The notes below the pieces were generated by a model, which saw only the letters and a program-made list of their open reading frames with translations, was not told the DNA's origin and did no database searches. Shown in pieces: positions 1 through 64,000 of a DNA stretch of 64,000 nucleotides. The DNA lies in IMG/VR virus record IMGVR_UViG_3300043446_000435, positions 1-64,000 of that record. One strand, given 5' to 3'. This DNA comes from a virus. Made by a program: the position numbers and the translations under genes. Within the stretch, counting starts at the first letter, position 1. The number at the start of each line of letters is the position of its first letter.

Positions 1-87
1 GTTGGTATTGCTAACTTCCTACAAGATCGCATCGACATTCACGAAAAGCATGGTTGGATGTTGCGTTCTTATATTAAAGGCGAGTAA
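1..87 (+). CDS. 3' end of an unidentified gene
   Basis: Only the last 28 codons are in the window, read in frame 1 and ending HGWMLRSYIKGE-stop. The TAA stop shares its last base with the ATG of the next gene (TAATG), so the two are probably translationally coupled. The fragment is too short to name; the virion-like genes that follow suggest a structural or late gene. Confidence 0.6.
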   Translation, partial: VGIANFLQDRIDIHEKHGWMLRSYIKGE

Positions 88-347
88 TGTCACAAGTTTA
101 TAAACCTCTATCGAATACGATATCTATTGTGGGTAATGGTGGAAACACTGTTTATGGCGCAAAGTTCGTATTCGTTCATAATAGAGGTAATCAATATGAG
201 ATTATCAATTTTAGACACGCTAATAATGTGTTGATTGGTAATCTTCCTATTGAACACGGAACTTATCTTGTCGTTCGAAAAGATCCTGATGATAAAGTCA
301 GCGGAAACAATCTTATTGCAACTTCGATAGCAATGCCTAACGGATAA
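87..347 (+). CDS. Small hypothetical protein
   Basis: 86 aa, mostly beta-rich by eye, with no Cys and no motif I recognise. It starts in a TAATG overlap with the preceding gene and is followed 15 bp later by the EF-hand protein. Position in a run of virion-type genes suggests a late structural or assembly role, but nothing in the sequence proves it. Confidence 0.6.
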   Translation: MSQVYKPLSNTISIVGNGGNTVYGAKFVFVHNRGNQYEIINFRHANNVLIGNLPIEHGTYLVVRKDPDDKVSGNNLIATSIAMPNG

Positions 348-362
348 AGAAAGGTAAAGGAA

Positions 363-1091
363 ATGTCAATTGATCCAAAAAAGTTTGGTCTCAGCGATTC
401 GCTCGTCGGAGCTGTTAATGAAGCTCTGAAAGGCAAACAAGTAAAACTCGACAAGAATCATAACGGCAAGCTAGATGCGCAAGATTTCAAGATGCTGCGT
501 AAAGAAGATGCGAAGCCAGACTATCTGGATTTCGACAAGGATGGTAATAAGAAAGAGTCGATGAAGAAAGCCATCAAAGACAAGAAGATGAAAAGCGAAG
601 GTACTAAGGAACAGGAAGATGCTGTTGACGAACAGACTCCTGGCGATTATGATAAGGCTAACTTCAAGCATAAGATGATGAAAGAAGCAGCTCCAGCCGC
701 ATCGGGCGTAGCTGATCAGATGGCTGCTAAGAAAGACGCACTCAAGACACAGATTCAGCGCAAGATTGCACAGAAGCAGATGGACGTCATGAAGTCTAAG
801 GCCAATAAGCGTCTTAGCAGCATGAAAGAAGGAACTAAGTGCAGCTGCGGTGATACCAACGAATCTAAGATGAAGTGCGAAATGCACGGTGGTAAAGATA
901 AAGAAACAAAAGGCGGCCGCGAAGCTATCGTGATGAATCCACCACTGAAGGAAGCATCAAATCTTCCTAAGAAAGTTGTTTCTAAGGGACATGAAATTGC
1001 AAAGTCGCTTATCAAACATAAGTCGAAAGTTCGTGAGCCATATGCTGTAGGTATGGCAGCAGCTAAGAAATCGGCTGGCATCAAAGACTAA
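363..1091 (+). CDS. Lys-rich protein with EF-hand-like loop, probably virion-associated
   Basis: 242 aa, very rich in Lys, Glu and Ala. Near residues 30-43 it has DKNHNGKLDAQDF, which fits a 12-residue EF-hand calcium loop (D-x-N-x-N-G-x-L-D-x-x-D). A second, weaker loop (DFDKDGNKKES) follows near residue 58. Cys residues cluster in CSCGD near residue 160. Lys-rich EF-hand proteins of this kind sit among head or tail genes in T4-like marine phages. A good ribosome-binding site (AAAGGTAAAGGAA) precedes the ATG. Confidence 0.65.
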   Translation: MSIDPKKFGLSDSLVGAVNEALKGKQVKLDKNHNGKLDAQDFKMLRKEDAKPDYLDFDKDGNKKESMKKAIKDKKMKSEGTKEQEDAVDEQTPGDYDKANFKHKMMKEAAPAASGVADQMAAKKDALKTQIQRKIAQKQMDVMKSKANKRLSSMKEGTKCSCGDTNESKMKCEMHGGKDKETKGGREAIVMNPPLKEASNLPKKVVSKGHEIAKSLIKHKSKVREPYAVGMAAAKKSAGIKD

Positions 1092-1122
1092 ATAGCATAA
1101 CTTAAGAAAGGAGTGCAGGATT

Positions 1123-1455
1123 ATGGCACAATGGACAATGACAGATAACGCTAACGGAGCGCCAAGCTGGGCTAATACTACGCTCAACGTTCCAAAGAAT
1201 AAGGACGAGCTTTACGCTAACGTCACTATCGGTGCTGCTCGCGCAAACATCGCATACGGAACGTTTGGTGTTTCGACTTCAGAAATGGCATTTGCCAATA
1301 CATCTGAAGCTCGCAAGGTGACACACGCTGGTTGGACTCTTCGCACAGAAGGTCAGGGTGGTCGCGCTGGTCGTGTATTTTACGAAACTCTTGTTGCTGC
1401 TTCGTCAATTTCTGGCGACGGAAGCAATAAGGATGATTCTAAGCTTCCAGAATAA
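1123..1455 (+). CDS. Small probable virion structural protein
   Basis: 110 aa, rich in Ala, Asn, Thr and Gly, with no Cys. The composition resembles small capsid-decoration or tail proteins. A strong AAGGAG-type ribosome site precedes the ATG. No family is recognised; the virion role is inferred from composition and neighbours. Confidence 0.6.
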   Translation: MAQWTMTDNANGAPSWANTTLNVPKNKDELYANVTIGAARANIAYGTFGVSTSEMAFANTSEARKVTHAGWTLRTEGQGGRAGRVFYETLVAASSISGDGSNKDDSKLPE

Positions 1456-1473
1456 CAGATTCGGAGTCGCTAG

Positions 1474-1854
1474 ATGGCTGATAAAAAGGTAACACAGCTT
1501 GCATCATTGACGACCACAGCGGCTCCTGATCTGCTGATGATCGTTGATGATCCAAACGGAACACCAGTATCGAAGAGTATTACTATCAAAAATCTTTTCG
1601 GTGCTGTTCCAGCTAATACAGTATTCAGTGCAAACGTAACTGTAAGCGGTAATCGCGCACAGTTCGCTTCAAACGTAAATATCACTAAAACTCTTACTGC
1701 AAATACAGTAAAGATTACATTTGGATCAACTCCTGGTTCAAACAATGCAACTGTTGTTGGAATGCAAGTAGGTGAAATGCGTTTCACAAACAATTATTTG
1801 TATATCGCAGTGAATGCAACAACAATCAAGAGGGTGGCTTTAAGCGTATTCTGA
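1474..1854 (+). CDS. Probable tail or fibre-associated structural protein
   Basis: 126 aa. The N-terminus (MADKKVTQLASLT...DLLMIVDDPNG...SKSITI) resembles a motif that opens many phage tail-fibre and surface proteins, where a short DLL-V-D-PxG segment is followed by beta structure. The rest is Asn/Thr/Val-rich and beta-like. No enzymatic residues are seen. The stop lies just before the ATG of the next gene. Confidence 0.6.
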   Translation: MADKKVTQLASLTTTAAPDLLMIVDDPNGTPVSKSITIKNLFGAVPANTVFSANVTVSGNRAQFASNVNITKTLTANTVKITFGSTPGSNNATVVGMQVGEMRFTNNYLYIAVNATTIKRVALSVF

Positions 1855-1855
1855 T

Positions 1856-2293
1856 ATGGATATCATTGACTTTCTTATTGATAATGGTGCCGACGAGAAT
1901 TCACATACTGGGAGAAATCTCATGGATCATCTCGTTGGCACAGCAGAATTACTTATGGGATGGGAGTGTGATAAAGACGTTGTTCTAGCTGGATTGTGTC
2001 ATTCAATCTACGGAACAGATTCTTATCATACTGTTACAGTTGATCCGTCGAAGCGTGAAGAAGTTCGTTCTTTGATTGGCGAAAAAGCAGAAGAGCTTGC
2101 ATGGCAATTTGGTAATCGTAAGAATCCTCGCATGCGCTCTTTCATTGAAAACGATGAAACAGAATTGGTTGTCATTGAGTGCGCGAATTTAATAGAGCAG
2201 AAAGTTGAACCAGCTTACTTAACTGCTGCTCTTGTTGCTAATCTACCGCAAACAGTTCGCGAAAGCGTAAAACAATATCTGGAAAGATACTAA
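1856..2293 (+). CDS. HD-like DUF6817-type protein
   Basis: 145 aa. The first half carries spaced histidines in H-x-GRNLMDHLVGTAELLMGW...VVLAGLCHSIYGTDSY, the layout of HD-domain-like DUF6817 proteins (His in helix 1, H-S in place of H-D, then YGT). If metal is bound, the enzyme could be a phosphohydrolase, but the second Asp of a classical HD pair is replaced by Ser. It overlaps the next gene by one base. Confidence 0.6.
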   Translation: MDIIDFLIDNGADENSHTGRNLMDHLVGTAELLMGWECDKDVVLAGLCHSIYGTDSYHTVTVDPSKREEVRSLIGEKAEELAWQFGNRKNPRMRSFIENDETELVVIECANLIEQKVEPAYLTAALVANLPQTVRESVKQYLERY

Positions 2294-2625
2294 TGTCAAT
2301 CGAAACTGCGTCACTCGTTACTGCTAAAGTTGCTTCTGCCACGGGCGGATTAGCTGGAGGCTTGACTATGTTTGCCTTCATGAAACCCAAAACAATTTTA
2401 GATGCTGTCATTCGTGGTGGCGTCTGCACTGGTTCTGCAATTATATTTGCTCCTATTATTTGCGAATATCTCGGCGCGACATTAGCAACAGATCATCTTC
2501 TTGCAGCAGGTGCTTCTATCGGATTCTTAGCATGGGGCGTGTTGTCTATGACAGCGCGCTTTTTCATTAAAGCAGATGCAGCAAACAAAGATATTGTAGA
2601 GGCTGCACAAGAACTAAAAAAGTGA
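2293..2625 (+). CDS. Small membrane protein, candidate holin
   Basis: 110 aa with about three hydrophobic segments (about residues 17-33, 45-62 and 70-88) and a charged C-terminus ending ELKK. This is the length and shape of a phage holin, which would open the inner membrane at lysis. A spanin pair lies 1.2 kb downstream, which fits a lysis region, though no endolysin is seen between them. The holin role is inferred. Confidence 0.5.
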   Translation: MSIETASLVTAKVASATGGLAGGLTMFAFMKPKTILDAVIRGGVCTGSAIIFAPIICEYLGATLATDHLLAAGASIGFLAWGVLSMTARFFIKADAANKDIVEAAQELKK

Positions 2626-2626
2626 G

Positions 2627-3016
2627 ATGAAAGGTAAATTGGACGATTCGAATTTCTTTCTTTATGCTGCACATCATTATCTAAATCCATGTGTAGATCA
2701 ACAAGAGTTTCTTGATGATTTGGCTAGAATCAAAAATCTTCGCAGACTCTTTGGGCGTTATGAGAAACACGGTGAGCTTAAGGAAAGATTGATACTAAAT
2801 CATTTGATGGTTCTATACAATGTGTTTGAGCATAAAGCTCTCACGCGAATGTTAGTGTTCAAGTTGTATGACTATCTACATATACTGAAACCGTTTCTGA
2901 TGTTGCTAAACTATCTGCCAGAAGTTGTAGATAACATTGGACCAGATTCTGAAAATGTAAGAACCACTGATATTGTTATGGATATGCGGATTGTTGACGT
3001 TCTAAGGAAAATCTAA
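2627..3016 (+). CDS. Conserved T4-like phage protein (DUF7207-like)
   Basis: 129 aa, helical. It opens MKGKLDDSNFFLYAAHHY and has the pattern ERLILNHLMVLYNVFEH, which I associate with a conserved hypothetical family of T4-like marine phages. Function is unknown in that family. The stop overlaps the ATG of the next gene by one base. Confidence 0.6.
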   Translation: MKGKLDDSNFFLYAAHHYLNPCVDQQEFLDDLARIKNLRRLFGRYEKHGELKERLILNHLMVLYNVFEHKALTRMLVFKLYDYLHILKPFLMLLNYLPEVVDNIGPDSENVRTTDIVMDMRIVDVLRKI

Positions 3017-3843
3017 TGCTCAACGAAGTATCTCCAGAACTTGTAGGTAAAGTCAACAAGGCTCGTTTGCTCAAGCCTGCTAAGAGCGCAGCTGCGCGTA
3101 AGACGCTCGACAAAGCAGTAAAGAAGGCTTGGCTTAAGAGTAAGGTCGGAACTATCAAAGAAGCAGTAAAAGCTGCTGGTAGACACGACAAGGGTCCGTT
3201 TGCTATTGCAACTAAAACTCGCGGTGGTGGTCTAAGAAGAGTTCCAGATACTCGTTTCGATACATGGGATAGCGCCAACAAGTATGGTCTGCAATACCAT
3301 ACAGATCGTTATGGCGCACAGATGTTCACAGTTATCCAGCATCCAGACGCAAAGAAAAGAATTCATGAGGATCTTGGTGGTGGACCAGGCGGACCAACAA
3401 CCGGCGGAATCGCAAATGTAGCGGGTGATGCTACAAGCACTGCAAATGTTCACTGGAGTAAGCGTCAACCAAACATCGGACCAAAGGGACCTAAAAAGAA
3501 ATACGGTCAGCCAATGATGTTCAAAGCAATCGTGCGCCGTATGACAGGAGAACAAACAGTATTTTATAAAGCACTTGGAAAGCGCGTCAAAGCAGTAAGT
3601 CGCACAAGTGCAATGGGAGGTGGTAGTGATGGATCAGGTGGAAACGGAAGCGAAAGTGTTCAACGCGAACACGCAAATGGAACTGCTACGTCAAATAGTG
3701 GATTCAAAGAACACATCGTCAAAGCCGATGGAGGTTATAGACTCGTCTCCAAAAAGACAGGAAAAAATCTCGGAACGTATCCTACGAGGGCGGGCGCAGA
3801 AAGAAGAGAACGCCAAGTCCAATACTTCAAACACAAGGGGTAA
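3016..3843 (+). CDS. Probable structural protein with basic C-terminal module
   Basis: 275 aa. The N-terminus is Lys/Ala-rich (NEVSPELVGKVNKAR), the centre Gly/Pro-rich, and the last 40 residues form a compact basic module (YRLVSKKTGKNLGTYPTRAGAERRERQ, split here by eye) found at the ends of several phage proteins. No catalytic motif is seen. It probably belongs to the virion or its assembly. Confidence 0.6.
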   Translation: MLNEVSPELVGKVNKARLLKPAKSAAARKTLDKAVKKAWLKSKVGTIKEAVKAAGRHDKGPFAIATKTRGGGLRRVPDTRFDTWDSANKYGLQYHTDRYGAQMFTVIQHPDAKKRIHEDLGGGPGGPTTGGIANVAGDATSTANVHWSKRQPNIGPKGPKKKYGQPMMFKAIVRRMTGEQTVFYKALGKRVKAVSRTSAMGGGSDGSGGNGSESVQREHANGTATSNSGFKEHIVKADGGYRLVSKKTGKNLGTYPTRAGAERRERQVQYFKHKG

Positions 3844-3847
3844 GAAA

Positions 3848-4315
3848 ATGGGATTGGGTATTAAGATAGCGATTGCCGCCATTTTGTTTTCTGTTATTTC
3901 CGGTGGATATTTCTACATCGAAGCCCTTCAGGGTAAGCTAGAAGCAGCCAAAGAAGTTCAGATCCGTATGGAAGGTGTGATCACTCAGCAGAAGATGGTC
4001 ATGGAACAGCAACAGGCTGACATGAAAAAGATGCAGACCATCAACGCAGAGATCGCTGAAAAGGCACAGCAGGCTCAGAATGATGTTAACGCACTAAGTC
4101 GTAAGTTCCAGCAGCGCGATCTTGCTATGATGGCTGCTAAGAAACCAACAGAAGTCGAGACTCGTGCTAATCGCGGAACAAAGGACGCTCTGCGTTGCAA
4201 CGAGATCGTAACAGGTTCGCCTCTAACTCCAGACGAATTGAATGGTAAAGTGCGTAACAACATTTGCCAGGATGTAATTAGTTCAAAGATTCCTAAGAAG
4301 GAGGCTGCGAAGTGA
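3848..4315 (+). CDS. Inner-membrane spanin (Rz-like)
   Basis: 155 aa from the ATG at 3848. One N-terminal membrane segment (about residues 4-24) is followed by a long Gln/Lys/Ala coiled coil (about 25-95) and a short C-terminal region with two Cys. This is the layout of Rz-type i-spanins, which join the inner membrane to an outer-membrane lipoprotein at lysis. The next gene overlaps in GTGA and encodes a lipoprotein. A longer reading from 3608 overlaps the upstream gene by 236 bp and would bury the membrane anchor, so I reject it. Confidence 0.7.
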   Translation: MGLGIKIAIAAILFSVISGGYFYIEALQGKLEAAKEVQIRMEGVITQQKMVMEQQQADMKKMQTINAEIAEKAQQAQNDVNALSRKFQQRDLAMMAAKKPTEVETRANRGTKDALRCNEIVTGSPLTPDELNGKVRNNICQDVISSKIPKKEAAK

Positions 4316-4674
4316 AGAAAGTTTTTATTGCTTCATGCTGCGCTTTGCTCTTGACAGCTTGCACAGAAACGACTAAAGTATTAGATAAACCAGTTCTTGT
4401 TGAAAGGGCTGAGCTTATCGTTCCTCCAGTCCAACCAGTCATGCAAGCCGACATGAATTGGACTGTTATCACCCCAGAGAACTACGCGGCAAAGGCTGAA
4501 GAGCTTTCTACCAAAGGTAACGTAGTTCTGTTCGCTCTAACTCCACAGGGCTATCAGAATCTTAGTATGAACGTGGCTGAACTGCGTAAGTATATTCAGC
4601 AGCAGAATGCTGTGATCGCAGCCTATCAGGAATACTACAAGAACGAACAAAAACCTACACCGGAGAGTAAATAA
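4312..4674 (+). CDS. Outer-membrane lipoprotein spanin (Rz1-like)
   Basis: 120 aa with a GTG start overlapping the stop of the i-spanin gene. The N-terminus MKKVFIASCCALLLTAC is a lipoprotein signal peptide with lipobox LLTAC, giving lipidated Cys17. The rest is short, with a helix near the C-terminus. Such a lipoprotein placed right after an Rz-like gene is the expected o-spanin, which fuses inner and outer membranes in the last step of lysis. Confidence 0.7.
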   Translation: MKKVFIASCCALLLTACTETTKVLDKPVLVERAELIVPPVQPVMQADMNWTVITPENYAAKAEELSTKGNVVLFALTPQGYQNLSMNVAELRKYIQQQNAVIAAYQEYYKNEQKPTPESK

Positions 4675-4677
4675 GTC

Positions 4678-4706
4678 TTGACAACGTTCCTTGAGCTTAT
4701 TATAAT
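4678..4706 (+). promoter_or_regulatory. Sigma70-like promoter for primase
   Basis: TTGACA at 4678-4683, 17-bp spacer, TATAAT at 4701-4706. This is a perfect consensus match, 7 bp before the primase ATG at 4713. The predicted transcript start is therefore at or just after the ATG, so expression may be near-leaderless or also rely on readthrough. Confidence 0.75.
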
Positions 4707-4712
4707 GAATCT

Positions 4713-5720
4713 ATGTCTATTGTCATTGACCATAAGTATGCACAAATGATCTCGCACAAACTTCTGCTGTTCAAGCGGAAGTCTGAGCGAGTTTATAATT
4801 TCCGCTGTCCTTTCTGTGGCGACTCACAGAAGAACAAATTGAAGGCGAGAGGCTACCTGTTTGAGAAATCAGGTGGACTCATTTACAAGTGTCATAATTG
4901 CGATGTCGGTACTAATCTTGGTAAACTTGTTGAGCTCGTTGATCCTGGTCTGGCCAAAGCGTACCGACTAGAATCTTACAAAGATCGCGTAACAGCCAAC
5001 ACTGAAGTCGATACGTTCGTCATTCCTAAGACAGTGACGGAACGTCCGCCTATTATTCTAGATGAGATGCTTCCGCGTCTCGATCAACTTCCTTCACATC
5101 ATCGCGCAGTAGAATATGCAAAAGCACGTAACATTCCAAAAGAACGTTGGAATGATCTCTACTATGCGCGCGACTTCAAGCAGCTTGAAACGCTGAATCC
5201 AGCCTACGAGGGGCGTCTGGCATCAGACGAACGGCTCGTGATTCCGTTTCGTCGCGAGGATGGGTTACTCACTGGCGTTACAGGTCGCGCTATGGGTAAC
5301 TCATCCTTGCGTTACGTTACAATCAGAATTACTGATGATCCTTTGATCTACGGACTCGATCGTGTGGCTAGAGGGAAAACTATATACGTCGTGGAGGGTC
5401 CTATCGACAGTATGTTCCTTGATAACGCTATCGCAGCGGGAGGAACAGACTTTCAGCGTGCGCTCTATAATCTAACGGGAGAGAACGTCGTGCTTGTGTT
5501 CGATAATCAACCCCGTAACAAACAAGTTGTTAAGCGAGTAGAATCATTTGTTCAACGTGGATATACTATGGTTGTGTGGAATGCTAACTGGAATTACAAA
5601 GACATCAATGACGCTATTTTGTCAGGACTTAGTAGTTCACAGATTGAGCATATACTAAATAAATCCACGTTTAAGGGACTCGCTCTTAAGCTGGCAATCC
5701 GAGATTGGAAAAAGTGTTGA
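4713..5720 (+). CDS. 61: DNA primase, T4 gp61-like
   Basis: 335 aa, about the length of T4 gp61 (342 aa). It makes RNA primers for lagging-strand synthesis with the gp41-type helicase. The N-terminus has a zinc-binding element CPFCGD (about 33-38) and CHNC (about 63-66). The centre has a TOPRIM-type acidic motif YVVEGPIDS (about residue 226) and a later VFDNQ (about 265). Its last codons run into the TTGACA at 5717, whose TGA is the stop codon. Confidence 0.85.
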   Translation: MSIVIDHKYAQMISHKLLLFKRKSERVYNFRCPFCGDSQKNKLKARGYLFEKSGGLIYKCHNCDVGTNLGKLVELVDPGLAKAYRLESYKDRVTANTEVDTFVIPKTVTERPPIILDEMLPRLDQLPSHHRAVEYAKARNIPKERWNDLYYARDFKQLETLNPAYEGRLASDERLVIPFRREDGLLTGVTGRAMGNSSLRYVTIRITDDPLIYGLDRVARGKTIYVVEGPIDSMFLDNAIAAGGTDFQRALYNLTGENVVLVFDNQPRNKQVVKRVESFVQRGYTMVVWNANWNYKDINDAILSGLSSSQIEHILNKSTFKGLALKLAIRDWKKC

Positions 5721-5782
5721 CACAGGCGCAATGTCTGTGACAGGTATTATTTTGTCCGAAGATAAGAAGAAACGGAGTTACA

Positions 5783-7690
5783 ATGTCAAATTCTCTACCG
5801 ACCCTCTACCAACAGTTCATTCATCTTTCACGTTATTCAAGATTTTTATGGGATCAGGGTCGTAGAGAAAGTTGGCAAGAAACTATCGGACGTTTCTTCG
5901 ACTTCTTCGAAGGACATCTGAAGGAACAGCACAACTACGATATCAAGGAGTATCGTAAGGAACTCGAAGAGGCAGTTCTGTCGCAGAAAGTCATGCCTTC
6001 TATGCGTTGCGTTATGACTGCTGGTGAAGCACTCAAGCGCGAAAATGTCGCGGCTTATAATTGCTCATATGTTGCTGTCAATAGCCCACGTTCGTTTGAT
6101 GAAATTCTATACATCCTTATGAATGGAACCGGCGTAGGTTTCTCGGTAGAATCAAAAGACGTAGAACAGCTTCCAGTTATCGCAGAAGATTTCCATCCCT
6201 CAGACACAACTATCATGGTCGCCGACTCTAAGCTCGGTTGGGCTAAAGCTCTCAAAGAACTTATCCATCTCCTTTACTCCGGTCAGATTCCTCGCTGGGA
6301 TCTCAGCAAGATCCGTCCAGCAGGCGCACCACTTAAGACGTTTGGTGGACGTGCATCTGGTCCAGAACCGCTAGAAGCTCTTTTCAAGTTCTGCGTCGAT
6401 ACTTTCAAGAAAGCCGCTGGTCGTCGTCTAAACACATTGGAGTGTCATGACATTGTATGTAAGATCGCAGATATCGTAGTCGTTGGTGGCGTTCGTCGCT
6501 CTGCTCTTATCTCGCTTTCTGATCTGAACGATGATCGTATGCGCACAGCTAAGTCTGGTCAGTGGTGGCTTGACGAATCGCAGCGCGCACTTGCTAACAA
6601 CTCAGCGATCTATAAAGAAAAGCCTGATATGGGTCTGTTCATGGAAGAGTGGAAATCACTCTATGAATCAAAGTCTGGCGAACGTGGTATTTTCAATCGC
6701 GCGAGCGCGAAGGCTACTGTAGCAAAGCATGGTCGTCGTGATCCTAACTACGATTTCGGAACTAATCCATGTTCAGAAATTATTCTACGCGACAAAGAGT
6801 TCTGTAATCTATCAGAAGTTGTTGTTCGCGAAACAGACACGATGGAAACTCTGAAGGAAAAAGTCTACTGGGCTACTATCCTTGGAACATGGCAGTCAAC
6901 TCTGACTAACTTTAAGTATCTGTCGTCATCATGGAAAAAGAATTGCGAAGAAGAACGTCTACTTGGCGTTTCAATGACAGGAATTATGGATAATGACCTT
7001 ACAAACGGAAAAACTCCAGGGCTCGCAGACAGACTCGAACAACTGCGTAGAATCGCAGTTGAAACAAATAAGAAGTTCGCCAAGGATATGGGGATCCCAC
7101 AGTCTGCTGCTGTCACTTGTGTTAAGCCCTCTGGTACTGTTAGCCAGCTTACTGATGCTGCTTCTGGTATTCATGCACGCCACAATCCATACTATATTAG
7201 AACTGTTCGCGCGGATAAGAAAGACCCACTCGCACAACTCATGATCGACGCTGGTGTTCCAGTCGAAGATTGCGTGATGCGTCCGAATAATGTCTATGTG
7301 TTCTCGTTCCCAATGAAAGCTCCAGAGAACGCAGTGTTCCGTCAGGATATGTCTGCTATCGAACAGCTCGAACTCTGGGTCACTTATCAGGATCACTGGT
7401 GTGAACACAAACCATCGGTCACTATCTCCGTCAAGGAACACGAGTGGCTCGACGTTGGTGCATGGGTCTATAATCACTTCGACAAGATGTCTGGTGTTTC
7501 GTTCCTTCCATTCTCTGAGCATGTTTACAAACAAGCTCCTTACCAGGATTGCTCGAAGGAAGAATACGAAGCATTCGCAGCTAAGATGCCTAAATTCATT
7601 GACTGGAATAAGCTGAAAGACTACGAAAAGACGGACACGACAACCGGAGCACAAGAACTTGCTTGTGTCGCTGGTGGATGCGAGATCTAA
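5783..7690 (+). CDS. nrdJ: Adenosylcobalamin-dependent (class II) ribonucleotide reductase
   Basis: 635 aa. It reduces ribonucleotides to deoxyribonucleotides for phage DNA synthesis using coenzyme B12. The 10-stranded barrel residues are visible: Cys94 (YNCSY), the finger-loop NPCSEI with Cys330 and Glu332, and the C-terminal redox pair in CVAGGC (Cys628, Cys633). It is shorter than the 739-aa monomeric Lactobacillus triphosphate reductase and closest in style to that monomeric type. No separate class I subunits or glutaredoxin are seen nearby. Confidence 0.9.
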   Translation: MSNSLPTLYQQFIHLSRYSRFLWDQGRRESWQETIGRFFDFFEGHLKEQHNYDIKEYRKELEEAVLSQKVMPSMRCVMTAGEALKRENVAAYNCSYVAVNSPRSFDEILYILMNGTGVGFSVESKDVEQLPVIAEDFHPSDTTIMVADSKLGWAKALKELIHLLYSGQIPRWDLSKIRPAGAPLKTFGGRASGPEPLEALFKFCVDTFKKAAGRRLNTLECHDIVCKIADIVVVGGVRRSALISLSDLNDDRMRTAKSGQWWLDESQRALANNSAIYKEKPDMGLFMEEWKSLYESKSGERGIFNRASAKATVAKHGRRDPNYDFGTNPCSEIILRDKEFCNLSEVVVRETDTMETLKEKVYWATILGTWQSTLTNFKYLSSSWKKNCEEERLLGVSMTGIMDNDLTNGKTPGLADRLEQLRRIAVETNKKFAKDMGIPQSAAVTCVKPSGTVSQLTDAASGIHARHNPYYIRTVRADKKDPLAQLMIDAGVPVEDCVMRPNNVYVFSFPMKAPENAVFRQDMSAIEQLELWVTYQDHWCEHKPSVTISVKEHEWLDVGAWVYNHFDKMSGVSFLPFSEHVYKQAPYQDCSKEEYEAFAAKMPKFIDWNKLKDYEKTDTTTGAQELACVAGGCEI

Positions 7691-7693
7691 GCG

Positions 7694-7852
7694 ATGCCAG
7701 ACAAAGAACTAACCTGCCCCTGTGGGGAACATGATTATGTTGTTTGCTATGAGCGTCGTGGTAAAAAAGAAGCTCCTTCATTCTGTCCCTTCTGTGGGGC
7801 AGACGGAGCTTCCGAAGGTATAGAACTTGAGGAAGATGAGGATGATGAATGA
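7694..7852 (+). CDS. Small zinc-ribbon protein
   Basis: 52 aa, starting 3 bp after the RNR stop. CPC at residues 8-10 and CPFCG at about 31-35 form a four-Cys zinc ribbon, followed by a very acidic tail (ELEEDEDDE). It overlaps the next gene. A small zinc-ribbon protein directly behind a reductase could be an accessory or redox partner, but this is only inferred from position. Confidence 0.65.
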   Translation: MPDKELTCPCGEHDYVVCYERRGKKEAPSFCPFCGADGASEGIELEEDEDDE

Positions 7853-8039
7853 TTCACTGACTAGCATCAATGAGCGTTACAATCTAATACTCGACAAGAT
7901 TGATGCTATTCGTGCTAATATCCATTTGATCACAGCAGAAGAACTTGAGTTCGCTATGAAAGAAATGGAAAAGTATGAAAACATTCTGAAACAACTTGAA
8001 GATCTGTATCCTGAGGAGGTTTCAGGTCGCCCTATATAA
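7845..8039 (+). CDS. Small coiled-coil hypothetical protein
   Basis: 64 aa from ATG 7845 (another ATG at 7842 is possible). It is helical, with heptad-like Leu/Ile spacing (ISERYNLILDKI-like N-half, EEMEKYENILKQLE-like C-half). It overlaps the zinc-ribbon gene by 8 bp, so the two are likely coupled. No family is recognised. Confidence 0.6.
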   Translation: MNDSLTSINERYNLILDKIDAIRANIHLITAEELEFAMKEMEKYENILKQLEDLYPEEVSGRPI

Positions 8040-8042
8040 AGT

Positions 8043-8504
8043 ATGGCGAGTTATGAAAATCCTTGGACATTCGACGGAAAAGAGTTTGAGAGTGAAGATA
8101 TCGGCGACTCCTACGGCTTTGTATATGTCATCACGACACCGGAAGGCCAGAAGTATATTGGACGTAAATACTTCTGGTCTATCCGTAAAGCCCGTGGAAA
8201 GAGTCGCCGCCAGCGATCCGAATCCGACTGGAAAACATACTATGGATCCAGTGAGCTACTCAAAGCTAAGATCAAAGATTCTGACAAATCCCTCTTCAGG
8301 CGAGAAATAATTTCTTTACACAGCACCAAAGGTCGTGTAAACTATGAAGAAGTGAAAGAGCAATTCGCTCATGGCGTTCTAGAGAACGACAATTACATCA
8401 ACGACAATATCAATGGGAAGTGGCATCGTGGACCAGAACACATCAGAAGTAAATCAAGATTCTCTACCCTCGCATCTAGGCGGGCATCTCAACAAGACGC
8501 ATAA
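8043..8504 (+). CDS. SegE-like GIY-YIG endonuclease
   Basis: 153 aa. FVYVITTPEGQKYIGRKY (about residues 22-39) is a GIY-YIG signature (YVI-x8-YIG). It is followed by YYGSS near residue 75 and FRREI near 90, which match the phage SegE-type GIY-YIG domain. Such enzymes are usually free-standing homing endonucleases or DNA-nicking enzymes. The gene overlaps the downstream methyltransferase by about 77 bp. Confidence 0.75.
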   Translation: MASYENPWTFDGKEFESEDIGDSYGFVYVITTPEGQKYIGRKYFWSIRKARGKSRRQRSESDWKTYYGSSELLKAKIKDSDKSLFRREIISLHSTKGRVNYEEVKEQFAHGVLENDNYINDNINGKWHRGPEHIRSKSRFSTLASRRASQQDA

Positions 8505-9021
8505 TGATAGAGGGACCTTGACATTTCTTGTCAATGAGTATAATATAAAGTCATTCCTTGATATCGGATGCGGTCCAGGCGGAATGGTCCAACTGGCTAA
8601 GTGGCGTGGGCTTGATGCGATGGGAATCGACGGCGACTGGGAAGTTCGTAAGGAACAAGATGCGAAAGTTCTTATTCACGACTACACAACTGGTCCTGCG
8701 CCGCTTGAACAGGCTTCACTTCGCACAGAGTTTGATCTTGGTTGGTCTGTAGAGTTTCTTGAACACGTCGAAGAAAAGTATCTAGAAAACTATATGCAGG
8801 ACTTCGCTCGTTGTAAGTATGTTGTTTGCACTGCTGCTGGTCCTGGTGCTCCAGGTCATCATCATGTGAACTGTCAGCCAGAATCATATTGGCACGAAGT
8901 GTTTAATAAGTATGGTTTCGATTATGATGATGAAGTGACACAACGTATCCGCACACAAGAATCAACTATGCAAAAGCCGTTCATGCAACGCACAGGTATG
9001 TTCTTTAAGAGGAGACACTAA
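8428..9021 (+). CDS. SAM-dependent methyltransferase-like protein
   Basis: 197 aa from GTG 8428 (ATG 8413 is an alternative; GGAAG lies 8 bp before the GTG). Motif I is FLDIGCGPGG (about residues 43-52) and the acidic end of strand 2 is GIDGD. A post-I acidic stretch and a VCTAAGPG loop follow. The substrate is unknown; there is no NPPY-type motif, so it is not a typical adenine methylase. A segment TTGACA/TATAAT with only a 15-bp spacer lies inside it at 8518. Confidence 0.7.
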   Translation: MDQNTSEVNQDSLPSHLGGHLNKTHNDRGTLTFLVNEYNIKSFLDIGCGPGGMVQLAKWRGLDAMGIDGDWEVRKEQDAKVLIHDYTTGPAPLEQASLRTEFDLGWSVEFLEHVEEKYLENYMQDFARCKYVVCTAAGPGAPGHHHVNCQPESYWHEVFNKYGFDYDDEVTQRIRTQESTMQKPFMQRTGMFFKRRH

Positions 9022-9731
9022 TGCAAACAGAACTAGATCGTTATTTCTCAACAGCAGAAGCTCAGGCATACGACGAAGGTCTGCGTAGTTTCATGTTGCA
9101 GGTCTATAACTATATGACGGTCGCACTCGCACTCAGCGGCGCAACTGCTCTTGGTGTTTATATGGTTCCTGCCATCAGCGCAGCTATCTGGGGAACAGGG
9201 CTCAAGTGGGTTGTTGTGTTCCTGCCGCTAGTTCTTTCACTTGGATTTGCTTTCCTATTTGACAAGATGAGTTTGCAGCAGACTAAGATTGCGCTGCTTG
9301 TGTTTGCTGTCGCGATGGGCTTGTCGCTCTCGTCAATCTTCCTGATCTACAAGATGGGTAGTATCGCGCAGGTATTCTTTATTTCTGCGGCTACGTTTGG
9401 TGGCGCATCGCTCTATGGCTACACTACCAAAAAGGACTTGACAACCTTCGGTTCATTCCTTATGATGGGTGCTATTGGGCTTGTAATCGCTGGACTTGTG
9501 AACCTGTTTCTACAGAGTTCTATTCTTGCCTTTGCGATTAGCTGTATAGCAGTTCTTGTCTTTACTGGTCTGACAGCTTACGACACGCAGAATCTAAAAA
9601 CTACATACGACTACACTTCTGGTGAAGAACGCGAAAAGGCTGGTGTCTATGGTGCGCTTCAGCTTTATCTCGACTTCATCAATATCTTTGTGAGCTTGCT
9701 CCAACTTCTCGGAGACAAAAAGAATGATTGA
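9021..9731 (+). CDS. Bax inhibitor-1 family membrane protein
   Basis: 236 aa with about seven membrane segments. The family signatures are a C-terminal GLTAYDTQNLK near residue 180 and GALQLYLDFINIFVSLLQLLG near 215. Bacterial members (YccA, YbhL type) are inner-membrane proteins; YccA is known to interact with and restrain the FtsH protease. A phage copy could protect phage proteins from FtsH or alter membrane ion balance, which is inference. It overlaps the next gene by 8 bp. Confidence 0.85.
   Translation: MQTELDRYFSTAEAQAYDEGLRSFMLQVYNYMTVALALSGATALGVYMVPAISAAIWGTGLKWVVVFLPLVLSLGFAFLFDKMSLQQTKIALLVFAVAMGLSLSSIFLIYKMGSIAQVFFISAATFGGASLYGYTTKKDLTTFGSFLMMGAIGLVIAGLVNLFLQSSILAFAISCIAVLVFTGLTAYDTQNLKTTYDYTSGEEREKAGVYGALQLYLDFINIFVSLLQLLGDKKND
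9438..9466 (+). promoter_or_regulatory. Possible sigma70-like promoter inside the Bax inhibitor gene
   Basis: TTGACA at 9438-9443, 17-bp spacer, TATGAT at 9461-9466. Spacing is ideal, but it lies 260 bp before the next start and TTGACA also encodes the Leu-Thr of this gene, so chance is possible. Confidence 0.35.
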
Positions 9732-10458
9732 TCCTATTCGTATTTTCATCGGAACATCAGCAAACAATGAAGATGCCGATGCTGAAATGGTGCTTGAATA
9801 TACACTCCGTAAAAATGCAACTCTTCCGCTCGATATTCGATGGATGCGTCAGAACAGGGATGGAACTGGTTCAATCTGGGGTGGTTGGCAGACTCAACGC
9901 TGGTCGACGCCTTTTAGTGGATTCCGTTGGGCGATTCCAGAGGCGTGTGGATTCACTGGTCGCGCCATTTACATGGATGTGGACATGCTTAATCTGCGTG
10001 ATATTGCGGAACTGTATAGCATTGATCTTCAAGGTAAGCCTCTTGCTGCTCGCCGTGGTAAGCGTTTTGGAGGTCATGAGTTTTGTGTTATCGTTATGGA
10101 CTGCGAAAAGCTAGGCGATATGCTTATGCCAGTTTCGCGCATGAAAACTAATCCAGATGCCCATCATCGCTACATTGCTCAGTTCACAGGTAACGATAAT
10201 CTAGTGGCAGAAATGGATCCTCGTTGGAATTGTCATGACGGCGACGGAAGAAGTCTTGACGACATCTATCATTTACACTATACTGAAATGAGTACCCAAC
10301 CTTGGCAACCGGCTTGGTTCACTGGCGAGAAACGTGAACATCCACGTCAGGATCTAGTAAAGCTCTGGCAAGATACACGAGCTGAAGCAGTTCTTAATGG
10401 ATGGCATCCTAATCTTGTGAACGAAACATTCGGTGAATACTCTATCATTGGACGATAA
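9724..10458 (+). CDS. Glycosyltransferase-like protein (GT-A/GT8 type)
   Basis: 244 aa. IFIGTSANNEDADAEMV opens a Rossmann-like sugar-nucleotide domain, and AIYMDVDML (about residues 79-87) has the DxD metal site of GT-A enzymes. An HLHYT near residue 182 resembles a late His motif of this type. The acceptor is unknown. It stands first in a run of three sugar-related genes, which suggests modification of a surface glycan or DNA. Confidence 0.7.
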   Translation: MIDPIRIFIGTSANNEDADAEMVLEYTLRKNATLPLDIRWMRQNRDGTGSIWGGWQTQRWSTPFSGFRWAIPEACGFTGRAIYMDVDMLNLRDIAELYSIDLQGKPLAARRGKRFGGHEFCVIVMDCEKLGDMLMPVSRMKTNPDAHHRYIAQFTGNDNLVAEMDPRWNCHDGDGRSLDDIYHLHYTEMSTQPWQPAWFTGEKREHPRQDLVKLWQDTRAEAVLNGWHPNLVNETFGEYSIIGR

Positions 10459-11184
10459 ATGAAACTCTTTGCATCATGTGACTCTGGTTATCTTCGCGCG
10501 CACGCGCCCGCGCTCGTAGCTTCTGCTGCTTGTGCGGAAACCTCACTTCATCTTCATGTGATTGAACCACAAGATGATGACTTGGATTTCTTGGATCATC
10601 TCTCGTCGAGATACCACAAAATCGCTGGATGGCCACAGAGCGACTTCACGCATTCAACTGCTCCTATGTGGATGAGATATCCAGCAGTTCGTGATGATAC
10701 GATGCGAACGATATATGCTACAGATCGTTTCCTTTCTGTTATGACTCAGATGATTGCACGACCTGATCAGTATCTCATTATCGACACTGACTGTCTCATC
10801 ATGAAGCCTATCACAGAAAGCGACTTGCATGGTGACGTTGGTTTGTTCCTTCGTGAACCGTTGCCAGGAACTGTTGGATGGGAAGCACAAGGTACTCGTT
10901 GCGCAGCTGGTGCAGTTTACTATTCGTCTCGTGCGATGGACTTTGCTCAAGAAGTTGCAGCTCGTATTCGTAAAGGTCCGATCGCTTGGTTCCTAGATCA
11001 AGTTGCGATCAGTGAAACATACGAGAACATGAAAGATCGTTATAACTATCAATACTTCGATGCGAACTTTATGGATTGGGAGTTCAAGGAAGGAACGACG
11101 ATCTGGACTGGTAAGGGTCCGCGCAAGTATGACAATCCAACTTATCTTACAAAGAAAAACCACTTCGACAGGATGATTCGTTGA
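10459..11184 (+). CDS. Glycosyltransferase-like protein
   Basis: 241 aa, directly abutting the previous gene. MKLFASCDSGYL starts a Rossmann-type strand, and YLIIDTDCLI (about residues 104-113) has the DxD-like DTD motif of GT-A transferases. WFLDQVAIS near residue 175 fits the later LNDQ-type motif. It is distantly similar in layout to the previous protein, so the pair may act in one pathway. Confidence 0.65.
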   Translation: MKLFASCDSGYLRAHAPALVASAACAETSLHLHVIEPQDDDLDFLDHLSSRYHKIAGWPQSDFTHSTAPMWMRYPAVRDDTMRTIYATDRFLSVMTQMIARPDQYLIIDTDCLIMKPITESDLHGDVGLFLREPLPGTVGWEAQGTRCAAGAVYYSSRAMDFAQEVAARIRKGPIAWFLDQVAISETYENMKDRYNYQYFDANFMDWEFKEGTTIWTGKGPRKYDNPTYLTKKNHFDRMIR

Positions 11185-12137
11185 AAGTAGCTATTCTATT
11201 CCCACGCCTTGACGTTACATTCAAGGAAGGACCAGTTCCTGAAGCTCGCGGAGCAATCCCACCTATTCGTGTTCACTGGCAGCGTATGGGTGATCGTTTG
11301 CTTACTGCGCATAGAGTCAAGGGTGATACCGTTGACTTTATTGAAAAGCCACTCTGGCAGTTTACTCCAGAGTTCGTAGAGTCGCTTGATGCAGATATCG
11401 TTTACATTCCGCATAAGTCGACGGATACGTTCCCAGTCTTTAATAAGGAAGTCCGTTATTATATGCAATCAGTGTTCCCGTGGCAGTTCTACATCGACTC
11501 TAAGGGATTTGCTGGCGGCGCTTCGTTCTATCCGCTTACGATTGATCGCGAGCGTGAGATTCCTGCGGGAAGTTTCTACTCTCAGATGCAAGCTCGAGCA
11601 GCTCTTGGGGAAAGTAAGTTTGAACAGCCGCCTAGTCAGAAACTGAATCTACCTGATGAGTTTTTCTTCTTTCCGTGTCAGATACCACACGATGAAACGA
11701 TCAAATATCACTCAGATGTATCAGTTTTAGATGCTCTTGTTGCTACCTGTAGAGCCACCGAAAGACTAAATAAGATACTAATCGTAAAAGGCCATCCCGT
11801 GAATCCTGGTAGTATGGCCCCGCTGTATCAAGCAGCAACCCAGTTTAAGAATGTTATCTGGGTAAACGACATTTCCATCCACGACCTAATCCCCCATGCA
11901 AAAGCTGTAATCGTTGTTAATTCGGGAACGGGTATGGAAACAATGCTACATAAGACACCGATTGTTACATTCGGTAGATGTGAGTATGATTGTGTGAGTA
12001 ATAAAGCTACGACTGATAACATCGTCGATATCCTACAGGATCCTAAGTTCGACGAGAAAGCTGTACGAGCGTTTTTCGAGTCATGGTATGAAATTACCTA
12101 CGACACAAGAAGCAGTAAATCTTTCGAACGACTTTAG
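11181..12137 (+). CDS. Capsule polysaccharide biosynthesis-like glycosyltransferase
   Basis: 318 aa with a TTG start overlapping the stop of the previous gene (TTGA). The second half has CQIPHDETIKYHS, KGHPVN and NSGTGMETMLHKTPIVTFG, matching the Capsule_synth (KpsC/KpsS-type) domain, where a GTG(M/V)E loop binds the nucleotide sugar. KpsC/S are KDO transferases; this is of interest because KDO-8-P synthase is encoded at 58537. A direct link is inference. Confidence 0.7.
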   Translation: MKVAILFPRLDVTFKEGPVPEARGAIPPIRVHWQRMGDRLLTAHRVKGDTVDFIEKPLWQFTPEFVESLDADIVYIPHKSTDTFPVFNKEVRYYMQSVFPWQFYIDSKGFAGGASFYPLTIDREREIPAGSFYSQMQARAALGESKFEQPPSQKLNLPDEFFFFPCQIPHDETIKYHSDVSVLDALVATCRATERLNKILIVKGHPVNPGSMAPLYQAATQFKNVIWVNDISIHDLIPHAKAVIVVNSGTGMETMLHKTPIVTFGRCEYDCVSNKATTDNIVDILQDPKFDEKAVRAFFESWYEITYDTRSSKSFERL

Positions 12138-12146
12138 GAGAATGAA

Positions 12147-12512
12147 ATGGCATATTGGGGTTATCACTTAATTCTTGATTGCGCAGAACTTGATGGTCGC
12201 GCGATCACCGACTACGATACGATTTATCGTTTCACGAAGCAGCTAGTCGCAGACATCGACATGGTTGCTTACGGCGAACCCCAGATCGTAAACTTTGGAT
12301 CTGGTAACAAGGCTGGATATACTCTTGTTCAGCTGATTGAAACGTCAAACATCTGCGCTCACTTTGTGCCAGATGACGGTATGGGTGGCAACGCAATGTA
12401 TCTTGACGTTTTCTCTTGTAAGGAGTATGATGATCAGGTTGTTATCAATCTGGTTAAGCAATACTTTGGCGCTAAGTATGTGCGCCCGAACTATCTAACT
12501 CGACAAGCCTAA
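12147..12512 (+). CDS. speD: S-adenosylmethionine decarboxylase proenzyme
   Basis: 121 aa, the size of prokaryotic class 1B SpeD. It makes decarboxylated SAM, the aminopropyl donor for spermidine. LIETSNICAHF (about residues 66-76) contains the Ser expected to become the pyruvoyl cofactor after self-cleavage, and YLDVFSCKEYD supplies the conserved Cys. No spermidine synthase is seen in the window, so the host enzyme would have to use the product. A good AGGAGAATGAAATG ribosome site and start are visible. Confidence 0.85.
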   Translation: MAYWGYHLILDCAELDGRAITDYDTIYRFTKQLVADIDMVAYGEPQIVNFGSGNKAGYTLVQLIETSNICAHFVPDDGMGGNAMYLDVFSCKEYDDQVVINLVKQYFGAKYVRPNYLTRQA

Positions 12513-12524
12513 TAGGAGTGAATA

Positions 12525-13136
12525 GTGATTATGTCAGCTGATGATTTTGACGATTACGATAATTGGGAAGTTAAGCAACACGCTCGCGTGAGCAAGAAGA
12601 GGATCGGTTCAATTGTTCCTGCTGTTTCGTTTAAGATCCGCGTTCGCGACGACAGTATCGAGGGACCCAATCCTTATCGTTGGGATGATCTGACTTCTTA
12701 TCAGATCTTCGGCGGTAAGCGTGTGATTGTGTTCTCGCTTCCTGGCGCGTTTACGCCAACCTGTTCGACGATGCAGCTGCCTGGATTCGAAACGATGTAT
12801 GACGAGTTCAAGCAGAAGCACAGCATCGACGAAATCTATTGTTTGTCTGTGAATGATGCGTTCACGATGAATGCTTGGGCTAAAGCTCAGGGAATCAAGA
12901 ACGTAAAGGTTATTCCAGACGGCAATCTTGAGTTCACGCAGAAGATGCGTATGAGCGTAGACAAGAGTAATCTTGGCTTTGGTGATCGTAGCTGGCGTTA
13001 TGCTATGATTGTCAACGATGGAAAAGTTGAAGCTTGGTTCGAAGAGCCTGGATTCAGCAACAACTGCGAGACTGATCCTTATGGTGAAACGTCTCCAGAA
13101 AATATCATGAACTGGCTTGACAGTCAGGGTAGTTGA
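12525..13136 (+). CDS. Peroxiredoxin (Prx5-like)
   Basis: 203 aa. It reduces peroxides using the peroxidatic Cys in PGAFTPTCS (about residues 75-83), followed by QLPGFE, the standard Prx5-type active site. The N-terminal 25 residues are an acidic extension. The start is either GTG 12525 (6 nt after AGGAG) or ATG 12531. Phage peroxiredoxins are known and may protect against the host oxidative burst; that role is inferred. Its 3' end contains the promoter for the next unit. Confidence 0.85.
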   Translation: MIMSADDFDDYDNWEVKQHARVSKKRIGSIVPAVSFKIRVRDDSIEGPNPYRWDDLTSYQIFGGKRVIVFSLPGAFTPTCSTMQLPGFETMYDEFKQKHSIDEIYCLSVNDAFTMNAWAKAQGIKNVKVIPDGNLEFTQKMRMSVDKSNLGFGDRSWRYAMIVNDGKVEAWFEEPGFSNNCETDPYGETSPENIMNWLDSQGS

Positions 13137-13145
13137 TAGTATAAT
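13117..13145 (+). promoter_or_regulatory. Sigma70-like promoter for tRNA-Gly and porin
   Basis: TTGACA 13117-13122, 17-bp spacer, TATAAT 13140-13145, a perfect consensus. It overlaps the end of the peroxiredoxin gene, and the predicted start is just before tRNA-Gly. Confidence 0.8.
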
Positions 13146-13159
13146 GAAAAATAGGAATT

Positions 13160-13234
13160 GCGGGTATAACTCAGGGGTAGAGTGTCAGCCTTCCAAGCTG
13201 TTCGTCGCAGGTTCGAATCCTGTTGCCCGCTCCA
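13160..13234 (+). tRNA. tRNA-Gly(TCC)
   Basis: Acceptor GCGGGTA pairs with TGCCCGC (last G.T wobble). The anticodon loop is CTTCCAA with anticodon TCC, and the T-loop is TTCGAAT. CCA is encoded. It lies between its own promoter and the porin gene. Confidence 0.9.
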
Positions 13235-13347
13235 AACTTCACGAATGGTGGGAAATCATCGTGGCCATAGCCATCTGTAATTGGATGGCATTGACTGCAG
13301 GCATCGTCCTGTTACTGTATAATGTGCTAACCAACTAAGGAGTAAAA

Positions 13348-14718
13348 ATGAAAAATACACTTACAGCTCTGGCGCTTCTTGCCTCGACCAGCCTCGCTGG
13401 TGCGGTAGATCTGCCATCTGGAAAGGCTCAACCACAAGCACCAGCAAATTATGTTAAGGTGTGTGATGCTTATGGTTCTGGCTTTTTCTATATTCCTGGA
13501 ACTGATTCATGCTTGCGTGTTGGCGGTATGGTTCGACAGGATTTTGCTTATGTCCCTGCGGGTGACACATATAAGGTAACAGCTGGTGCTCGTGCTATCA
13601 ACACATACGGCGCTGGTCAGAATACAACGGGATGGGAAACTCGTGGTCGTATTGATCTCGATGCTCGCACTCCAACCGACTTCGGCACTGTAAGAACTGC
13701 TGCTGGTATTCGTTTCTCGCGTTCATCAGGCACTCTTGCTGACGTAGCAAATCCATCAGGTGCTTCGCAGTCTGCAACGACTACGACTCCTATCATGGAA
13801 TATGCTTACATCCAGTTCGCTGGTATCACTGCTGGTGCTGCACGAGACAACTTCTCGTTCATGCCTTCAGCTGTTTACTCAGCACAGCACTGGGCTTCGT
13901 TCATCATCAATCCTAAGCAGCTTTCTTATACTGCCATTCTTGGTGGCGGTCTGAGTGCAACAGTTGCTGTTCAGGATGCTACTGATACAGCGATTGCTCC
14001 AGTCGATGGCGTAAATGCTACGACGACTTACTATGCTCCACAGAACGAAAAGAATCTTACTCTCGTAGGTAATCTCCGTTGGGATCAGCCTTGGGGTCAG
14101 GTTCAGGTTATGGGTGCTGGTCGTCAGGCACAAGTTCTTGACACAACTGGTCTAACATACAATCAGACAAAGAGCGTATGGGCAGCTGGCGGTGGTCTCA
14201 AGATCAACACTCCATTCACTGGTAATCAGCAGAACGCTCTGTGGCTTACAGCAGCTTATGCCGACGGTATGACTGAATACACTACAGCATACGGTTCGAA
14301 CAAGATTGCTAACTGGAAGCGTGATCTCAATGGTTGGCAGATGAATCAGCCTTCGATCATTGCTTACAGCACTGGTATCGAGTCTGTTAAGTCTTGGAAC
14401 GCTGCTGCTCTGTATCAGCATTGGCTGACTGACAAGTATCGTATCAATGCGTTTGGTTCATACGGTCAGATTCAGGCTCCAGAATCAGCTAAGGCTTTGG
14501 TGTTCGACGCTAAGAAGGGCTTCGGTGACGCTACTGTTTGGTCAGTCGGTTCAAACTTCGCTTGGCTTCCTACAAAGGACTTCGAGCTTGGCATTGAAGG
14601 TATCTACTCAAACATGAAGCAAGACATCCGTTATACACTCGCTTCTTCAACGAATAAGGTTGAAAGAGAAAGCGATAATAACTGGACGATGCGTCTTCGT
14701 GCTGAACGTCGCTTCTAA
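13348..14718 (+). CDS. Outer-membrane porin of the Rhizobiales type (porin family 2)
   Basis: 456 aa. A signal peptide MKNTLTALALLASTSLAGA is followed by VDLPSGKAQPQ and then VCDAYGSGFFYIPGTDSCLRVGG, the N-terminal signature of Brucella Omp2 and rhizobial RopA-type porins, including the Cys pair. Alternating beta-strand sequence runs to a terminal Phe (LRAERRF), the export signal of outer-membrane beta-barrels. It has a strong ribosome site (AAGGAG) and a nearby promoter. A phage copy would insert a new pore in the host outer membrane; why is unknown. Confidence 0.88.
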   Translation: MKNTLTALALLASTSLAGAVDLPSGKAQPQAPANYVKVCDAYGSGFFYIPGTDSCLRVGGMVRQDFAYVPAGDTYKVTAGARAINTYGAGQNTTGWETRGRIDLDARTPTDFGTVRTAAGIRFSRSSGTLADVANPSGASQSATTTTPIMEYAYIQFAGITAGAARDNFSFMPSAVYSAQHWASFIINPKQLSYTAILGGGLSATVAVQDATDTAIAPVDGVNATTTYYAPQNEKNLTLVGNLRWDQPWGQVQVMGAGRQAQVLDTTGLTYNQTKSVWAAGGGLKINTPFTGNQQNALWLTAAYADGMTEYTTAYGSNKIANWKRDLNGWQMNQPSIIAYSTGIESVKSWNAAALYQHWLTDKYRINAFGSYGQIQAPESAKALVFDAKKGFGDATVWSVGSNFAWLPTKDFELGIEGIYSNMKQDIRYTLASSTNKVERESDNNWTMRLRAERRF

Positions 14719-14840
14719 TGGTTAGAGCTGCATACGTTATTGCAGCTCTTTCATTCTTAATGGCTGGATTGTTGCTTTGGATAGCATACGGTCCAGCCAT
14801 TTTCTTTGCAATGCAAACCCTATATACTATGTGCTTCTAA
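14718..14840 (+). CDS. Tiny membrane protein behind the porin
   Basis: 40 aa, starting in a TAATG overlap with the porin stop. Nearly the whole length is hydrophobic (about residues 4-34, with WIAYGPAIFF), so it is probably a single- or double-pass membrane peptide. The hairpin at 14724-14749 lies inside its first codons. Translational coupling to the porin is likely if it is real. Confidence 0.45.
   Translation: MVRAAYVIAALSFLMAGLLLWIAYGPAIFFAMQTLYTMCF
14724..14757 (+). terminator. Possible terminator or attenuating hairpin after porin
   Basis: AGAGCTGCA (14724-14732) pairs with TGCAGCTCT (14741-14749) around an 8-nt loop, followed by a T-rich TTCATTCTT. The tail is weaker than in a strong intrinsic terminator, and it overlaps the small reading frame at 14718, so it could also be an attenuator. 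Confidence 0.4.
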
Positions 14841-14841
14841 T

Positions 14842-14918
14842 GCCCGTGTAACCCAATCGGCAGAGGTACGAGACTTAAAATCTTGACAGTGTGGGTTCAA
14901 GTCCCACCACGGGTACCA
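14842..14918 (+). tRNA. tRNA-Leu(TAA) with short variable loop
   Basis: Acceptor GCCCGTG pairs with CACGGGT (G1-T72 wobble), discriminator A, CCA encoded. The anticodon stem CGAGA/TCTTG closes loop CTTAAAA with anticodon TAA. The variable region is only ACAGT (5 nt), where bacterial leucine tRNAs have a long arm. The T-loop is TTCAAGT. Confidence 0.8.
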
Positions 14919-14926
14919 ATTTAACA

Positions 14927-16039
14927 ATGATTACATTCAATCCTAACAAGTTTGGTTATTACGAAGTAGACGGCCGCCCAACATACAGTAAGCTAGAAGC
15001 TGCTGAATGGGCTAAGTTCAACAAGTCAACTATTCGTTGGGACTTCAATGATGATGTGTTCACCAAGATAGACTGGACTGTTGAACCTCCGAATAGCTTA
15101 TGGGATCTCTATAAAGCAAGAGCGAGGCAAATCCGTGAAGCATACGATTATGTTGTATTATGGTATTCTGGCGGTAGCGATAGTCATAATATGCTCCTCG
15201 CCTGGATTGACGCTGGTCTCAAGATTGATGAGATAGCTACCACGTGGAACTACGAAACGACTGGCGATGCGCTCAATCACTACAACGCAGAAATTACCAA
15301 TGTCGTCATTCCAGACGTTAAGAAACTACAAGAATCTGGATTAGAGTTCAACTTCCGTATCATTGATATGGCTGAGCCATCGCTCAAGCTATTCGACGTG
15401 TGGGGTACGAACTTTGAATATAACATCAACTGTCACTTCAGCCCAAACAATCCAGCTCGTTCTATGCTCCGCGAAACGATTCCTGAGTATAAGAACATGA
15501 TTGCTGCTGGTAAGAAAGTCTGTTTCGTTTGGGGTAAAGAAAAGCCATATCTTGGTTTCGATCAGATAACAAGAAAACACTATTTCCACTTCTTTGATAA
15601 CGGCGATAACTGCGTTAGCCCATACGTTCAGCAAAAGTATTATGAAGGATGGTATGATGAGTTCTTTTACTGGACTCCCGACTTTCCATTGATTCCAGTC
15701 AAGCAAGCACACGTTATCAAGAACTTCTTAGAACACGCGACTAACGATTCTTTGTTCTGTGATCTAAGTCATAACGGCTACTCAGTCAAGACGGGTAAAT
15801 ATCTGAAGGATCGTATCATTAAGATGATCCTGTATCCCAAGTGGAACAACGATATCTTCAGTAATGGTAAGACGAGCTCGTTCACATACTCTATGCGCGA
15901 CGACTGGTTTTTCCTAGGCAATATAGATCAGAAGAAACGATTCATTGAGATAACGAATTCCTATTTCAATAGAATCGATCCAACCAACAAAGAACGCATC
16001 AGCGTCTCACCTATGTTCAGCAGGAAGTATATGATATGA
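14927..16039 (+). CDS. PP-loop (N-type) ATPase family protein
   Basis: 370 aa from ATG 14927. VVLWYSGGSDSHNML (about residues 76-90) contains SGGSDS, the pyrophosphate-binding PP-loop of enzymes that adenylate a substrate (PAPS reductase, QueC, TilS and asparagine-synthase folds). The substrate cannot be told from sequence. Several Cys and aromatic residues follow. It is the first of four overlapping genes with a DUF2061 protein and two radical SAM proteins, so a joint chemical modification pathway is plausible. Confidence 0.75.
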   Translation: MITFNPNKFGYYEVDGRPTYSKLEAAEWAKFNKSTIRWDFNDDVFTKIDWTVEPPNSLWDLYKARARQIREAYDYVVLWYSGGSDSHNMLLAWIDAGLKIDEIATTWNYETTGDALNHYNAEITNVVIPDVKKLQESGLEFNFRIIDMAEPSLKLFDVWGTNFEYNINCHFSPNNPARSMLRETIPEYKNMIAAGKKVCFVWGKEKPYLGFDQITRKHYFHFFDNGDNCVSPYVQQKYYEGWYDEFFYWTPDFPLIPVKQAHVIKNFLEHATNDSLFCDLSHNGYSVKTGKYLKDRIIKMILYPKWNNDIFSNGKTSSFTYSMRDDWFFLGNIDQKKRFIEITNSYFNRIDPTNKERISVSPMFSRKYMI

Positions 16040-16479
16040 GTTTCACAGAATCACACACACGTTCCGTAGCAAAAACGCTGACTGTTCGCGTCTGTTTCAC
16101 GCTCAGTCATATTCTAAACGGATGGATTGTGACTGGCTCGTGGATGACTGGTGTTACTATTGCCAGCTTCGCAGTCTTAATCAATATGCTCCTGTTCTGG
16201 GGACACGAGCGCGTCTGGAACTGGGTGCAGTGGAATCGTAAGCCAAAAGATAATATGTTCTTTGTCGATGGGCATCCACGCACAATCAGTAAGTCTGTTA
16301 CTTGGCGAGCAATCATCACACTCAATAACTTCCTGATCCCATTCATTACGACAGGATCATGGCAAGTCGCGCTTGCGTTTCTAACTGTAGCAACGTTCCT
16401 AAACATTGTGGTCTACTACACGCATGAGCGTGTGTGGAACATGATCAAGTGGGGTAAGAATGCTACCGACGAGCAGTAA
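16036..16479 (+). CDS. Membrane protein with two DUF2061 repeats
   Basis: 147 aa. Two similar halves each start with a conserved polar entry (ESHTRSVAKTLTVR and GHPRTISKSVTWR), continue through two hydrophobic segments and end in HERVWN (about residues 55 and 128). That is a tandem duplication of the DUF2061 unit, giving about four membrane passes. Function of the family is unknown. It overlaps both neighbours. Confidence 0.75.
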   Translation: MSFTESHTRSVAKTLTVRVCFTLSHILNGWIVTGSWMTGVTIASFAVLINMLLFWGHERVWNWVQWNRKPKDNMFFVDGHPRTISKSVTWRAIITLNNFLIPFITTGSWQVALAFLTVATFLNIVVYYTHERVWNMIKWGKNATDEQ

Positions 16480-17713
16480 CACATACTGCGTTTCTGCTTG
16501 GAGTGATGTTGTTATTGAAACCAACGGAAACTTTAGGGTTTGCTGTTTGGAAGAAGTGAAAGGCGATCAAGATTATTGCGTTGACGATAGTGGTGCTATC
16601 ATGAACGTGATGACACATTCTATTCGACAGGCTATCAATAGCGTTAATCACAAAAATCTCAGACTAGCACAACTGAATAACGTGCAACATCGTATGTGTA
16701 ATGTCTGCTGGAAACGTGAAATAACTGACAAGAATGTGCCGTCTATTCGTAAGTTCAGAAACAATAATCGAAACTTCGAAGTCGTCAACGAATGTGACAC
16801 AGATGGTTTTATATCCGCACTACCTATCAGTCTTGACTTGAGACTTAGCAATCTGTGTAATGCTAAATGTATTGCGTGTGGTCCTAGATACAGCTCGTTG
16901 TGGTATGAAGATCATGTTCTGTTGATGGACTACAATGGATTCATGATAGGAACAGACGAATACAGGATCACAAAAGAAAACAACAGATACACTTCTAATC
17001 TACCTAAATGGTATGAATCTGAAACGTGGTGGCAGCAGTTTGACGAAGTCGCACCTACTCTGAGACAGATATCATTCACCGGCGGCGAGCCGTTCGTTCA
17101 ACCAGCACACGAAACGATCATAAATAATCTAATAGAACGTGGATATGCTCAGAACATCCAGCTTCGATACGTTTCTAACTTCCTGGCTATCAATCCAAAG
17201 ATCTTAGAAAAGTTAGACAAGTTCAAGAAAGTGAATATTGTTGCGAGTGTAGATGATGTTCATGAACGTCATAATTTAATCAGATATCCTAGCAACTTCG
17301 AAAGAGTCGTTAAGAATATAGATCTGATGAAAGAACGTTTCAATATACAGCTAGACTTTATCAACACGACTGTTGGGATATATAACATACTATCTCCGAT
17401 CAGACTGTGGGAGTTCTTTGGTTCTGATAGAATGTATGTTGGTCTCATAAGAAATCCTAGCTGCTATGATATCAAATACAGTCCGAAAGCATTACGCGAA
17501 TTCGTTTGCGAAGAATATGATAAGTCTGACGTCCCAGATAAGTATAAGAAACAGATCATAGGATATCTTAACAACAACATTCCGCTCGAAATAGAACAGA
17601 ATTTTCAGATTGAGAAGTTCATCGAGCGTATGGACAAGCTAGATAGTATTAGATCAACAGATTGGAAAAAGACGTTTCCTGAGATAGCTAAGAGGGTAAT
17701 TGATGTTTACTAA
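16460..17713 (+). CDS. Radical SAM protein, twitch/SPASM-type, copy 1
   Basis: 417 aa. The radical SAM cluster motif is CNAKCIAC (Cys133, Cys137, Cys140), with the SAM-binding GGEP at about 208-211. Ahead of it lies an extra Cys region: C10, C28-C29 in FRVCC and CNVC at 80-83, resembling a SPASM/twitch auxiliary iron-sulfur site placed N-terminally. It is a paralogue of the next gene. The substrate is unknown. It overlaps the DUF2061 gene by 20 bp and the next gene by 11 bp. Confidence 0.8.
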   Translation: MLPTSSNTYCVSAWSDVVIETNGNFRVCCLEEVKGDQDYCVDDSGAIMNVMTHSIRQAINSVNHKNLRLAQLNNVQHRMCNVCWKREITDKNVPSIRKFRNNNRNFEVVNECDTDGFISALPISLDLRLSNLCNAKCIACGPRYSSLWYEDHVLLMDYNGFMIGTDEYRITKENNRYTSNLPKWYESETWWQQFDEVAPTLRQISFTGGEPFVQPAHETIINNLIERGYAQNIQLRYVSNFLAINPKILEKLDKFKKVNIVASVDDVHERHNLIRYPSNFERVVKNIDLMKERFNIQLDFINTTVGIYNILSPIRLWEFFGSDRMYVGLIRNPSCYDIKYSPKALREFVCEEYDKSDVPDKYKKQIIGYLNNNIPLEIEQNFQIEKFIERMDKLDSIRSTDWKKTFPEIAKRVIDVY

Positions 17714-19106
17714 AGAAACATTCTGCACGATGCCTTGGTCATCAATCTTGATTCTTCCTTCAGGAGATTTCAAGATTTGCTGCTTTACAGGGCAAGAACT
17801 TCCTAACGGCGGCGACTCGCATGGTATTGCGTTCGCTGAAGATGGAACAACGATGAACGTTCTGACGCATTCTATCAAAGAAGCTATGAACTCAGTTTAT
17901 CACAAAGAAATCCGCGCTGCACAAGCTAGAGGCGAGCGTCATATCGCATGTAAGGTTTGCTGGGATCGAGACGATGCAGCTACACGTCAGGGAGTAAAGC
18001 CCACATCACTGCGCGTCGTTCGCACCTTCGATCAGAACGTCGAAGGAACACAGAAGATCAATCGCGAGTGGGGTCGCGTTGGTGGACAACCGATGGTTGG
18101 ATCTGCTATCCCAGAGAACGCGACACAGTGGTTGCTTGATCCTACTCTTACGACAGATGGTACGATGAAAGACATCATGCCAGTTTCACTCGACATTCGC
18201 TTCAGCAATCTGTGTAATGCTAAGTGCATCATGTGCGAGCCGCTCTATTCGACTCTTTGGTACGAAGATTACGAAAGGCTTACAGGTAATCAATTCTTCA
18301 ACAGCGGCATGAAACGATACAATATCATCAAGACTCCTAAGGTGTCTGGTGGCAATGTGTATTCGTCGGATATGCCAGAATGGCGTGACGATCCACGTTG
18401 GTGGAAACAGCTCGACGAGCTCGCACCGCATCTTCAGCACGTCTACATCACAGGCGGCGAGCCATTCTTGCAACCACAGCATGACAAGTTCCTAGATCGT
18501 CTGATCGAAGCTGGATATGCTAAGAACATCGTTCTGGAATACGACACAAATCTGAGCGTCATGAATACCAAGATTCTTGATCGCCTGACGAAGTTCAAAG
18601 ACATCATTCTACGTATCTCGACCGACGACGTTGGTGCTCGCTACGAACTGATTCGTCATCCGCTCAAGTTCAATAACTTGCTCGACAATATGGCAAAGCT
18701 CAAAGACTACGGTCTGGACAAGAAGATCGACACGATCACAACTTGCATCGGTATCTACTCGATGTATGCTCCGATGAGAATGTGGGAAACGTTCGCGCCG
18801 TTGGGATACGAGAAGTATTTCATTCGCATCCTCGTTTCGCCTAAAGCTGTGGACATGGCTTACCTTCCTCGCAAGATCAAGGAGAAGGTAATCAACGACT
18901 ACGACGGTAACAATGCGCTTCCGCATTTCCACAAGACCCACGTCGCTGGTTATCTCAAGAACAACTTCGATCTTGTGGACGACGACAAAGCTCGACTGCA
19001 TCTCAATTCGTTCGTTCGCTATATGGAAGGGTTAGATCGCATCCGCAAGACGGACTGGAAATCGACATTCCCAGAAGTCGTCGATTTGCTGAAACTAGCC
19101 TACTGA
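17703..19106 (+). CDS. Radical SAM protein, twitch/SPASM-type, copy 2
   Basis: 467 aa from ATG 17703. It shares the layout of the preceding paralogue: C8, CC at 26-27 and CKVC at 83-86 first, then CNAKCIMC (Cys171, Cys175, Cys178) and GGEP further on. It carries about 45 extra residues between the auxiliary and radical SAM parts. Both paralogues end with WK(K/S)TFPE. Tandem, overlapping copies suggest two steps of one pathway or a heteromer. A strong terminator follows. Confidence 0.8.
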   Translation: MFTKETFCTMPWSSILILPSGDFKICCFTGQELPNGGDSHGIAFAEDGTTMNVLTHSIKEAMNSVYHKEIRAAQARGERHIACKVCWDRDDAATRQGVKPTSLRVVRTFDQNVEGTQKINREWGRVGGQPMVGSAIPENATQWLLDPTLTTDGTMKDIMPVSLDIRFSNLCNAKCIMCEPLYSTLWYEDYERLTGNQFFNSGMKRYNIIKTPKVSGGNVYSSDMPEWRDDPRWWKQLDELAPHLQHVYITGGEPFLQPQHDKFLDRLIEAGYAKNIVLEYDTNLSVMNTKILDRLTKFKDIILRISTDDVGARYELIRHPLKFNNLLDNMAKLKDYGLDKKIDTITTCIGIYSMYAPMRMWETFAPLGYEKYFIRILVSPKAVDMAYLPRKIKEKVINDYDGNNALPHFHKTHVAGYLKNNFDLVDDDKARLHLNSFVRYMEGLDRIRKTDWKSTFPEVVDLLKLAY

Positions 19107-19152
19107 GCTGTGTAACTGTCCCTGATACAAAAGTTAACAGAATTTTAACAAA

Positions 19153-19188
19153 AAAACCGCCGGTTTTCTGGCGGTTTTGCCGTTTTTA
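19153..19188 (+). terminator. Intrinsic terminator after radical SAM genes
   Basis: AAAACCGCC (19153-19161) pairs with GGCGGTTTT (19170-19178) around an 8-nt loop, then a further run of T. The A-rich left side makes it potentially bidirectional. Confidence 0.85.
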
Positions 19189-19192
19189 GCCC

Positions 19193-19221
19193 TTGACAAT
19201 TAACCCCATTCGTGATACAGT
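19193..19221 (+). promoter_or_regulatory. Sigma70-like promoter for small gene 19288
   Basis: CCC-TTGACA (19193-19198), 17-bp spacer, TACAGT (19216-19221). The -35 and its flanks (CCCTTGACAA) match the other promoters of this region. Confidence 0.65.
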
Positions 19222-19228
19222 TAAAAGA

Positions 19229-19266
19229 TAGGGGGAGCGCCCCCTACCACCCGCCCTAGCTAGGGC
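19229..19266 (+). promoter_or_regulatory. Structured 5' leader with two GC-rich hairpins
   Basis: TAGGGGG (19229-19235) pairs with CCCCCTA (19240-19246) around AGCG. A perfect 14-bp palindrome GCCCTAGCTAGGGC follows at 19253-19266. Both lie between the promoter and the ATG at 19288, so they would be in the leader RNA and may control translation or stability. Confidence 0.5.
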
Positions 19267-19287
19267 TTAACTGTAAAAGGGTTAAAA

Positions 19288-19437
19288 ATGGATTTAACGT
19301 CAATTTTCCGTGATTTCCGCGCTCTTGAAACCGTAACAGAAAAGGTTACGTTCCTTAAGTCGCTGGCTACGCTAAACCTGCCTTACGATATTCATTACGA
19401 AGCGCTCATTGCCGCTTGGGAACGTATCGAAAATTGA
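19288..19437 (+). CDS. Small hypothetical protein
   Basis: 49 aa, helical, starting MDLTSIFRDFRALE. It has its own promoter and a structured leader, which supports it being a real early gene. The ribosome site (AAAGGGTT) is weak. No family is recognised. Confidence 0.6.
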   Translation: MDLTSIFRDFRALETVTEKVTFLKSLATLNLPYDIHYEALIAAWERIEN

Positions 19438-19450
19438 TACAAAAAAGTTT

Positions 19451-19490
19451 GGTAGGGGCCCTTGACAACTGGCCCCTACCGTAGTAGAAT
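19451..19490 (+). promoter_or_regulatory. Sigma70-like promoter with -35 inside a perfect inverted repeat
   Basis: TTGACA 19462-19467, 17-bp spacer, TAGAAT 19485-19490. GGTAGGGGCC (19451-19460) and GGCCCCTACC (19471-19480) form a perfect 10-bp inverted repeat flanking the -35 box, which looks like an operator or cruciform. Confidence 0.75.
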
Positions 19491-19522
19491 GAAAAAGTAG
19501 GGTAAATCAAGGAGTTAGCTAT

Positions 19523-19621
19523 ATGTCCGCCGAGTTCATCATTTTCGCGCCGTTCCTCTCGCTCGTCGCGCTCATGCTAGTCGCTTTCGGAATCGTTCAC
19601 TATCTTGACCAACGCCCTTGA
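19523..19621 (+). CDS. Tiny membrane protein
   Basis: 32 aa with one membrane segment (about residues 5-27) after MSAEF and a short HYLDQRP tail. A ribosome site AAGGAG lies 9 nt upstream and it has its own promoter. Its TGA stop is the TGA inside the TTGACA of the next promoter, so gene and promoter are interlocked. Confidence 0.6.
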   Translation: MSAEFIIFAPFLSLVALMLVAFGIVHYLDQRP

Positions 19622-19646
19622 CAATCGTGATAGCACCAGCTATCAT
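19618..19646 (+). promoter_or_regulatory. Sigma70-like promoter with inverted repeat in spacer
   Basis: TTGACA 19618-19623, 17-bp spacer, TATCAT 19641-19646. TGATAGC-ACCA-GCTATCA at 19628-19645 is a perfect 7-bp inverted repeat spanning the spacer and -10. The same 18-bp element recurs at the 45678 promoter. Confidence 0.8.
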
Positions 19647-19678
19647 TCAATATGTAACCACTTGGAGACCTGTATATC

Positions 19679-20284
19679 ATGACTATCAAACTCAATCCCA
19701 CTAAAGCGAATATCGTTGTCGATTTGCTCCGCGCGAACGGCAACTCATTTACCTCTGCTCAGTTGCTCAAGTCTGCTGGCAACGATCGTCGCGCTCGTTC
19801 TGCGCTGAGTCATGCTCGCATGGCTGGCATCAAGCTCGAGCCTGTTCGTGACGGCAAGACTGTCACTTCGTATCGCACGACTTCGACTCCCGCTCCTATT
19901 GCTGGTGCGACGTCGACTCGCAAAGCATCCAAGGCAGCAACTCCTAAAGCTGCTGCTACGGCGAAAGTGACTAAGGGTTCGCTCGAGTCTGCTGTTCGCA
20001 AGATCAATGCTTCGTCAAAGGTCAAGAAACAGCTTGCGACTGCTAAGACTGACGAAGATATCGCTGCGATCAAGGCAAAGAATCTCGCTACGATCAAGGC
20101 TGTCGGTGCGAAGCTCAATCAGGATGTTCATCCTGTGACTAAGCGCCCGATCACTTCGGAGCAGAAAGCTGTGCTCGACGAGTTCGCACAGATGGAGCGT
20201 GAAGCGGAAGCTGAGCGCGAAGATCGCGAGTTCGCCCGCGCTTCCGTGCGCGAGTATCTCACGAAGGAAGTCTACGCGGAATAA
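19679..20284 (+). CDS. Ala/Lys-rich protein with winged-helix-like start
   Basis: 201 aa. The first 65 residues (NIVVDLLRANGNSFTSAQLLK...ARSALSHARMAGI) look like a small winged helix or DNA-binding unit. An Ala/Thr/Lys-rich linker (about 70-105) and a charged helical C-terminus follow. It may be a DNA-binding early protein; this is inferred from fold impression and early-type promoter. GC content is a little higher than its neighbours. Confidence 0.55.
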   Translation: MTIKLNPTKANIVVDLLRANGNSFTSAQLLKSAGNDRRARSALSHARMAGIKLEPVRDGKTVTSYRTTSTPAPIAGATSTRKASKAATPKAAATAKVTKGSLESAVRKINASSKVKKQLATAKTDEDIAAIKAKNLATIKAVGAKLNQDVHPVTKRPITSEQKAVLDEFAQMEREAEAEREDREFARASVREYLTKEVYAE

Positions 20285-20300
20285 TCCGCTTGATTTAAAG

Positions 20301-20341
20301 TACCACGGGCCCTTGACAATCATGTCTGTCCGTGGTATCAT
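20301..20341 (+). promoter_or_regulatory. Sigma70-like promoter with flanking inverted repeat
   Basis: TTGACA 20313-20318, 17-bp spacer, TATCAT 20336-20341. TACCACGG (20301-20308) and CCGTGGTA (20330-20337) are a perfect 8-bp inverted repeat around the -35, with one arm overlapping the -10. Confidence 0.75.
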
Positions 20342-20369
20342 TAAGTCAAGATGATAAGGAAAGCTCGTC

Positions 20370-21011
20370 ATGATTAAATTGTCCAAGGCATCCAAGATGC
20401 CAGCTAAGTCGTGGTCACTGCAAGCTCGCAAAACCTGCCCAGGATCTATTGATCCTAATACGAAGCAGCCTGTTGCGGTTTGTGCCGGATGCTATGCTGC
20501 CGAGGGTTTCTATCAGATGCCCGACGCGATTAAAGTCCGTGAGCACAATCGCGAGGACTGGAAGCGAGCTGAGTGGGTCGACGATATGGTCGCTGAGTTG
20601 AAGCGACAGAAGTTCTTCCGCTGGTTCGACTCGGGTGACGTATATCATCCGGCTCTTGCCTTCAAGATCTTCCTCGTGATGCAGAAAACGCCTCACGTCA
20701 AGCATTGGCTTCCTACGAAGTCCTACAAGATTGCACGTATCCGTGCAGTGCTTGAGCGTATGAAGTCACTGCCCAACGCAGTCGTTCGCTACTCGTCAGA
20801 TTCTATGACGGGCGACTTCGACGCTGATCACGGCTCGACGGTTATCCCGTTCGCTGACAGCGACACGAAAGCGAGCAAGGTGTGTGATGCGTATGAGCGT
20901 TCTGGTAAGTGTGGCGATTGTCGCGCCTGTTGGAGCAAAGAAGTTGCAGTCGTGGCGTATCCCGCTCACGGTCGCCGTATGGGTAAACTCGTGAAGGAGC
21001 TCGCTGCGTGA
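20370..21011 (+). CDS. GP88-family phage protein
   Basis: 213 aa. KMPAKSWSL, CPGS, CAGCYA (about residues 36-41), FFRWFDSGDVYHP (about 87-99) and HWLPTKSYK match the mycobacteriophage 'gene product 88' family, which recurs in many phages. Further Cys residues lie in KCGDCRACWSK near 184. Spaced Cys hint at a metal or iron-sulfur site; biochemical function is unknown. It has its own promoter. Confidence 0.7.
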   Translation: MIKLSKASKMPAKSWSLQARKTCPGSIDPNTKQPVAVCAGCYAAEGFYQMPDAIKVREHNREDWKRAEWVDDMVAELKRQKFFRWFDSGDVYHPALAFKIFLVMQKTPHVKHWLPTKSYKIARIRAVLERMKSLPNAVVRYSSDSMTGDFDADHGSTVIPFADSDTKASKVCDAYERSGKCGDCRACWSKEVAVVAYPAHGRRMGKLVKELAA

Positions 21012-21226
21012 AGTATATCGCCAAGCCGTATCTAAATAAGAATGTAGGAATGAAAGAATTCGACGACATCGAAAAGGCTGTTCTGTATCTTGAAGAGTTT
21101 ACAGGTCATAAGATGTCGTATGAAAAGAATCGAAAGACAAAGGAAAAGACTTATGACTGGGAACTCGTCGGTAAGCTCATCCGCGTCAAAGAGAAATCTG
21201 ATGGCGCGAGAAGTGCGCACAGCTAA
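21008..21226 (+). CDS. Small hypothetical protein
   Basis: 72 aa with a GTG start overlapping the upstream stop (GTGA) and AAGGAGCTCGCTGC as ribosome site. Lys/Glu-rich, probably alpha/beta. No family is recognised. Confidence 0.55.
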   Translation: MKYIAKPYLNKNVGMKEFDDIEKAVLYLEEFTGHKMSYEKNRKTKEKTYDWELVGKLIRVKEKSDGARSAHS

Positions 21227-21311
21227 ATATCGCGCTCGTGTGATTCGTTCACGCAAGCTCTATAAACGAAAAGGTCGCGTAGCTCAGCAGGATAGAGCAA
21301 CAGCCTTCTAA
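21201..21311 (+). CDS. Tiny Arg/Lys-rich protein running into tRNA-Arg
   Basis: 36 aa: the first 26 residues (MAREVRTAKYRARVIRSRKL then YKRKGR) resemble small basic proteins common in T4-like phages. The stop is not reached until 21311, inside tRNA-Arg, so the last 13 codons overlap the tRNA. The overlap makes the full-length product doubtful. Confidence 0.35.
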   Translation: MAREVRTAKYRARVIRSRKLYKRKGRVAQQDRATAF

Positions 21312-21349
21312 GCTGTGGGTCATAGGTTCGAATCCTATCGCGATCGCCA
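21273..21349 (+). tRNA. tRNA-Arg(TCT)
   Basis: Acceptor GGTCGCG/CGCGATC with wobble pairs, discriminator G, CCA encoded. Anticodon stem ACAGC/GCTGT, loop CTTCTAA, anticodon TCT. T-loop TTCGAAT. Confidence 0.9.
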
Positions 21350-21362
21350 TAAGGAGAGTAAC

Positions 21363-21659
21363 ATGAAAGTCGTAGCATTAGCCACTGTTGCCATGATTGC
21401 ATTGACTTCTGTCGCAGAAGCGCAGCATCGTCGTGATCATCGTCATGGATATCGCGCTCCCGCTCCGCGACACTATGTTGCTCCGCGTCCGCGCCATAAT
21501 AACTGGGTACCGTATGCGTTGGGTGGTCTCGCGCTGGGTGCTCTAGGTGCTGGCACATACTATTACAATCGTCCGGCTATCTGCTGGAACGAACCAGTCT
21601 ACGAATACGATAGATATGGCAGACGCTATATCTTAGGCTACGAAAAAATCTGTGAATGA
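21363..21659 (+). CDS. Secreted His/Arg-rich small protein
   Basis: 98 aa from ATG 21363, preceded by AAGGAG. Signal peptide MKVVALATVAMIALTSVAEA, then a His/Arg-rich stretch (HRRDHRHGYR), a Gly/Ala-rich hydrophobic segment (about 52-66) and a Tyr-rich tail with two Cys. It resembles small envelope proteins of rhizobia. Probably periplasmic or membrane-bound; function unknown. Confidence 0.65.
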   Translation: MKVVALATVAMIALTSVAEAQHRRDHRHGYRAPAPRHYVAPRPRHNNWVPYALGGLALGALGAGTYYYNRPAICWNEPVYEYDRYGRRYILGYEKICE

Positions 21660-21662
21660 CCC

Positions 21663-21691
21663 TTGACAATGGAGCCGAATGTGACTAAGAT
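21663..21691 (+). promoter_or_regulatory. Sigma70-like promoter overlapping a gene start
   Basis: ACCC-TTGACA (21663-21668), 17-bp spacer, TAAGAT (21686-21691). The flanks match the local promoter family, but the predicted transcript begins inside the gene at 21681. It could serve the lipoprotein and tRNA genes downstream. Confidence 0.5.
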
Positions 21692-21965
21692 AGTATATAA
21701 TGCTTGCTTCGGTGGGTTTGGTCTTTCCGATCAAGCGATGGCACGATATCATGAACTTGGCGGAACGGCAAAAAGCCGTTACGACATCCAACGCAGTGAT
21801 CCTGCGCTTGTGCAAGTCGTAGAAGAATTGGGTGACGAAGCAAACACGCGATTTTCTGATTTGCGTATCACAGATCTCCCTGCGGGGACTAAATACCGTA
21901 TCGACGAATACGATGGAAATGAATCCGTCTGTACCATCGACGACTATGAATGGAGTGTAGCATGA
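21681..21965 (+). CDS. Conserved phage protein of unknown function
   Basis: 94 aa from GTG 21681. This start is chosen because GGAG lies 7 nt upstream and the protein then begins near KIVYNACFGGFGLS, the conserved N-terminus of a family common in phages. Later DPALVQVVEELG and GTKYRIDEYDG also match that family. Function is unknown. It overlaps the lipoprotein gene in ATGA. Confidence 0.7.
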   Translation: MTKIVYNACFGGFGLSDQAMARYHELGGTAKSRYDIQRSDPALVQVVEELGDEANTRFSDLRITDLPAGTKYRIDEYDGNESVCTIDDYEWSVA

Positions 21966-22192
21966 AACGAATTATGGCAGTCTCAGTTCTCGCGCTTGGT
22001 CTCGCAGGCTGCAACGCGACTGTGTATGATACTGGCTATCGTCGCCCTTATCCGGTGATTGATCTTCAGACTCCAGTCTATGCTGCACCACGACCGGTTG
22101 TCGTCGAGCGACGTCCACGTTGTGCTACGGTCTGGGACCGCACACCTTACGGTTACGTCGAGCGTCGTATCTGCGGAAATCACATTCCGTAA
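21962..22192 (+). CDS. Small lipoprotein
   Basis: 76 aa. MKRIMAVSVLALGLAGC is a lipoprotein signal with lipobox LAGC (Cys17). The mature part is rich in Pro, Arg and Tyr, with two Cys near the end that may pair. Together with the secreted protein at 21363 it adds to the phage's envelope-directed proteins. Confidence 0.7.
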   Translation: MKRIMAVSVLALGLAGCNATVYDTGYRRPYPVIDLQTPVYAAPRPVVVERRPRCATVWDRTPYGYVERRICGNHIP

Positions 22193-22216
22193 GTCGCGCG
22201 GACCGATTCTACCTCT

Positions 22217-22293
22217 GGACTCTTAGCTCAGTAGGTTAGAGCAGCGGTCTTTTAAACCGAAGGTCCTGGGTTCGAGTCCCAGAGAGTCCACCA
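22217..22293 (+). tRNA. tRNA-Lys(TTT)
   Basis: Acceptor GGACTCT/AGAGTCC, discriminator A, CCA encoded. Anticodon loop CTTTTAA with anticodon TTT. T-loop TTCGAGT. First gene of the main tRNA array. Confidence 0.9.
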
Positions 22294-22298
22294 ATTTC

Positions 22299-22372
22299 CC
22301 TCCGATAGCTCAAAGGTAGAGCACACGACTGATAATCGTGCGACCAAGGATCGTTACCTTGTCGGAGGACCA
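22299..22372 (+). tRNA. tRNA-Ile(GAT)
   Basis: Acceptor CCTCCGA/TCGGAGG, discriminator A, CCA encoded. Anticodon stem CACGA/TCGTG, loop CTGATAA, anticodon GAT. The T-loop is ATCGTTA instead of the usual TTCGANN, which is atypical. Confidence 0.85.
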
Positions 22373-22377
22373 ATTTA

Positions 22378-22455
22378 CCCGTGTTAGTGTAGCGAGCAAA
22401 CATACCCGCCTTTCAAGCGTGGAGATCATGGGTTTGAATCCCATACACGGGACCA
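22378..22455 (+). tRNA. tRNA-Glu(TTC)
   Basis: Acceptor CCCGTGT/ACACGGG, discriminator A, CCA encoded. Loop CTTTCAA with anticodon TTC; the anticodon stem has one mismatch. T-loop TTTGAAT. Confidence 0.8.
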
Positions 22456-22465
22456 AAAAAATGAG

Positions 22466-22494
22466 TTGACAACCATGTACCAACGTGGTATGAT
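22466..22494 (+). promoter_or_regulatory. Sigma70-like promoter within the tRNA array
   Basis: TTGACA 22466-22471, 17-bp spacer, TATGAT 22489-22494. CCATGT-ACCA-ACGTGG in the spacer is an inverted repeat with one mismatch and the same ACCA centre as the element at 19628. It drives the structured RNA at 22593 and tRNA-Pro. Confidence 0.75.
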
Positions 22495-22550
22495 ACTAAA
22501 TATGCTGATTCGCTGTTTGACAATCTAATCTGGTAGGAACAATCGAAAGG

Positions 22551-22790
22551 TTGTTTCTTCATGGAGGCATCTAGGTGCTTCTTTGTAGAAACAACTGATT
22601 AGGTGTGGTGTTATGGAAAATCTCAGTGTTCCTGGGTAAGCGCACAGTCTATGGGTCCTCTGTCTGCAGGCACGGCCAATGCTGAGTTGTAACTGAAATA
22701 GGAGTCATGACCTGAAATAAGGTTACAGATTAAAGCGAACGGTATGGCGGTCTATCCATATCCATAACATAACATCACTCCTAATCAGTT
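22551..22790 (+). ncRNA. Highly structured non-coding RNA of unknown type
   Basis: This gene-free stretch (22456-22791) follows a promoter. AACTGATTAGG (22593-22603) pairs perfectly with CCTAATCAGTT (22780-22790), and the helix continues with minor interruptions through 22617/22761. Inside are CTCAGTGTT/AATGCTGAG (22622-22630/22678-22686, with G.T pairs) and TGTAAC/GTTACA (22688-22693/22722-22727). A separate 5' hairpin pairs GTTGTTTC (22551-22558) with GAAACAAC (22588-22595). No reading frame of note is present. I do not recognise it as RNase P RNA, a group I intron or 6S RNA. Confidence 0.55.
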
Positions 22791-22791
22791 A

Positions 22792-22868
<77 letters not shown>

Positions 22869-22957
22869 ATTAGGCGCAGGGGCGTAGGTATTGAAAGAGA
22901 TACATAGAGCTCTGCTGAAAAGAAGATCGACGGACGTATCTTCTCCTAAACATATTT

Positions 22958-23032
22958 GCGGGGTTAGCTCAGCGGAAGAGCGGCTGCTTTACACGCAGCG
23001 GGTCGGGAGTTCGATCCTCTCACCCCGCACCA
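22958..23032 (+). tRNA. tRNA-Val(TAC)
   Basis: Acceptor GCGGGGT/ACCCCGC, discriminator A, CCA encoded. Stem GCTGC/GCAGC, loop TTTACAC, anticodon TAC. The 89-nt spacer before it holds a GAAGAT/ATCTTC hairpin. Confidence 0.9.
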
Positions 23033-23062
23033 GTTGCCAGCAGCAGATTCCGGTAGTCTGCT

Positions 23063-23134
23063 GTGTCGTTGGTCTAATAGGATACGATTTCCTGCACGTG
23101 CGGGAAGACGTGGGTTCGAATCCCACACGACAGG
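23063..23134 (+). tRNA. tRNA-like gene with abnormal anticodon loop
   Basis: TGTCGT (23064-23069) pairs with ACGACA (23127-23132), and GTGGG-TTCGAAT-CCCAC is a perfect T-arm. The anticodon region holds the palindrome GCACGTGC: pairing TTTCC/GGGAA leaves a 9-nt loop, or a 7-bp stem leaves tetraloop ACGT. No anticodon can be assigned and CCA is not encoded. A CAGCAGA/TCTGCTG hairpin (23041-23063) abuts its 5' end. Confidence 0.5.
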
Positions 23135-23146
23135 CATATCATTCAT

Positions 23147-23222
23147 GGACTGTTAGCTCAGTTGGTAGAGCGAGTGACTCTTAATCACCAGGTCGGGGGT
23201 TCGAATCCCTCACAGTCTACCA
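23147..23222 (+). tRNA. tRNA-Lys(CTT)
   Basis: Acceptor GGACTGT/ACAGTCT, discriminator A, CCA encoded. Loop CTCTTAA with anticodon CTT. Second lysine tRNA of the array. Confidence 0.88.
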
Positions 23223-23238
23223 TATATAGAAAGTTCAT

Positions 23239-23314
23239 TTCGCGATAGCTCAGATGGTAGAGCAGCTGACTGTTAATCAGCGGGTCCCTGGTTCGAGCCC
23301 AGGTCGCGGAGCCA
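23239..23314 (+). tRNA. tRNA-Asn(GTT)
   Basis: Acceptor TTCGCGA/TCGCGGA with one wobble, discriminator G, CCA encoded. Loop CTGTTAA, anticodon GTT. Confidence 0.9.
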
Positions 23315-23484
23315 ATTCGTGCGCCGTATGAAACAAGAATAAAGAAAGCATGGTTAGTCATTGCTGGAGATTATTCGGGAAGACTTACGCCCTCTGGTGT
23401 TGATAGACTGTCAACATTCGCAGGTCTGAGGGGAGCTGTGACCGAGCAGCAGGGAAGGGTAGGACATACCCATCGGCGAAATTT

Positions 23485-23568
23485 GGAGGATGCGGTTGCT
23501 GGGCAACAACTGGTCTTGAAAACCGGCGCACCGAAAGGTTGATGGTTCGATTCCTTCATCCTCCGCCA
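23485..23568 (+). tRNA. tRNA-Ser(TGA)
   Basis: Class II tRNA. Acceptor GGAGGAT/ATCCTCC, discriminator G, CCA encoded. Loop CTTGAAA, anticodon TGA, and a long variable arm. The 170 nt before it carry short hairpins (TGTTGA/TCAACA, GGGTA/TACCC) but no gene that I can see. Confidence 0.9.
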
Positions 23569-23573
23569 TTCTT

Positions 23574-23649
23574 GGGGGTATAGCTCAGTTGGGAGAGCGT
23601 CTGCTTTGCAAGCAGAATGTCGGCGGTTCGATTCCGTCTACCTCCACCA
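23574..23649 (+). tRNA. tRNA-Ala(TGC)
   Basis: Acceptor GGGGGTA/TACCTCC with a wobble, discriminator A, CCA encoded. Loop TTTGCAA, anticodon TGC. Confidence 0.9.
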
Positions 23650-23678
23650 AGACGGTTGGACGCGGTAAATAGTCCCGC

Positions 23679-23771
23679 GAGGAGCCACGGTTAGCTCCTC
23701 ATCTAACACATGGAGCTTGCCTAGAGGGGAAACGTGGAGCTGTAAGATCCACTTCGAAGGCGTTTCCCCTC
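23679..23771 (+). ncRNA. Structured spacer RNA in tRNA array
   Basis: GAGGAGC (23679-23685) pairs with GCTCCTC (23694-23700). GAGGGGAAACG (23724-23734) pairs perfectly over 11 bp with CGTTTCCCCTC (23761-23771), enclosing a GTGGA/TCCAC hairpin whose loop contains CTGTAAG and a CTTCGAAG self-complement. It could be a decayed tRNA or a separate small RNA. No coding frame is seen. Confidence 0.4.
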
Positions 23772-23781
23772 ATTCAGTTTC

Positions 23782-23857
<76 letters not shown>

Positions 23858-23863
23858 TTTTAT

Positions 23864-23938
23864 GTCGGGGTGGAGCAGTAGTAGCTCGCTTGGCTCATAA
23901 CCAAGAGGTCGGAGGTGCGATTCCTTCCCCCGCAACCA
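23864..23938 (+). tRNA. Initiator-like tRNA-fMet(CAT)
   Basis: The sequence follows bacterial initiator tRNA (GGGGTGGAGCAG, GTAGCTCG, GGCTCATAACC, CCCCGCAACCA). Positions 1-72 (G:A) and 2-71 (T:C) are mismatched, the mark of initiators. The anticodon stem has TGG/CCA rather than the usual GGG/CCC, and the T-loop is TGCGATT with G at position 55. CCA is encoded. Confidence 0.75.
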
Positions 23939-23967
23939 ATTCACAGGAGATGGGAACCTGTGCGTCA

Positions 23968-24160
23968 CCAATCGTGTAATCGCGCGCTGCTGCCACGATT
24001 GGATATAGTGACTAGCCACTGAGGTCTAGAAGAGCAGCCGTCTTTTCCCGATACAACCTGTCACGCGAAAAGGTGACGCTGGATGGCAGTAACCAGCGGA
24101 TTTCGATGTGTTATAAAACGGCTAATAGTAAGATGACACAGTAGCCATTTCATAACACAT
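23968..24160 (+). ncRNA. Structured spacer RNA before tRNA-Asp
   Basis: CCAATCGTG (23968-23976) pairs with CACGATTGG (23994-24002), and ATGTGTTAT (24106-24114) with ATAACACAT (24152-24160) over 9 bp with an inner GGCTA/TAGCC stem. GTCAC/GTGAC near 24060 is a third hairpin. The last helix ends one base before tRNA-Asp. The 223-nt gap from 23939 shows no gene. Confidence 0.4.
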
Positions 24161-24161
24161 T

Positions 24162-24237
24162 GGCTTCGTAGCTCAGTTGGGAGAGCGCCGGCCTGTCACG
24201 CCGGAGGTCGCGGGATCGAGACCCGTCGAAGTCGCCA
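24162..24237 (+). tRNA. tRNA-Asp(GTC)
   Basis: Acceptor GGCTTCG/CGAAGTC, discriminator G, CCA encoded. Stem CCGGC/GCCGG, loop CTGTCAC, anticodon GTC. Confidence 0.92.
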
Positions 24238-24238
24238 T

Positions 24239-24314
24239 TGGGGATTAGTTCAGTTGGTAGAACGCCAGACTCTGAATCTGGATGTCCGAGGTTCGAGTCC
24301 TTGATCCCCAGCCA
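24239..24314 (+). tRNA. tRNA-Gln(CTG)
   Basis: Acceptor TGGGGAT/ATCCCCA, discriminator G, CCA encoded. Stem CCAGA/TCTGG, loop CTCTGAA, anticodon CTG. Confidence 0.9.
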
Positions 24315-24316
24315 AT

Positions 24317-24391
24317 GTTCCCTGAGCAAGACGGTAATGCGCGGGACTGCAAATCCTTGAGAATCCAGTTCGACTCTGGAAGGGAACTCCA
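24317..24391 (+). tRNA. tRNA-Cys(GCA)
   Basis: Acceptor GTTCCCT/AGGGAAC, discriminator T, CCA encoded. Loop CTGCAAA, anticodon GCA. Confidence 0.9.
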
Positions 24392-24396
24392 AGTTT

Positions 24397-24473
24397 GGTC
24401 GGGTAGCTCAACCGAATAGAGCATCGGTCTACGAAACCGAAGGTTGAAGGTTTGACTCCTTCCCCGATCGCCA
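24397..24473 (+). tRNA. tRNA-Arg(ACG)
   Basis: Acceptor GGTCGGG/CCCGATC, discriminator G, CCA encoded. Loop CTACGAA, anticodon ACG, which needs A-to-I editing by TadA to read all CGN partners. Confidence 0.9.
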
Positions 24474-24479
24474 TATTAT

Positions 24480-24554
24480 GCGGAGGTAGCTCAGTGGTAG
24501 AGCTTCTCGTTGCCAACGAGACGGTCGTGGGTTCGAATCCCATTCTCCGCTCCA
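24480..24554 (+). tRNA. tRNA-Gly(GCC)
   Basis: Acceptor GCGGAGG/TCTCCGC, discriminator T, CCA encoded. Loop TTGCCAA, anticodon GCC. Confidence 0.9.
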
Positions 24555-24555
24555 T

Positions 24556-24632
24556 GCCCTATTAGCCCAACTGGTAGAGGTGTCGGTCTTAGAAACCGAA
24601 GGTTGTAAGTTCGAATCTTACATAGGGCACCA
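24556..24632 (+). tRNA. tRNA-Leu(TAG) with short variable loop
   Basis: Acceptor GCCCTAT/ATAGGGC, discriminator A, CCA encoded. Stem TCGGT/ACCGA, loop CTTAGAA, anticodon TAG. The variable region is AGGTT (5 nt), not a long arm. The D-arm resembles that of the tRNA at 14842, so the two are probably paralogues. Confidence 0.8.
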
Positions 24633-24637
24633 GTTTC

Positions 24638-24713
24638 GTCGGAATAGCTCAGATGGTAGAGCAGTGGTCTCATACGCCGCGCGTCGCAAGTTCGATCCTT
24701 GCTTCCGACACCA
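24638..24713 (+). tRNA. tRNA-Met(CAT), elongator (or Ile2 after lysidine modification)
   Basis: Acceptor GTCGGAA/TTCCGAC, discriminator A, CCA encoded. Loop CTCATAC, anticodon CAT. It lacks initiator features. Whether TilS modifies it to read ATA cannot be told here. Confidence 0.85.
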
Positions 24714-24717
24714 ATAT

Positions 24718-24787
24718 GCTACAGTCGGTGTTGTTGGGAAACACAGATCGACAAGACTAGGACGCCGTTCGAATCGGAGCTGTAGCA
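24718..24787 (+). pseudogene. tRNA-like remnant lacking an anticodon arm
   Basis: GCTACAG pairs with CTGTAGC and a CGCCG-TTCGAAT-CGGAG T-arm and GTGT/ACAC D-arm are present, but no anticodon stem-loop can be drawn. The D-arm and the segment CAAGACTAGG match tRNA-His at 25443, as if about 10 nt of the anticodon arm were deleted. CCA is not encoded. Confidence 0.45.
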
Positions 24788-24804
24788 CTTCATAAATAAG
24801 ATCA

Positions 24805-25452
24805 ATGAAAACGATTGCGTTGTTCAATCATCATCCCGAATGCTCAGATCAATCGTGTCTAGGCATAACAAACGCATTATCCCCGAAATATCGTGTTAAG
24901 TGGTTTGGTCTTCGTGACGATTTAGATATGGTGCTAAATGAAGTGGATGGAATTATTTTCCCTGGCGGCATTGGTGACAGTGACAGTTATCACGATTTCT
25001 TTACACGCACTAAAGCTAACAAGATCGCAGCGTTTCTTGCTCGAGGCGGTAGGTATCTCGGCATTTGCATGGGTGCTTATTGGGCTGGCTCTCGATATTT
25101 TGATTTCCTTGATGGAGTAGATGCAGTCCAATATATAAAGCGACCAACGACTGAGATACGTCGAAGCTACGGCACAGTTGCAAACGTCGAATGGTTGGGT
25201 CAATCAGAAAAGATGTTTTTCTATGATGGGTGCACATTCGTCGGAAACGGAAACTATGATACGATTGCTAAGTATGCTAACGATGAGCCAATGGCTATCA
25301 TACAAGGCAACATTGGTTTGATTGGTGCTCATCCAGAAAGCGAACTGCTGTGGTATGAAAAACCATATTGTCCATACATAAGAAAAGATTGGCACGATGG
25401 TCGTCATCACGATCTTCTGCTTGGATTTGTAGATAGACTTTTCCTAACTTAG
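24805..25452 (+). CDS. Class I glutamine amidotransferase-like (BPL_N-type) protein
   Basis: 215 aa. GGRYLGICMGAYWAGS (about residues 75-90) has the nucleophile elbow with Cys83, GIIFPGG precedes it and GAHPESE near 172 gives the His-x-Glu of the triad. This pattern fits the biotin-protein-ligase N-terminal-like amidotransferase fold seen in T4-like phages. Substrate unknown. Its last codons and TAG stop (25450-25452) coincide with the 5' acceptor strand of tRNA-His. A CATAAATA late-promoter-like site lies at 24791. Confidence 0.75.
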   Translation: MKTIALFNHHPECSDQSCLGITNALSPKYRVKWFGLRDDLDMVLNEVDGIIFPGGIGDSDSYHDFFTRTKANKIAAFLARGGRYLGICMGAYWAGSRYFDFLDGVDAVQYIKRPTTEIRRSYGTVANVEWLGQSEKMFFYDGCTFVGNGNYDTIAKYANDEPMAIIQGNIGLIGAHPESELLWYEKPYCPYIRKDWHDGRHHDLLLGFVDRLFLT

Positions 25453-25518
25453 TGTTGTTGGTCAGCACGGATGATTGTGGATCATCAAGACTAGGTTCGA
25501 ATCCTAGAGTTAGGACCA
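25443..25518 (+). tRNA. tRNA-His(GTG)
   Basis: Acceptor CCTAACT/AGTTAGG, discriminator A, CCA encoded. Stem GATGA/TCATC, loop TTGTGGA, anticodon GTG. Its first 10 bases are also the end of the preceding coding gene. Confidence 0.88.
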
Positions 25519-25519
25519 T

Positions 25520-25610
25520 AGGAGGGCTGCAGAGACGGTGGTTCTGCGACGGACTGTAAATCCGTTCCTTATAGGTAACATTGGGGGTTCGAATCCCTCC
25601 CCTCCTACCA
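25520..25610 (+). tRNA. tRNA-Tyr(GTA)
   Basis: Class II tRNA. Acceptor AGGAGGG/CCCTCCT, discriminator A, CCA encoded. Stem ACGGA/TCCGT, loop CTGTAAA, anticodon GTA, long variable arm. Confidence 0.9.
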
Positions 25611-25631
25611 TATATAATCATGAGGTGTCAA

Positions 25632-25871
25632 ATGGAAAAACGAGCAAAACGTCTCCTTCAAAAAGAACGCCACATTGAACGCCAGAAACGTATCCTAAAA
25701 GATATTAGCATCTGGAAAGAAACAATCGACCAGCCACATCGTTTACATAAGACACACGCACTCAACTGCGGTAAGCCTACTTGTGTTTGGTGTATGAATC
25801 CTCGCAAAGCATTTGGGTCAAAGACAATGCAGGAGCGTAGATTCGAAGCAGTTGGCGTCGACGAAGAATAG
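25632..25871 (+). CDS. Conserved small phage protein, zinc-binding type
   Basis: 79 aa from ATG 25632 (GAGGT upstream; ATG 25620 is possible). The second half has NCGKPTCVWCMNPRKAFG, a Cys-x5-Cys-x2-Cys-x-NPR pattern seen in a conserved hypothetical family of T4-like phages. The N-half is very basic. tRNA-Phe begins on the base after its stop. Confidence 0.7.
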   Translation: MEKRAKRLLQKERHIERQKRILKDISIWKETIDQPHRLHKTHALNCGKPTCVWCMNPRKAFGSKTMQERRFEAVGVDEE

Positions 25872-25947
25872 GCTTCGGTAGCTCAGTTGGTAGAGCATTG
25901 GTCTGAAGAACCAAGTGTCGGCGGTTCGATCCCGTCCTGAAGCACCA
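25872..25947 (+). tRNA. tRNA-Phe(GAA)
   Basis: Acceptor GCTTCGG/CTGAAGC, discriminator A, CCA encoded. Stem TTGGT/ACCAA, loop CTGAAGA, anticodon GAA. No gap separates it from the preceding stop codon. Confidence 0.9.
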
Positions 25948-25952
25948 CTTAC

Positions 25953-26042
25953 GGAAGGTTGGCTGAGTGGTCGAAAGCAGCGGTTTGCTAAATCGTCCTA
26001 CCTTTATCGGTAGCATAGGTTCGAATCCTATACCTTCCGCCA
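25953..26042 (+). tRNA. tRNA-Ser(GCT)
   Basis: Class II tRNA. Acceptor GGAAGGT/ACCTTCC, discriminator G, CCA encoded. Loop TTGCTAA, anticodon GCT, long variable arm with CTACC/GGTAG. Confidence 0.9.
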
Positions 26043-26050
26043 TATAAATA
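26043..26050 (+). promoter_or_regulatory. T4-type late promoter box
   Basis: TATAAATA, the exact T4 late consensus read by a gp55-type sigma with gp33. It lies 28 bp before the ATG at 26078. A gp33 homologue is encoded at 60325. Confidence 0.5.
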
Positions 26051-26077
26051 GGAGTAGAATCCACTAGGAGAACTTCT

Positions 26078-27097
26078 ATGTCAGAATTTCCAATTAAAAT
26101 CCGTTGGCTTATTGCGCATGATCCAGAGTATCTGTTCATCCGAACAGCTCAAGCATTTGCAGCAGAAGTCGACAGAGTTCTTCCTGGTCAGTTCGACTTC
26201 GAAATCTTAACTCCTGGATACTATAACAAGAAGTATGGAGACATTCCAGAACTGGGATGGGCTCCTGCTCGCGTTCCTGGAGTTGAGCTAGAACCAGCTG
26301 AAGGAACTGTAATCGTTCCTTGGGATGAAGATGTAAGTCGCATTTCTCGTGCATGGATGAAAGCTATGGATGATGGCAAGATCCACATGAGTCAGACTCA
26401 GATCACAGTCATCGGTGGATTCTATCGTCCATTCCACACTCTCGATCTTCCGTTCCTATTCAATGGTCACGAACACGTTTCTCGCGTTCTTGACGGAAAA
26501 ATTGGCGATGAGCTCTGTGAAGAACTGAGCAAGAACACACAAGCTCGTGGTCTTGGATTTACATACTCTGGTGGCTATCGTATCGTAGGTTCAAACGAAC
26601 CAATCGAAAGCCTAGAAGATCTGAACGAGATGGACATCACGACAGTTCCTTCGACGAGTAAGTTCTTTAGTGTTCTTGCTGAAAACGCTAAGACTCGTGA
26701 CTCACAGACTCAAGAAGAAATGATCGATTCGATTAAAAAAGGTAACGCGATCGAAACGACATATCTCAGATTCAAAGGCAAGAACATCCTTAAGACAAAT
26801 CACAGCATGTTCATGACGACGATTCTGATTAGCAACAAGCTATTCGATTCGCTGACTCCTGAACAACAGAAAGTGTTCCGTCGTGCGGCTAAGGAAGTTG
26901 CAAAGTTAGAACGTAAGTGGTCGGTTGATGATGCCGAGCAGTATGAAGTAAATGCTAAAGAAAACGGAATTACGATCAAAGAAGTAAGTAAAGAAGAAAA
27001 GATTAAGATGTTCGACGCTGCTGTTCCACAGTATCGTCTTGCGAATAAGCTGTTCCCAGGTTCTAGAGAACTGGTAGCCAAAATCAAAACTAGCTAA
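26078..27097 (+). CDS. TRAP-type (DctP) substrate-binding protein without signal peptide
   Basis: 339 aa. FYRPFHTLDLPFLFNGHEH (about residues 107-125), VLDGKIGDEL, ARGLGF, GGYRIVGSNEPIESLEDLNEM (about 162-182) and a conserved LTPEQQKVF near 267 follow the DctP fold of periplasmic TRAP binding proteins. The usual N-terminal export signal is missing: it starts MSEFPIKIRWLIA. It may therefore be a virion or cytoplasmic protein rather than a transporter part. It is preceded by a late-type TATAAATA box. Confidence 0.75.
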   Translation: MSEFPIKIRWLIAHDPEYLFIRTAQAFAAEVDRVLPGQFDFEILTPGYYNKKYGDIPELGWAPARVPGVELEPAEGTVIVPWDEDVSRISRAWMKAMDDGKIHMSQTQITVIGGFYRPFHTLDLPFLFNGHEHVSRVLDGKIGDELCEELSKNTQARGLGFTYSGGYRIVGSNEPIESLEDLNEMDITTVPSTSKFFSVLAENAKTRDSQTQEEMIDSIKKGNAIETTYLRFKGKNILKTNHSMFMTTILISNKLFDSLTPEQQKVFRRAAKEVAKLERKWSVDDAEQYEVNAKENGITIKEVSKEEKIKMFDAAVPQYRLANKLFPGSRELVAKIKTS

Positions 27098-27161
27098 TTG
27101 CTCTGATTGACTTCGCTATGATGTTGATGAAATAAAGTTCGTCTACACATAGGGAGGTCAA

Positions 27162-28997
27162 ATGAAAAAGATTCTAGCTGCTCTGGCGGCTCTGTTTGCG
27201 TTTGCAGAAATATCACTCGCACAAGATTACTCACTGAGCGCCAGCGGTTGGACTAATGGTCCTGCTGGCACAACGACCGCCACAGGAACACAAAACATCC
27301 AAGCTGGACCTAATGCTTGGGCGATTAGCCCATACACAGGTTCCACGATGGTTGGTCTAACACCAACATCTCCGACAGCAACTTATAGCAACATGACGTC
27401 TGCACTTGGTATGAGCGCAGCGTCTGTATCTGCTTTGTCTGCTGAGATCGCTGCACAGAATCCGCAAGGCGGCGGTAATATCACGAACGCAGCTTGGATC
27501 TACAAAGATTTCCCACTCGCAGCTGCTACGAAGTTCTCAATGTATTGGGTCTATACGTCAACAGACTATGTTCCGTTCAACGATGGATCTATCACGACTT
27601 TCGTGAACACAGGTAACGCAGCAGCACTTGGTAAGATCAACAACGTTCTTACACAATACATTCTGCTCGGTGCGACAAATCCAGGCACAGGTAACTATTC
27701 AACTGGCTCATACGGTTCGACTGGTTGGCAGATCGTCAATTACGAAGCAGTAGATGCCGGAACGTATCGTCTTGGCTTCGCTTCATTCAATCAGGGTGAC
27801 ACTGCACTTTCTCCAGTTCTGTATGTGAATGATGGTCTAGGAACAGTAACAAAGAATGGGCAGACGTTTGGTGCTGTTGCTCCTAACGATCCAAACATGC
27901 CTACTGTGAATCCAACTCCGTCTGCTCCAACAGTTGTAAGCACAACGCCAACAAATCCAGTTGTCACTTCCTCAACGACATACGGAACGCCAACAACTGC
28001 TAATCTCGTGACTGTAGGAAGCACAAACACAGGATCTCTGTTCAATGTAACAAAGACAACAACTCCTGTAACTGCTACGCCATACACGATCACGACTGTG
28101 TCTACTCCAAAGGTCATTCAGACGTGGAGTGACAACACAACTACGACGATCACTGATCCAAACAATCCTGCGACTACAACGACGCAGAACGGAACAGCTT
28201 ATCAGACAGGAGCATCATCTTCTGATACGAAGTCTGTTTCGTCAGCTGGATCAAAGAACGCGATCAAATATACAAACATGAATCTGTTCCTTACAGATCC
28301 GCTCGCACACAATGATGGTGTATGGGCTGCTCCTATGGGTAGCAAAGGCGGAAAGTTTTCTGCTGGCGGTGGAGCTATGGGTTATCAGAATACAGTTGAC
28401 GGAAACACATACGGATTTGCATTTAGCTATACTGAAGGAACGTCGAAGGATACAGGATCGAAGACTGTGTCAGATTCTACAGCAGCTAACGCATACATCC
28501 TGAGCCGTCAGCCATATCTGTGGTTCAAAGCGAACGTTGGATATAGCTCAAGCAATCATCAGACAAATGTTGCGATTCCTGAGTTCAATCTAGCGAACAA
28601 CTCAAAGATTCGTCAGAACAATGTCTATGGTGACATTGGTGTTTATTCGCCAGTGACGTTTGCTGGATTCCGCCCACTTGCTGGCGTTCTGTTCAACACA
28701 TGGAGCATCAACGGAAGCGAAACTGGTTCACCACTGCTTTCAAGTGTTCCTCCTAATGGTAGTGCTTCGAAAGCAAGCCCATACGTTGGCGCTCGTTACG
28801 AAGTAGGCAAGAAAACAGCTATCGAGACTAAGATCGTGACGAACACAGAACAGAAAACGATTATAAGTAATAAGGTCACTGTCGCCGAAGAAATCTTTGA
28901 TGGCGTGGCTGTAACTGCGACGTTAGGGTTTGACAAAGGCGTAGAACAGAAGTATAATAATGTTTATGGTCTAGTAGGATTAAAGTGGACGTTCTAA
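27162..28997 (+). CDS. Autotransporter-like outer-membrane protein
   Basis: 611 aa. Signal peptide MKKILAALAALFAFAEISLA, then a beta-rich passenger (about 20-230), a Thr/Pro/Asn-rich linker (about 235-370) and a C-terminal region of alternating strands ending LVGLKWTF. The terminal aromatic Phe is the outer-membrane barrel export signal. It resembles autotransporter or beta-barrel surface proteins. An AGGGAGGT ribosome site precedes the ATG. Its partner genes here are the DctP-like protein and an SGNH hydrolase. Confidence 0.7.
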   Translation: MKKILAALAALFAFAEISLAQDYSLSASGWTNGPAGTTTATGTQNIQAGPNAWAISPYTGSTMVGLTPTSPTATYSNMTSALGMSAASVSALSAEIAAQNPQGGGNITNAAWIYKDFPLAAATKFSMYWVYTSTDYVPFNDGSITTFVNTGNAAALGKINNVLTQYILLGATNPGTGNYSTGSYGSTGWQIVNYEAVDAGTYRLGFASFNQGDTALSPVLYVNDGLGTVTKNGQTFGAVAPNDPNMPTVNPTPSAPTVVSTTPTNPVVTSSTTYGTPTTANLVTVGSTNTGSLFNVTKTTTPVTATPYTITTVSTPKVIQTWSDNTTTTITDPNNPATTTTQNGTAYQTGASSSDTKSVSSAGSKNAIKYTNMNLFLTDPLAHNDGVWAAPMGSKGGKFSAGGGAMGYQNTVDGNTYGFAFSYTEGTSKDTGSKTVSDSTAANAYILSRQPYLWFKANVGYSSSNHQTNVAIPEFNLANNSKIRQNNVYGDIGVYSPVTFAGFRPLAGVLFNTWSINGSETGSPLLSSVPPNGSASKASPYVGARYEVGKKTAIETKIVTNTEQKTIISNKVTVAEEIFDGVAVTATLGFDKGVEQKYNNVYGLVGLKWTF

Positions 28998-29399
28998 ATG
29001 CTTGAATGTTTAATCATAGGCGACAGCATTGGGGTCGGAGTAAGCCAATTCCGACCTGAATGCAAAGCATATGTTCAGTCTGGTATAACTAGCTCAGGCT
29101 GGATACAGAAATGGGGTGAGAAGCCAGAAGATGCAAAGATAGTAATCATTAGTCTTGGTGCCAATGATTACAGCGTGGATACAATGACACATATCAAACG
29201 TATCCGCAAGAATATCGAAGCACAAAGAGTTATCTGGCTTCTACCTCGAGCTGATAGAGTACCAATCGCAGTAAACGCAGTCTACGAAGTTGCTAGACAG
29301 TATAATGATGTTATTCTAGATAGACCTAAAGATGTTAGTCCCGATGGGATTCATCCGACTGCTAAGGGATATAAAGAGTTAGCGGATAAGACAAGATAG
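28998..29399 (+). CDS. SGNH/GDSL-family hydrolase
   Basis: 133 aa, a minimal SGNH fold. The four blocks are visible: GDSIGVG (Ser10), the short Gly block, SLGANDY (Asn in GAND, about residue 54) and DGIHPTAKGY (Asp113 and His116). It would act as an esterase or lipase, perhaps deacetylating a surface glycan. It starts right at the stop of the preceding gene and ends 3 bp before tRNA-Trp. Confidence 0.8.
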   Translation: MLECLIIGDSIGVGVSQFRPECKAYVQSGITSSGWIQKWGEKPEDAKIVIISLGANDYSVDTMTHIKRIRKNIEAQRVIWLLPRADRVPIAVNAVYEVARQYNDVILDRPKDVSPDGIHPTAKGYKELADKTR

Positions 29400-29402
29400 T
29401 AT

Positions 29403-29476
29403 ATCGGTGAAGTGTTACGGTAGCACATCGGTCTCCAAAACCGAGGGCGTGGGTTCGACTCCTACCACCGGTGCCA
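29403..29476 (+). tRNA. tRNA-Trp(CCA)
   Basis: Acceptor ATCGGTG/CACCGGT, discriminator G, CCA encoded. Stem TCGGT/ACCGA, loop CTCCAAA, anticodon CCA. The opposite strand is read through by the end of the - strand gene 29415-30419. Confidence 0.88.
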
Positions 29477-30419
29477 TCTTAAATCCGCCTTCAGGAATCA
29501 GCTTCTTCACGATTTCTTCAACAGAAAGAATTTCGTTGATGTGCTGAATTCCCTGACCAATGAACAAATGACCACCTGTTCCCGTGACTCCAGCTTCTAA
29601 TCCTCTAGAGTTGTTATCGTTGTCCCACTCTTCAATTTCTTGGAATACGATTCCGTTCTGCGGGAGACCGTTCGTAACAATATGAACGATTTCTTTGTCA
29701 GCCAAAACTCTAGCTTTGCTTTCTATGTTGATCTTGCATTCCTTTGACATAGCAAACACAGTTCCTAATCCCACCGCAGTTGCGCCACAATTAAGAGCTT
29801 CTTGAATATCTCTAGAAGTAGCAATACCACCACTGGCTATGATATCTACTTCAGGATACAGGAATTTGGCTTTACTGATTAGCTTGTAGATGTTAGGCGT
29901 CGAGTAGTGAACCATACCAGCTCCCTTATTCGACTTGACGATAATCGCGTCGATGATTCTATGCTTAATCATCTTCTGCGCAACTTCTTCGACAGGAACA
30001 AACAAACACTTAACAAAAATCTTGACGCCTTTGTTCTTTAGCTTTATGACATACTCAAGATACGTTTCTAGCTTGAAGCTGTTTTCTTTGCTACCGCCGT
30101 AATAAGGAACGATCTCAATATGACGAAGACCAAACATTTCTACCAGTTCAGAAATCTGCTCGAAGTGAGTCATCAGAAAAAAATCTGTCATGCTCAAAAG
30201 AACTCGACAACTTCCTGTTTCTTTCATTAGAAGCAACATATCACTACGAAACTTATCGTAGTAAAAAATCTTACCCCAGCTATGACTATAAGATGACATA
30301 ACTAGGCTAGGAAAACATCCAGCTTTACTAACTGCAATTGCAAGGTGAATATCTGAAGTCCTATTCATAGGCAAACAGATAATTGGATGTTCAGAATCAA
30401 CAATATCCCTATGGCTCAT
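29415..30419 (-). CDS. Nitronate monooxygenase-like flavoprotein
   Basis: 334 aa from ATG at 30419. TIM-barrel oxidoreductase of the 2-nitropropane dioxygenase type: VDIIASGGIATSRDI and ALNCGATAVGLGTVF (about residues 200-230) form the FMN-phosphate site. A starting block PIICLPMNR and GTGGHLFIGQG near the end also fit. The last 20 codons are the antisense of tRNA-Trp, and the stop lies inside the tRNA. It is one of two - strand genes; substrate unknown. A longer start at 30506 overlaps the divergent gene and is less likely. Confidence 0.75.
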   Translation of the reverse strand: MSHRDIVDSEHPIICLPMNRTSDIHLAIAVSKAGCFPSLVMSSYSHSWGKIFYYDKFRSDMLLLMKETGSCRVLLSMTDFFLMTHFEQISELVEMFGLRHIEIVPYYGGSKENSFKLETYLEYVIKLKNKGVKIFVKCLFVPVEEVAQKMIKHRIIDAIIVKSNKGAGMVHYSTPNIYKLISKAKFLYPEVDIIASGGIATSRDIQEALNCGATAVGLGTVFAMSKECKINIESKARVLADKEIVHIVTNGLPQNGIVFQEIEEWDNDNNSRGLEAGVTGTGGHLFIGQGIQHINEILSVEEIVKKLIPEGGFKMAPVVGVEPTPSVLETDVLP

Positions 30420-30438
30420 ACAACTATATAGCAATGAT

Positions 30439-30915
30439 ATGATTAAGAATATGAACATCGACGAAGTCCGCGAATTCATTCGTAACACATCTGACAATAC
30501 CTGCATTTACATTGGTGCGGATAGCGAACGATATTGCGGCAAAGACAATCTGTGGTATGCCGACTACACTCTTGCTGTTGTGATTCACTATGAAGGATCA
30601 AAAGGCTGTAAGGTGTTCGGACGCATGGAAACAGAACGCGACTTTGATCAGCGCATGGATCGCCCAGCGTTTCGTCTGATGAACGAAGTGTATAAAGTCG
30701 CGCAGCTGTATATGGATCTGGCTGAAGCGATTGGAGACCGCCATGCTGAAGTCCATCTTGATATTAACCCTGACATTATCCACGGTTCTAGCTGTGTTGT
30801 TCAGCAGGCGGTCGGCTACATTAGGGGAACGTGCAACGTGGTGCCTCGTGTCAAGCCTGATGCTTTTGCCGCTTCTTATGCTGCTGATAGGCTGAAGGAG
30901 ATTCTAGCTGCGTAA
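30439..30915 (+). CDS. RNase H-like protein (DUF458/YkuK type)
   Basis: 158 aa. YIGADSERY (about residues 24-32) gives the first acidic residue of an RNase H fold, VHLDINPD (about 107-114) the second and later VKPDAFAAS a third. These match the DUF458 family, with probable nuclease activity not established. It is transcribed divergently from the flavoprotein gene with only about 20 bp between starts. AAGGAG at 30895 serves the next gene. Confidence 0.75.
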   Translation: MIKNMNIDEVREFIRNTSDNTCIYIGADSERYCGKDNLWYADYTLAVVIHYEGSKGCKVFGRMETERDFDQRMDRPAFRLMNEVYKVAQLYMDLAEAIGDRHAEVHLDINPDIIHGSSCVVQQAVGYIRGTCNVVPRVKPDAFAASYAADRLKEILAA

Positions 30916-32431
30916 GCGAGTCCTACTGTTTTCCAACTTCTATGATGGGTTCCTAAAGAACGCATCTTCCATGAGACTTGGAAATGAACTGCGAAAAGAT
31001 GGATTTGAAGTAAAGCAGATCCATCACTTTGTCAAGTTCAGCGACGACGAACTTCGACTTATCATCGAAGATTTCTGTAAAGATCAAGACGCCGTTGTAT
31101 GTATTAGCACATCGTTTCTGTCTGAAGAAGAGAATCGTAACGAAAACGAAAATCCTACCTGGGGCTACGACGATGACGGAACAGACGTATTCCTTAAGAT
31201 ACTGTTCGTTTGTTTGGCTGCTAAGGTAGAATTCAAAGCCAAAGTTATGATTGGTGGCTGGATCATCGATCGCAGAAAGTTTCTAGATATAAACAGAAAG
31301 AAAGACTGGAAACTTCACTATCTTGAGAAGTATGTTGATTACTTCGTTGAAGGAATGGGTGCCAGTGCTATCAAGAAACTATTCAACAACGAACCACAGA
31401 AAATCATAACGAATAAGCTAGTTCTAAGTGATGATATCTTAGACTATTCAGACGTTTCAACTGCTCCTACCAAAGACGACTACATCAATCCAAAAGAAGC
31501 TCTATACTTTGAGATCGCATCCGGCTGTATCTTTAGTTGTCACTTCTGCAACTTCGGATCGCTAGGTAAAAAGAAACATGAGTATATGCGTTCTTACGAT
31601 AGCTTGAAGAACGAGATCGTAAGCAACTACGAAAACTTCGGAACTCGCATTTATCACGTCACAGATAACATCGTAAATGACTACCAAGAAAAGCTGAAAA
31701 TGCTTATCAAGATTCGTAACGAAACTGGTATCGACTTGAAGTGGACTGGATACGTTCGACTCGACACGATCAAGACGAAAGAGCAGGCTGATCTGCTTTT
31801 AGAATCTGGTATGGTGGGTGCTCTTATGGGCATCGAATCATTCAATCCATCGACAGGTAGATATATCGGTAAGATGACTGACGGTAAGCGTCTGATCGAA
31901 ACGCTGCAACTATGCAGAGAATCGTGGAAAGACAATGTTATTATTTCCAGCACATTCATTGCAGGTTTGCCCACAGAAACATATGAAACACTAGGTGAGA
32001 CTTTCGAGTTTCTGATTTCCGATGAAGGATATTATCTTATCGACACATTTCGATTCAACAAGTTTCATGTGACGAAAGAGTTCGACGATAAGAACGACAT
32101 CAACAGAGCGCGCAATTCGCCGTTCAAAGACTACGTTATGACTTCTGGTTCTTACTTCGGCACTGATTGGACTAGTCTCTGGACTAACTCTAAGGACATC
32201 GAAAAGCTGGTCATGAAGTTCAATAACATGATCCATCGTAAGACGATCGTAAACTCACAGAACATTGCCCAAATCTGTAATCTTGGCTACGAGCCAGAAG
32301 AAGTCGTAAAGATGGGCAGACTGGGCATAAAGAAGTATGAAGTGCAGTTTGATACCAAGACGGATCAGCTAATCAAGGAATATAAAGAAAAAGTCTTGGC
32401 AGACATAAAAGCCTTGACAACCGTAGATTGA
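30908..32431 (+). CDS. Radical SAM protein with B12-binding-like N-terminus, probable CTG start
   Basis: 507 aa from CTG 30908. CIFSCHFC (Cys207, Cys211, Cys214) is the radical SAM motif. The first 100 residues form a Rossmann-like domain (RVLLFSNFYDG, then SMRLGNELRKDGFEV) like B12-binding radical SAM enzymes. The first ATG, at 30971, would remove strand 1 of this domain. CTG 30908 has AAGGAG 7 nt upstream, follows an in-frame TAG directly and restores strand 1. Substrate unknown. The promoter at 32414 lies in its last codons. Confidence 0.75.
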   Translation: MRKRVLLFSNFYDGFLKNASSMRLGNELRKDGFEVKQIHHFVKFSDDELRLIIEDFCKDQDAVVCISTSFLSEEENRNENENPTWGYDDDGTDVFLKILFVCLAAKVEFKAKVMIGGWIIDRRKFLDINRKKDWKLHYLEKYVDYFVEGMGASAIKKLFNNEPQKIITNKLVLSDDILDYSDVSTAPTKDDYINPKEALYFEIASGCIFSCHFCNFGSLGKKKHEYMRSYDSLKNEIVSNYENFGTRIYHVTDNIVNDYQEKLKMLIKIRNETGIDLKWTGYVRLDTIKTKEQADLLLESGMVGALMGIESFNPSTGRYIGKMTDGKRLIETLQLCRESWKDNVIISSTFIAGLPTETYETLGETFEFLISDEGYYLIDTFRFNKFHVTKEFDDKNDINRARNSPFKDYVMTSGSYFGTDWTSLWTNSKDIEKLVMKFNNMIHRKTIVNSQNIAQICNLGYEPEEVVKMGRLGIKKYEVQFDTKTDQLIKEYKEKVLADIKALTTVD

Positions 32432-32442
32432 TAGCATATAAT
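32414..32442 (+). promoter_or_regulatory. Sigma70-like promoter inside the end of the radical SAM gene
   Basis: TTGACA 32414-32419, 17-bp spacer, TATAAT 32437-32442, a perfect consensus. TTGACA also encodes Leu-Thr of the last residues; the gene's TGA stop is in the spacer. Confidence 0.8.
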
Positions 32443-32468
32443 GAATACTGTGATGAGGGGTCAATATC

Positions 32469-32864
32469 ATGCCTATCTTGCCAATCTACTACAACACAAC
32501 CAACTTCCGTAAACGTAAAGCTCGTAAGCCAACTCAGGCTATGATCGAGTCACAACGACTGACCAACGAGCTGCTTGAGAAAGTAGGTTACTTCAAGCCA
32601 CGCACTACTCAGTCCAAGAAGTTTTCCTACTCACTTGCTGTAGAGTCTAATGCTGCTCCGCTCTCTAATACAATTCCTGGTGGCGCTGCTGCTAAACGCG
32701 ATATTCGCACTGATCATAAGTGGAAGCGAGATCGTGAAGAAAAGCCAGAAACGATTGAAGCAATTGAAAAGAAAGCTATGCGGGTAGCACCTGCCTACAA
32801 TAAAGGTGCTGTGCAATATATTACCGATGAAACTGATGCTAAGTATCTTGGGAGAAAGATATGA
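32469..32864 (+). CDS. Conserved hypothetical protein
   Basis: 131 aa, basic and Pro/Thr-rich, opening MPILPIYYNTTNFRKRKARK. No catalytic motif. First gene of a small unit behind a consensus promoter, overlapping the next gene in ATGA. Confidence 0.6.
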   Translation: MPILPIYYNTTNFRKRKARKPTQAMIESQRLTNELLEKVGYFKPRTTQSKKFSYSLAVESNAAPLSNTIPGGAAAKRDIRTDHKWKRDREEKPETIEAIEKKAMRVAPAYNKGAVQYITDETDAKYLGRKI

Positions 32865-33115
32865 TCTGGTCTAAACCTGAATTGGCTGAAATGTTGCGTT
32901 CTAGTGTTCTTGAGGTATCGTTCACTAAGAAAGATGGCTCAGGGCGTGTTATGAACTGCACGTTGCAGGAAAAGTATCTGCCACCGCTTATGGAAGATAC
33001 GGAAGTCGCTACCAAGGATAATCCAAATGTGCTTGCTGTTTGGGATATAGATAATAGTGGATGGCGTTCATTCCGTATCAATTCTATTGTTGACGTGAGG
33101 ATTGTAAATGACTAA
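32861..33115 (+). CDS. Small SH3-like phage protein (DUF2693 type)
   Basis: 84 aa. LEVSFTKKDGSGRVMNCTL and VWDIDNSGWRSFRINSI fit a small beta-barrel family of phages (DUF2693, related to WYL/SH3 folds), which may bind nucleic acid. It overlaps both neighbours. Confidence 0.65.
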   Translation: MIWSKPELAEMLRSSVLEVSFTKKDGSGRVMNCTLQEKYLPPLMEDTEVATKDNPNVLAVWDIDNSGWRSFRINSIVDVRIVND

Positions 33116-34106
33116 ACTGAATATCACTGGGTTGAAAGAATCATCTCAGTCGCTCGAGCCGAAGGATCTTGATCCTGCTAACAATGGCACATACGAGCAT
33201 ATTGGTTCGCAGGGTGGAACTGAACAGATGGTAGCTGGACTGCGTCAGCGTCTGCCAGCAGATCTGCTTGATAAGTTCAATATCATCTGCTCGCGCGTGC
33301 GTGACGAAAATATCAGCAAGACTAAGAAAAACATTCTGTGGTTGCACGATACCTGGGATGATCCAGAGTCGCAGCATCTGAGGGATAAGAAATCGCTAGA
33401 GCGTTTTGAGAAGTTGATTTTCGTGTCGAACTATCAGCAGTCGACATATAACATTGGGCTCGACGTTCCCTACGACAAGGGTATCGTGATGCAGAATGCA
33501 ATCGTTCCTATTGAGCAGCATCAAAAGCCAAAGGGCACGATCAACATTATCTATCATACGACACCACATCGTGGGCTTGAAATTCTTATTCCTGTCTGTG
33601 AGTTTCTTGCTAATCGTGGTTTAGATTTTCATCTCGACGTTTACTCGTCATTTGGTATCTACGGTTGGCCGCAGCGCGATCTACCTTATCAGTCAATGTT
33701 CGAGAAGATCAAGAATCATCCCAACATGACTTATCATGGATGGCAGCCGAACTCTGTCATTCGCGAAGCTCTGAAGAAAGCTCACATCTATGCGTATCCG
33801 AGCATCTGGCCAGAGACTTCAGGTATCTCAGTCATCGAAGCTATGAGCGCTGGTTGTAATGTGATTTGTCCTTCATTGGCTGCATTGCCTGAGACTTGTG
33901 CGAACTTCGCAGTCATGTATGGCTGGACTGAAAACAATAACAAACACGCCAATCAGTTTGCTGGTCTGCTGAATATGGTGATCGAGCAATACTGGGCAGA
34001 GTTCAATCAGGAACGACTCAAGTTCCAAAAAGCCTATTTCGACACCTTCTATAATTGGGATATGCGAGCCCGCCAATGGGAAGATCTGTTGACTTCGATG
34101 GCTTGA
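33108..34106 (+). CDS. GT-B glycosyltransferase, family 4-like
   Basis: 332 aa. The second half has YAYPSIWPETSGISVIEAMSAG (about residues 227-248), the E-x7-E nucleotide-sugar motif of GT4 enzymes, and a preceding GWQPN loop. The acceptor is unknown; DNA, teichoic-like or LPS sugars are possible. Its TGA stop lies inside the -35 box of the next promoter. Confidence 0.8.
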   Translation: MTKLNITGLKESSQSLEPKDLDPANNGTYEHIGSQGGTEQMVAGLRQRLPADLLDKFNIICSRVRDENISKTKKNILWLHDTWDDPESQHLRDKKSLERFEKLIFVSNYQQSTYNIGLDVPYDKGIVMQNAIVPIEQHQKPKGTINIIYHTTPHRGLEILIPVCEFLANRGLDFHLDVYSSFGIYGWPQRDLPYQSMFEKIKNHPNMTYHGWQPNSVIREALKKAHIYAYPSIWPETSGISVIEAMSAGCNVICPSLAALPETCANFAVMYGWTENNNKHANQFAGLLNMVIEQYWAEFNQERLKFQKAYFDTFYNWDMRARQWEDLLTSMA

Positions 34107-34131
34107 CAACTACCCGCCACTGTGATATACT
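34103..34131 (+). promoter_or_regulatory. Sigma70-like promoter for gene 34155
   Basis: TTGACA 34103-34108, 17-bp spacer, TATACT 34126-34131. The TGA of TTGACA is the upstream stop codon. GTGAAAGGAG gives a ribosome site downstream. Confidence 0.8.
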
Positions 34132-34154
34132 AATCATAGTGAAAGGAGCAACGT

Positions 34155-35291
34155 ATGGCAAAGAATCTGCTCAAAATTGCGCCAAAGAAAAAGCGCACGA
34201 TTACGCCACGTGGGCTTGACGCCAAGCATTTTGGTGAAGAGCCCACTTGGGATGATCAGCAATGGCTTAGTGAAAGTGAACTCCAGTCTCGTTTAGGTAA
34301 AGCCTACAACTGGTACAATTATTTCTACGAAGCCAAAGACGGTCGCAAGTATCTGCTAGACTATATGGCAGAACAAGACTTTTCCAAATCGGCTCAGAAT
34401 ATGCTCAATCGTATATCTGATGCCAAGCTAAACAGCACCATGTGCAACACAGCTCGTATGTTCTCTATGGGCTTGATGCACAGTAGTCTGCGCGATCGTC
34501 TTGATACCTACATCGCAAAGCTCGTAGAAGAAGGCGTAGAGCTGACAAAGAAAGATAAGGCTGCCGCTGCGGCTGTAGCCAATCTTCCTGAGATCACAAC
34601 TAATCCTGCTGGTGCTCTGATCGCCGACATCGAAGATATGCTCGACAATGAAGCATCGTTCGACGACTTCTATAAGTGGCTCAAGGGCAAGAACGTCAAG
34701 CCTGCGCAAGCTCGCGCGATCGCTGATTACTATACGCCGTGGGCTGAAGAGCTGGAAGAAGCACAGAAAACCAAGGACGCTGACCTCAAGTATGCGTATC
34801 GTCATCTGAGCAAGAAAGAGCTGACTGCACGTATCGCTACGATGCGTGGTATTATCAACGACTGCGAATCACTCGTCTCGAACAATCGTAAGTCTGTTGT
34901 GCGCAAGCCGCGCAAGACTAAGCCAAAGTCTGCTGACAAGCTCGTGTCCAAGATGAAGTTCCAGAAGGAATCGAACGAGCTTAAGATCGTATCTATTGAT
35001 CCAACAAAGATCGTTGGTGCGAAAGAGCTTTGGACGTTCAACACTAAATACAACGTCTTGGCTCACTACTGGTCAGAACAAGGTTTGTCCGTTAAGGGCA
35101 CAACGCTCCAAGGTGTTGATCCTGGGCGTTCTTTCCAGAAGAAGCTGCGTAAACCAGCAGATGTTCTCCCATCCATCACGGGTAGTACCTCAAAGGCTGC
35201 CGAACGTGCATTCGATGCCCTCAAGACGAAAGAAGCTACTCCCAATGGAAGAATCAATGAGTTCACGATCATCCTCAGGGCAATCAAATAA
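34155..35291 (+). CDS. Conserved hypothetical protein
   Basis: 378 aa. Basic N-terminus (APKKKRTITPRG), an acidic helical centre, a Lys/Arg-rich linker near residue 255 (KPRKTKPKS) and a last block with RKPADVLPSI. It resembles conserved proteins of T4-like marine phages for which no function is known. It overlaps the next gene by 35 bp. Confidence 0.6.
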   Translation: MAKNLLKIAPKKKRTITPRGLDAKHFGEEPTWDDQQWLSESELQSRLGKAYNWYNYFYEAKDGRKYLLDYMAEQDFSKSAQNMLNRISDAKLNSTMCNTARMFSMGLMHSSLRDRLDTYIAKLVEEGVELTKKDKAAAAAVANLPEITTNPAGALIADIEDMLDNEASFDDFYKWLKGKNVKPAQARAIADYYTPWAEELEEAQKTKDADLKYAYRHLSKKELTARIATMRGIINDCESLVSNNRKSVVRKPRKTKPKSADKLVSKMKFQKESNELKIVSIDPTKIVGAKELWTFNTKYNVLAHYWSEQGLSVKGTTLQGVDPGRSFQKKLRKPADVLPSITGSTSKAAERAFDALKTKEATPNGRINEFTIILRAIK

Positions 35292-35619
35292 TAACGTCAT
35301 TAGATTTCCTAAGGCAAACATCCGTGTCGTTCCGCCTGCAGAAGATGATGCTGCGCGCGAAGCTACGAAACGTGCATACGTCGATGAAGTCGTCGAAGCC
35401 TATGCTGCACACATAGCCAACAAACTGGCGCAGCAAGGCTTTGACGTATTCAACAAACAGTTCGACAAGCATTATGGCTTTACAGTCGAAGCCTTACGTT
35501 CAACATTGCTTATGACGATGGGGCTAAAGCATCCGTTTCAGGAAGTCGTTGAACACACTGTAAAAAGCCTAGCTGAAATGAACGACAACGATGAAGATGA
35601 TGATTACGATCCGGCTTGA
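35257..35619 (+). CDS. Conserved hypothetical protein
   Basis: 120 aa from ATG 35257. Ser-rich start, then VIRFPKANIRVVPP and a helical body with YAAHIANKLAQQGFD, ending in a very acidic tail (NDNDEDDDYD). This composition is seen in small replication-associated proteins, but no family is recognised. Stop TGA lies in the next -35 box. Confidence 0.6.
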   Translation: MSSRSSSGQSNNNVIRFPKANIRVVPPAEDDAAREATKRAYVDEVVEAYAAHIANKLAQQGFDVFNKQFDKHYGFTVEALRSTLLMTMGLKHPFQEVVEHTVKSLAEMNDNDEDDDYDPA

Positions 35620-35644
35620 CAATCGCGCATGATTGATATATGAT
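35616..35644 (+). promoter_or_regulatory. Sigma70-like promoter for RNase H
   Basis: TTGACA 35616-35621, 17-bp spacer, TATGAT 35639-35644. The TGA in the -35 box is the stop of the upstream gene. Confidence 0.8.
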
Positions 35645-35667
35645 AATATCATGCAATGGAGTAGATT

Positions 35668-36528
35668 ATGATTCTCGTGGATTTTAGCCAAGTCATGATT
35701 TCTAACATCATGATGCAACTAGCCAACAACGAAAGTAAACTCGACGAAGATATGGTAAGACACATGGTTCTTGCCAGTCTTCGACTATACAAGCGCAAGT
35801 TTGGCTCAGAGTATGGCGAACTCGTTATCTGTGCTGACGGTCCAAATTGTTGGCGCAAAGAAGTATTCCCTCACTACAAGGCTGGCAGACGTAAGGCTCG
35901 TGAGAAATCGCAGCATGACTGGTCGACGATCTTCAATGCGCTGCACAAGATTCGCGATGAGATCGCTGATAATATGCCGTATCCTGTTCTGCGCTTCGAA
36001 CGTGCGGAAGCTGACGACATCATTGGTGCTCTGTGTCATGCGTTTGGTCAGCACGGCGTAGTCACAGAAAAGATTCTGATTGTGTCCGGCGACAAAGATT
36101 TCGTTCAGTTGCAGAAGTATGATAACGTCAATCAGTATTCGCCAATCATGAAGAAGTTCGTGACTCCTGACGTTAATCCTGAGCGGTTCAAGCAGTATCA
36201 CATTCTGCAAGGCGATAGTGGTGACGGTGTGCCTAACTTCTTGTCGGCTGACGACACATTTGTGTCTGGTAGTCGTCAGAAACCACTCCCTAAGAAAAAG
36301 CTCGAAGAGTGGACTCTGCTTCAGCCTGAAGACTACTGTCAGGGTGAGATGCTTCGCAACTATCATCGCAACAAGATGATGGTTGATCTAGACTGCATCC
36401 CAGATTCATTGCAGAACGAGATTGTGTCTAAATACAACGAGTATGAACGTAATCCTCGTAACAAGATTTTCAACTATTTCGTTCAGCATAAGCTGCGTCA
36501 GCTGACAGAAGCTATCTCGGAATTCTAA
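35668..36528 (+). CDS. rnh: RNase H / 5'-3' exonuclease, T4 Rnh-like
   Basis: 286 aa (T4 Rnh is 305 aa). It removes RNA primers from lagging-strand fragments. FEN-type acidic motifs are visible: MILVDFS (Asp5), VICADGPNCWR (Asp near 53), ERAEADDIIGAL (about 111-122), ILIVSGDKDFVQL (about 138-150) and GDSGDGVPN (about 184-192). Fork partners gp61, gp59 and gp32 are also encoded in the window. Confidence 0.9.
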   Translation: MILVDFSQVMISNIMMQLANNESKLDEDMVRHMVLASLRLYKRKFGSEYGELVICADGPNCWRKEVFPHYKAGRRKAREKSQHDWSTIFNALHKIRDEIADNMPYPVLRFERAEADDIIGALCHAFGQHGVVTEKILIVSGDKDFVQLQKYDNVNQYSPIMKKFVTPDVNPERFKQYHILQGDSGDGVPNFLSADDTFVSGSRQKPLPKKKLEEWTLLQPEDYCQGEMLRNYHRNKMMVDLDCIPDSLQNEIVSKYNEYERNPRNKIFNYFVQHKLRQLTEAISEF

Positions 36529-37118
36529 TGATAACATGGAGCAGAAACTACGACGAGTATGTTATCGAGAAGTATGGTAAAGAATATCTTGACGCTATTC
36601 GAACGCCAGCTCGATATCAATTTCCAACGAAAGAAGGGATGAGATACTTTCCGTATTTCTGCTATCGTTTTAACATCAACTCTGTTATAGACTATGGTGC
36701 TGGATACCATCGTATGATGGAAGTTCCGAGCGATGTTTCCGTGGTCTATTACGATCCTTATATTAAAGACATAAGTAGAAGACCAGAACAATCTGCGGAT
36801 GCTATCATTCTGTATAATGTTATCAATGGTATTGAGCCAGATTTCATTGAAGAATTCCTAGATGACGTTCGTAAACTGTGTAACGAATATGTGTTCTGTG
36901 TCTTGAGAACTCCTGGTTTATATGGTACTACGATCGAAACGTATCGTGAGAAATTCGTAAAGCGAGGATTCATCATATTCGAAGAACATCTTCAAACTCT
37001 AGATGAGTTCTATGAAAAAACTGAAAACAGTAACTTCGATGCCCTTTTCAAAAAAAGAGGTGCTCGTATTAAGAATGAAATGTATTTCGCCATACTAAAG
37101 AAAGATCCAAACTTCTGA
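36528..37118 (+). CDS. Divergent methyltransferase-like protein
   Basis: 196 aa, TAATG overlap with rnh. INSVIDYGAGYHRM (about residues 50-63) resembles SAM motif I (D-x-GAG), VVYYDPYI the acidic end of strand 2 and DAIILYNVING the post-motif strand. The Gly-rich loop is degenerate, so SAM binding is likely but not sure. Substrate unknown. Confidence 0.55.
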   Translation: MITWSRNYDEYVIEKYGKEYLDAIRTPARYQFPTKEGMRYFPYFCYRFNINSVIDYGAGYHRMMEVPSDVSVVYYDPYIKDISRRPEQSADAIILYNVINGIEPDFIEEFLDDVRKLCNEYVFCVLRTPGLYGTTIETYREKFVKRGFIIFEEHLQTLDEFYEKTENSNFDALFKKRGARIKNEMYFAILKKDPNF

Positions 37119-37125
37119 GGCTCAA

Positions 37126-37326
37126 ATGACAATACACATGGCTATCCAAATCCTGCTTACGATTTTTGTTACAGGTACTTGCACATTACTGGCTATCAAC
37201 TTTATCACAATCGCGAAAGATCAGATTAAGCTGCAGAAGTGGTTTACTCTGACAGCACGATCATTGTTCGTGTTTCACATGATTGCAATTCCTGCTGCTA
37301 TTATCAATCTTATCTGGAGTTTCTAA
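37126..37326 (+). CDS. Small membrane protein
   Basis: 66 aa with two hydrophobic segments (about residues 3-25 and 43-64) and a short charged loop KDQIKLQKW between. No family recognised. Overlaps the MazG gene by one base (TAATG). Confidence 0.6.
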   Translation: MTIHMAIQILLTIFVTGTCTLLAINFITIAKDQIKLQKWFTLTARSLFVFHMIAIPAAIINLIWSF

Positions 37327-37733
37327 TGATCGATCTGAATAAGTATGCCGACTTTGTTATGGCTGTTACGAGTAAGGAAAGCCGTGAAGTCGAACAGTTC
37401 ATCGAACGACTCAAAGAAGTTCATTACGGAAACAGCACTCTGAATGGTTCTCTTCTCCTGACCGCCATGATCGGTATGACGAGTGAAGCGGGCGAAGCGC
37501 AGGAAATCATCAAGAAAGTTCTGTTCCAGGGCAAACCATTCACAGATGAAACTCGCGCGCACTTGAGCAAAGAACTTGGTGACGTCATTTGGTATTGGGT
37601 CAATGCTTGTAATGCTCTTGGTCTGAATCCAAACGAAGTTGTTCAGCAGAACGTAGAAAAGCTGCAAGCTCGTTATCCAGGCGGAACGTTCAACGCCCAC
37701 TATTCTGAAAATCGCAGAGAAGGTGATATCTAA
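37326..37733 (+). CDS. MazG-like nucleotide pyrophosphohydrolase
   Basis: 135 aa from ATG 37326. The MazG metal site is visible as SEAGEAQEIIKK (E-x2-E, about residues 56-67) and KELGDVIWYW (E-x2-D, about 87-96). It would hydrolyse (d)NTPs to monophosphates, perhaps to remove host or modified nucleotides or lower (p)ppGpp. Common in large phages. One-base overlap with the next gene. Confidence 0.8.
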   Translation: MIDLNKYADFVMAVTSKESREVEQFIERLKEVHYGNSTLNGSLLLTAMIGMTSEAGEAQEIIKKVLFQGKPFTDETRAHLSKELGDVIWYWVNACNALGLNPNEVVQQNVEKLQARYPGGTFNAHYSENRREGDI

Positions 37734-38044
37734 TGTCTAAGCTCGTAATGGTTGATGTTTTGTCATCGTTCCGTATGCGTTATGTCGTTCAGGTGGAAGA
37801 TGATATTCGTGATGCGCTCGATGAAGTAACATGGCGCGAAACTGATGGTTCGTTCAAAGAATTCAGTCAGAAACATATTGATCCTACCGCGATCATTGAC
37901 TATCGCGAGATTACAGAAGAAGAATATCTCAAGCTCTTTGATCAAGACAACGATTATCTTGCTGGCTGGTCTGACGAACAGAAGAAATCTTTTATAAATG
38001 TAATTGAGTATAAAGAACACGAGGAGATTGACGATGGCGCTTGA
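37733..38044 (+). CDS. Hypothetical acidic protein
   Basis: 103 aa, acidic, alpha/beta, with no Cys and no motif I recognise. It overlaps neighbours on both sides, as expected for a translationally coupled operon. Confidence 0.55.
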   Translation: MSKLVMVDVLSSFRMRYVVQVEDDIRDALDEVTWRETDGSFKEFSQKHIDPTAIIDYREITEEEYLKLFDQDNDYLAGWSDEQKKSFINVIEYKEHEEIDDGA

Positions 38045-38615
38045 TACAAACAAATGTATGGCTACGATTGTAGAAAAGATTGAAGCACAAACCACAAAAG
38101 AACGACAAGTCGACTTTCTAAAGCTGCATAGTTCTTATGCTCTTAAGGCTGTTCTCGGCTATGGTATGGATCCAGGCGTGAAGTGGTTGCTTCCAGATGG
38201 CGATCCGCCGTATCGTCCACTTTTCGATGCTTCAGACCAGGAAGGTCGTTTCTATGTCGAATGTAAGAAACTGATTTACTTCGTTGATAGCCCAGAAGGA
38301 CGTGAAGTAAAGCAATTGAAGCGTGAACAGCTGTTCATTCAAGTTCTCGAGTCGATTGATGCGCGCGATGCAAAGCTGCTTCTTCGTATGAAAAATCGTC
38401 AGATTAAGATTATGCCAGAAGCCATCGCAGAAGCGTTTCCTAATCTATGGGAAGCATGGGGTCGGAACGTGGCAAAGCCTGTCGCTCCGCTTCCTCCAGT
38501 AGTGCAGGAGGTAGAACTTGACGACTCTACGTTTCCGGAATATAATGAATCTCAAGTTCCTGTCAAACGTGGGCGCGGTCGTCCGAAAGGTTCTACTAAG
38601 AAGGCGGTAGCATGA
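38034..38615 (+). CDS. DUF6433-like phage protein with AT-hook-like tail
   Basis: 193 aa from ATG 38034. Mostly helical, with KAVLGYGMDPGVKWLLPDGDPPY typical of a T4-like phage family annotated DUF6433. The C-terminus KRGRGRPKGSTKK contains the GRP core of an AT-hook, so minor-groove DNA binding is likely. GGAG precedes the ATG. Confidence 0.65.
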   Translation: MALDTNKCMATIVEKIEAQTTKERQVDFLKLHSSYALKAVLGYGMDPGVKWLLPDGDPPYRPLFDASDQEGRFYVECKKLIYFVDSPEGREVKQLKREQLFIQVLESIDARDAKLLLRMKNRQIKIMPEAIAEAFPNLWEAWGRNVAKPVAPLPPVVQEVELDDSTFPEYNESQVPVKRGRGRPKGSTKKAVA

Positions 38616-39190
38616 ATACGGCATTTATCATTGGTAACGGTACGAGCCGCAAAGGCTTTGATCTTACTCGTCTGAAACAATACGGCACGGTGTTTGGTTG
38701 CAATGCGCTTTATCGTGATTTCCCTGATTACTCTCTTCCTGATTTCCTCGTTAGTATTGATGACGGTATTATTGCAGAAATAGAATCGTCATCATTCCCT
38801 TCCAAGCGTTTCATCGTTCCGCCTATCGAAGAACGATGGGAGCCTGCTGAAGCCAATCCTCGTCGTCCTCGTAGCAACGCTGGTATCAATGCTATGCGTG
38901 AAGCGATCAAGATGGGATACAATCAGCTGATTTGTCTTGGTTTTGATTTCATGGTTCATGATGCGAAACAGTCTGTTTCTAACGTCTATGACGGTACAGA
39001 TAACTACGGCATGGAAGTTCGTGCGCGAGCGGAGGATAATCCTGGGCGTGTGAACTATCTTCAGTGGCTTGTTGCAAGTAATCCTAGCGTAGACTTTATC
39101 TTTATCTTCCCAGAAGATGTGACTGTTTCGACACTCATTGGAAAAAACGTATTCGTGAACTCCTATGAGAATCTCCTAAAGCATACATAG
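38612..39190 (+). CDS. MptE-like / DUF115-type Rossmann protein
   Basis: 192 aa, ATGA overlap. FIIGNGTSRKGFDL (about residues 5-18) and VFGCNALYRDF match a family of phage and archaeal-type proteins related to 6-hydroxymethylpterin pyrophosphokinase MptE and to glycan-linked DUF115 proteins. ICLGFDFMV near 108 is a second strand-acid motif. It leads into the base-modification-like cluster, so a nucleotide or sugar role is plausible. Confidence 0.6.
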   Translation: MNTAFIIGNGTSRKGFDLTRLKQYGTVFGCNALYRDFPDYSLPDFLVSIDDGIIAEIESSSFPSKRFIVPPIEERWEPAEANPRRPRSNAGINAMREAIKMGYNQLICLGFDFMVHDAKQSVSNVYDGTDNYGMEVRARAEDNPGRVNYLQWLVASNPSVDFIFIFPEDVTVSTLIGKNVFVNSYENLLKHT

Positions 39191-39209
39191 TAGCAGAAGG
39201 AGGATATCC

Positions 39210-40595
39210 ATGGTTAAACAGATTTTTCTCGAACGTTCTGATGTAGGTAAGATGGAGCATGTTCTAGGTAAGTTCCTGGATCATGACTGCTACGACATCG
39301 TTCTTAATGAAGATACAGATGTCTATGAGCCACTGACTCCATTGCAGATTGCTATGGGTGAAACTCATAGTGAAAAGAACATCCTTTGCAAGTTTCGCAA
39401 GAATGTGTTCCCTAAAGAAATGACAGACGCAGCCTATGTCGCGCTTCGTTCTGGCGCTCTTATGTCGGACAATCGCGGGCTTGCTGCTGGTATTGAACGC
39501 GACACAGAGTTCCAGAAACTACCAGACGGTCAAGGTTCTCGTCGTTGGGTTACACAGCGCGAAAAGGCTATCTTGCAGTATATCATGGACGGTAGTCCTA
39601 AGTCGATTACTGGTGAAGATAGACTTCTTGAGATCTACGAAACTACGCCAAACAAACCATTGCAAGGTCGTGGCTCTGGAGCCAACAAAGCTGTAGCTGA
39701 AATTGGTGCTGGTGCTATCTGGATCGTTCACAAGACTACAGAGTTCAACTTCGACGATTGGTTCTTTAGCATTAAAGATCTTGACGCTGACGGACGTAGA
39801 GATAAAGCGCAGTATGTTCTTGACGAGTTGATTTCTGCTTCTACATATGCTAACGGTGTTCGTTCTGGTGTCGGTGGATTCATGGATCGTTATCCACGTA
39901 TCCCATTCTGTCGTGAAACTGGCTGGAGTGCGAATCATAAGCATCTATACGAAGATGCTCTTCCATTGTTCCAAGCTGCTGCTAATGTGTTCAAGAACGA
40001 GCTTCCTACACGATACATTGGTCAGATGGAAGCTATGGAAAAGCTAGGATCAGATTGGCAAATTGGTAATACGCCTTACACAACTTTGACGATCAATCGC
40101 GACTTCCGCACAGCAGCGCATCGTGACGTTGGTGATCTATGTGAGTCATGGGAGTCGCACGAAAACCCACGTGGCTTTTCGAATCTGCTTGTGTTAGATA
40201 ATGGTAAAGAATATGATGGTTTCTATCTGTGTTTCCCCGAGTTTCGCGTAGCAGCTAACATTCGTGCTGGTGATATGATTCTCATGAACGCTCATAGAAT
40301 CCACAGCAACTCACCTTCGTTCAATTACGAAGAAGGGTTCGAGCGTATGTCAGTCGTGATGTATTTCCGTGAGTCTATGCTTGAGTGTGGCTCTAAGAAA
40401 TATGAAGAAACTCGTAAGAACTTTGTCTATATGCGCCGTGACGATAAAACTCATCCTCTGTGGCATAGTGGATGGAACGGCGTATCGCCTGGAATGTGGG
40501 ATACTGAAGAGTGGGCGAACTATCTTGGTCACAACGGATTCCACGAAGAAGCAAATGAGTTGCTACATAAGTTAGGGCTTGAGCCAACACACTAA
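39210..40595 (+). CDS. TET/JBP-like 2-oxoglutarate Fe(II) dioxygenase
   Basis: 461 aa. The C-terminal half carries TTLTINRDFRTAAHRDVGD with H-x-D (about residues 303-305), then GDMILMNAHRIHSNSP with the distal His (about 364) and a following Arg in FERMSVVMYF. This matches the TET/JBP fold, which hydroxylates 5-methylpyrimidines in DNA. The N-terminal half (about 1-190) is less familiar. The gene at 42505 looks like the glycosyltransferase that partners phage TETs. The identity of the base is unknown. Confidence 0.7.
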   Translation: MVKQIFLERSDVGKMEHVLGKFLDHDCYDIVLNEDTDVYEPLTPLQIAMGETHSEKNILCKFRKNVFPKEMTDAAYVALRSGALMSDNRGLAAGIERDTEFQKLPDGQGSRRWVTQREKAILQYIMDGSPKSITGEDRLLEIYETTPNKPLQGRGSGANKAVAEIGAGAIWIVHKTTEFNFDDWFFSIKDLDADGRRDKAQYVLDELISASTYANGVRSGVGGFMDRYPRIPFCRETGWSANHKHLYEDALPLFQAAANVFKNELPTRYIGQMEAMEKLGSDWQIGNTPYTTLTINRDFRTAAHRDVGDLCESWESHENPRGFSNLLVLDNGKEYDGFYLCFPEFRVAANIRAGDMILMNAHRIHSNSPSFNYEEGFERMSVVMYFRESMLECGSKKYEETRKNFVYMRRDDKTHPLWHSGWNGVSPGMWDTEEWANYLGHNGFHEEANELLHKLGLEPTH

Positions 40596-40609
40596 CATAA
40601 GGATTCGTC

Positions 40610-42172
40610 ATGTATTGTGTGATTCCTGCGGCAGGACGCGGTGTTCGTTTCAACGAACTAGGTAAAAACTATCCTAAATGCGTCCTGCCGTATCAGGACA
40701 TTCCGATCATTGTTCACAACATTCGTCTTGCGCTCGAGAGCGGTGCTCGTGAAGTTGCTATCGTGGTTGGACATCAGGCTAACAAGATTCGCGAGATCGT
40801 TGGGATGTATTTTCCTGACGATCCGCGCATTCGTTTCGCAGACTACCAACAGGCTGCTGGAAAAGATGGTCCTGGTGTTTCGATCTATTGTGGTATACCT
40901 AACGATATCGGCGAAGAGCCAATTCTAGTTCTGCTTTCAGATATCGTTGTTCATAATGTCGTTTGCTTTGCTGACATGAGAACATCTTGGATAACAACAC
41001 AGAAAGTTCCTGATTGGGAACGCTGGTGTATGGTAGAAACGAAAGATGGAACTGTCGTAGAGTTTCATGATAAGCCTCGCGATATGCCTCCGACTAATCT
41101 TGCAGTTAGCGGAGTCTATTATTTCACAGATGCGTCTTGGTTTCGCAGCTGTATGATTGATGCGATTCACGGGACACGTCAAGGCGAAGTTCAAATCTCT
41201 TCTGCGATGTCGCGTTACATGAAAAAGAACTCGATCTATACGAAGTCAGTCAAGATTGTTGACTTTGGTACTTTGCAGGAGTATCTTGAGAATCGTGGTG
41301 TGAAGAACTCGCGTTCGTTCAATACGCTGTTTCCATCTCCAGACGGCTCGACGATTACCAAAACTTCTGTCGTGCAGCCTGAGAAAATTCATGCTGAAGC
41401 GAACTGGTACGACAATCTTCCGACTCCTATCAAAGTGATGACGCCACGTATCTTTGACAAAAAGCTGTATGGTGATCGTCCGACTTATACGATGGAACGT
41501 GTTGATAGCCCTACTCTGCGTGAGCTTTATCTGTATCTAGAATCTGATCCTATCTTCTGGGCTGAGATTTACACGAAGCTGTTCCAGCTGACGGATAAGT
41601 TCAAGTTCTACTTCAAGCCTGGAAAACCTCAGTTCTTTAATCAAGTCGTCAAGAAAACGTTCGACAGATACGATGCGATTCGTGATGGTATTCTAGAAGA
41701 TGAAGATTACGACTTCATTGATAAGTTTGCTCGTATGGTAAGAGCAAGCGAGTTTGAAGTTTTCCCCGATTCACTATATCATGGTGATCTTTGCTTCTCA
41801 AACATTTTCTATCATCCAGGAAGCAAGCAGATCAAGATGATTGATCCTCGTGGCGAAGCGTATGGTAACATTCTGTATGACTTGGCTAAGATTACTCACT
41901 CTGCCTACTATCCATACGATTATGTTGATGCCGAGCTGTATCTCACCAAAGATGGGCAAACTATCTACTTCGATGCTGGCAAAGAACAAGCCCGCCACGC
42001 ATATAAGACTCTTTTTGTAGATAAATATGGCGAAGAAACGTGGCGTCTAACTTTGTTCTTGACAGCTTCGCTTTTTTTGAGTATGATACCTTTACATGAT
42101 CACAATGAAAGGAATCAGGAGTTATATTATGCCCTCTATCGTAAGGCGCGCTCAGACGCCGGATTTGTTTGA
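40610..42172 (+). CDS. Nucleotidyltransferase fused to APH-type kinase
   Basis: 520 aa, two domains. Residues 1-230 are a sugar-1-phosphate type nucleotidyltransferase: VIPAAGRGVRF...YPKCVLP, and LLSDIVV as metal-binding acid. Residues 260-520 are a choline/aminoglycoside kinase fold: YHGDLCFSNIF (about 385-395, H-G-D-x4-N) and KMIDPRGE (D-x-x/DFG-like). LicC and LicA act in the same order for phosphocholine, so a phosphorylate-then-activate role for an alcohol or sugar is inferred. The promoter at 42059 lies within its end. Confidence 0.75.
   Translation: MYCVIPAAGRGVRFNELGKNYPKCVLPYQDIPIIVHNIRLALESGAREVAIVVGHQANKIREIVGMYFPDDPRIRFADYQQAAGKDGPGVSIYCGIPNDIGEEPILVLLSDIVVHNVVCFADMRTSWITTQKVPDWERWCMVETKDGTVVEFHDKPRDMPPTNLAVSGVYYFTDASWFRSCMIDAIHGTRQGEVQISSAMSRYMKKNSIYTKSVKIVDFGTLQEYLENRGVKNSRSFNTLFPSPDGSTITKTSVVQPEKIHAEANWYDNLPTPIKVMTPRIFDKKLYGDRPTYTMERVDSPTLRELYLYLESDPIFWAEIYTKLFQLTDKFKFYFKPGKPQFFNQVVKKTFDRYDAIRDGILEDEDYDFIDKFARMVRASEFEVFPDSLYHGDLCFSNIFYHPGSKQIKMIDPRGEAYGNILYDLAKITHSAYYPYDYVDAELYLTKDGQTIYFDAGKEQARHAYKTLFVDKYGEETWRLTLFLTASLFLSMIPLHDHNERNQELYYALYRKARSDAGFV
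42059..42087 (+). promoter_or_regulatory. Sigma70-like promoter for HAD and glycosyltransferase genes
   Basis: TTGACA 42059-42064, 17-bp spacer, TATGAT 42082-42087, inside the end of the nucleotidyltransferase-kinase gene. Confidence 0.75.
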
Positions 42173-42521
42173 AAACAGCCTCGTCGTCGACTTGGATCAC
42201 ACGCTCTGCGTTGGTGATCTAGGTATCGAAAGTTCTCTCATCCGCTACGCAACTGCAAAACCAATCCCAGAAACTATTCAGAAACTCCGCGAAGCTCACA
42301 AGAAAGGATGGTATATCACTATCCTTACTGCGCGTCATATGCGTTCTTGTAACAACGATGCAGAGTTTGCTTTCAACAAGCTCGGTCAGGTCACTGCTGA
42401 CTGGCTGGATCAACACAATGTTCCCTTCGATCAGCTAGTCTTTGGTAAGCCATATGGTATGTGGTATATCGACGATAAGGCAATGACCTTGGATATGTTC
42501 CTCAATGACTTCACCGCTTAA
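42129..42521 (+). CDS. HAD-family phosphatase
   Basis: 130 aa from ATG 42129 (AGGAG upstream). VVDLDHTLC (about residues 17-25) is HAD motif I, ITILTARHM (about 55-63) motif II and FGKPYGMWYIDDKAM (about 106-120) motifs III/IV. This small type occurs in polysaccharide gene clusters beside nucleotidyltransferases, dephosphorylating a sugar phosphate. It overlaps both neighbours. Confidence 0.8.
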   Translation: MPSIVRRAQTPDLFENSLVVDLDHTLCVGDLGIESSLIRYATAKPIPETIQKLREAHKKGWYITILTARHMRSCNNDAEFAFNKLGQVTADWLDQHNVPFDQLVFGKPYGMWYIDDKAMTLDMFLNDFTA

Positions 42522-43341
42522 GATTATCATCACTACGTTCATGCGCGAGCAGCAACAGAGGGCTATCCATCAGATCCCGAAGTCGTTGCACGATCGCGTG
42601 TATATGTTCACGCGAGAAGATCGCGTAGAGGAGCTCCGTAAGCATGTTCCAGACACGATCAATATCATCGGCAATCCTATGGACATTGATGGGATTGCTG
42701 ATATCCGTCAGCGTTGCATTGATCATCCGCTAGTAGGTAAAGGTAAGGTCTGGTTCATTGACGATCTAGTCACGTTTGGCTGGCGCAACGAACAGATGAA
42801 ACAGTTCAACGGAATGGAAGAAACCGAATGGTTGAAAATGTATCAGATGGTCGAGACGCTGCTCGACGACTATATGCAAGTGGGCTTTTCTGCTCGTGGT
42901 GGAAACAATCACGTCGAGGAAGATACGAAAGAAGTCGGGAGAGCCTACACGACTTACGGGCTTCGCACAGACTTGATGCTGAAAGAGGGAATTCGCTTCG
43001 ACGGTATGTATCAGCTAAATAAAGAAGTCAAGCTCTACGAAGATTACTGGATCACACTACGGATGCTGACCAGCGGTTTCAAGAACTGCATCATCTATAA
43101 GTATTTCTTCAACTACACCCACAACAACGCGGGCGGTAACTCTACGTTCCGAACACTAGAGCTTCAGGAACAAGCCGCCCTCGAACTCAAGAAACATTTC
43201 CCACAATTCGTAACAGTAGAAACCAAGGAAGGTGCTTGGGGTAAGATGGGTATGGAGAATCGTAAAGAAGTTCGTATCCAATGGTTGAAGGCGTATCAAA
43301 GTTCTCAGTTTACAAACAATCTCGAAGAGTTCTTCGGATAA
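42505..43341 (+). CDS. TET-associated glycosyltransferase-like protein
   Basis: 278 aa. VWFIDDLV (about residues 90-97) supplies a DD motif, GFSARGGNN a Gly loop, YEDYWITLRML a catalytic-acid region, and GGNSTFRTLE and VRIQWLKAYQSS (about 254-265) a C-terminal signature I associate with the TET-associated glycosyltransferase family. Those enzymes add sugar to hydroxymethyl groups made by phage TETs. The dioxygenase is three genes upstream. The assignment rests on pattern memory. Confidence 0.6.
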   Translation: MTSPLKIIITTFMREQQQRAIHQIPKSLHDRVYMFTREDRVEELRKHVPDTINIIGNPMDIDGIADIRQRCIDHPLVGKGKVWFIDDLVTFGWRNEQMKQFNGMEETEWLKMYQMVETLLDDYMQVGFSARGGNNHVEEDTKEVGRAYTTYGLRTDLMLKEGIRFDGMYQLNKEVKLYEDYWITLRMLTSGFKNCIIYKYFFNYTHNNAGGNSTFRTLELQEQAALELKKHFPQFVTVETKEGAWGKMGMENRKEVRIQWLKAYQSSQFTNNLEEFFG

Positions 43342-43354
43342 GAAGGGAAAGCAT

Positions 43355-43702
43355 ATGGACTATACTCAATATATCGTCAACATCGCAGTGGTTGCTTCTA
43401 GCTGGATGATAGGTATATTTCTTGCACGTTTCGTTCTGCGTCGTTTCTTTGGTGTAAATCCAGAAGGTCCAGAAATGATGGGTGGTGGCGTAACGACGGA
43501 TGACGTTCTTGCTATCGACAAAGCAGAAATGCCATACATTCCTGTTAAGATCACTAAAGAACATGGTATCTACTATGCTTGGTTCACGAACAATGACAAG
43601 TTTATCGGACAAGCAGAAAAGGTAGAAGAACTTGAAATGATGGCTTATCGTCATCTCATGAAGCTCGTGAATCTTCGTATGGAAATCAAGGTGGATGAGT
43701 AA
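43355..43702 (+). CDS. Membrane-anchored small protein
   Basis: 115 aa. One hydrophobic segment (about residues 8-27) then RRFFGVNPEGPEMMGGG and a soluble alpha/beta domain with YIPVKITKEHGIYYAWF. No family recognised. It overlaps the SDR gene by 8 bp. Confidence 0.6.
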   Translation: MDYTQYIVNIAVVASSWMIGIFLARFVLRRFFGVNPEGPEMMGGGVTTDDVLAIDKAEMPYIPVKITKEHGIYYAWFTNNDKFIGQAEKVEELEMMAYRHLMKLVNLRMEIKVDE

Positions 43703-44354
43703 AGTAGCAATTATCACAGGCGCAACTAGCTGGATGGCTCTTGCGACTCATTACAAGCTGACAGACATGGGCTGGACTACAGTTCTCTGTTCGCATCAAG
43801 ATATGGATGTTGATAATCCCGAAGCAGTTTATGAATACTTCGACAAGCAGATCAAGTTCTATGGTCAGATCCACGCGGTAGTCAACATCGCAGGTAAGTC
43901 TTTAGAAAAGATGTTTCATGAAACGACTCCAGAAGAATTCGACGATATCCTCGGCGCAAATTTTAGAGGCGTTATCAATACGACTCGCGCGATCCTTCCG
44001 CACTTCATGGAGAACTATGAAGGCAATATCGTAGGCATCGTTTCTAAAGGAGCATACTGTGGGTTCCCACGAAAAAGCGCATACTCAACCGCAAAAGCAG
44101 CAATCAATATCTTCATCAAAAGTATTGCGCAGGAATACGGCTCATACAACATTCGTGCCAACACTATCTTGCCAGGATACACTAAAAATAAACGTCACTC
44201 GAAACCCAACCCGTCTTTCAGTCATGCTTCCCCGCTAGGACGTATCACTTATCCAGAAGATGTAGGTAAAGCTGTTGGATTCTTGTTATCTGACGATGCA
44301 TCGCACATCACTGGTTCGTGCTTGGACATCTCAGGCGGAACTGCACTACACTAG
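43695..44354 (+). CDS. Short-chain dehydrogenase/reductase
   Basis: 219 aa. Rossmann NAD(P) enzyme with active-site YSTAK (about residues 133-137), a preceding Ser in VSKGAYCG and NIAGKSL as the NAG motif. The usual TGxxxGxG is altered to TGATSWMA, so cofactor binding may differ. A sugar-nucleotide or alcohol substrate is plausible given the cluster. Confidence 0.8.
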   Translation: MSKVAIITGATSWMALATHYKLTDMGWTTVLCSHQDMDVDNPEAVYEYFDKQIKFYGQIHAVVNIAGKSLEKMFHETTPEEFDDILGANFRGVINTTRAILPHFMENYEGNIVGIVSKGAYCGFPRKSAYSTAKAAINIFIKSIAQEYGSYNIRANTILPGYTKNKRHSKPNPSFSHASPLGRITYPEDVGKAVGFLLSDDASHITGSCLDISGGTALH

Positions 44355-44363
44355 GAGAAAGAA

Positions 44364-44948
44364 ATGAAAGAACGTTATATGAAGCTATGGGCTACGCCTG
44401 TCGCTATCTTCAAGCATCCAGACTACAAAGCCCTCAACGCAGAGCTGATGTCAGCCGAGCAGGTGAAGAAACTTCGTGGTATGAACTTCATGAGCAAGCG
44501 AGACGCATGGGATCTTGTTGATGAGATTCCTGCCATGAAAGAACTGCATCGCTGGAAGCTAGAGTGCGCAGCCAAGTATGCGTCGAAGTGTTTCAACGTA
44601 GAATATAAGCCAGACTACTTCTTTCACACGCATGGCTCGATCAATTTCCGTGGTAAGGATGAAGAAGCGCCACTTCATACACATCGCCTGACGACTATCG
44701 TGACGACATACTATGTGGACGTCTTTGACGACTGCGGCGACATTCGACTCATCGATCCGCGCAGCACACTAGGCTGGATCAGTTTGGACAAGAAGGGATA
44801 CAACCAGTATACCCACAGCCCATCGAACGGCGAGATGATCATGTTCCCAGGCTGGGTGACTCATGCCGTGCTACACAACAAGACGGACAGGGAACGAGTG
44901 GCGCTTACCGGCAACATTCGGCTCAAGCCCGAGTTCGAGGTATTCTAA
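44364..44948 (+). CDS. 2OG-Fe(II) oxygenase (phage type)
   Basis: 194 aa. LHTHRLTTIVTTYYVDVF with H-x-H near residue 95, GEMIMFPGWVTHAVLHN near 153-169 and a C-terminal RVALTGNI follow the phage 2OG-FeII_Oxy_5 fold (His...His, Arg for 2-oxoglutarate). It is the second dioxygenase of the region. Substrate unknown. Confidence 0.7.
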   Translation: MKERYMKLWATPVAIFKHPDYKALNAELMSAEQVKKLRGMNFMSKRDAWDLVDEIPAMKELHRWKLECAAKYASKCFNVEYKPDYFFHTHGSINFRGKDEEAPLHTHRLTTIVTTYYVDVFDDCGDIRLIDPRSTLGWISLDKKGYNQYTHSPSNGEMIMFPGWVTHAVLHNKTDRERVALTGNIRLKPEFEVF

Positions 44949-44956
44949 GGGGGCCC

Positions 44957-44985
44957 TTGACAATCGCTCGAGAACCAGCTATGAT
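44957..44985 (+). promoter_or_regulatory. Sigma70-like promoter for gene 45011
   Basis: GGGCCC-TTGACA (44957-44962), 17-bp spacer, TATGAT (44980-44985). Confidence 0.8.
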
Positions 44986-45010
44986 TAAGAGTTAGCTCGG
45001 AGATTGTCAA

Positions 45011-45295
45011 ATGTCTAAAGTAAACGCTCTACTCACGAAGTATAATCGCCCCAAAGACAAGAAGAAGTTCCGTAAAGTCAAGTTTAGTCCAAATAAAAAA
45101 TGGGTCGAGTATAGTTTAGATTTGATCGAAGCTAAGTCAATGTTGCAAGCAGTTGATTTTGTTACACGTTTCGATTTGTTGAAAGTTGTAAACAAAATCG
45201 AAAGTAAGATATACTTCCACGAAAATCATGCTGATTTTGACTTACGAACCGCTACAAACGATTTACGTTTAGCACGAAAGCTGTTACGCCTGTAA
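45011..45295 (+). CDS. Small basic hypothetical protein
   Basis: 94 aa, Lys/Leu-rich and helical (KKKFRKVKFSPNKKW near the start). It has its own promoter in front and a terminator behind, so it is a monocistronic early gene. The stop is followed by an ATTGATACAAAAA segment also seen after the gene at 19288. Confidence 0.6.
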   Translation: MSKVNALLTKYNRPKDKKKFRKVKFSPNKKWVEYSLDLIEAKSMLQAVDFVTRFDLLKVVNKIESKIYFHENHADFDLRTATNDLRLARKLLRL

Positions 45296-45318
45296 CAGAA
45301 ATTGATACAAAAATTATT

Positions 45319-45385
45319 CTCCAGTAATTTCAGTCACTTAGCTGTCCCGTATCGCTAAGTTATTGGATTTGCTGGAGTTTTTTTT
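45319..45385 (+). terminator. Two-hairpin structured terminator or small RNA end
   Basis: CTCCAGTAA (45319-45327) pairs with TTGCTGGAG (45369-45377), enclosing ACTTAGC/GCTAAGT, and eight T follow (45378-45385). This is a nested terminator that could be the 3' end of a small RNA. Confidence 0.7.
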
Positions 45386-45398
45386 GGAGATTTAGCCC

Positions 45399-45427
45399 TT
45401 GACAACTAGCTCAAAACGAGCTAGAAT
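45399..45427 (+). promoter_or_regulatory. Sigma70-like promoter with inverted repeat in spacer
   Basis: TTGACA 45399-45404, 17-bp spacer, TAGAAT 45422-45427. CTAGCTC-AAAAC-GAGCTAG is a perfect 7-bp inverted repeat spanning the spacer and -10. Confidence 0.8.
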
Positions 45428-45455
45428 TAGTATATAAGTTGGAAAGGAAGCTCAA

Positions 45456-45671
45456 ATGTCGTTCGTTATTAATCCCAATGCAAAGTCTGAAACTCGCAAT
45501 GCGCTCCAGTCCCTCGTCGATAGCTATATCGCTCAGGGGAACTCTGTAGTCGTCTGCCCCACCTACGCGAGCAAGAAACCCAAGACGTTTCGCTCGTCCT
45601 ACGGAGCTTGGGGACGTGGAGCGAAAGCTGTCACGCTCCGTAACTCTGGAGTCGCCAAGGGACGCGGATAA
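45456..45671 (+). CDS. Small hypothetical protein
   Basis: 71 aa, basic, with SVVVCPTYASKKPKTFRSS and a Gly/Arg-rich end. AAGGAAGCTCAAATG supplies start context. Own promoter. No family. Confidence 0.55.
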   Translation: MSFVINPNAKSETRNALQSLVDSYIAQGNSVVVCPTYASKKPKTFRSSYGAWGRGAKAVTLRNSGVAKGRG

Positions 45672-45677
45672 GCGCCC

Positions 45678-45706
45678 TTGACAATCACGATAGCACCAGC
45701 TATCAT
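45678..45706 (+). promoter_or_regulatory. Sigma70-like promoter sharing an operator-like element with 19618
   Basis: TTGACA 45678-45683, 17-bp spacer, TATCAT 45701-45706. The inverted repeat GATAGC-ACCA-GCTATC is identical to that of the promoter at 19618. Confidence 0.8.
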
Positions 45707-45730
45707 AGCTATATGATGAAAGGAAACAAA

Positions 45731-45925
45731 ATGACTGAACGTGAAGAGCTTATTGCTGCGGTTGAGCTTTACGAAATCCTCCTCGGGAACTATGAGCTCC
45801 AGCCCGACAACCACTCCTCGAAAGCGCTCAAGGAATTCCTCCGCGAGTGGCCCAATATCGCGAACTACGATTCCAAGGGTAACTTTATTGGAAACGTTCG
45901 TAACGAAAATGGCTGGACGCCATAA
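45731..45925 (+). CDS. Small acidic hypothetical protein
   Basis: 64 aa from ATG 45731 with AAAGGA upstream. Helical N-half (MTEREELIAAVELYEILL) and a short C-half. No family recognised. Confidence 0.55.
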   Translation: MTEREELIAAVELYEILLGNYELQPDNHSSKALKEFLREWPNIANYDSKGNFIGNVRNENGWTP

Positions 45926-45939
45926 TGAAAGGAAAGGCA

Positions 45940-46038
45940 ATGACCAAAGACAACAAGATTGAATTCGCTCTGTTCGTTATCAATTGGCTGGCAGGATTTG
46001 GAATGGGTTTGACTGTTGCTCAGATGTTGGCAAAGTAA
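45940..46038 (+). CDS. Tiny membrane protein
   Basis: 32 aa: MTKDNKIEF then one membrane segment (about residues 9-30). AAAGGAAAGG lies upstream. A second tiny single-pass protein of the same design as that at 19523. Followed at once by a promoter. Confidence 0.55.
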   Translation: MTKDNKIEFALFVINWLAGFGMGLTVAQMLAK

Positions 46039-46041
46039 CCC

Positions 46042-46070
46042 TTGACAACTGTGCGCCAACCCGCTAGAAT
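46042..46070 (+). promoter_or_regulatory. Sigma70-like promoter for the 46095-48783 unit
   Basis: CCC-TTGACA (46042-46047), 17-bp spacer, TAGAAT (46065-46070). Confidence 0.8.
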
Positions 46071-46094
46071 GAATATATGATGAAAGGATGTGAA

Positions 46095-46316
46095 ATGATT
46101 ACTGAAGCTCAAGTTCTCCGCCTCGCTGCTACGAATACGTTCCGTCCGTTCGACGATTTCGACTGGAATCAGTGGGCTGGATGTATGACTGACAATCCGA
46201 TGATCTGCGAAACTGATAAGTTCGTTATGATTATCGACGGTTCAACTCTTTCCTACGTCACGTATCCTTTCGGAGATCCAGAAGAAGTTGTGTTCCATCT
46301 TTGCGAACAGGAATAA
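46095..46316 (+). CDS. Small acidic hypothetical protein
   Basis: 73 aa from ATG 46095; AAAGGATGTGAA gives the ribosome site. Trp/Asp/Phe-rich (FDDFDWNQWAG). First gene of a long overlapping series of small genes. No family recognised. Confidence 0.55.
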   Translation: MITEAQVLRLAATNTFRPFDDFDWNQWAGCMTDNPMICETDKFVMIIDGSTLSYVTYPFGDPEEVVFHLCEQE

Positions 46317-46321
46317 TGATT

Positions 46322-46846
46322 ATGAGCAAGAATCAATCCATGCTTAACGAAATCATCGTTAAGTATTTCCCGAAGTATAAAGGCTCAGACGCGAACGATC
46401 TCAACATCGAACGATTGATTGAGAAATGTATCGCCAAAGAATCTGGACTGACTTGGGTTGGTGATGACGGTCTTCCGTGGGATTTTGACGAAGATCAGTC
46501 TGATGCTAAGACAGGCACTTGTCGCGTCTATCTGACCAAGAAAGGGTATGACGCATGCTGCGGTGAAATATCTAGCGTCGATTCTAAGATGGGTGACTTG
46601 CGTGTCGTTATCTACAACGACTATAAGAACTCATGCGATTATTTCCTAATCCCAAACAAAGCAATCAAATCTATCGCTTCTCAGAATTACGGTAAAAACA
46701 TTAAGAAGATGCGTATTCTGTTTTCATATTCTACGAGAAACGACACATACAGTAACGGACTCGAAGTCTTTCGTAAAGATACGTTCAAAGAAATCTGTGA
46801 TAATCGTATCAAGGCGCGCCGTCAGGCTCGTCTTTGGCACAAGTGA
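46322..46846 (+). CDS. Hypothetical protein
   Basis: 174 aa from ATG 46322 (ATG 46316 in a TAATG overlap is also possible). Mixed alpha/beta with SGLTWVGDDGLPWDFDED and a basic C-terminus (RIKARRQARLWHK). No motif I can name. Confidence 0.55.
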   Translation: MSKNQSMLNEIIVKYFPKYKGSDANDLNIERLIEKCIAKESGLTWVGDDGLPWDFDEDQSDAKTGTCRVYLTKKGYDACCGEISSVDSKMGDLRVVIYNDYKNSCDYFLIPNKAIKSIASQNYGKNIKKMRILFSYSTRNDTYSNGLEVFRKDTFKEICDNRIKARRQARLWHK

Positions 46847-46857
46847 AAGGAAATGAA

Positions 46858-47055
46858 ATGTCTATCACTGAACTCGAAGATATCGCTACTCGTATCGCTC
46901 AACTCGTAACCGACGCAGTTGAACTTGGTAAGCCGCGTCATCTGATTCTCGCAGAGTTCGAGGATTTCAGTAACGAGTTGCTCGACGAGCGCGATAATAT
47001 CGTTGCCCAAATGGAAAGAGAGTTATTCGATGACAGATACGTTTCTTCACGCTGA
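46858..47055 (+). CDS. Small helical hypothetical protein
   Basis: 65 aa from ATG 46858 with AAAGGA upstream. Acidic and helical throughout. It overlaps the next gene by 26 bp. Confidence 0.55.
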   Translation: MSITELEDIATRIAQLVTDAVELGKPRHLILAEFEDFSNELLDERDNIVAQMERELFDDRYVSSR

Positions 47056-47233
47056 TCCCGAACTACAAAGATTGCAGCTCGTTCAGGAATTGTATAGACG
47101 CCTGCACGATGTTCGTCGCGCGAGCGCTGTTCAGATTCCTGTCGAAGATGAATTTGAACTTGGTATCAACTGTCGTCTAGCCAACGAAGCTGAGTGGCTG
47201 GAAGATCTGCTGGATAAGATTGAGAGGAGCTGA
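47030..47233 (+). CDS. Small helical hypothetical protein
   Basis: 67 aa from ATG 47030. Acidic, with LQRLQLVQELYRRLHD as a likely coiled coil. No family recognised. Confidence 0.55.
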   Translation: MTDTFLHADPELQRLQLVQELYRRLHDVRRASAVQIPVEDEFELGINCRLANEAEWLEDLLDKIERS

Positions 47234-47235
47234 CT

Positions 47236-47718
47236 ATGCCTAACTGGTGTTCTAACTCGTTTACCGTATCGCATGAAGATCCTGCGATGATTACCAAGTT
47301 CATCGAGTGCGTTCGTGCTGGTAATCTGTTCGAGACGTTCGTTCCGCTTTCATCTGGCGAGTGGGATTACAGTACCGCTGTCGATGAATGGAGCACGAAA
47401 TGGGATATCACCGAAGGTGATGCTCAGCTTGGATCGGAAGATGGTAAGTCATGCTATGGCTGGTTCGAGACTGCGTGGGGTCCTGGCATCCGCGCATACG
47501 AAAAGCTGAGCGAACTTGGTTTCGACGTTGATATCACTTATCTTGAGACTGGCATGTGCTTCGCTGGTCGTTTCACGTCTCCTGACGAAGACTATTGTGT
47601 CGAATACAACTTCGAAGACGAGAACTGGCGTGATGCTATCGAAGACGAAGAAGTCCTTGAGATGCTCGAAAGCGAATATGATTCTTGGAAAGAATGGCAA
47701 GAAGAGGAAGCTCAGTGA
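47236..47718 (+). CDS. DUF1281/YubB-like ferredoxin-fold protein
   Basis: 160 aa opening MPNWCSNSFTVS, the start typical of the DUF1281 (YubB) family with a ferredoxin-like alpha/beta fold. A WFETAWGPG segment near 83 also fits. The C-terminal 30 residues are strongly acidic. The family is common on plasmids and phages and has no known function. GAGGAG precedes the ATG. Confidence 0.65.
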   Translation: MPNWCSNSFTVSHEDPAMITKFIECVRAGNLFETFVPLSSGEWDYSTAVDEWSTKWDITEGDAQLGSEDGKSCYGWFETAWGPGIRAYEKLSELGFDVDITYLETGMCFAGRFTSPDEDYCVEYNFEDENWRDAIEDEEVLEMLESEYDSWKEWQEEEAQ

Positions 47719-47960
47719 TGGCTTACGTTGAAGTTGATCTCGACGATTTTGACGACGAAGATCTTATCGAAGAACTGAAGTATCGCGGATACTCTATTTC
47801 TAAACGTCAAAAAGATTCTTCTTGGAACAGACCTTCGCTTGCGAATGATGAACTGGATGAAGTTTTATGGAAGCTGCGTGAAGCCTATATACTTGAGGGC
47901 GGTGATCATTTTCACGATTCGTTCAAGAAGCTTCTAGCAGAATACGGATACCATGTATGA
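47718..47960 (+). CDS. Small acidic hypothetical protein
   Basis: 80 aa from ATG 47718 in a TGATG overlap with the preceding stop. The start is very acidic (EVDLDDFDDEDLIEEL). No family recognised. Confidence 0.55.
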   Translation: MAYVEVDLDDFDDEDLIEELKYRGYSISKRQKDSSWNRPSLANDELDEVLWKLREAYILEGGDHFHDSFKKLLAEYGYHV

Positions 47961-48199
47961 CAGAACGCGATCTAATCAAAACAAGATTCCTCGACTTCGT
48001 GTTTCAGAACGTCGATTCTTTACGAATTAACAATCCTGAGATGAGTGAAGTTGAAGCCGCGAAACTTGTGATGGGTGTTGCGTTCGATACATTGACTAAG
48101 ACGTGGGGTGACGCATATGGTCCACGTTACATGGCAGAATATTTCTATCGCGTAGCCGATGGATTTGTCGATCAATCTAACAAGGAAAAAGCGAAGTGA
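47957..48199 (+). CDS. Small helical hypothetical protein
   Basis: 80 aa, ATGA overlaps at both ends. Helical with TRFLDFVFQNVDSL and a Tyr/Phe-rich YMAEYFYRVADGF. No family recognised. Confidence 0.55.
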   Translation: MTERDLIKTRFLDFVFQNVDSLRINNPEMSEVEAAKLVMGVAFDTLTKTWGDAYGPRYMAEYFYRVADGFVDQSNKEKAK

Positions 48200-48783
48200 A
48201 ACTCATTGGATTATGTGGTCTCATCAGTTCTGGCAAAGGAACTGTTGCCGATCATCTCATGGAAGAACATGATTATATTGGTGCATCGTTTGCAGAAACG
48301 CTGAAAGATGCAGCAGCCTGTATCTTTGGCTGGGATCGCGATATGCTTGAAGGCTCAGACTCGCAAGCTCGCGCTGAACGTGAACTGAAAGACGAGTGGT
48401 GGAGCGAGCGACTAGGCTTTGATGTGTCGCCGCGATATATGCTACAGTTCATGGGAACAGAAGTGATGCGTGGTCATCTGCACTCAGACATCTGGGCTAT
48501 TGCTACTGAAAAGCGTATCCTAGAAATGTCGCGAGACTATCCTTGGGCTAACTTCGTTATCAGCGATGTTCGTTTCCCGAATGAGTTTCAGATGATTCGT
48601 CGCCTTGGTGGAGAGATTTGGCATATTCAGCGCGGCGAGCTTCCCGACTGGTTTGGCAAGAATCCCTCGCATATTCACGCCAGCGAAACTGCGTGGAACA
48701 ATGAGCGATTTGATGTTACCTTCCACAATGACAAGGATATCTCTGGGCTAAAACTAGCCGTTGACAACTATCTCGCGAAGTGA
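48196..48783 (+). CDS. 1: Deoxynucleoside monophosphate kinase, T4 gp1-like
   Basis: 195 aa. It phosphorylates dNMPs toward dNTPs. P-loop GLISSGKGTVADHL (about residues 5-18), ARAERELKDEWW as NMP-binding helix and VISDVRFPNEF (about 119-129) as the Walker B region follow the gp1 family. T4 gp1 can handle modified dHMP, so a role with modified nucleotides is possible here. Its end overlaps the next promoter. Confidence 0.85.
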   Translation: MKLIGLCGLISSGKGTVADHLMEEHDYIGASFAETLKDAAACIFGWDRDMLEGSDSQARAERELKDEWWSERLGFDVSPRYMLQFMGTEVMRGHLHSDIWAIATEKRILEMSRDYPWANFVISDVRFPNEFQMIRRLGGEIWHIQRGELPDWFGKNPSHIHASETAWNNERFDVTFHNDKDISGLKLAVDNYLAK

Positions 48784-48789
48784 TATAAT
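48761..48789 (+). promoter_or_regulatory. Sigma70-like promoter for the 48814-51444 unit
   Basis: TTGACA 48761-48766, 17-bp spacer, TATAAT 48784-48789, perfect consensus, inside the end of the dNMP kinase gene. Confidence 0.85.
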
Positions 48790-48813
48790 AGTATTATATG
48801 ATGGAGTTTGGCT

Positions 48814-49185
48814 ATGAACGTTGGCGAGAATGTTACTATCCGTGTGCGCGATGCGCGCAATCCTGCTGTGTTCGCGTCTGGTGTTATTCGCGAGTTCAAT
48901 GAATACTCAGGCAAGATTTTGCCCAATCCTAAGTGGGTATCGTCCGACTCCATCTGTATCTCTACTGGCGATACTCATTTCCCCTTCCGTATCATCGATC
49001 GTGAACGTATCGTAGGCTTGGGCGAAGCTGCTCCCGTTGCTGCTCCGCGAAGCGAGACGTTCATCGTTCAGGGTTCAAAGCCTGGAACGACATATACTGT
49101 CACTCGTGATGGTTCTCACTGGAGCTGCACTTGTGTTGGCTTCGGTTTCCGCAAAGACTGCAAGCACGTCAGGGAGTGCAAGTGA
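48814..49185 (+). CDS. Protein with SWIM-like zinc finger
   Basis: 123 aa from ATG 48814. The C-terminus WSCTCVGFGFRKDCKHV (about residues 104-120) is C-x-C-xn-C-x-H, the SWIM zinc-finger spacing, which suggests nucleic-acid or protein binding. The N-terminal half is beta-rich. TGATG overlap with the next gene. Confidence 0.65.
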   Translation: MNVGENVTIRVRDARNPAVFASGVIREFNEYSGKILPNPKWVSSDSICISTGDTHFPFRIIDRERIVGLGEAAPVAAPRSETFIVQGSKPGTTYTVTRDGSHWSCTCVGFGFRKDCKHVRECK

Positions 49186-49469
49186 TGCCGAGATATTCGT
49201 TAATCCGTGACAGCGATGGTGCTGGTGACTCTGGTCCCATGTGTCAGATTCTAGACGAAGAAAGCTATCAGCCTATCCCCAACGAAACGTATCCGCGAGT
49301 AGGTTGTGGTGTTCGCGTCGGCTCACCGTATGCCCGCACATATTCTGCGCAGGATTATTGGCAGACTACTCCCGTCACAGAAATCATTGAGGAGTCTATC
49401 AACGATGAAGGATATTGGACTGTGAAGTTCAAGACCAAGAACTCGTCTTACACATGGAAGGAATTCTGA
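49185..49469 (+). CDS. Small hypothetical protein
   Basis: 94 aa, TGATG overlap. Beta-rich with paired Cys, ending FKTKNSSYTWKEF. No family recognised. Confidence 0.55.
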   Translation: MPRYSLIRDSDGAGDSGPMCQILDEESYQPIPNETYPRVGCGVRVGSPYARTYSAQDYWQTTPVTEIIEESINDEGYWTVKFKTKNSSYTWKEF

Positions 49470-49678
49470 TGGACACAGTTCGTATTGAAATGATGATATG
49501 CAATGCGCAAGGGAGTGTCATACAGAACTGGACTACGATGCAAGGTAGTATTGAGAACAATCCGCAAATATATGTGCCTAGAGCTACAGCCCTGCAAGAT
49601 TCACAATCAGGAACGAATTATGCTCGAGTGCGCGTAGTCAGTGAACAAACCAATCGAATCGTGGATATATTTACATGA
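49469..49678 (+). CDS. Small hypothetical protein
   Basis: 69 aa, CTGATGG overlap with the preceding stop and ATGA overlap with the next. Beta-rich, no motif recognised. Confidence 0.5.
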   Translation: MDTVRIEMMICNAQGSVIQNWTTMQGSIENNPQIYVPRATALQDSQSGTNYARVRVVSEQTNRIVDIFT

Positions 49679-50157
49679 GTGAAGACATGAAAGATTTCTG
49701 GGAAAGCATTGAACGCATTCAGAAAGCGTTCAAAGAAATCGACGCAGAGCACGCCAAGATGGCAGATGAATGCGATCCAGAACTCAAGCTTGCTGTGACT
49801 AAATGGGTGATGAAGCATATCGTCGAGCATGCGCGCGAGGGAGGCAGCTATCGCTATCTCATCTATGATCGACTAGGCTTTGGTCCAGAAGCATACGCTC
49901 CGCTCTGCTCTGATGGTATGACTATCAGCAACGAGTTTGATCTTAATACGGTTCCTGACGCTCGCGAAGCACTAGCGGCTGGCGATCACGAAAAGCTGAA
50001 GGAAGTATTGAGTTGCTGCGACGAGCCAGGATGCTACAATCAAATCAGCGCTGGTTTTCCGACTGACAATGGATATCGTCGCACCTGCGGTGAACACTAC
50101 AGAATGTATAGCGAAAAACATCAGGAGAGAAAGAATGGCAATGCATCTGAGTCTTGA
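49675..50157 (+). CDS. Hypothetical protein with C-terminal Cys/His cluster
   Basis: 160 aa. The first two-thirds are helical (ESIERIQKAFKEIDAEHAKM). The C-terminus has CCDEPGCYNQ, then C and H in RRTCGEHY, a probable zinc site. The middle YRYLIYDRLGFGPEAY is typical of small phage proteins. Overlaps the next gene by 23 bp. Confidence 0.6.
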   Translation: MSEDMKDFWESIERIQKAFKEIDAEHAKMADECDPELKLAVTKWVMKHIVEHAREGGSYRYLIYDRLGFGPEAYAPLCSDGMTISNEFDLNTVPDAREALAAGDHEKLKEVLSCCDEPGCYNQISAGFPTDNGYRRTCGEHYRMYSEKHQERKNGNASES

Positions 50158-50374
50158 TATTGATTACGAACTTGCTGATCGGATTACTGTAGCCAATCTA
50201 AAAGATTGCTATCAGCGTCTTGGTAATGAAATCAAAGACGTAAAGGCGATTGAGAACAAAGAAAGATGGCATCTTGAAGATCTTGAGGACTTTAAGAGAA
50301 ACCGTAAGGCTATCAAAAAGACGCTGAGATATTTCTTGACGGCTCAAGAAGCGAAGGAGTTTTTTAATGAGTGA
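50135..50374 (+). CDS. Small charged helical protein
   Basis: 79 aa from ATG 50135 (AGGAGAGAAA upstream). Lys/Glu-rich coiled-coil-like. No family recognised. Overlaps the oxygenase gene by 8 bp. Confidence 0.55.
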   Translation: MAMHLSLDIDYELADRITVANLKDCYQRLGNEIKDVKAIENKERWHLEDLEDFKRNRKAIKKTLRYFLTAQEAKEFFNE

Positions 50375-50990
50375 TGATAAGTTTTTTGTTGTTGATGATG
50401 TGCTACCAGCTGCGCAGCACGAAAGACTATATCATTCTCTGCGAAAGTTGCCGTGGACTTCTGAATGGTCTTCTGCAATCGGTCGACTAGATTTTGCTTG
50501 GCATTGGAATCATACGTTCCACGAGTCGCGTCAGAATATGCCTGCCATGTCAGATGCAGAATATGAAGCGCTGAAAGTTCGATATCCGCTTATCGCTCCT
50601 CTGTGGGATAGAGCGAAAGAAATCGTAAAACAAAACATGGGTAAGTATGATATCCTTCGTTTCTATACCAACTGCAATCCCTATGGAACGAACGCATACA
50701 TCCACACAGATGATGGCGACTACACCATGATCTATTATCCTGCGCTGGAATGGAATCCGGAGTGGGAAGGTGGAACTTGTTTCTACAAGAAAGATGAGAA
50801 TGGAAATCACGACGCGATCAAATATGTTTCGTATAAGCCAAATCGTCTCGTTCTATTCCCTGCAAAGATTCCTCATCGAGGAATGCCTGTCGATAGGCAA
50901 TGCACCGCGCCGCGTTATGTTATCGCAATGAAACTGCAACGTGACGTTAACGATCCAAGCTATATGCGCGAATACTACAATAGAGGTTGA
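50367..50990 (+). CDS. 2OG-Fe(II) oxygenase, prolyl-4-hydroxylase-like
   Basis: 207 aa. AYIHTDDGDYTMIYYP has H-x-D near residue 112-114; GGTCFY leads into LVLFPAKIPHRGMPV with the distal His near 171 and RYVIAMK with the 2-oxoglutarate Arg. This is the P4H-type jelly roll common in T4-like phages. Substrate unknown (protein, DNA or small molecule). Confidence 0.8.
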   Translation: MSDDKFFVVDDVLPAAQHERLYHSLRKLPWTSEWSSAIGRLDFAWHWNHTFHESRQNMPAMSDAEYEALKVRYPLIAPLWDRAKEIVKQNMGKYDILRFYTNCNPYGTNAYIHTDDGDYTMIYYPALEWNPEWEGGTCFYKKDENGNHDAIKYVSYKPNRLVLFPAKIPHRGMPVDRQCTAPRYVIAMKLQRDVNDPSYMREYYNRG

Positions 50991-50992
50991 TC

Positions 50993-51196
50993 ATGGCTAA
51001 GAAAACTACGAATGAAGGATTCAACGTCAGTTATTACTGTCGCGATAAGAACACCAGCGACGATATCAAGAACGTCTCAATGAGTTGGGATAATCGTTCT
51101 ATTGACGAAATCCGCGAGAATCTTAACACATGGCTTATTGCTACTGGATATGGTGATTTGGTGGTTGTGCAGCAGGTGACAAAAGATGCAAAGTGA
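50993..51196 (+). CDS. Small hypothetical protein
   Basis: 67 aa from ATG 50993. Beta/alpha with SMSWDNRSIDEIRENLNTWL. The pattern recurs in small phage proteins, function unknown. Confidence 0.55.
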   Translation: MAKKTTNEGFNVSYYCRDKNTSDDIKNVSMSWDNRSIDEIRENLNTWLIATGYGDLVVVQQVTKDAK

Positions 51197-51293
51197 TCTC
51201 GAACTCCTTGTAGAATACGATATGTTCGTAAACGGTTTCGATCCCGCTAACAAGGACGACATCATTGCGTATTGGGCTGCACTTCTTCAGTAA
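51186..51293 (+). CDS. Tiny acidic protein
   Basis: 35 aa from ATG 51186, overlapping the previous gene by 11 bp and the next by 29. Acidic N-half, aromatic end (DIIAYWAALLQ). The overlap pattern fits this operon, but evidence beyond an open frame is slim. Confidence 0.4.
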   Translation: MQSDLELLVEYDMFVNGFDPANKDDIIAYWAALLQ

Positions 51294-51444
51294 GTTTTGG
51301 CGTCTGTGGGCTAAAGCTCTCGGCAGAAAAGAAGGTATCACTGATAAAGAGTCGGATAGGGTTGCCCTTATCCGCACTCTAATCGTGCTATCGTATATCA
51401 TCACAAACATCTTTATCATAGCAGGCGTGATACGACATTGGTAA
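51265..51444 (+). CDS. Small membrane protein with TTG start
   Basis: 59 aa. There is no ATG in the frame; TTG 51265 has AAGGA 8 nt upstream. The N-half is basic and aromatic (HFFSKFWRLWAKALGRKEG) and residues 37-56 form one membrane helix. The design matches small T4-like phage membrane proteins. It overlaps the next gene. Confidence 0.55.
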   Translation: MRIGLHFFSKFWRLWAKALGRKEGITDKESDRVALIRTLIVLSYIITNIFIIAGVIRHW

Positions 51445-51677
51445 GCAAGAAAGCAGAGTGGTGGTTTGAGTGGGGTTCAACAGCGATCCTCATTGTTGGC
51501 GTAGCTCTGACTGCGTGGAACATCTATCCGCTCAACGTCTGGTTCTCGCTCGCTGGTAACTTTGGCTGGTTCGTAGTGGGTTGGCTTTGGCGTAAGTGGT
51601 CACTCTTGACAATTCAGATCATAGTGAGTATAATATATCTAATGGGTCTAGCACAACACTATGGAGTATGGCTGTGA
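51438..51677 (+). CDS. Small membrane protein
   Basis: 79 aa, TTG start (51438) overlapping the previous stop. About three hydrophobic segments after SKKAEWWFEWGST, ending LMGLAQHYGVWL. The start motif resembles a conserved family in T4-like phages. Function unknown. Confidence 0.6.
   Translation: MVSKKAEWWFEWGSTAILIVGVALTAWNIYPLNVWFSLAGNFGWFVVGWLWRKWSLLTIQIIVSIIYLMGLAQHYGVWL
51606..51634 (+). promoter_or_regulatory. Sigma70-like promoter for the phosphoesterase gene
   Basis: TTGACA 51606-51611, 17-bp spacer, TATAAT 51629-51634, perfect consensus inside the preceding gene. Confidence 0.8.
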
Positions 51678-52354
51678 AAATTGGCATCATGTCAGACCTT
51701 CACATGTATAAGACTGTTCTGACTGAAGAGACGCCTTGGGATTTCGAGCCAGAGCCCGATGTGTTCTATATCTGCGCTGGTGATATCTGCGAAGATGACG
51801 ATGCTCGCGCTCGTTTTGTTCAGAAGCACTACGATCATATGTTTGCTATCAACGGCAATCACGATTACTATGGCGGATATTTCAGCGACGCTATCTATCA
51901 CACGCTCACGCGCGAAGTGAATGGTATCAAGATCGCTGGCGCAACGCTATGGACTGACTTATCAAAGTTTCTCGATTGGGTAATGTATGAGAACGGTCTC
52001 ATCGACTCTCGATATATCTCAGGAGTGACACATCAGCGTATGATGGAAACGCACAACGCACACAAGTATTTCTTGCTCAACAGCGAAGCTGATATCATTG
52101 TGTCGCATCACACTCCTTCATATCAATCTGTTCATGAGAAGTATCGTGGTAGCCCGTTCAATTCATCGTTCTCTAATAACATGGACGAGCAGATCCTTGC
52201 TATGAAGAAGCCGCCCAAGCTGTGGATTCACGGACATACTCACGATGAATTCGATTATATGATCGGCGAGACTCGTGTGATCTGCTGGCCTCGCGGCTAC
52301 AAGAACGAGCGCGACAACTATTGGAACTACAAACCAAAGATCGTGGAGATTTGA
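51668..52354 (+). CDS. Calcineurin-like metallophosphoesterase
   Basis: 228 aa from ATG 51668. All five metal motifs are present: SDLH (about residues 9-12), CAGDI (Asp near 39), GNHD (about 60-63), SHH (about 145-147) and GHTH (about 187-190). It would hydrolyse a phosphodiester or phosphomonoester; nucleic acid or cyclic nucleotides are possible substrates. Confidence 0.85.
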   Translation: MAVKIGIMSDLHMYKTVLTEETPWDFEPEPDVFYICAGDICEDDDARARFVQKHYDHMFAINGNHDYYGGYFSDAIYHTLTREVNGIKIAGATLWTDLSKFLDWVMYENGLIDSRYISGVTHQRMMETHNAHKYFLLNSEADIIVSHHTPSYQSVHEKYRGSPFNSSFSNNMDEQILAMKKPPKLWIHGHTHDEFDYMIGETRVICWPRGYKNERDNYWNYKPKIVEI

Positions 52355-52355
52355 T

Positions 52356-52940
52356 ATGAACAGATTTATCCTTGACAAAGATCCGCAAACTGCCGCAGAG
52401 TATCATTGCGACAAACACGTTGTCAAAATGATCCTCGAAGAATGTCAGATGCTTTGCACTGCGCATCGTATTCTTGACGGCGTAGAAACTTTGGGTAAGT
52501 CCAAAACTAATCGTAATGTCAAGCGTTGGATTCTTCCAGACGAACGCGAAACAGCTCTGTATCACGCCACTCATGTCAATCATCCTTGCACTCAGTGGTC
52601 GATGTTCACAACGAACAATTATACTTGGTCGGTATCATTGCTGCGTTGTTTGCTTGACGAGTATAAGTTTCGCTACAAGAAAGAGCATAAGTGCGAACAG
52701 CTATATCCGCTTCTCCAGCGGCTGCCGCACAATATCAAGTCTGGTCCGCTGACTCTATTTCCACAGGCTATGCCTGATGAATGTAAGCGCGAGCATCCAG
52801 TAGAAGGCTATCGTCAATACTATATAGATCACAAGGCGCGATTCGCAAAATGGACGGATCGGCCTGTACCGGAGTGGTTCACTTGTTCATCAAACTCACA
52901 AACACATCCGGCGACCACGCCGGAGAAAGTATATGGATAA
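52356..52940 (+). CDS. Pyrimidine-dimer glycosylase-like phage protein
   Basis: 194 aa. MNRFILDKDPQTAAEYHCDKHVVKMILE, later YHATHVNHPCTQW and NYTWSVSLL match a phage family related to the Pyr_excise fold of T4 endonuclease V, which cuts at UV dimers. The classical N-terminal Thr nucleophile of EndoV is not evident, so the activity may differ. Confidence 0.65.
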   Translation: MNRFILDKDPQTAAEYHCDKHVVKMILEECQMLCTAHRILDGVETLGKSKTNRNVKRWILPDERETALYHATHVNHPCTQWSMFTTNNYTWSVSLLRCLLDEYKFRYKKEHKCEQLYPLLQRLPHNIKSGPLTLFPQAMPDECKREHPVEGYRQYYIDHKARFAKWTDRPVPEWFTCSSNSQTHPATTPEKVYG

Positions 52941-53119
52941 ACGTAGATCACATCACAGCAGTCTACGATCACCCTAAAGTTGCTGGTGGCGGGATTACTA
53001 CGTTCGTTCACGGACGAGTAGGTGCTCCAATCACTTGGGAAGTCGAAGAGTCTACATCGCAGGTTATGAAACTGATTGAGGAAGCAAATGCAAAGCGTGA
53101 AGGTTGTAGCTGTAAGTAA
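52883..53119 (+). CDS. Small hypothetical protein
   Basis: 78 aa. The start is uncertain: TTG 52883 (GGAG about 6 nt upstream) gives MFIKLTNTSG and limits overlap with the previous gene; ATG 52850 is possible. WINVDHITAVYDHP and WEVEESTSQVMKLI suggest a small beta-barrel plus helix. Known from other phages without function. Confidence 0.55.
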   Translation: MFIKLTNTSGDHAGESIWINVDHITAVYDHPKVAGGGITTFVHGRVGAPITWEVEESTSQVMKLIEEANAKREGCSCK

Positions 53120-53768
53120 GCCAACGATTAGTGATCCTATCACTGGTTACATTGTTGGTACCGATGAGTTCATTGCTTATGTTGCTCGTGTAAGTAATCC
53201 ATCTAATCAAATGAATACGGAGACGGCTCCTAAGCTGCTTCGTTATCTCGCTAAGAACGCGCATTGGTCTCCATTCGAAATGGTTTCTATTTGCATGGAA
53301 ATCGACACGACTCGCGACATCGCTCGACAGATCCTCCGTCACCGTTCATTTTCTTTCCAAGAGTTCTCGCAGCGTTATGCTGATCCTACAAAAGATCTTG
53401 GGTTCGTTACTCGCGAAGCTCGTCTGCAGGATACTAAGAATCGTCAGAATAGCATCGAGACCGAAGACGAACAGCTTCAGCGCGATTGGAATCAGATCCA
53501 AAGCAACATGCAGGATATGGCTAGAGGCGCATATAAGTGGGCTATCGAAAATAATATCGCCAAGGAACAGGCTCGAGCTGTGCTTCCCGAAGGACTAATT
53601 CAGTCGCGTATGTATATGAACGGGACGCTTCGTAGCTGGATTCACTACTGCGAACTGCGTATGGCAAACGGCACTCAGAAAGAGCATCGTGAGATTGCTA
53701 CTATGGCATGGAACGAAATCACAAAGATTTTCCCTTCCCTCGCTGACATTCTGTCAGATACTAAATAA
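53088..53768 (+). CDS. thyX: Flavin-dependent thymidylate synthase
   Basis: 226 aa from ATG 53088. It makes dTMP from dUMP with FAD and methylene-folate. The ThyX signature RHRSFSFQEFSQRY (about residues 86-99, RHRxxSxxxxSxRY) is intact, and EQARAVLPEGL near 165 contributes the conserved Arg. With RNR and dNMP kinase it completes thymidine supply. Confidence 0.92.
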   Translation: MQSVKVVAVSKPTISDPITGYIVGTDEFIAYVARVSNPSNQMNTETAPKLLRYLAKNAHWSPFEMVSICMEIDTTRDIARQILRHRSFSFQEFSQRYADPTKDLGFVTREARLQDTKNRQNSIETEDEQLQRDWNQIQSNMQDMARGAYKWAIENNIAKEQARAVLPEGLIQSRMYMNGTLRSWIHYCELRMANGTQKEHREIATMAWNEITKIFPSLADILSDTK

Positions 53769-53776
53769 TAGGTACG

Positions 53777-54010
53777 ATGCCTTCATACACTATTGAAAAC
53801 ACACAGACCGGCGAAGTCACTACCGAGATCATGTCTTGGGACTCGCTAGAACAGCATCTCGCAGCAAATCCCCACCTAAAGCAAATCATCGGTGCGCCGC
53901 CAATCGTCAGCGGCGTATCGGCTGGACGCAACAAACCTGACAGCGGCTTTCGCGATATCCTAAAGACTATCAAGAAACGCCATCCAGGTTCAACTGTCAA
54001 CACATTCTAA
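53777..54010 (+). CDS. Conserved small phage protein
   Basis: 77 aa. MPSYTIENTQTGE, ANPHLKQIIGAP and KPDSGFRDILKTIKKRH match a family found in T4-like phages next to thyX and phoH; the start resembles FmdB-type zinc ribbons but the cysteines are missing. Function unknown. Confidence 0.65.
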   Translation: MPSYTIENTQTGEVTTEIMSWDSLEQHLAANPHLKQIIGAPPIVSGVSAGRNKPDSGFRDILKTIKKRHPGSTVNTF

Positions 54011-54080
54011 GGAGGACCGCACGACACAGAACTCGTTCTAGTTCGTTATGATTCCCTATAACCATAACATCGGAGCAGAC

Positions 54081-54851
54081 ATGAAGCCTGCAATCATAGA
54101 CGAAGCATTTCTTGAAGCCGAAGCAAGTAAGTATTTGACGAGAAAAGAACGAAAACAAAAGAAGAGAGCTAAGGGAACAGGTTATCGACAACCTGTGATT
54201 CCGAGCTTGTGTCGTGTATCCCCCAAAACAGCAGCGCAACGACTCGTCGTCGAAGCATTCAATTCAGACAAGAATATTATCATGCACGGATGCGCGGGAA
54301 CTGGTAAGACGTTTCTTGCCGTTTGGTTATCAATGAATTCCGTGCTAGAAGGTGAAGCACCGCGCCCAATCGTAATCCTACGCAGCGTGGTTCCTACACG
54401 CGATATTGGTTTTTTACCAGGATCTGCTAAGGACAAAGCCGCAGTTTACGAAGCTCCGTATTCGGGAATCGTTTCTGAGATTTGTGATAAGAATTACGAC
54501 TGGCTCAAGCAAAACGGCTACATTCAATTTGACACAACGTCATTCCTGCGTGGTATGACATTCCGTGATAACATCATCATCGTTGATGAGTGTCAGAATT
54601 TATCCGATCACGAAATCCATACTATCATGACTCGCGTGGGTGAGGGATGTCGTGTTATTTTCTGTGGCGACTTTACGCAGAAAGACTATATCCGTGAAGG
54701 CTCGGGAATGAACAATCTACTCAAGATTGCTAGTGAAATGCGTTCGTTCGAAATTGTGAAGTTTCATAAGGAGGATGTCGTTCGTTCGGGGTTTGTGCGC
54801 GAATATATACTAACACGCACAGAACTTGAAGAACGTGGAATGATAACTTGA
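54081..54851 (+). CDS. phoH: PhoH-like ATPase
   Basis: 256 aa from ATG 54081 (GGAG upstream). Walker A GCAGTGKT (residues 70-77) and Walker B IIIVDECQNL (about 162-171). PhoH proteins are ATPases linked to phosphate starvation and, in recent work on the family, RNA helicase activity; they are frequent in T4-like phages. The stop overlaps the TTG start of the next gene. Confidence 0.88.
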   Translation: MKPAIIDEAFLEAEASKYLTRKERKQKKRAKGTGYRQPVIPSLCRVSPKTAAQRLVVEAFNSDKNIIMHGCAGTGKTFLAVWLSMNSVLEGEAPRPIVILRSVVPTRDIGFLPGSAKDKAAVYEAPYSGIVSEICDKNYDWLKQNGYIQFDTTSFLRGMTFRDNIIIVDECQNLSDHEIHTIMTRVGEGCRVIFCGDFTQKDYIREGSGMNNLLKIASEMRSFEIVKFHKEDVVRSGFVREYILTRTELEERGMIT

Positions 54852-55543
54852 GATTTGATCATAGTCCTTACATAGATTTACCAAGAGCAAAACAAATCAA
54901 CACACCATCGGGGCGTCGCTATCAGACCCCCGATGGAAACGTGTATCCTTCCATCACCACAGTTCTGGGCGATCAGCCGGAGAAGAAGAAAGCCATTGCT
55001 GAGTGGCGTGCTCGTGTTGGTGAAGCCGAAGCAAACAAAATCAGCTCGCAAGCCGCTCGTCGTGGTACCGATCTCCACAACCTTATGGAAACCTACATTT
55101 TAGGAGACGAGATTGATGCAAAGAAAATCATGCCCGCGACACTCGCACGTTTTCGTCCTGTTCAGAAATGTCTGGATGAGAATCTACAACTTGTTTATGC
55201 GTCTGAAACACCAATGTTCTCAGACATCCTCCGCATCGCAGGGACCGCAGACTTAATCTGCGAATGGAATGGCGAAGTGACTGTGATTGATTTTAAGACG
55301 GCTGCAAGAATGAAGACAGCCGATATGATTACCGACTACTTCCTACAAGCCACAGCCTACTCGATCATGTTCGAGGAGCATACTGGTATCGAATGTCATC
55401 ACTTTGCCATTCTCATGGTTTCTGACGAAGGCGAGTTCCAAGTATTCTCAGGCAAACGCAATGACTACGTCCGCCAATTGATTCGTGTAAGAGATCAATA
55501 TGAGTGGAGGAAAAGTCTTGACGAACACAGGCAAACCGCTTAA
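54848..55543 (+). CDS. PD-(D/E)XK exonuclease (RecB/Cas4-like)
   Basis: 231 aa with TTG start in TTGA. GTADLICEWNGEVTVIDFKTA (split motif: GTAD-L near residue 137, IDFKTA near 150) is the PD-(D/E)XK nuclease core, and a preceding E in an alpha helix plus QATAYSIMF near 172 (QxxxY) fit the RecB-like family. It may process DNA ends in recombination. tmRNA follows directly. Confidence 0.8.
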   Translation: MRFDHSPYIDLPRAKQINTPSGRRYQTPDGNVYPSITTVLGDQPEKKKAIAEWRARVGEAEANKISSQAARRGTDLHNLMETYILGDEIDAKKIMPATLARFRPVQKCLDENLQLVYASETPMFSDILRIAGTADLICEWNGEVTVIDFKTAARMKTADMITDYFLQATAYSIMFEEHTGIECHHFAILMVSDEGEFQVFSGKRNDYVRQLIRVRDQYEWRKSLDEHRQTA

Positions 55544-55551
55544 TATAAATA
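55518..55551 (+). promoter_or_regulatory. Probable tmRNA promoter region
   Basis: Two options overlap: TTGACG (55518-55523) with 17-bp spacer and TAATAT (55541-55546), and an exact T4 late box TATAAATA (55544-55551). Either would start transcription near the 5' end of the tmRNA. Confidence 0.55.
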
Positions 55552-55552
55552 T

Positions 55553-55866
55553 CACGCTGAGGTCGTTGAGGCGTATGGAATAAGCGTTTCGGACGCGGGT
55601 GCGATACCCGCCGCCTCCACCATAAACACAAGCGTCCTGCGAGAGAGTTGCTTTAGGGTAGGACGACAGGAAATAGAACAGCAACTAATACCTGTTCCAC
55701 TTGTGTTTATGATGGGGGCGAAATAGGTTCGACGGGATGCAGTAAAGATGCGAAGAGACCAAAAGCACGTTCTAGATGCAAACGACAATGCACCTGTAGC
55801 TATGGCACTCGCTGCCTAAGCATGAGCTCGGGAGGAGCTTGGAAACAGAATCCTCCCACTTCCCAC
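55553..55866 (+). ncRNA. ssrA: Circularly permuted two-piece tmRNA
   Basis: The acceptor piece comes first: GCGGG-TGCGATA-CCCGC T-arm, CGCCTCC, discriminator A and encoded CCA ending at 55622. The coding piece follows, from GGGGGCG (55714-55720), which pairs with CGCCTCC (one G.T), then TTCGACGGG. The tag frame at 55778-55819 reads ANDNAPVAMALAA-stop, a proper degradation tag ending LAA. CATAAACACAAG (55621-55632) pairs perfectly with CTTGTGTTTATG (55700-55711), closing the intervening loop for processing. GGGAGGA/TCCTCCC follows the tag. This order is the alphaproteobacterial form. Outer ends are approximate. Confidence 0.88.
55778..55819 (+). other. tmRNA tag reading frame
   Basis: Resume codon GCA, then codons for ANDNAPVAMALAA and TAA. 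Ribosomes stalled on broken mRNA would add this peptide. The LAA end is read by ClpXP. Confidence 0.85.
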
Positions 55867-55881
55867 ACATCGAGGTAGATT

Positions 55882-56109
55882 ATGTCTGATTCTAATGATA
55901 AGCGTCTCCGCTACGAAGTTCTTTGCACCGCAATTGGTTTAGTAGATCAAGAACTCTACTGGCGAAAAGAAAGTGGTGAGACTGTGACTGCTCCTCCTAC
56001 AGAAACATACATCAACAAAGCTAAAGAGCTGATGACATTCGTTGATGATATCGCTGATCCAACTGTAAAGACTGTCACTCAGCTTCTGACAGAACACATG
56101 GGTAAGTGA
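55882..56109 (+). CDS. Small acidic hypothetical protein
   Basis: 75 aa, GAGG upstream of the ATG. Helical and Thr/Glu-rich. It ends 4 bp before tRNA-Gln. No family recognised. Confidence 0.6.
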   Translation: MSDSNDKRLRYEVLCTAIGLVDQELYWRKESGETVTAPPTETYINKAKELMTFVDDIADPTVKTVTQLLTEHMGK

Positions 56110-56113
56110 TCAT

Positions 56114-56189
56114 TCGGGGTTAGTTCAATCGGTAGAACTGCGGGTTTTGAGTCCGCGTGTTGGTGGTTCGAGTCCATCACCCCGAACCA
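56114..56189 (+). tRNA. tRNA-Gln(TTG)
   Basis: Acceptor TCGGGGT/ACCCCGA, discriminator A, CCA encoded. Stem GCGGG/TCCGC, loop TTTTGAG, anticodon TTG. It stands away from the main array, after tmRNA. Confidence 0.9.
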
Positions 56190-56204
56190 ACTTAGGATTA
56201 TATC

Positions 56205-56399
56205 ATGCAACGTAGACTTACAATCAGCCCTAAAGAACTCGAAACTCTTACAGAGTGGATCAAAGATATGGATCCACAACCACACAAAATCTCTTTGTTC
56301 AGTGAAAGCACAGGAATCGGCTGCTGCATTCGTGCAGAAATCGAGACAGCTGAAGGCGAAGGTGTGTGGAAAGATATCACAGACTATGATAATTGGTGA
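56205..56399 (+). CDS. Small hypothetical protein
   Basis: 64 aa, with a Cys pair in GIGCCIRAEIE and an acidic end ITDYDNW. Likely alpha/beta. Seen-type small phage protein without known function. Confidence 0.55.
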   Translation: MQRRLTISPKELETLTEWIKDMDPQPHKISLFSESTGIGCCIRAEIETAEGEGVWKDITDYDNW

Positions 56400-56402
56400 C
56401 AC

Positions 56403-56993
56403 ATGAAAGTCTATATTGGTCCTTATACAAACTGGGTTGGTCCTTATCAGATCGCTGATTTCATTTTCTTCTGGGTCAACAAGAACGGGATCTACGCTGA
56501 TGATCCTCCGATCTTTAGTCGTTGGGACTACAAGCTCCATGAAAAGGTTGGCGATTGGCTTGCTGACATCGAATGGCTGAATAAACTATGCAGCTGGATT
56601 GAGTCAAAGAAAGAGCGCAAGATCAAGATTCGTATTGACAAATATGATACTTGGTCACTGGATCATACGCTCGCGCTCATCGTTCATCCGATGCTTGTTC
56701 AGCTCCGCGAGTGCAATCACGGCTATTTCACTTCAGATCCAGACGACGCTCCGCATATTGGTAAGGGTGATGAAGTCGACTTTGGTCATAACGATTCGCT
56801 CGCGTATGATCGCTACAAGTGGATTATGGATGAACTGATCTGGACGTTCGAACAGCTGAAGAACGACAACGACTACGATTTGTTCTATAACAAAGAAACT
56901 GGTTGGGATTTCGAAGCTACCAAAGCGCACAATGATCGTATTGCGAATGGACTTCGTCTCTTTGGTAAGTATTATCGTTCGCTGTGGGACTAA
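56403..56993 (+). CDS. Widely conserved phage protein of unknown function
   Basis: 196 aa. MKVYIGPYTNWVGPYQIAD, KIKIRIDKYDTWSLDHTLALIV and YDRYKWIMDELIWTFEQL form a pattern that recurs in many large phages. No catalytic residues are obvious. The conservation suggests a core infection role. Confidence 0.7.
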   Translation: MKVYIGPYTNWVGPYQIADFIFFWVNKNGIYADDPPIFSRWDYKLHEKVGDWLADIEWLNKLCSWIESKKERKIKIRIDKYDTWSLDHTLALIVHPMLVQLRECNHGYFTSDPDDAPHIGKGDEVDFGHNDSLAYDRYKWIMDELIWTFEQLKNDNDYDLFYNKETGWDFEATKAHNDRIANGLRLFGKYYRSLWD

Positions 56994-56995
56994 GA

Positions 56996-57622
56996 ATGAA
57001 TATCGCTTTTGCTGGATGCAGCTACACGACAGGTACTGAGTTAGATAATCCAGAAAAAGACAGATGGTCTAAAGTCTTGTGCGACGAGATCGGTGCTACA
57101 GAATATAACTTTGGCAAGTCTGGTTCTTCGAACGAAATGATCTGTATGTCTGTGTTCGAGGATATTCTGTCTAAGCCAGATATAGATTTCCTGGTTGTTC
57201 AGTTTACTTCGTGTCTAAGATTCAGTATGGCAACAGACGATCTGATTCTTTCGGTCGGTCCGAATCAACGAGGCAGAAACACTACAGAAGAACTGATCTG
57301 TAAGATACTGTATTCGGATGGAGAGTTTGGTAACACGAATTGGTATAAACTATTCAGATGGAAAGCTGTTGCTCTACATCATCTACTGAACGAAAGAAAC
57401 ATGAATCATATGTTTTTGTTCATGTTAGATAATGAGTCCAAGAAAATGAAAAACGATAAAATGGTTCCACAATCGTTTCGAGATCGCAGCCTGTTCATAG
57501 GCATGAGGGAATACTGCATACACAATGATCTTAAACTTGGAGCCAAACGTCATCCATTAGAAAAGGCAAGTTCTGCTCTTGCCAAAGATCTAATCTTACC
57601 TAAGATGAAAGAATTACTATGA
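56996..57622 (+). CDS. SGNH-hydrolase-like protein
   Basis: 208 aa from ATG 56996. IAFAGCSYTTGTEL (about residues 3-16) has the G-x-S block with a Cys before Ser, NFGKSGSSNEM fits block II and the late KRHP near 190 fits the catalytic His. Such proteins act as esterases on glycans. ATGA overlap with the next gene. Confidence 0.65.
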   Translation: MNIAFAGCSYTTGTELDNPEKDRWSKVLCDEIGATEYNFGKSGSSNEMICMSVFEDILSKPDIDFLVVQFTSCLRFSMATDDLILSVGPNQRGRNTTEELICKILYSDGEFGNTNWYKLFRWKAVALHHLLNERNMNHMFLFMLDNESKKMKNDKMVPQSFRDRSLFIGMREYCIHNDLKLGAKRHPLEKASSALAKDLILPKMKELL

Positions 57623-57732
57623 TTTGGTTCTTAGTCAAATACTACGCCAGCAGAGTATGGTACAAGATCACATTCCGTGAACATCCAATCGAGAAAGCTC
57701 GTAAGCAGGATCCGTTTATCTATGAAGAATAA
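57619..57732 (+). CDS. Tiny basic protein
   Basis: 37 aa, ATGA overlap with the preceding stop and a short overlap with the next gene. Aromatic and basic (MIWFLVKYYASRVWYKI), so possibly membrane-surface bound. Confidence 0.5.
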   Translation: MIWFLVKYYASRVWYKITFREHPIEKARKQDPFIYEE

Positions 57733-58573
57733 GTATGTGGGCTTCACTCAGGGATTCCACACAGAATCCCTTGCCATAATTGATGAAGATGGGAACTGCG
57801 AGTTTCATCCTCGCGGCTTTGATCCCTCGATTGTAGATACAGATAACATCGCGTTCTTCGAACGTCCATATCTCAAGAAAACGCGACAGCTATTCGCTGG
57901 ACAATATAAGTCAGCGCTGGCTCCGCTCAATCTAAAGCTCAAGCCAAAGAAATACTTCGCGCATCATTTGTGTCATGCTGCGAATGCGTTTCAGCAATCC
58001 AACTACACGAGCGCAAGAGTTGTTGTAGCAGATTCTATTGGTGAGTGGGATACAGTTAGCATTTGGGATGCTCACTACGATCATTATGGTTACGCACAAT
58101 ACGAAAAGATCCTTTCATACAAATATCCTTTCAGCGTTGGTCTTTTCTATAGCTCTATCACACAGCTATGCGGATTCAAGCCAAACGCTGAAGAAGGAAA
58201 GTTGATGGAGCTTTCCAAGCTAGGAAAGTTGAGTGAAGATCTTAATGATCTCATGTTCAAGCAGCTATACGAAATGAATAATCATCGTGGTTGTTCTGGT
58301 ATGTATCCTTACTATAGCAAAGAAGATATCGCAGCCGGCGCACAACACACAATAGAAAAGTTTTTGAGATCCTTCTTCAAGGATTCTAAGAATTGTTGTT
58401 TCGCTGGCGGAGTTGCGCTCAACAAATTATTCGTTGACAAGTTGCAAACTATGCACTATAATATATTCGTACCTGAAAATCCTGGTGATCCTGGCTCTGC
58501 GATTGGTGCGGCTGCTTTGCTTTATGGGAGAAAGATATGTTCTATGAAAACTGTGGAAACGACAAGCCACTAA
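57722..58573 (+). CDS. Carbamoyltransferase N-terminal domain protein (NodU/TobZ type)
   Basis: 283 aa from ATG 57722. It matches the Kae1-like N-terminal domain of NodU/CmcH/TobZ O-carbamoyltransferases: HHLCHAANAF (residues 81-90, H-H-x2-H metal site), VVVADSIGEWDT, GLFYSSIT, EEGKLMEL and CFAGGVALN. The YrdC-like second half of the usual 570-aa enzyme is absent, so it must work with another protein or only do one half-reaction. Rhizobial NodU decorates Nod factors. Confidence 0.75.
   Translation: MKNKYVGFTQGFHTESLAIIDEDGNCEFHPRGFDPSIVDTDNIAFFERPYLKKTRQLFAGQYKSALAPLNLKLKPKKYFAHHLCHAANAFQQSNYTSARVVVADSIGEWDTVSIWDAHYDHYGYAQYEKILSYKYPFSVGLFYSSITQLCGFKPNAEEGKLMELSKLGKLSEDLNDLMFKQLYEMNNHRGCSGMYPYYSKEDIAAGAQHTIEKFLRSFFKDSKNCCFAGGVALNKLFVDKLQTMHYNIFVPENPGDPGSAIGAAALLYGRKICSMKTVETTSH
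58434..58462 (+). promoter_or_regulatory. Sigma70-like promoter for KDO-8-P synthase
   Basis: TTGACA 58434-58439, 17-bp spacer, TATAAT 58457-58462, perfect consensus inside the carbamoyltransferase gene. Confidence 0.7.
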
Positions 58574-59361
58574 GCATTATCGCTGGTCCGTGTGTGTTTG
58601 AATCTAAGGATCATGCTGTAGAAACTGCGCTCGCGCTACGCGAAGCCTGTATCAGAGTCGGGCATAAGTTCGACAGAGAAATCAACTTCATTTATAAGAC
58701 CTCTTTCGATAAGGCTAATCGAAGCTCTGCTGATAGTTACAGAAGTGCAGGATTCGACGAAGCCTTTTACGGAATGGAGGCCGTCCGTGGTCGAGGAATC
58801 GAAGTTCTCACGGACGTTCACGATGCGTGGCAATGTGAACAGGTGCAAGCTGATATCCTACAGATCCCTGCATTCCTTTGCCGACAGACTGATCTTATTC
58901 GCGCAGCAGCAGAAAGTGGTAAGCCTGTGAACGTGAAGAAAGGTCAGTTCTTATCTCCGTGGGAAATGAAGAACGTTGCTGAGAAGCTGCGGAAGTTTGG
59001 CTGTGACAAGTATATGTTCACGGAGCGTGGTACGACGTTTGGTTATAATAATCTAGTCGTCGATATGCGTTCGCTTGAAGTGATGAAGCAATATACCAAA
59101 GCTGTCGTTATGGACTGCACTCACGCAGTGCAGCTCCCAGGCGGTAATGGCACTAGCTCTGGTGGTCAGCGTCAGTATGTTTCAACTATGGCTCGCGCTG
59201 CTGTTGCTGTTGGTGTAGCTGCATTGTTCATGGAAGTTCATGAATCGCCAGACAATGCGCCTTCTGATGGTCCGAACATGATTTACCTTGACAGCTTCGA
59301 GCAAATGATATATGATTTAATAGAATTGGATTATATCTCAAAGCGGAGCTTGAGGAGATGA
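58537..59361 (+). CDS. kdsA: KDO-8-phosphate synthase
   Basis: 274 aa. It joins arabinose-5-phosphate and PEP to make KDO-8-P for LPS inner core. IAGPCVFES (Cys19), KTSFDKANR, LQIPAFLCRQTDLI, VNVKKGQF, TERGTTFGYNNLV and the QLPGG...SGG loop are all family blocks. AGPC and QLPGG mark the metal-dependent class. It overlaps the carbamoyltransferase gene by 37 bp. No kdsB is recognised in the window. Confidence 0.9.
   Translation: MFYENCGNDKPLSIIAGPCVFESKDHAVETALALREACIRVGHKFDREINFIYKTSFDKANRSSADSYRSAGFDEAFYGMEAVRGRGIEVLTDVHDAWQCEQVQADILQIPAFLCRQTDLIRAAAESGKPVNVKKGQFLSPWEMKNVAEKLRKFGCDKYMFTERGTTFGYNNLVVDMRSLEVMKQYTKAVVMDCTHAVQLPGGNGTSSGGQRQYVSTMARAAVAVGVAALFMEVHESPDNAPSDGPNMIYLDSFEQMIYDLIELDYISKRSLRR
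59288..59316 (+). promoter_or_regulatory. Possible sigma70-like promoter for gene 59358
   Basis: TTGACA 59288-59293, 17-bp spacer, TATGAT 59311-59316, inside the end of kdsA. Confidence 0.55.
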
Positions 59362-59792
59362 ATCGACGTGGTGTTCTTGGTATGCTTGGTCTTGGCGCAG
59401 CTGCTGGTCCTGCCGTTGCAAAAGAGGTGATCTATCAAACATCGTATCCATCACCAGGATTATCTACGCCTGCAATCCTATCAACTGCTGCAGATTCACC
59501 CATTCCGTGGGATCCAGTCGAAAGTCTTGCGCGAGCAAAAGCAGAATACGAAATGGTGACTAGTGATCCTTCTGCTTGGATTGCTGATTATATTGCTCGC
59601 GAATACGAAGATTATGTAAGCGGATATTCTTCTATTCGTTTAGATAGCATCGATCCAGATATTCGCAATATGAAGTCAATATCGGAATCAGCAAAGATTC
59701 GGATGTGGATCACTCGTAAGGCTCAACGTCGTTATGAAGCAAACAAAAATAGTCTGTTCATGCGTATTCAAGAATTGTTGAAGGAAGTCTGA
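59358..59792 (+). CDS. Exported-type protein with twin-arginine-like start
   Basis: 144 aa. MNRRGVLGMLGLGAAAGPAVA resembles a Tat signal (RR then a hydrophobic h-region and an A-x-A site). The mature part is acidic and helical with a basic end (RKAQRRYEANK). Similar short proteins occur among structural genes of large phages, so true export is uncertain. Confidence 0.6.
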   Translation: MNRRGVLGMLGLGAAAGPAVAKEVIYQTSYPSPGLSTPAILSTAADSPIPWDPVESLARAKAEYEMVTSDPSAWIADYIAREYEDYVSGYSSIRLDSIDPDIRNMKSISESAKIRMWITRKAQRRYEANKNSLFMRIQELLKEV

Positions 59793-60328
59793 TGGGAAAT
59801 ATCGTAGGTAAGGTTTGGGGTGACACGAGCGTTCTTATTCAGAATCCGCTTGTTGAGCTTCATAGAATCAATACAAAAGCTGGCTACAAATGTTCGGAGC
59901 ATAAGCATGCACACAAATGGAACGGATTCTACGTCATCTCAGGAACCATGGAAATCCATGTTCGAAAAGGTGATTACGATCTCACCGACGTTACTGTTCT
60001 CAGAGCAGGTGACTTTACCACTGTTCGTCCTGGCGAGTATCATTGGTTCAGCAGCATCACAGATTGCGCTGCGCTAGAACTCTACTATCCAGAGACTTTG
60101 TCTGAAGATATCCAGCGCAAGAGCGTTGGTGGTCTTGATACTAGTCCTATTTCTATTCATCAGCGGAAACATCAGTATTACGAAAAGTTGAAGGAAACAA
60201 AATCTCCTTGCGTTTCTATCTGTAAACTTGATGAAGTGACAGGTAAGTGTGTCGGATGCGGTCGCACTATCGAAGAAATCCAGGATGCTGGTCTCCGCGA
60301 TGTTCCATATGAAGGATATGATAAATGA
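59792..60328 (+). CDS. Cupin domain fused to DUF1289 zinc domain
   Basis: 178 aa. Residues 1-110 are a cupin: HKHAHKWNGFYVISGTMEIHV and PGEYHWF supply the metal histidines. Residues 138-170 are DUF1289: SPCVSICKLDEVTGKCVGCGRT with four Cys. The two domains are normally separate; DUF1289 is typical of proteobacterial chromosomes. The fusion suggests a regulated metal- or sugar-binding protein. Function unknown. Confidence 0.75.
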   Translation: MGNIVGKVWGDTSVLIQNPLVELHRINTKAGYKCSEHKHAHKWNGFYVISGTMEIHVRKGDYDLTDVTVLRAGDFTTVRPGEYHWFSSITDCAALELYYPETLSEDIQRKSVGGLDTSPISIHQRKHQYYEKLKETKSPCVSICKLDEVTGKCVGCGRTIEEIQDAGLRDVPYEGYDK

Positions 60329-60564
60329 CAGATACAGTCGTTGCTAGTATTATGAGCTCTAATACGTTCATTGCGTTGGTAGAGCAGCGTATCTCCGACA
60401 AAGGCATGAGCTATCTTGAAGCCATCACTGACGTCTGTGAAAAGACTGGGCTTGAGTTTGAGAACGTATCCAAGCTCATGACACCATCTATGCGAAAGCT
60501 GCTGCAAGCTGAAGCTATGTCACTCAATATGATTAAACGCACTGGATCAAGATTGCCAATCTAA
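60325..60564 (+). CDS. 33: Late transcription accessory protein, gp33-like
   Basis: 79 aa. SNTFIALVEQRISDKGMSYLEAITDVCEKTGLE and the C-terminal MSLNMIKRTGSRLPI follow gp33 of T4-like phages, which bridges the sliding clamp and RNA polymerase at TATAAATA late promoters. The presence of gp59 and gp32 just downstream supports the call. A gp55 sigma is not in this window. Confidence 0.75.
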   Translation: MTDTVVASIMSSNTFIALVEQRISDKGMSYLEAITDVCEKTGLEFENVSKLMTPSMRKLLQAEAMSLNMIKRTGSRLPI

Positions 60565-61844
60565 TGACTGCGAATCTTGAAGAATTTGGTGAATTGGTGA
60601 AGCAGAGTATGAACATGCCATACGGAAAAACAAACTACACAGTTAGAGATCTTATGGACTGGATCAGATCTATCAATCTGACTGATGTTAAAATTGAACA
60701 TGTGATGTGGGAAGATTGTTTCCTCATTGGAAATATGAAGAACGGCCAGACATATAAGATTTCGCGATTTCAACTTGAAGATTCTGCGACTCCGAGAATC
60801 GAATTCATCAAAGGTATTGCAGCTGTTCTTAATCTAACGCATCAAGAAGTTGTTGAGATGATTCGAGTGAACGAAAGGGAAAAAATCATGGCCGATACTT
60901 GGAGTAAGGTCTTCGGTAAAGATTATCACACTGCAATCCTCGATGATGCGTCTGAGTCTGTTTCCGCTGGTCCTATTACAGGCGCAACATATATTGCTCC
61001 TGTTCCTGCTAACAGCTGGGTTACTATAGGTAACGGTGGAAGCGGTGGAGCAGGTGGAGCAGTAGGTGCTTTGAATAATTGGATGCACACTAACTATAAT
61101 TTAGACGGAACTATCATGCACGATATGCCAGAACTTGAAGCTGAAGCAGAACAGCAACTTCAAAGAGATCTTATGAGGAATCGTTTGTTCAATAAGCAAG
61201 AACGAGAAGAGCTGGAAAAAGTCAAACAGAAAGTCCTTTGGCATTTCAAGCAGTTTCGTCTCAATGAAGAAATGTCTATCCCATTCAAGTTTAATAAACT
61301 GATTATCGCTGGTGGTTGTTTCGCTTCGTTTCTGAACGGCGAAGAGCCAAGAGACTTTGACGTATTCCTGCTCGAAGATGAGTATAATCGCAAACTCGCT
61401 AAGGGTGTTGCAGATAGTTATAAATCAGAAGATCCTATTCAGATTCCGATCTCAAAGGTTCCAGTCAATCCTCCAGGCGCAAATACGATTGCTGGTTATA
61501 TCTCGCTGGGTCCGAAGAAAAACGATCGCGTGAGAGTTGGTAATTCTAACTACATGCAAAACGACAAGATCGAGCAGACTGTGTTCTTTCAAGATAGCAA
61601 GTTCCAATACATCACGACTCAGTATAAGACTCGTGAAGAACTGATCGGTCACTTCGATTTCAAACATTGCTGCGTGTCGTATAGCTTTGCTACAGATAAG
61701 CTCTACATCACACGCGAAGTTTACGATCTCATCAAGTCTAAGAAACTCGTTCAGAACGGCGACAGAATCCCAGCTGGTTGGCGTTTCGATAAATTCCAAG
61801 AGCGCGGCTGGAAACACGAGCCTCTTGACGTAATGTTTCTCTGA
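60564..61844 (+). CDS. Nucleotidyltransferase-fold phage protein
   Basis: 426 aa. Two parts: an N-terminal 110 residues of helical type, a Gly-rich linker (about residue 152-165), and a C-terminal pol-beta-like nucleotidyltransferase segment IIAGGCFASFLNGEEPRDFDVFLL (GG and D-x-D near residues 248-273). HFDFKHCCVSYSF near 369 follows. Similar proteins occur in T4-like phages between 33 and 59. Activity unproven. Confidence 0.65.
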   Translation: MTANLEEFGELVKQSMNMPYGKTNYTVRDLMDWIRSINLTDVKIEHVMWEDCFLIGNMKNGQTYKISRFQLEDSATPRIEFIKGIAAVLNLTHQEVVEMIRVNEREKIMADTWSKVFGKDYHTAILDDASESVSAGPITGATYIAPVPANSWVTIGNGGSGGAGGAVGALNNWMHTNYNLDGTIMHDMPELEAEAEQQLQRDLMRNRLFNKQEREELEKVKQKVLWHFKQFRLNEEMSIPFKFNKLIIAGGCFASFLNGEEPRDFDVFLLEDEYNRKLAKGVADSYKSEDPIQIPISKVPVNPPGANTIAGYISLGPKKNDRVRVGNSNYMQNDKIEQTVFFQDSKFQYITTQYKTREELIGHFDFKHCCVSYSFATDKLYITREVYDLIKSKKLVQNGDRIPAGWRFDKFQERGWKHEPLDVMFL

Positions 61845-62440
61845 TGGAAGGGATGAAAGCATACAGTCGCTATCAAGCACTCAAGCTGCACTTTACTAGC
61901 GACTATGACTTTGTAAAGTATTCTGGTAAGATCCGCAAGATCAGTGAAGAATCGTTCCTGAAGCGCAAAGATCAGTATCTCTTTCGCAAACTGGAACGTA
62001 AGTATGACGACGAAGGACTCACAGATTTCTTTGTCGCCAACTTTGTCTCCAACGCAGGAGTTCGTTGGGTTGGAGAAATGAATGGTCCTGAGTCTGAGAA
62101 GATATATCTTAACTGGCAGAAACGTATGGAAGCTTTTTCATACTATCTGAAGCAAGACTTGGAAACCATTCTGGATGAATGCAATAACAGCGTAAGCCGT
62201 ATTCTACTGGTTGAATCAACACATCCAGTTCTATTGAAGATGTATATGGCGGGAAAGATTGCAGCTGAAACTGTTATCGCGTTCGACATAGCCTTTGACG
62301 TTCTTGACAAATGGAACAACGAGATTACTGACACGATCGTATGGCCAGAGCTATACCTTCAACTCAGTAAGTATCGACCATTCGTTAGAGTCGATAAGTC
62401 TGTGATAAAAAAAGTGATGCGTGAAGTGTTTTCGTCTTGA
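61844..62440 (+). CDS. 59: Helicase loader, gp59-like
   Basis: 198 aa (T4 gp59 is 217 aa). It loads the replicative helicase on gp32-coated forks. LKLHFTSDYDFVKYSGKI (about residues 13-30) is the family signature; FVSNAGVRWVGEM and the LQLSKYRPFVRVDK end also fit. Its TGA stop lies inside the TTGACG of the gp32 promoter. Confidence 0.85.
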   Translation: MEGMKAYSRYQALKLHFTSDYDFVKYSGKIRKISEESFLKRKDQYLFRKLERKYDDEGLTDFFVANFVSNAGVRWVGEMNGPESEKIYLNWQKRMEAFSYYLKQDLETILDECNNSVSRILLVESTHPVLLKMYMAGKIAAETVIAFDIAFDVLDKWNNEITDTIVWPELYLQLSKYRPFVRVDKSVIKKVMREVFSS

Positions 62441-62466
62441 CGACACGCTATATAATACTATATCAT
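62437..62466 (+). promoter_or_regulatory. Sigma70-like promoter for gp32
   Basis: TTGACG 62437-62442, 18-bp spacer, TATCAT 62461-62466. A stretch TATAATACTATATC between gives other -10 options. The -35 contains the gp59 stop TGA. Confidence 0.6.
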
Positions 62467-62514
62467 GATTAAGTGGATAAGACGTTATACAACACATACA
62501 ACGGAGACATACAT

Positions 62515-63420
62515 ATGAACGAATCTTTTTCTGCCCTCAAGCGTCAGCGCAATTCTTCGCTGGAGCGTCTCACCAAAGAAATCAATAAGCTCGCCAACAA
62601 GGAACAAGGTTCCAAGGAGGACGATCGTTATTGGCAGCCTGAAGTTGATAAGGCTGGTAATGGTTACGCTATCATTCGCTTCCTTCCTGCTCCACAGAAT
62701 GAAGAACTTCCTTGGGTCCGTATCTGGAATCATGGTTTCCAGGGTCCCGGTGGCTGGTACATTGAGAACTCACTGACGACTCTCAATCAGCCTGATCCTG
62801 TTGCTGAAATGAATTCCAAGCTCTGGAATTCTGGCAACGACAAGGATAAGGAAATTGCTCGTGCGCGCAAGCGCCGTCTGAGCTACATCGCAAACATCTA
62901 CGTTGTCAAGGATCCTGCTCATCCTGAGAACGAAGGTAAGGTATTCCTCTACAAGTTCGGTAAGAAGATCTTTGATAAGATCAACGAAAAGATGAATCCT
63001 GAGTTTGACGATGAAAAGCCACTCAATCCTTTTGATCTGTGGGCTGGTGCTAACTTCAAGCTGAAGATCCGTAAAGTCGAAGGCTATCGCAATTACGATA
63101 AGTCTGAGTTCGAAGAGCCGGCTCCGCTGCTCGACGATGATGATGACATGGAAGCAGTTTGGAAGTCACAGCATTCTTTGGCAGAACTGGTATCTGCTGA
63201 TAAGTTCAAGAGCTATGATGAACTGAAGCGTCGTTTGGAAAAGGTTCTGTCCGAACCAAACGCTCGTAAGTCTGAGGATGACGAAGTCCCTTTTGAGCGT
63301 TCAGCTCCGCGTCCGTCTGCGGCTGCTGCTGTTGGTAAGACGGCTGCTCCTAAGAAACTCAAGACTGACGATGATGATGACTTGGAGTTCTTCAACAAGC
63401 TCGCTGAGGATGACGAATAA
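62515..63420 (+). CDS. 32: Single-stranded DNA-binding protein, gp32-like
   Basis: 301 aa from ATG 62515 (T4 gp32 is 301 aa). It coats ssDNA at forks and recombination sites. A basic N-terminal arm (ALKRQRNSSLERLTKEI) is followed by the OB core (YAIIRFLPAP, LPWVRIWNHGFQGPGGWYIENSLTT) and a very acidic tail (DDDDDLEFFNKLAEDDE) that binds partner proteins. It has no Cys, so the zinc site of T4 gp32 is absent. GGAG lies before the ATG. Confidence 0.92.
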   Translation: MNESFSALKRQRNSSLERLTKEINKLANKEQGSKEDDRYWQPEVDKAGNGYAIIRFLPAPQNEELPWVRIWNHGFQGPGGWYIENSLTTLNQPDPVAEMNSKLWNSGNDKDKEIARARKRRLSYIANIYVVKDPAHPENEGKVFLYKFGKKIFDKINEKMNPEFDDEKPLNPFDLWAGANFKLKIRKVEGYRNYDKSEFEEPAPLLDDDDDMEAVWKSQHSLAELVSADKFKSYDELKRRLEKVLSEPNARKSEDDEVPFERSAPRPSAAAAVGKTAAPKKLKTDDDDDLEFFNKLAEDDE

Positions 63421-63448
63421 TCACAGGGCTTATTCCTTTCACCTGTGA
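63421..63448 (+). promoter_or_regulatory. Hairpin just after gp32
   Basis: TCACAGG (63421-63427) pairs with CCTGTGA (63442-63448). It may protect the 3' end of the gp32 messenger. Confidence 0.45.
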
Positions 63449-63455
63449 TTGAACT

Positions 63456-63481
63456 GGGAGAGCTTCGGCTCTCCCTTTTTT
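63456..63481 (+). terminator. Intrinsic terminator with TTCG tetraloop
   Basis: GGGAGAGC (63456-63463), TTCG, GCTCTCCC (63468-63475), then six T. It ends gp32 transcription; the - strand gene ends at the same place from the other side. Confidence 0.9.
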
Positions 63482-64000
63482 ATTGATACTCCATCGTTTG
63501 CTTCGCAAGATACTCTTTAATCTTATCGTTCTGCGCATTCATTGGTAAGTTTTGTCCAGACATCACACTCGTTTCACCAGGAGTTGAACTACCAATATTC
63601 TGTGTTGAAGAGTTACTCATAACGATAGGACCTGCGTCTCCTGCAGAAGCTTCTGGTGTAGGAGGTGGAGCGGGAGGAGTAGATGGAGCTGGAGGTGCAG
63701 CTTCTGGTGTTCCTGTTCCTGATGGCGATCCAGTCATTCCTTCTGCAGAGCCAGCTGTTGCAGTCGCTGCCGGTGCTGATGGCATAGTCGTGGCTGCAGG
63801 AGTTCCTGTCGATTCCCCTCCGCCAGTTGGCGCAGCAGCAGTAGGAGCTGGCGCAGGAGCAGCAGTAGGCGTACCAGCAGCCGATTCTCCTCCTCCTGTT
63901 CCTGCTCCTCCTCCGCTAGGAGCTTTCTCAGGAGTACCGGCACCCTCAGTACCACCAGAAGGCGCAACTGGAGCTTGTTGCTGCTGTTTCTGCTCGGGTC
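63480..64000 (-). CDS. C-terminal part of a Pro/Ala/Gly-rich gene
   Basis: The frame is open to the right end of the window, so the start is outside. At least 173 codons are visible. It is a low-complexity, Pro/Ala/Gly/Thr/Glu-rich chain with near-repeats such as GGGES-x-GTP and AAPAPAP, a Gln-run (QQQQ) upstream and a Met/Asn/Gln-rich end KEYLAKQTMEYQ. The internal ATG at 63785 is unlikely to be the true start. Possibly a virion fibre, linker or scaffolding-like protein. Confidence 0.65.
   Translation of the reverse strand, partial: PEQKQQQQAPVAPSGGTEGAGTPEKAPSGGGAGTGGGESAAGTPTAAPAPAPTAAAPTGGGESTGTPAATTMPSAPAATATAGSAEGMTGSPSGTGTPEAAPPAPSTPPAPPPTPEASAGDAGPIVMSNSSTQNIGSSTPGETSVMSGQNLPMNAQNDKIKEYLAKQTMEYQ

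Follow-up and report, generated by a model that had tools for sequence, protein, structure and literature searches.

The DNA analysed here (the window) comprises 64 kb of an 85,440-base IMG/VR virus record. The phage is T4-like, its single-stranded DNA-binding protein being closest to those of cyanophages (approximately 53-63% identity among the best matches). A permuted two-piece tmRNA of the alphaproteobacterial type, with the tag ANDNAPVAMALAA, is located at 55514-55910, adjoining the PhoH and exonuclease genes, and suggests an alphaproteobacterial host. The window also contains genes for an outer-membrane porin of the Porin_2 family (13348-14718; Pfam E = 1.8e-46), which is an unusual phage cargo, and for a DctP-type solute-binding protein (26078-27097). 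ARAGORN finds 26 tRNAs in the window. Two further tRNA-like sequences, at 23064-23134 and 24317-24388, are not called by ARAGORN, the second one being called by Rfam; these are possibly unusual or decayed tRNAs.

The locus considered here lies in the tRNA array, upstream of tRNA-Pro (Table 1). No open reading frame of at least 30 amino acids starts on the plus strand, either between the end of tRNA-Glu (22455) and the start of tRNA-Pro (22792) or in the range of approximately 22470-22890, which agrees with the claim of an earlier note that the promoter is followed by no gene.

Table 1. Features of the locus upstream of tRNA-Pro (window coordinates).
Feature	Position	Strand	Support
Sigma70-type promoter: TTGACA (22466-22471), 17-nt spacer, TATGAT (22489-22494), extended TG	22466-22494	+	11 of 12 matches
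boxA-like element CGCTGTTTGACA	22511-22522	+	Shared by the leaders of practically all tRNA-array relatives in the window's clade
Leader hairpins; GTTGTTTCT (22550-22558) can pair with AGAAACAAC (22587-22595)	22538-22586	+	Around the phage-variable hairpin cassette
Conserved RNA, approximately 205 nt	22587-22791	+	cmsearch, 233 bits with model R1; 71 distinct homologues in alignment A3
P1 closing helix, 5' strand	22593-22617	+	Helix 1: 98.8% of cells paired; double changes in 19 of 21 pairs
P1 closing helix, 3' strand	22761-22790	+	Inverted repeat in the window and covariation
P2 hairpin, conserved GUGU in the loop	22622-22636	+	Helix 2, 98.3% paired
P3 arm with palindromic loop	22645-22686	+	Helices 4-6
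P3 palindromic hexamer CUGCAG, proposed kissing-loop dimer site	22664-22669	+	
P4 arm; apical loop with GUCAUGAC (22704-22711), palindromic in the window copy	22690-22729	+	Helices 8-9
Most conserved unpaired stretch AAAGCGAACGG, consensus AAAGCRAACG	22732-22742	+	
P5 hairpin	22741-22762	+	Helix 10, 99.3% paired
tRNA-Pro(TGG)	22792-22868	+	Putative RNase P cut = 3' end of the RNA

The segment 22500-22795 folds with a minimum energy of -93.2 kcal/mol, compared to -75.7 kcal/mol in shuffled sequences (z = -3.66; none of 200 shuffles as good). Positions 22593-22603 and 22780-22790 form 11 perfect base pairs, followed inwards by a mismatch and further pairing, as part of a 23-nt inverted repeat; thus, the long helix described in the earlier note is indeed present, the consensus P1 having 21 pairs. 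This helix closes a multi-branched junction with four hairpins (P2, P3, P4, and P5) and with a short additional helix formed by 22641-22643 and 22735-22737. Some of the strands that remain unpaired, including GGAAAA, GCAC, AAAGC(A/G)AACG, and CCAUAACA, are invariant or nearly so among the copies, the joining strands being purine-rich. The helix ends at 22790, leaving a single nucleotide before tRNA-Pro, as had been noticed, and most relatives likewise abut a tRNA. The RNA itself spans 22587-22791 (205 nt); the 5' hairpin (approximately 22538-22586) turned out to be a separate part of the leader that varies between phages, and it is accompanied by a boxA that the earlier note does not mention.

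Homologues were first collected by blastn and nhmmer searches of the region against loci fetched via the neighbouring genes, and then by scanning viral contigs for DNA patterns and by covariance models, one derived from 25 sequences and a later one from 76. The 76 matches represent 71 distinct copies, and a later scan added a few more. Nearly all of them come from uncultured viral contigs, the carriers being a large set of T4-like viruses that infect aquatic bacteria and have not been cultured; one copy (L298) sits in a short contig of a betaproteobacterial metagenome-assembled genome, probably a binned phage fragment. The segment 22587-22790 is conserved in other tRNA arrays, while two relatives, L004 and L005, have only the upstream leader. 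The copies fall into two groups, the window's clade (about 32 sequences of approximately 205 nt) and a divergent group (approximately 190-255 nt), and no virus record searched has more than a single forward-strand copy; matches of the model to the opposite strand were disregarded as the mirror image of P1.

We know of no cultured phage carrying the RNA, as blastn with five copies gave no match among cultured phages. A model scan of T4, S-CRM01, Cr30, HTVC008M, RpAliso, S-RSM4, and S-H9-1 also yielded nothing, although this is weak evidence, there being no first-look candidates in any of the seven. Among 190 potential host genomes, all of the class to which an Erythrobacter assembly belongs, there were two marginal model matches; the one inspected (L553) resembles protein-coding DNA.

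If the element functions as a folded RNA, its relatives should show compensatory changes, and the absence of covariation had been named in the earlier note as grounds for refutation. The covariation is very strong. In alignment A3, standard pairs occupy 95.3% of the cells, compared to 72.6% after shuffling and 31-50% when the partners are slid by 1-3 columns. Double changes are seen in 48 of the 56 pairs (19 of 21 in P1 alone) and in 771 cells, versus 231 in shuffles and 69-101 with slid partners. As A3 was fitted to the covariance model, it favours the structure; in the first alignment, A2, made from sequence only, 21 pairs already had double changes. In L118, P1 is retained despite an almost completely different sequence. 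Hence the suggestion that this is a new structured phage RNA is well supported, and for the window element we regard it as practically beyond doubt. No Rfam 15 family, including 6S, T-box, RNase P, and introns, matches the window copy up to E = 10, and no match was obtained at permissive thresholds (E up to 1-10) in 13 loci with relatives, in line with the initial failure to recognise a class. A reduced form was seen on the minus strand of L404 (4739-5046), where the interior of the RNA is deleted with P1 and P5 retained; the gene neighbourhood is apparently the same as in L118.

The most unusual property of the family is found in the P3 loop. At a nearly fixed offset in P3, a self-complementary hexamer is present in all 71 distinct copies, and its sequence is not constant: there are 13-14 different hexamers (CUGCAG, UAGCUA, CGGCCG, GUCGAC, UUGCAA, UUCGAA, CCUAGG, CAGCUG, GUGCAC, UGAUCA, GCCGGC, UCUAGA, and ACUAGU). 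In shuffled P3 segments, a palindrome occurs in 5.9 of 71 copies on average (maximum 15). On a tree built from the RNA without the P3 region, the hexamer switches about 30 times and always gives way to another palindrome. The DNA patterns with which copies were sought all leave the hexamer out. In an independent scan with a new pattern, all of L518, L547, L514, and L505 were palindromic at P3, L514 with the previously unseen UGUACA; two other copies new to the set, L470 and L427, have CGGCCG. In a few copies, among them L398 and L411, more than one palindrome is available.

In retroviruses, the dimerisation initiation site (DIS) joins two identical RNAs by a hairpin loop with a 6-nt palindrome, whose sequence varies while the palindrome stays. 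The phage RNA would share this kissing-loop principle, but it is a mechanistic analogy only, with no homology and no genome-packaging signal here. If the loop pairs with its own copy in a second molecule, self-complementarity of the apical loop should be kept as the sequence changes, and this was observed in 71 of 71 copies and in those found later. Since P3 is always palindromic while its letters change, a kissing-loop homodimer is the simplest explanation. One observation counts against a dimer: local minimum-energy folding places the palindrome in the loop in only 38 of 75 copies, because a competing hairpin, found chiefly in the CUGCAG subgroup, sequesters some of the hexamer. Overall, we consider it likely that the RNA forms a homodimer via P3, the comparative evidence being strong and data on the dimer itself absent.

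We next consider the placement of the copies relative to tRNAs. Of the 31 copies in the window's clade with enough flanking sequence, 28 have the start of a tRNA no more than 15 nt downstream and all 31 have one within 70 nt; in the divergent group, the respective numbers are 21 and 25 of 42. In 16 of 43 divergent copies, the RNA starts right where an upstream tRNA ends in CCA, several of these being sandwiched between two tRNAs, and some divergent copies lie in the middle of an array behind many tRNAs (e.g. L413, L419, and L447). Four copies (L118, L395, L398, and L410) are outside tRNA arrays, the one in L118 following a PhoH-like gene, an exonuclease gene (PHROG 298), and an ORF of 162 amino acids. 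Thus, adjacency to a tRNA is usual, though not obligatory, and the copies outside arrays speak for a role of the RNA on its own.

RNase P cuts at the 5' end of a tRNA. As the RNA abuts the next tRNA, the RNase P cut of that tRNA would produce the 3' end of the RNA, and, as some copies start at a tRNA CCA end and stop before the next tRNA, the tRNA-processing enzymes would define both ends. We deem it very likely that the RNA is excised together with the tRNAs, the processing being inferred from the abutment.

The promoter and the 5' hairpin belong to the leader, separately from the RNA. The consensus promoter pointed out in the earlier note is indeed present, and, while the pattern alone is not beyond chance (one found, 0.8 expected), it occupies the same position in five relatives (L002, L004, L005, L008, and L089). 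The description of the RNA as promoter-driven applies to the window but not to the family: in at least seven relatives, the boxA leader directly follows the terminator-like hairpin of the upstream gene and no promoter can be recognised, and copies of the divergent clade lie mid-array or outside tRNA arrays; transcription itself is inferred. Between GTTGTTTCT and AGAAACAAC there is a cassette slot (22560-22586 in the window) that differs completely between phages; in several relatives, including L206, L210, and L205, it contains tRNA-like remnants, as if decayed tRNAs collect there.

The boxA-like element was compared with rRNA operons. With at most one mismatch, CGCTGTTTGACA is found ahead of the 16S gene in seven alphaproteobacterial loci, at 137-306 nt from its start. 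Two more loci have it beyond the 16S end, one of these two matches being exact, and so the leader element passes as a boxA of the rrn type. The phage version is near-identical to the boxA upstream of the alphaproteobacterial 16S rRNA; it differs in preceding a tRNA array and in being separable from the RNA, as L004 and L005 keep the same leader without the RNA. We infer that it is a borrowed rrn boxA that would shield the untranslated array from Rho, its activity being likewise an inference. An rrn-type boxA before a tRNA array is possibly a general antitermination device of phages.

This leader is the starting point of the main alternative, that the RNA is a cis-acting part of the leader of the tRNA operon. 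The boxA and the RNA would then modify the polymerase or serve as a processing stalk, ensuring correct transcription and cleavage of the long untranslated array, and the detached RNA would have no function. Polymerase-modifying RNAs exist, for example, the put RNA of HK022 and the EAR element. In all copies of the window's clade, the boxA leader is followed first by the RNA, and this boxA matches that of alphaproteobacterial rrn operons; the promoter and the boxA leader before tRNA-Pro are kept in L004 and L005. The same two relatives, however, have this leader without the RNA, divergent copies are mid-array or off-array, and the always-palindromic loop is left unexplained. Hence we consider a cis-acting leader unlikely.

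A different alternative retains self-assembly and extends it to P4. The P4 region contains a palindrome in many copies, including the window's GUCAUGAC, and lacks it in more than a third, where the loops are GACGR or GGUYGCUCC. Finding a palindrome somewhere in the P4 segment is not unusual by chance, and P4 by itself does not reach significance. Using the self-complementary loops of both P3 and P4, the RNA could form a homo-oligomer of higher order, a ring or a cage, as a small-scale analogue of GOLLD and ROOL, which are also found near phage tRNA islands and form RNA-only nanocages (PMC12286853). P3 is palindromic everywhere and P4 in many copies, but the limits of the P4 palindrome just described count against this, and the geometry is purely inferred. 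We find this analogue quite improbable; its fuller statement, a small, widespread, self-assembling phage RNA closed into a ring or cage via P3 and P4 and excised by the tRNA-processing machinery, also remains unlikely. If true, it would provide a compact counterpart of GOLLD and ROOL, making the function of tRNA-array RNAs approachable with a 205-nt molecule.

Finally, selection at the DNA level, with the palindrome as a site of a DNA-binding protein or nuclease or the whole as a small mobile element with inverted ends, could account for the long inverted P1 ends and for relatives with and without the element at the same place, but it is hardly credible and disfavoured given the compensatory changes in every helix, the tolerated G-U pairs, the conserved unpaired strands, the single copy per genome, and the 13-14 unrelated hexamers, which exclude a single protein site.

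Phage tRNA arrays have long been known for stable RNAs of unknown function, such as RNA C and RNA D of T4, GOLLD, and ROOL. To our knowledge, RNA C and RNA D (species 1 and 2) have no known function. They resemble the window RNA in that a T4-like phage makes them, as stable RNAs, from its tRNA cluster (annotation in NC_000866), but are 139 and 119 nt long and located at the 3' end of the cluster; homology was ruled out by scoring the complete T4 tRNA cluster (best score 5.3 bits). GOLLD and ROOL are phage-encoded noncoding RNAs, often located by tRNA islands, of unknown function, homo-oligomeric, and assembling into RNA-only nanocages (PMC12286853). The position near phage tRNA islands, tested as a point of likeness, is shared by the window RNA, whereas the oligomer principle is only proposed for it; many GOLLD RNAs exceed 800 nt and ROOL RNAs have several hundred, compared to about 205 nt and another architecture here, and the Rfam 15 covariance models of GOLLD and ROOL match neither the window copy nor the relatives scanned.

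The motif GCAAACG recalls the start of the tmRNA tag (GCAAACGAC), which we judged to be a chance resemblance. In the RNA described here, the motif is followed by the covarying P5 hairpin, and the RNA lacks both conserved in-frame stops and a tRNA-like domain; neither Rfam nor ARAGORN calls a tmRNA at this locus, and the tmRNA of the phage is separate, at 55.5 kb. A literature search found no description of the RNA; an earlier report cannot be excluded, subscription papers being poorly covered. We file it as a new family of a known kind, the structured RNAs of phage tRNA arrays, with a dimerisation signature that is newly seen.

Taken together, the reading we favour, and hold to be fairly probable, is a new family of approximately 205-nt phage noncoding RNAs that would be co-processed with tRNAs, homodimeric, and probably trans-acting. 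Comparing the copies shows the fold, the palindromic loop, and the direct adjacency to tRNAs; processing, as well as expression, dimerisation, and function, is inferred. The RNA would be transcribed within the tRNA-array precursor, in the window phage from the promoter at 22466-22494, whose sequence is present and whose activity is presumed, and the borrowed rrn-type boxA would let the polymerase cross the untranslated array, if active. Maturation of the flanking tRNAs would then release it, with RNase P cutting the downstream tRNA at its 5' end and tRNA 3' processing or RNase E/III acting on the upstream side, as the abutment suggests. The released molecule is predicted to fold into one closed structure, with the long P1, the P2-P5 junction, and purine-rich joining strands, in accordance with the covariation, and two such molecules would pair via the self-complementary P3 loop as a kissing-loop homodimer, for which there is comparative support and no physical data. 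Hypothetically, the stable dimer would work in trans while the phage infects its host; a structural or scaffolding function is the most likely one, presenting the invariant joining strands GGAAAA, GCAC, AAAGCRAACG, and CCAUAACA to the translation or RNA-processing machinery. We lean towards action in trans, inferred from conservation only.

The family is small and found in dozens of uncultured viruses, and it combines very strong covariation with a homodimerisation signature in which the word changes and the palindrome stays. With a palindrome that can be broken and restored and a conserved core that can serve as bait for partners, the function of tRNA-array RNAs could be tested on a tractable molecule. 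Another spacer of the same array, between tRNA-Met and tRNA-Asp (23939-24161), also has a strong fold and is kept in L002 (89%) and L004 (72%), as well as in L005, L011, and L089; it is a candidate for another conserved RNA of the array.

Follow-up and report, generated by a model that had tools for sequence, protein, structure and literature searches.

The tmRNA gene and its phage setting

The DNA analysed here, a stretch of 64,000 nucleotides that we refer to as the window, belongs to a virus record of 85,440 bases, which is itself a fragment. Positions 55557-55860 of the window make up a complete circularly permuted tmRNA gene of the alphaproteobacterial type. ARAGORN reports it as permuted ('tmRNA*') and gives the tag as ANDNAPVAMALAA, and the gene scores 109.5 bits with the Rfam model RF04321 (tmRNA_permuted) over 55561-55819 and 104.4 bits with RF01849 (alpha_tmRNA) over 55514-55860, so that the covariance search proposed by the initial annotation came out far above the gathering scores of 47 and 50, respectively. 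Its central claim, that a T4-like phage carries its own complete permuted tmRNA of the alpha type, tag included, is borne out by the ARAGORN call, by both Rfam models and by a gp32-like protein with 54-64% identity to cyanomyovirus gp32. The promoter motif and the parts of the gene are as follows.

55544-55551, + strand: T4-type late promoter motif TATAAATA (sequence; octamer conserved in phage tmRNAs)
55557-55622, + strand: acceptor piece, comprising the tRNA-like 3' half, T-arm, acceptor strand and CCA (ARAGORN; RF04321 start at 55561; sequence)
55714-55860, + strand: coding piece, comprising the acceptor strand at 55714-55720, the tag frame and a 3' hairpin or pseudoknot (RF01849 and RF04321 alignments; sequence)
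55773-55777, + strand: resume-setting motif TAGAT directly before the resume codon, with A at -4 (comparison of phage copies)
55778-55819, + strand: tag reading frame ANDNAPVAMALAA and stop TAA (ARAGORN; sequence)
55830-55857, + strand: 3' hairpin or pseudoknot GGGAGGA/TCCTCCC, part of the coding piece

Read from the sequence, the acceptor stem pairs GGGGGCG (55714-55720) with CGCCTCC (55612-55618) in seven pairs that include G3-U70, the alanine determinant, and the acceptor half, ending in CCA at 55620-55622, lies upstream of the coding half in the permuted order. The T-arm (GCGGG/TGCGATA/CCCGC) occupies 55595-55611. The tag frame, TAGAT-GCA, ANDNAPVAMALAA, TAA, runs from the resume codon GCA (55778-55780) through 13 residues with a hydrophobic AA end to the stop at 55817-55819. 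Acceptor stem, T-arm and tag are thus all complete, as had been claimed; the G at position 55 of the T-loop, which had been singled out as a peculiarity, is real but ordinary for an alpha-type tmRNA, since most phage and bacterial copies of this type have the consensus GGCRGTA. Nearly all the phage copies listed share T-A at -5/-4 of the resume codon, and an A at -4 is also found in E. coli tmRNA. Gene order, acceptor stem with G3-U70, T-arm, tag frame and an intervening segment (ITS) are what the window shares with the alpha_tmRNA (RF01849) and tmRNA_permuted (RF04321) families; the gene order and the ITS suggest that a precursor would be cut into two pieces held together by pairing, and the resulting tmRNA may well tag proteins.

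In contrast to alphaproteobacterial tmRNAs, the window's gene is phage-borne, follows a late promoter motif and carries a tag pattern not found in bacteria: ANDNAP[LIVFM]AMA had no match in the contigs of GTDB species genomes, which rules out a bacterial source of the tag among them. TATAAATA, at 55544-55551, follows immediately on the stop codon with which the exonuclease gene upstream ends. When a 55-nt upstream stretch was tested, the exact octamer was present in 117 of 186 phage tmRNAs (background 0.4%) and its position was nearly fixed, almost always 41-50 nt upstream of CGGAC in the T-arm, a range of 10 nt, as against 0 of 31 bacterial tmRNA genes. The octamer is the motif of T4 late promoters and most naturally suggests that the tmRNA has a start of its own, used late in infection. 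The spacing of T4 late promoters presumably puts this start near 55557, where the acceptor piece would begin.

Permuted tmRNAs in T4-like phages, which the initial annotation had presented as notable, are already known: a 2022 study (PMC9004378) reports that 402 phages yielded 133 unique tmRNA structures, of which 53 were two-piece and came mostly from aquatic phages, and includes the T4-like isolate Melnitz. The ssrA gene of this Methylophilales phage (MZ577095) is the same kind of permuted tmRNA gene, likewise with TATAAATA just upstream and a cassette in its ITS; early expression has been proposed for it, and a glutamine riboswitch is reported 3' of the gene (PMC9004378). What is new here is the conservation of the promoter, the ITS module, the exchange of cassettes, the genes within ITSs and a natural variant of the resume motif.

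A pattern for the coding piece recovered 92 viral contigs, most of them confirmed by ARAGORN. In a tree of sampled phage tmRNAs and 54 bacterial ones, whose alignment extended in part into the promoter, the two groups are split by a 100/100 branch; with the promoter left out, ten bacteria still separate from the phages at 100/98.

The window also carries PhoH, primase and exonuclease genes and 26 tRNA genes called by ARAGORN, and a thymidylate synthase gene is present too. Neither megablast nor blastn gave a DNA match of the window or its tmRNA to named phages. The tmRNA lies mostly at the same locus in the PhoH-neighbour relatives, and this, together with the T4-like neighbours and a second contig (L094), rules out a chance match or a contaminating host gene. 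No SmpB gene was found in the 85-kb record, and the tmRNA would therefore need host SmpB, with which we assume it works in trans-translation; since the record is a fragment, the phage may possibly encode SmpB elsewhere in its genome. An outer-membrane porin gene of the Porin_2 family (PF02530) lies at 13348-14718. This family is known chiefly from Hyphomicrobiales, and the porin gene together with the alpha-type tmRNA points to an alphaproteobacterial host. Further host-like metabolic and membrane genes were observed at 26078-27097, 58537-59361, 57677-58573, 9021-9731, 12525-13136 and 16036-16479 (DctP solute-binding protein, DAHP/KDO8P synthase family, carbamoyltransferase, Bax1-I, redoxin and DUF2061).

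The second contig, L094 (the same contig as L063), aligns with the window over 15.1 kb at 99.93% identity, the differences being two mismatches and one gap of 9 nt. The gap, which falls in the region L094:7990-8070, corresponds to the loss of TTCTAGATG (55770-55778 or an equivalent register): exactly the resume motif is gone, and the tRNA-like half is still present. Tagging may truly have been lost in this phage, or the contig may be misassembled; in the former case tagging is perhaps dispensable in this population.

A structured RNA in the intervening segment

Between the two pieces lies an ITS of 91 nt with the following parts.

55623-55713, + strand: ITS, a compact RNA cassette with a closing stem and two hairpins with complementary loops (covariation; 22 viral contigs; z -4.74)
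55621-55632, + strand: 5' arm of the 12-bp inverted repeat (P1), overlapping the CA of CCA (sequence; compensatory change in 5 of 9 P1 pairs)
55633-55665, + strand: hairpin P2, CGTCCT/AGGACG, loop GTTGCT at 55647-55652 (compensatory change in 3 of 6 pairs)
55666-55695, + strand: hairpin P3, ACAGG/CCTGT, loop AGCAAC at 55680-55685 (compensatory change in 1 of 5 pairs)
55700-55711, + strand: 3' arm of the 12-bp inverted repeat (P1) (sequence; covariation)

The inverted repeat (55621-55632/55700-55711) is perfect, as described in the initial annotation, and it does close the loop that joins the two halves; as a special feature it falls away, being an ordinary ITS hairpin that alphaproteobacteria have as well. 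The unusual part, which that annotation missed, is what the ITS contains and the fact that ITSs are exchanged.

The predicted fold has an energy of -30.4 kcal/mol against a mean of -16.6 for shuffled sequences (z -4.74). A search with the ITS-loop pattern identified 22 viral contigs, and every match lay inside a tmRNA gene, 3' of the CCA and 5' of the coding piece. Relaxing the loop pattern returned the same 22 contigs and one more, L277, which has no match to the covariance model of the module; the choice of pattern therefore does not account for the invariance of the loops. The 12 distinct copies of the module fit a single structure, in which all 312 of 312 cells are standard pairs and 9 of 26 pairs have compensatory changes, and none of 500 shuffles scored as high on four of five covariation measures, while slid controls collapsed. 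The P2 and P3 loops, GTTGCT and AGCAAC, are complementary, and a loop-loop helix between them is possible; this helix is invariant across copies and for that reason has no covariation.

A covariance model of the module scores its members above 100 bits and everything else below 26 bits (192 sources). Among 4227 Rfam families searched at E values up to 10, none beyond the tmRNA models passed within 55623-55713, the matches to MIR2871 and RAGATH-21 being far below their gathering scores, so that a known Rfam family is ruled out for the module. It occurs once in the 85-kb record, and a search of 385 alphaproteobacterial genomes, with strict filters and without a positive control, gave no match. 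We read the module as a selected, compact RNA with a putative activity of its own, most likely that of a small phage RNA or of an element for processing or stability.

Exchange of intervening segments and the genes within them

The 189 distinct phage ITSs, taken from metagenome contigs by pattern-based sampling that favours tmRNAs close to the patterns, range from 27 to 247 nt and include 33 recurring families. Their median of 88 nt is two to three times that of 28 bacterial ITSs (30.5 nt, range 5-47), a sample of the best-scoring model hits to which longer ones exist, up to 232 nt. The 232-nt ITS is that of a bacterial tmRNA (L309, genome G076) and contains a repeated block.

Phages swap ITSs as cassettes between tmRNA genes. 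L017 and L061 have identical halves (86/86 and 150/150) and unrelated ITSs; L157 and L152 have identical ITSs (92/92) and divergent halves (72/82 and 107/132). Within the window's ITS family, into which the tandem copy L159 links three ITSs that belong to a second module, identity is higher in the ITS than in the tmRNA for 132 of 142 pairs, and a single origin of the window's module was rejected on a tree of the tmRNA without promoter or ITS (delta lnL 367, p-AU 4e-13). Two close tmRNA relatives of the window, L007 and L083, have the same tag and different ITSs. The exchange has probably proceeded by recombination across the conserved tmRNA halves. In L159 and L164 the ITS consists of tandem modules, the window's and then a second known one, with GATGGGGGCG duplicated, an arrangement that would fit the addition of a cassette to an existing one.

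Longer ITSs of relatives differ from the window's non-coding module in that many hold small open reading frames, often with a Shine-Dalgarno sequence; these were observed at L204, L222, L263, L255, L184, L226, L228, L192, L020, L266 and L278, the last being Melnitz. In seven family sets, two of which are subgroups of one protein family, dN/dS was 0.09-0.20 in the coding frame and the other two frames contained stops (one further family was too uniform for the test), a pattern that indicates purifying selection on small ITS genes in relatives, Melnitz included. The Melnitz frame lies within the annotated tmRNA and is absent from the list of coding sequences, and the contents of this ITS, read here as an unannotated gene, are not described in the consulted passages of PMC9004378. 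Pfam and PHROGs gave weak matches to the ITS micro-proteins, the best a sub-threshold one to DUF2061. One of these, the WSICADI membrane micro-protein, was found by its sequence pattern in 87 distinct places (L325-L429): in a tmRNA ITS at about 58 (43 by script and about 15 from reading the downstream sequence), as a free-standing small gene at about 21, and at contig edges or in unrelated settings for the remainder. Since it also occurs outside tmRNA genes, it has moved into ITSs or been taken from them. We found no account of cargo in a tmRNA ITS in the open-access literature.

Possible roles of the tmRNA and its insert

The explanation we favour, with a probability of roughly 0.7, is that the window encodes a tmRNA for ribosome rescue late in infection that uses host factors and whose ITS is a selected RNA cassette swapped between phages. 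Transcription from the T4-type late promoter would yield one precursor late in infection, from which host tRNA-processing enzymes would excise the ITS to leave a two-piece tmRNA. Using host alanyl-tRNA synthetase (AlaRS) and host SmpB, this RNA would release ribosomes stalled on broken mRNA, and the tagged products would pass to host ClpXP-type proteases. Such a course of events departs from the early expression proposed for Melnitz.

The tmRNA could instead act as a decoy or competitor, which occupies host SmpB, AlaRS or ribosomes and so dampens host trans-translation rather than performing it. The RNA of mycobacteriophage DS6A, also a phage-encoded tmRNA-like molecule, has no tag frame and, expressed in E. 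coli, inhibits host tmRNA (as cited in PMC11915505), and L094 similarly retains a tRNA-like half without the resume motif; the window's gene, however, is permuted, its tag frame is complete, and none of the rescue features tested is missing from it. As the tag frame, its ANDN start and its ALAA-type end are kept in divergent phages as well, we regard a decoy as unlikely. The L094 deletion would also suit a passenger gene that the phage picked up from a host and that is now decaying, and tmRNA genes are frequent integration sites, but phage tmRNAs form their own group, occupy a conserved locus, follow a phage promoter and carry a tag pattern without a match in bacterial contigs, which leaves this account very improbable.

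A further alternative concerns the ITS part only and is therefore compatible with the rescue role: the segment may be neutral filler, with any hairpin that lets the precursor fold being sufficient and recombination in the conserved flanks shuffling the interiors, while the tmRNA itself works. The great number of unrelated interiors (27-247 nt), the shortness of bacterial ITSs (only 5-47 nt) and the easy route for recombination that conserved flanks offer all speak for filler. The compensatory changes in the module's hairpins and its conserved loops, recovered as the same set with the relaxed pattern, speak against it, as do the cassettes that relatives have at this site, which code for proteins and are under purifying selection, so that we consider filler a tentative explanation with the odds against it. 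We lean slightly towards a broader proposal, in which the ITS of phage permuted tmRNAs would be a general cargo site for exchangeable functional cassettes, either structured RNAs or micro-protein genes such as that of Melnitz. The tmRNA late promoter would drive the expression of these cassettes, and processing of the tmRNA would release or expose them. If so, the supposed waste of two-piece tmRNAs would carry genes and RNAs missed by current annotation, and protein genes would be nested within a structural RNA gene and exchanged very precisely. The phage tmRNA locus offers several handles: its late promoter motif, a nearly identical phage with a natural variant of the resume motif, and an insert that can be swapped. 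As a minor observation, one genome (G099) contains a second, divergent permuted tmRNA (L315), which may be a prophage copy.
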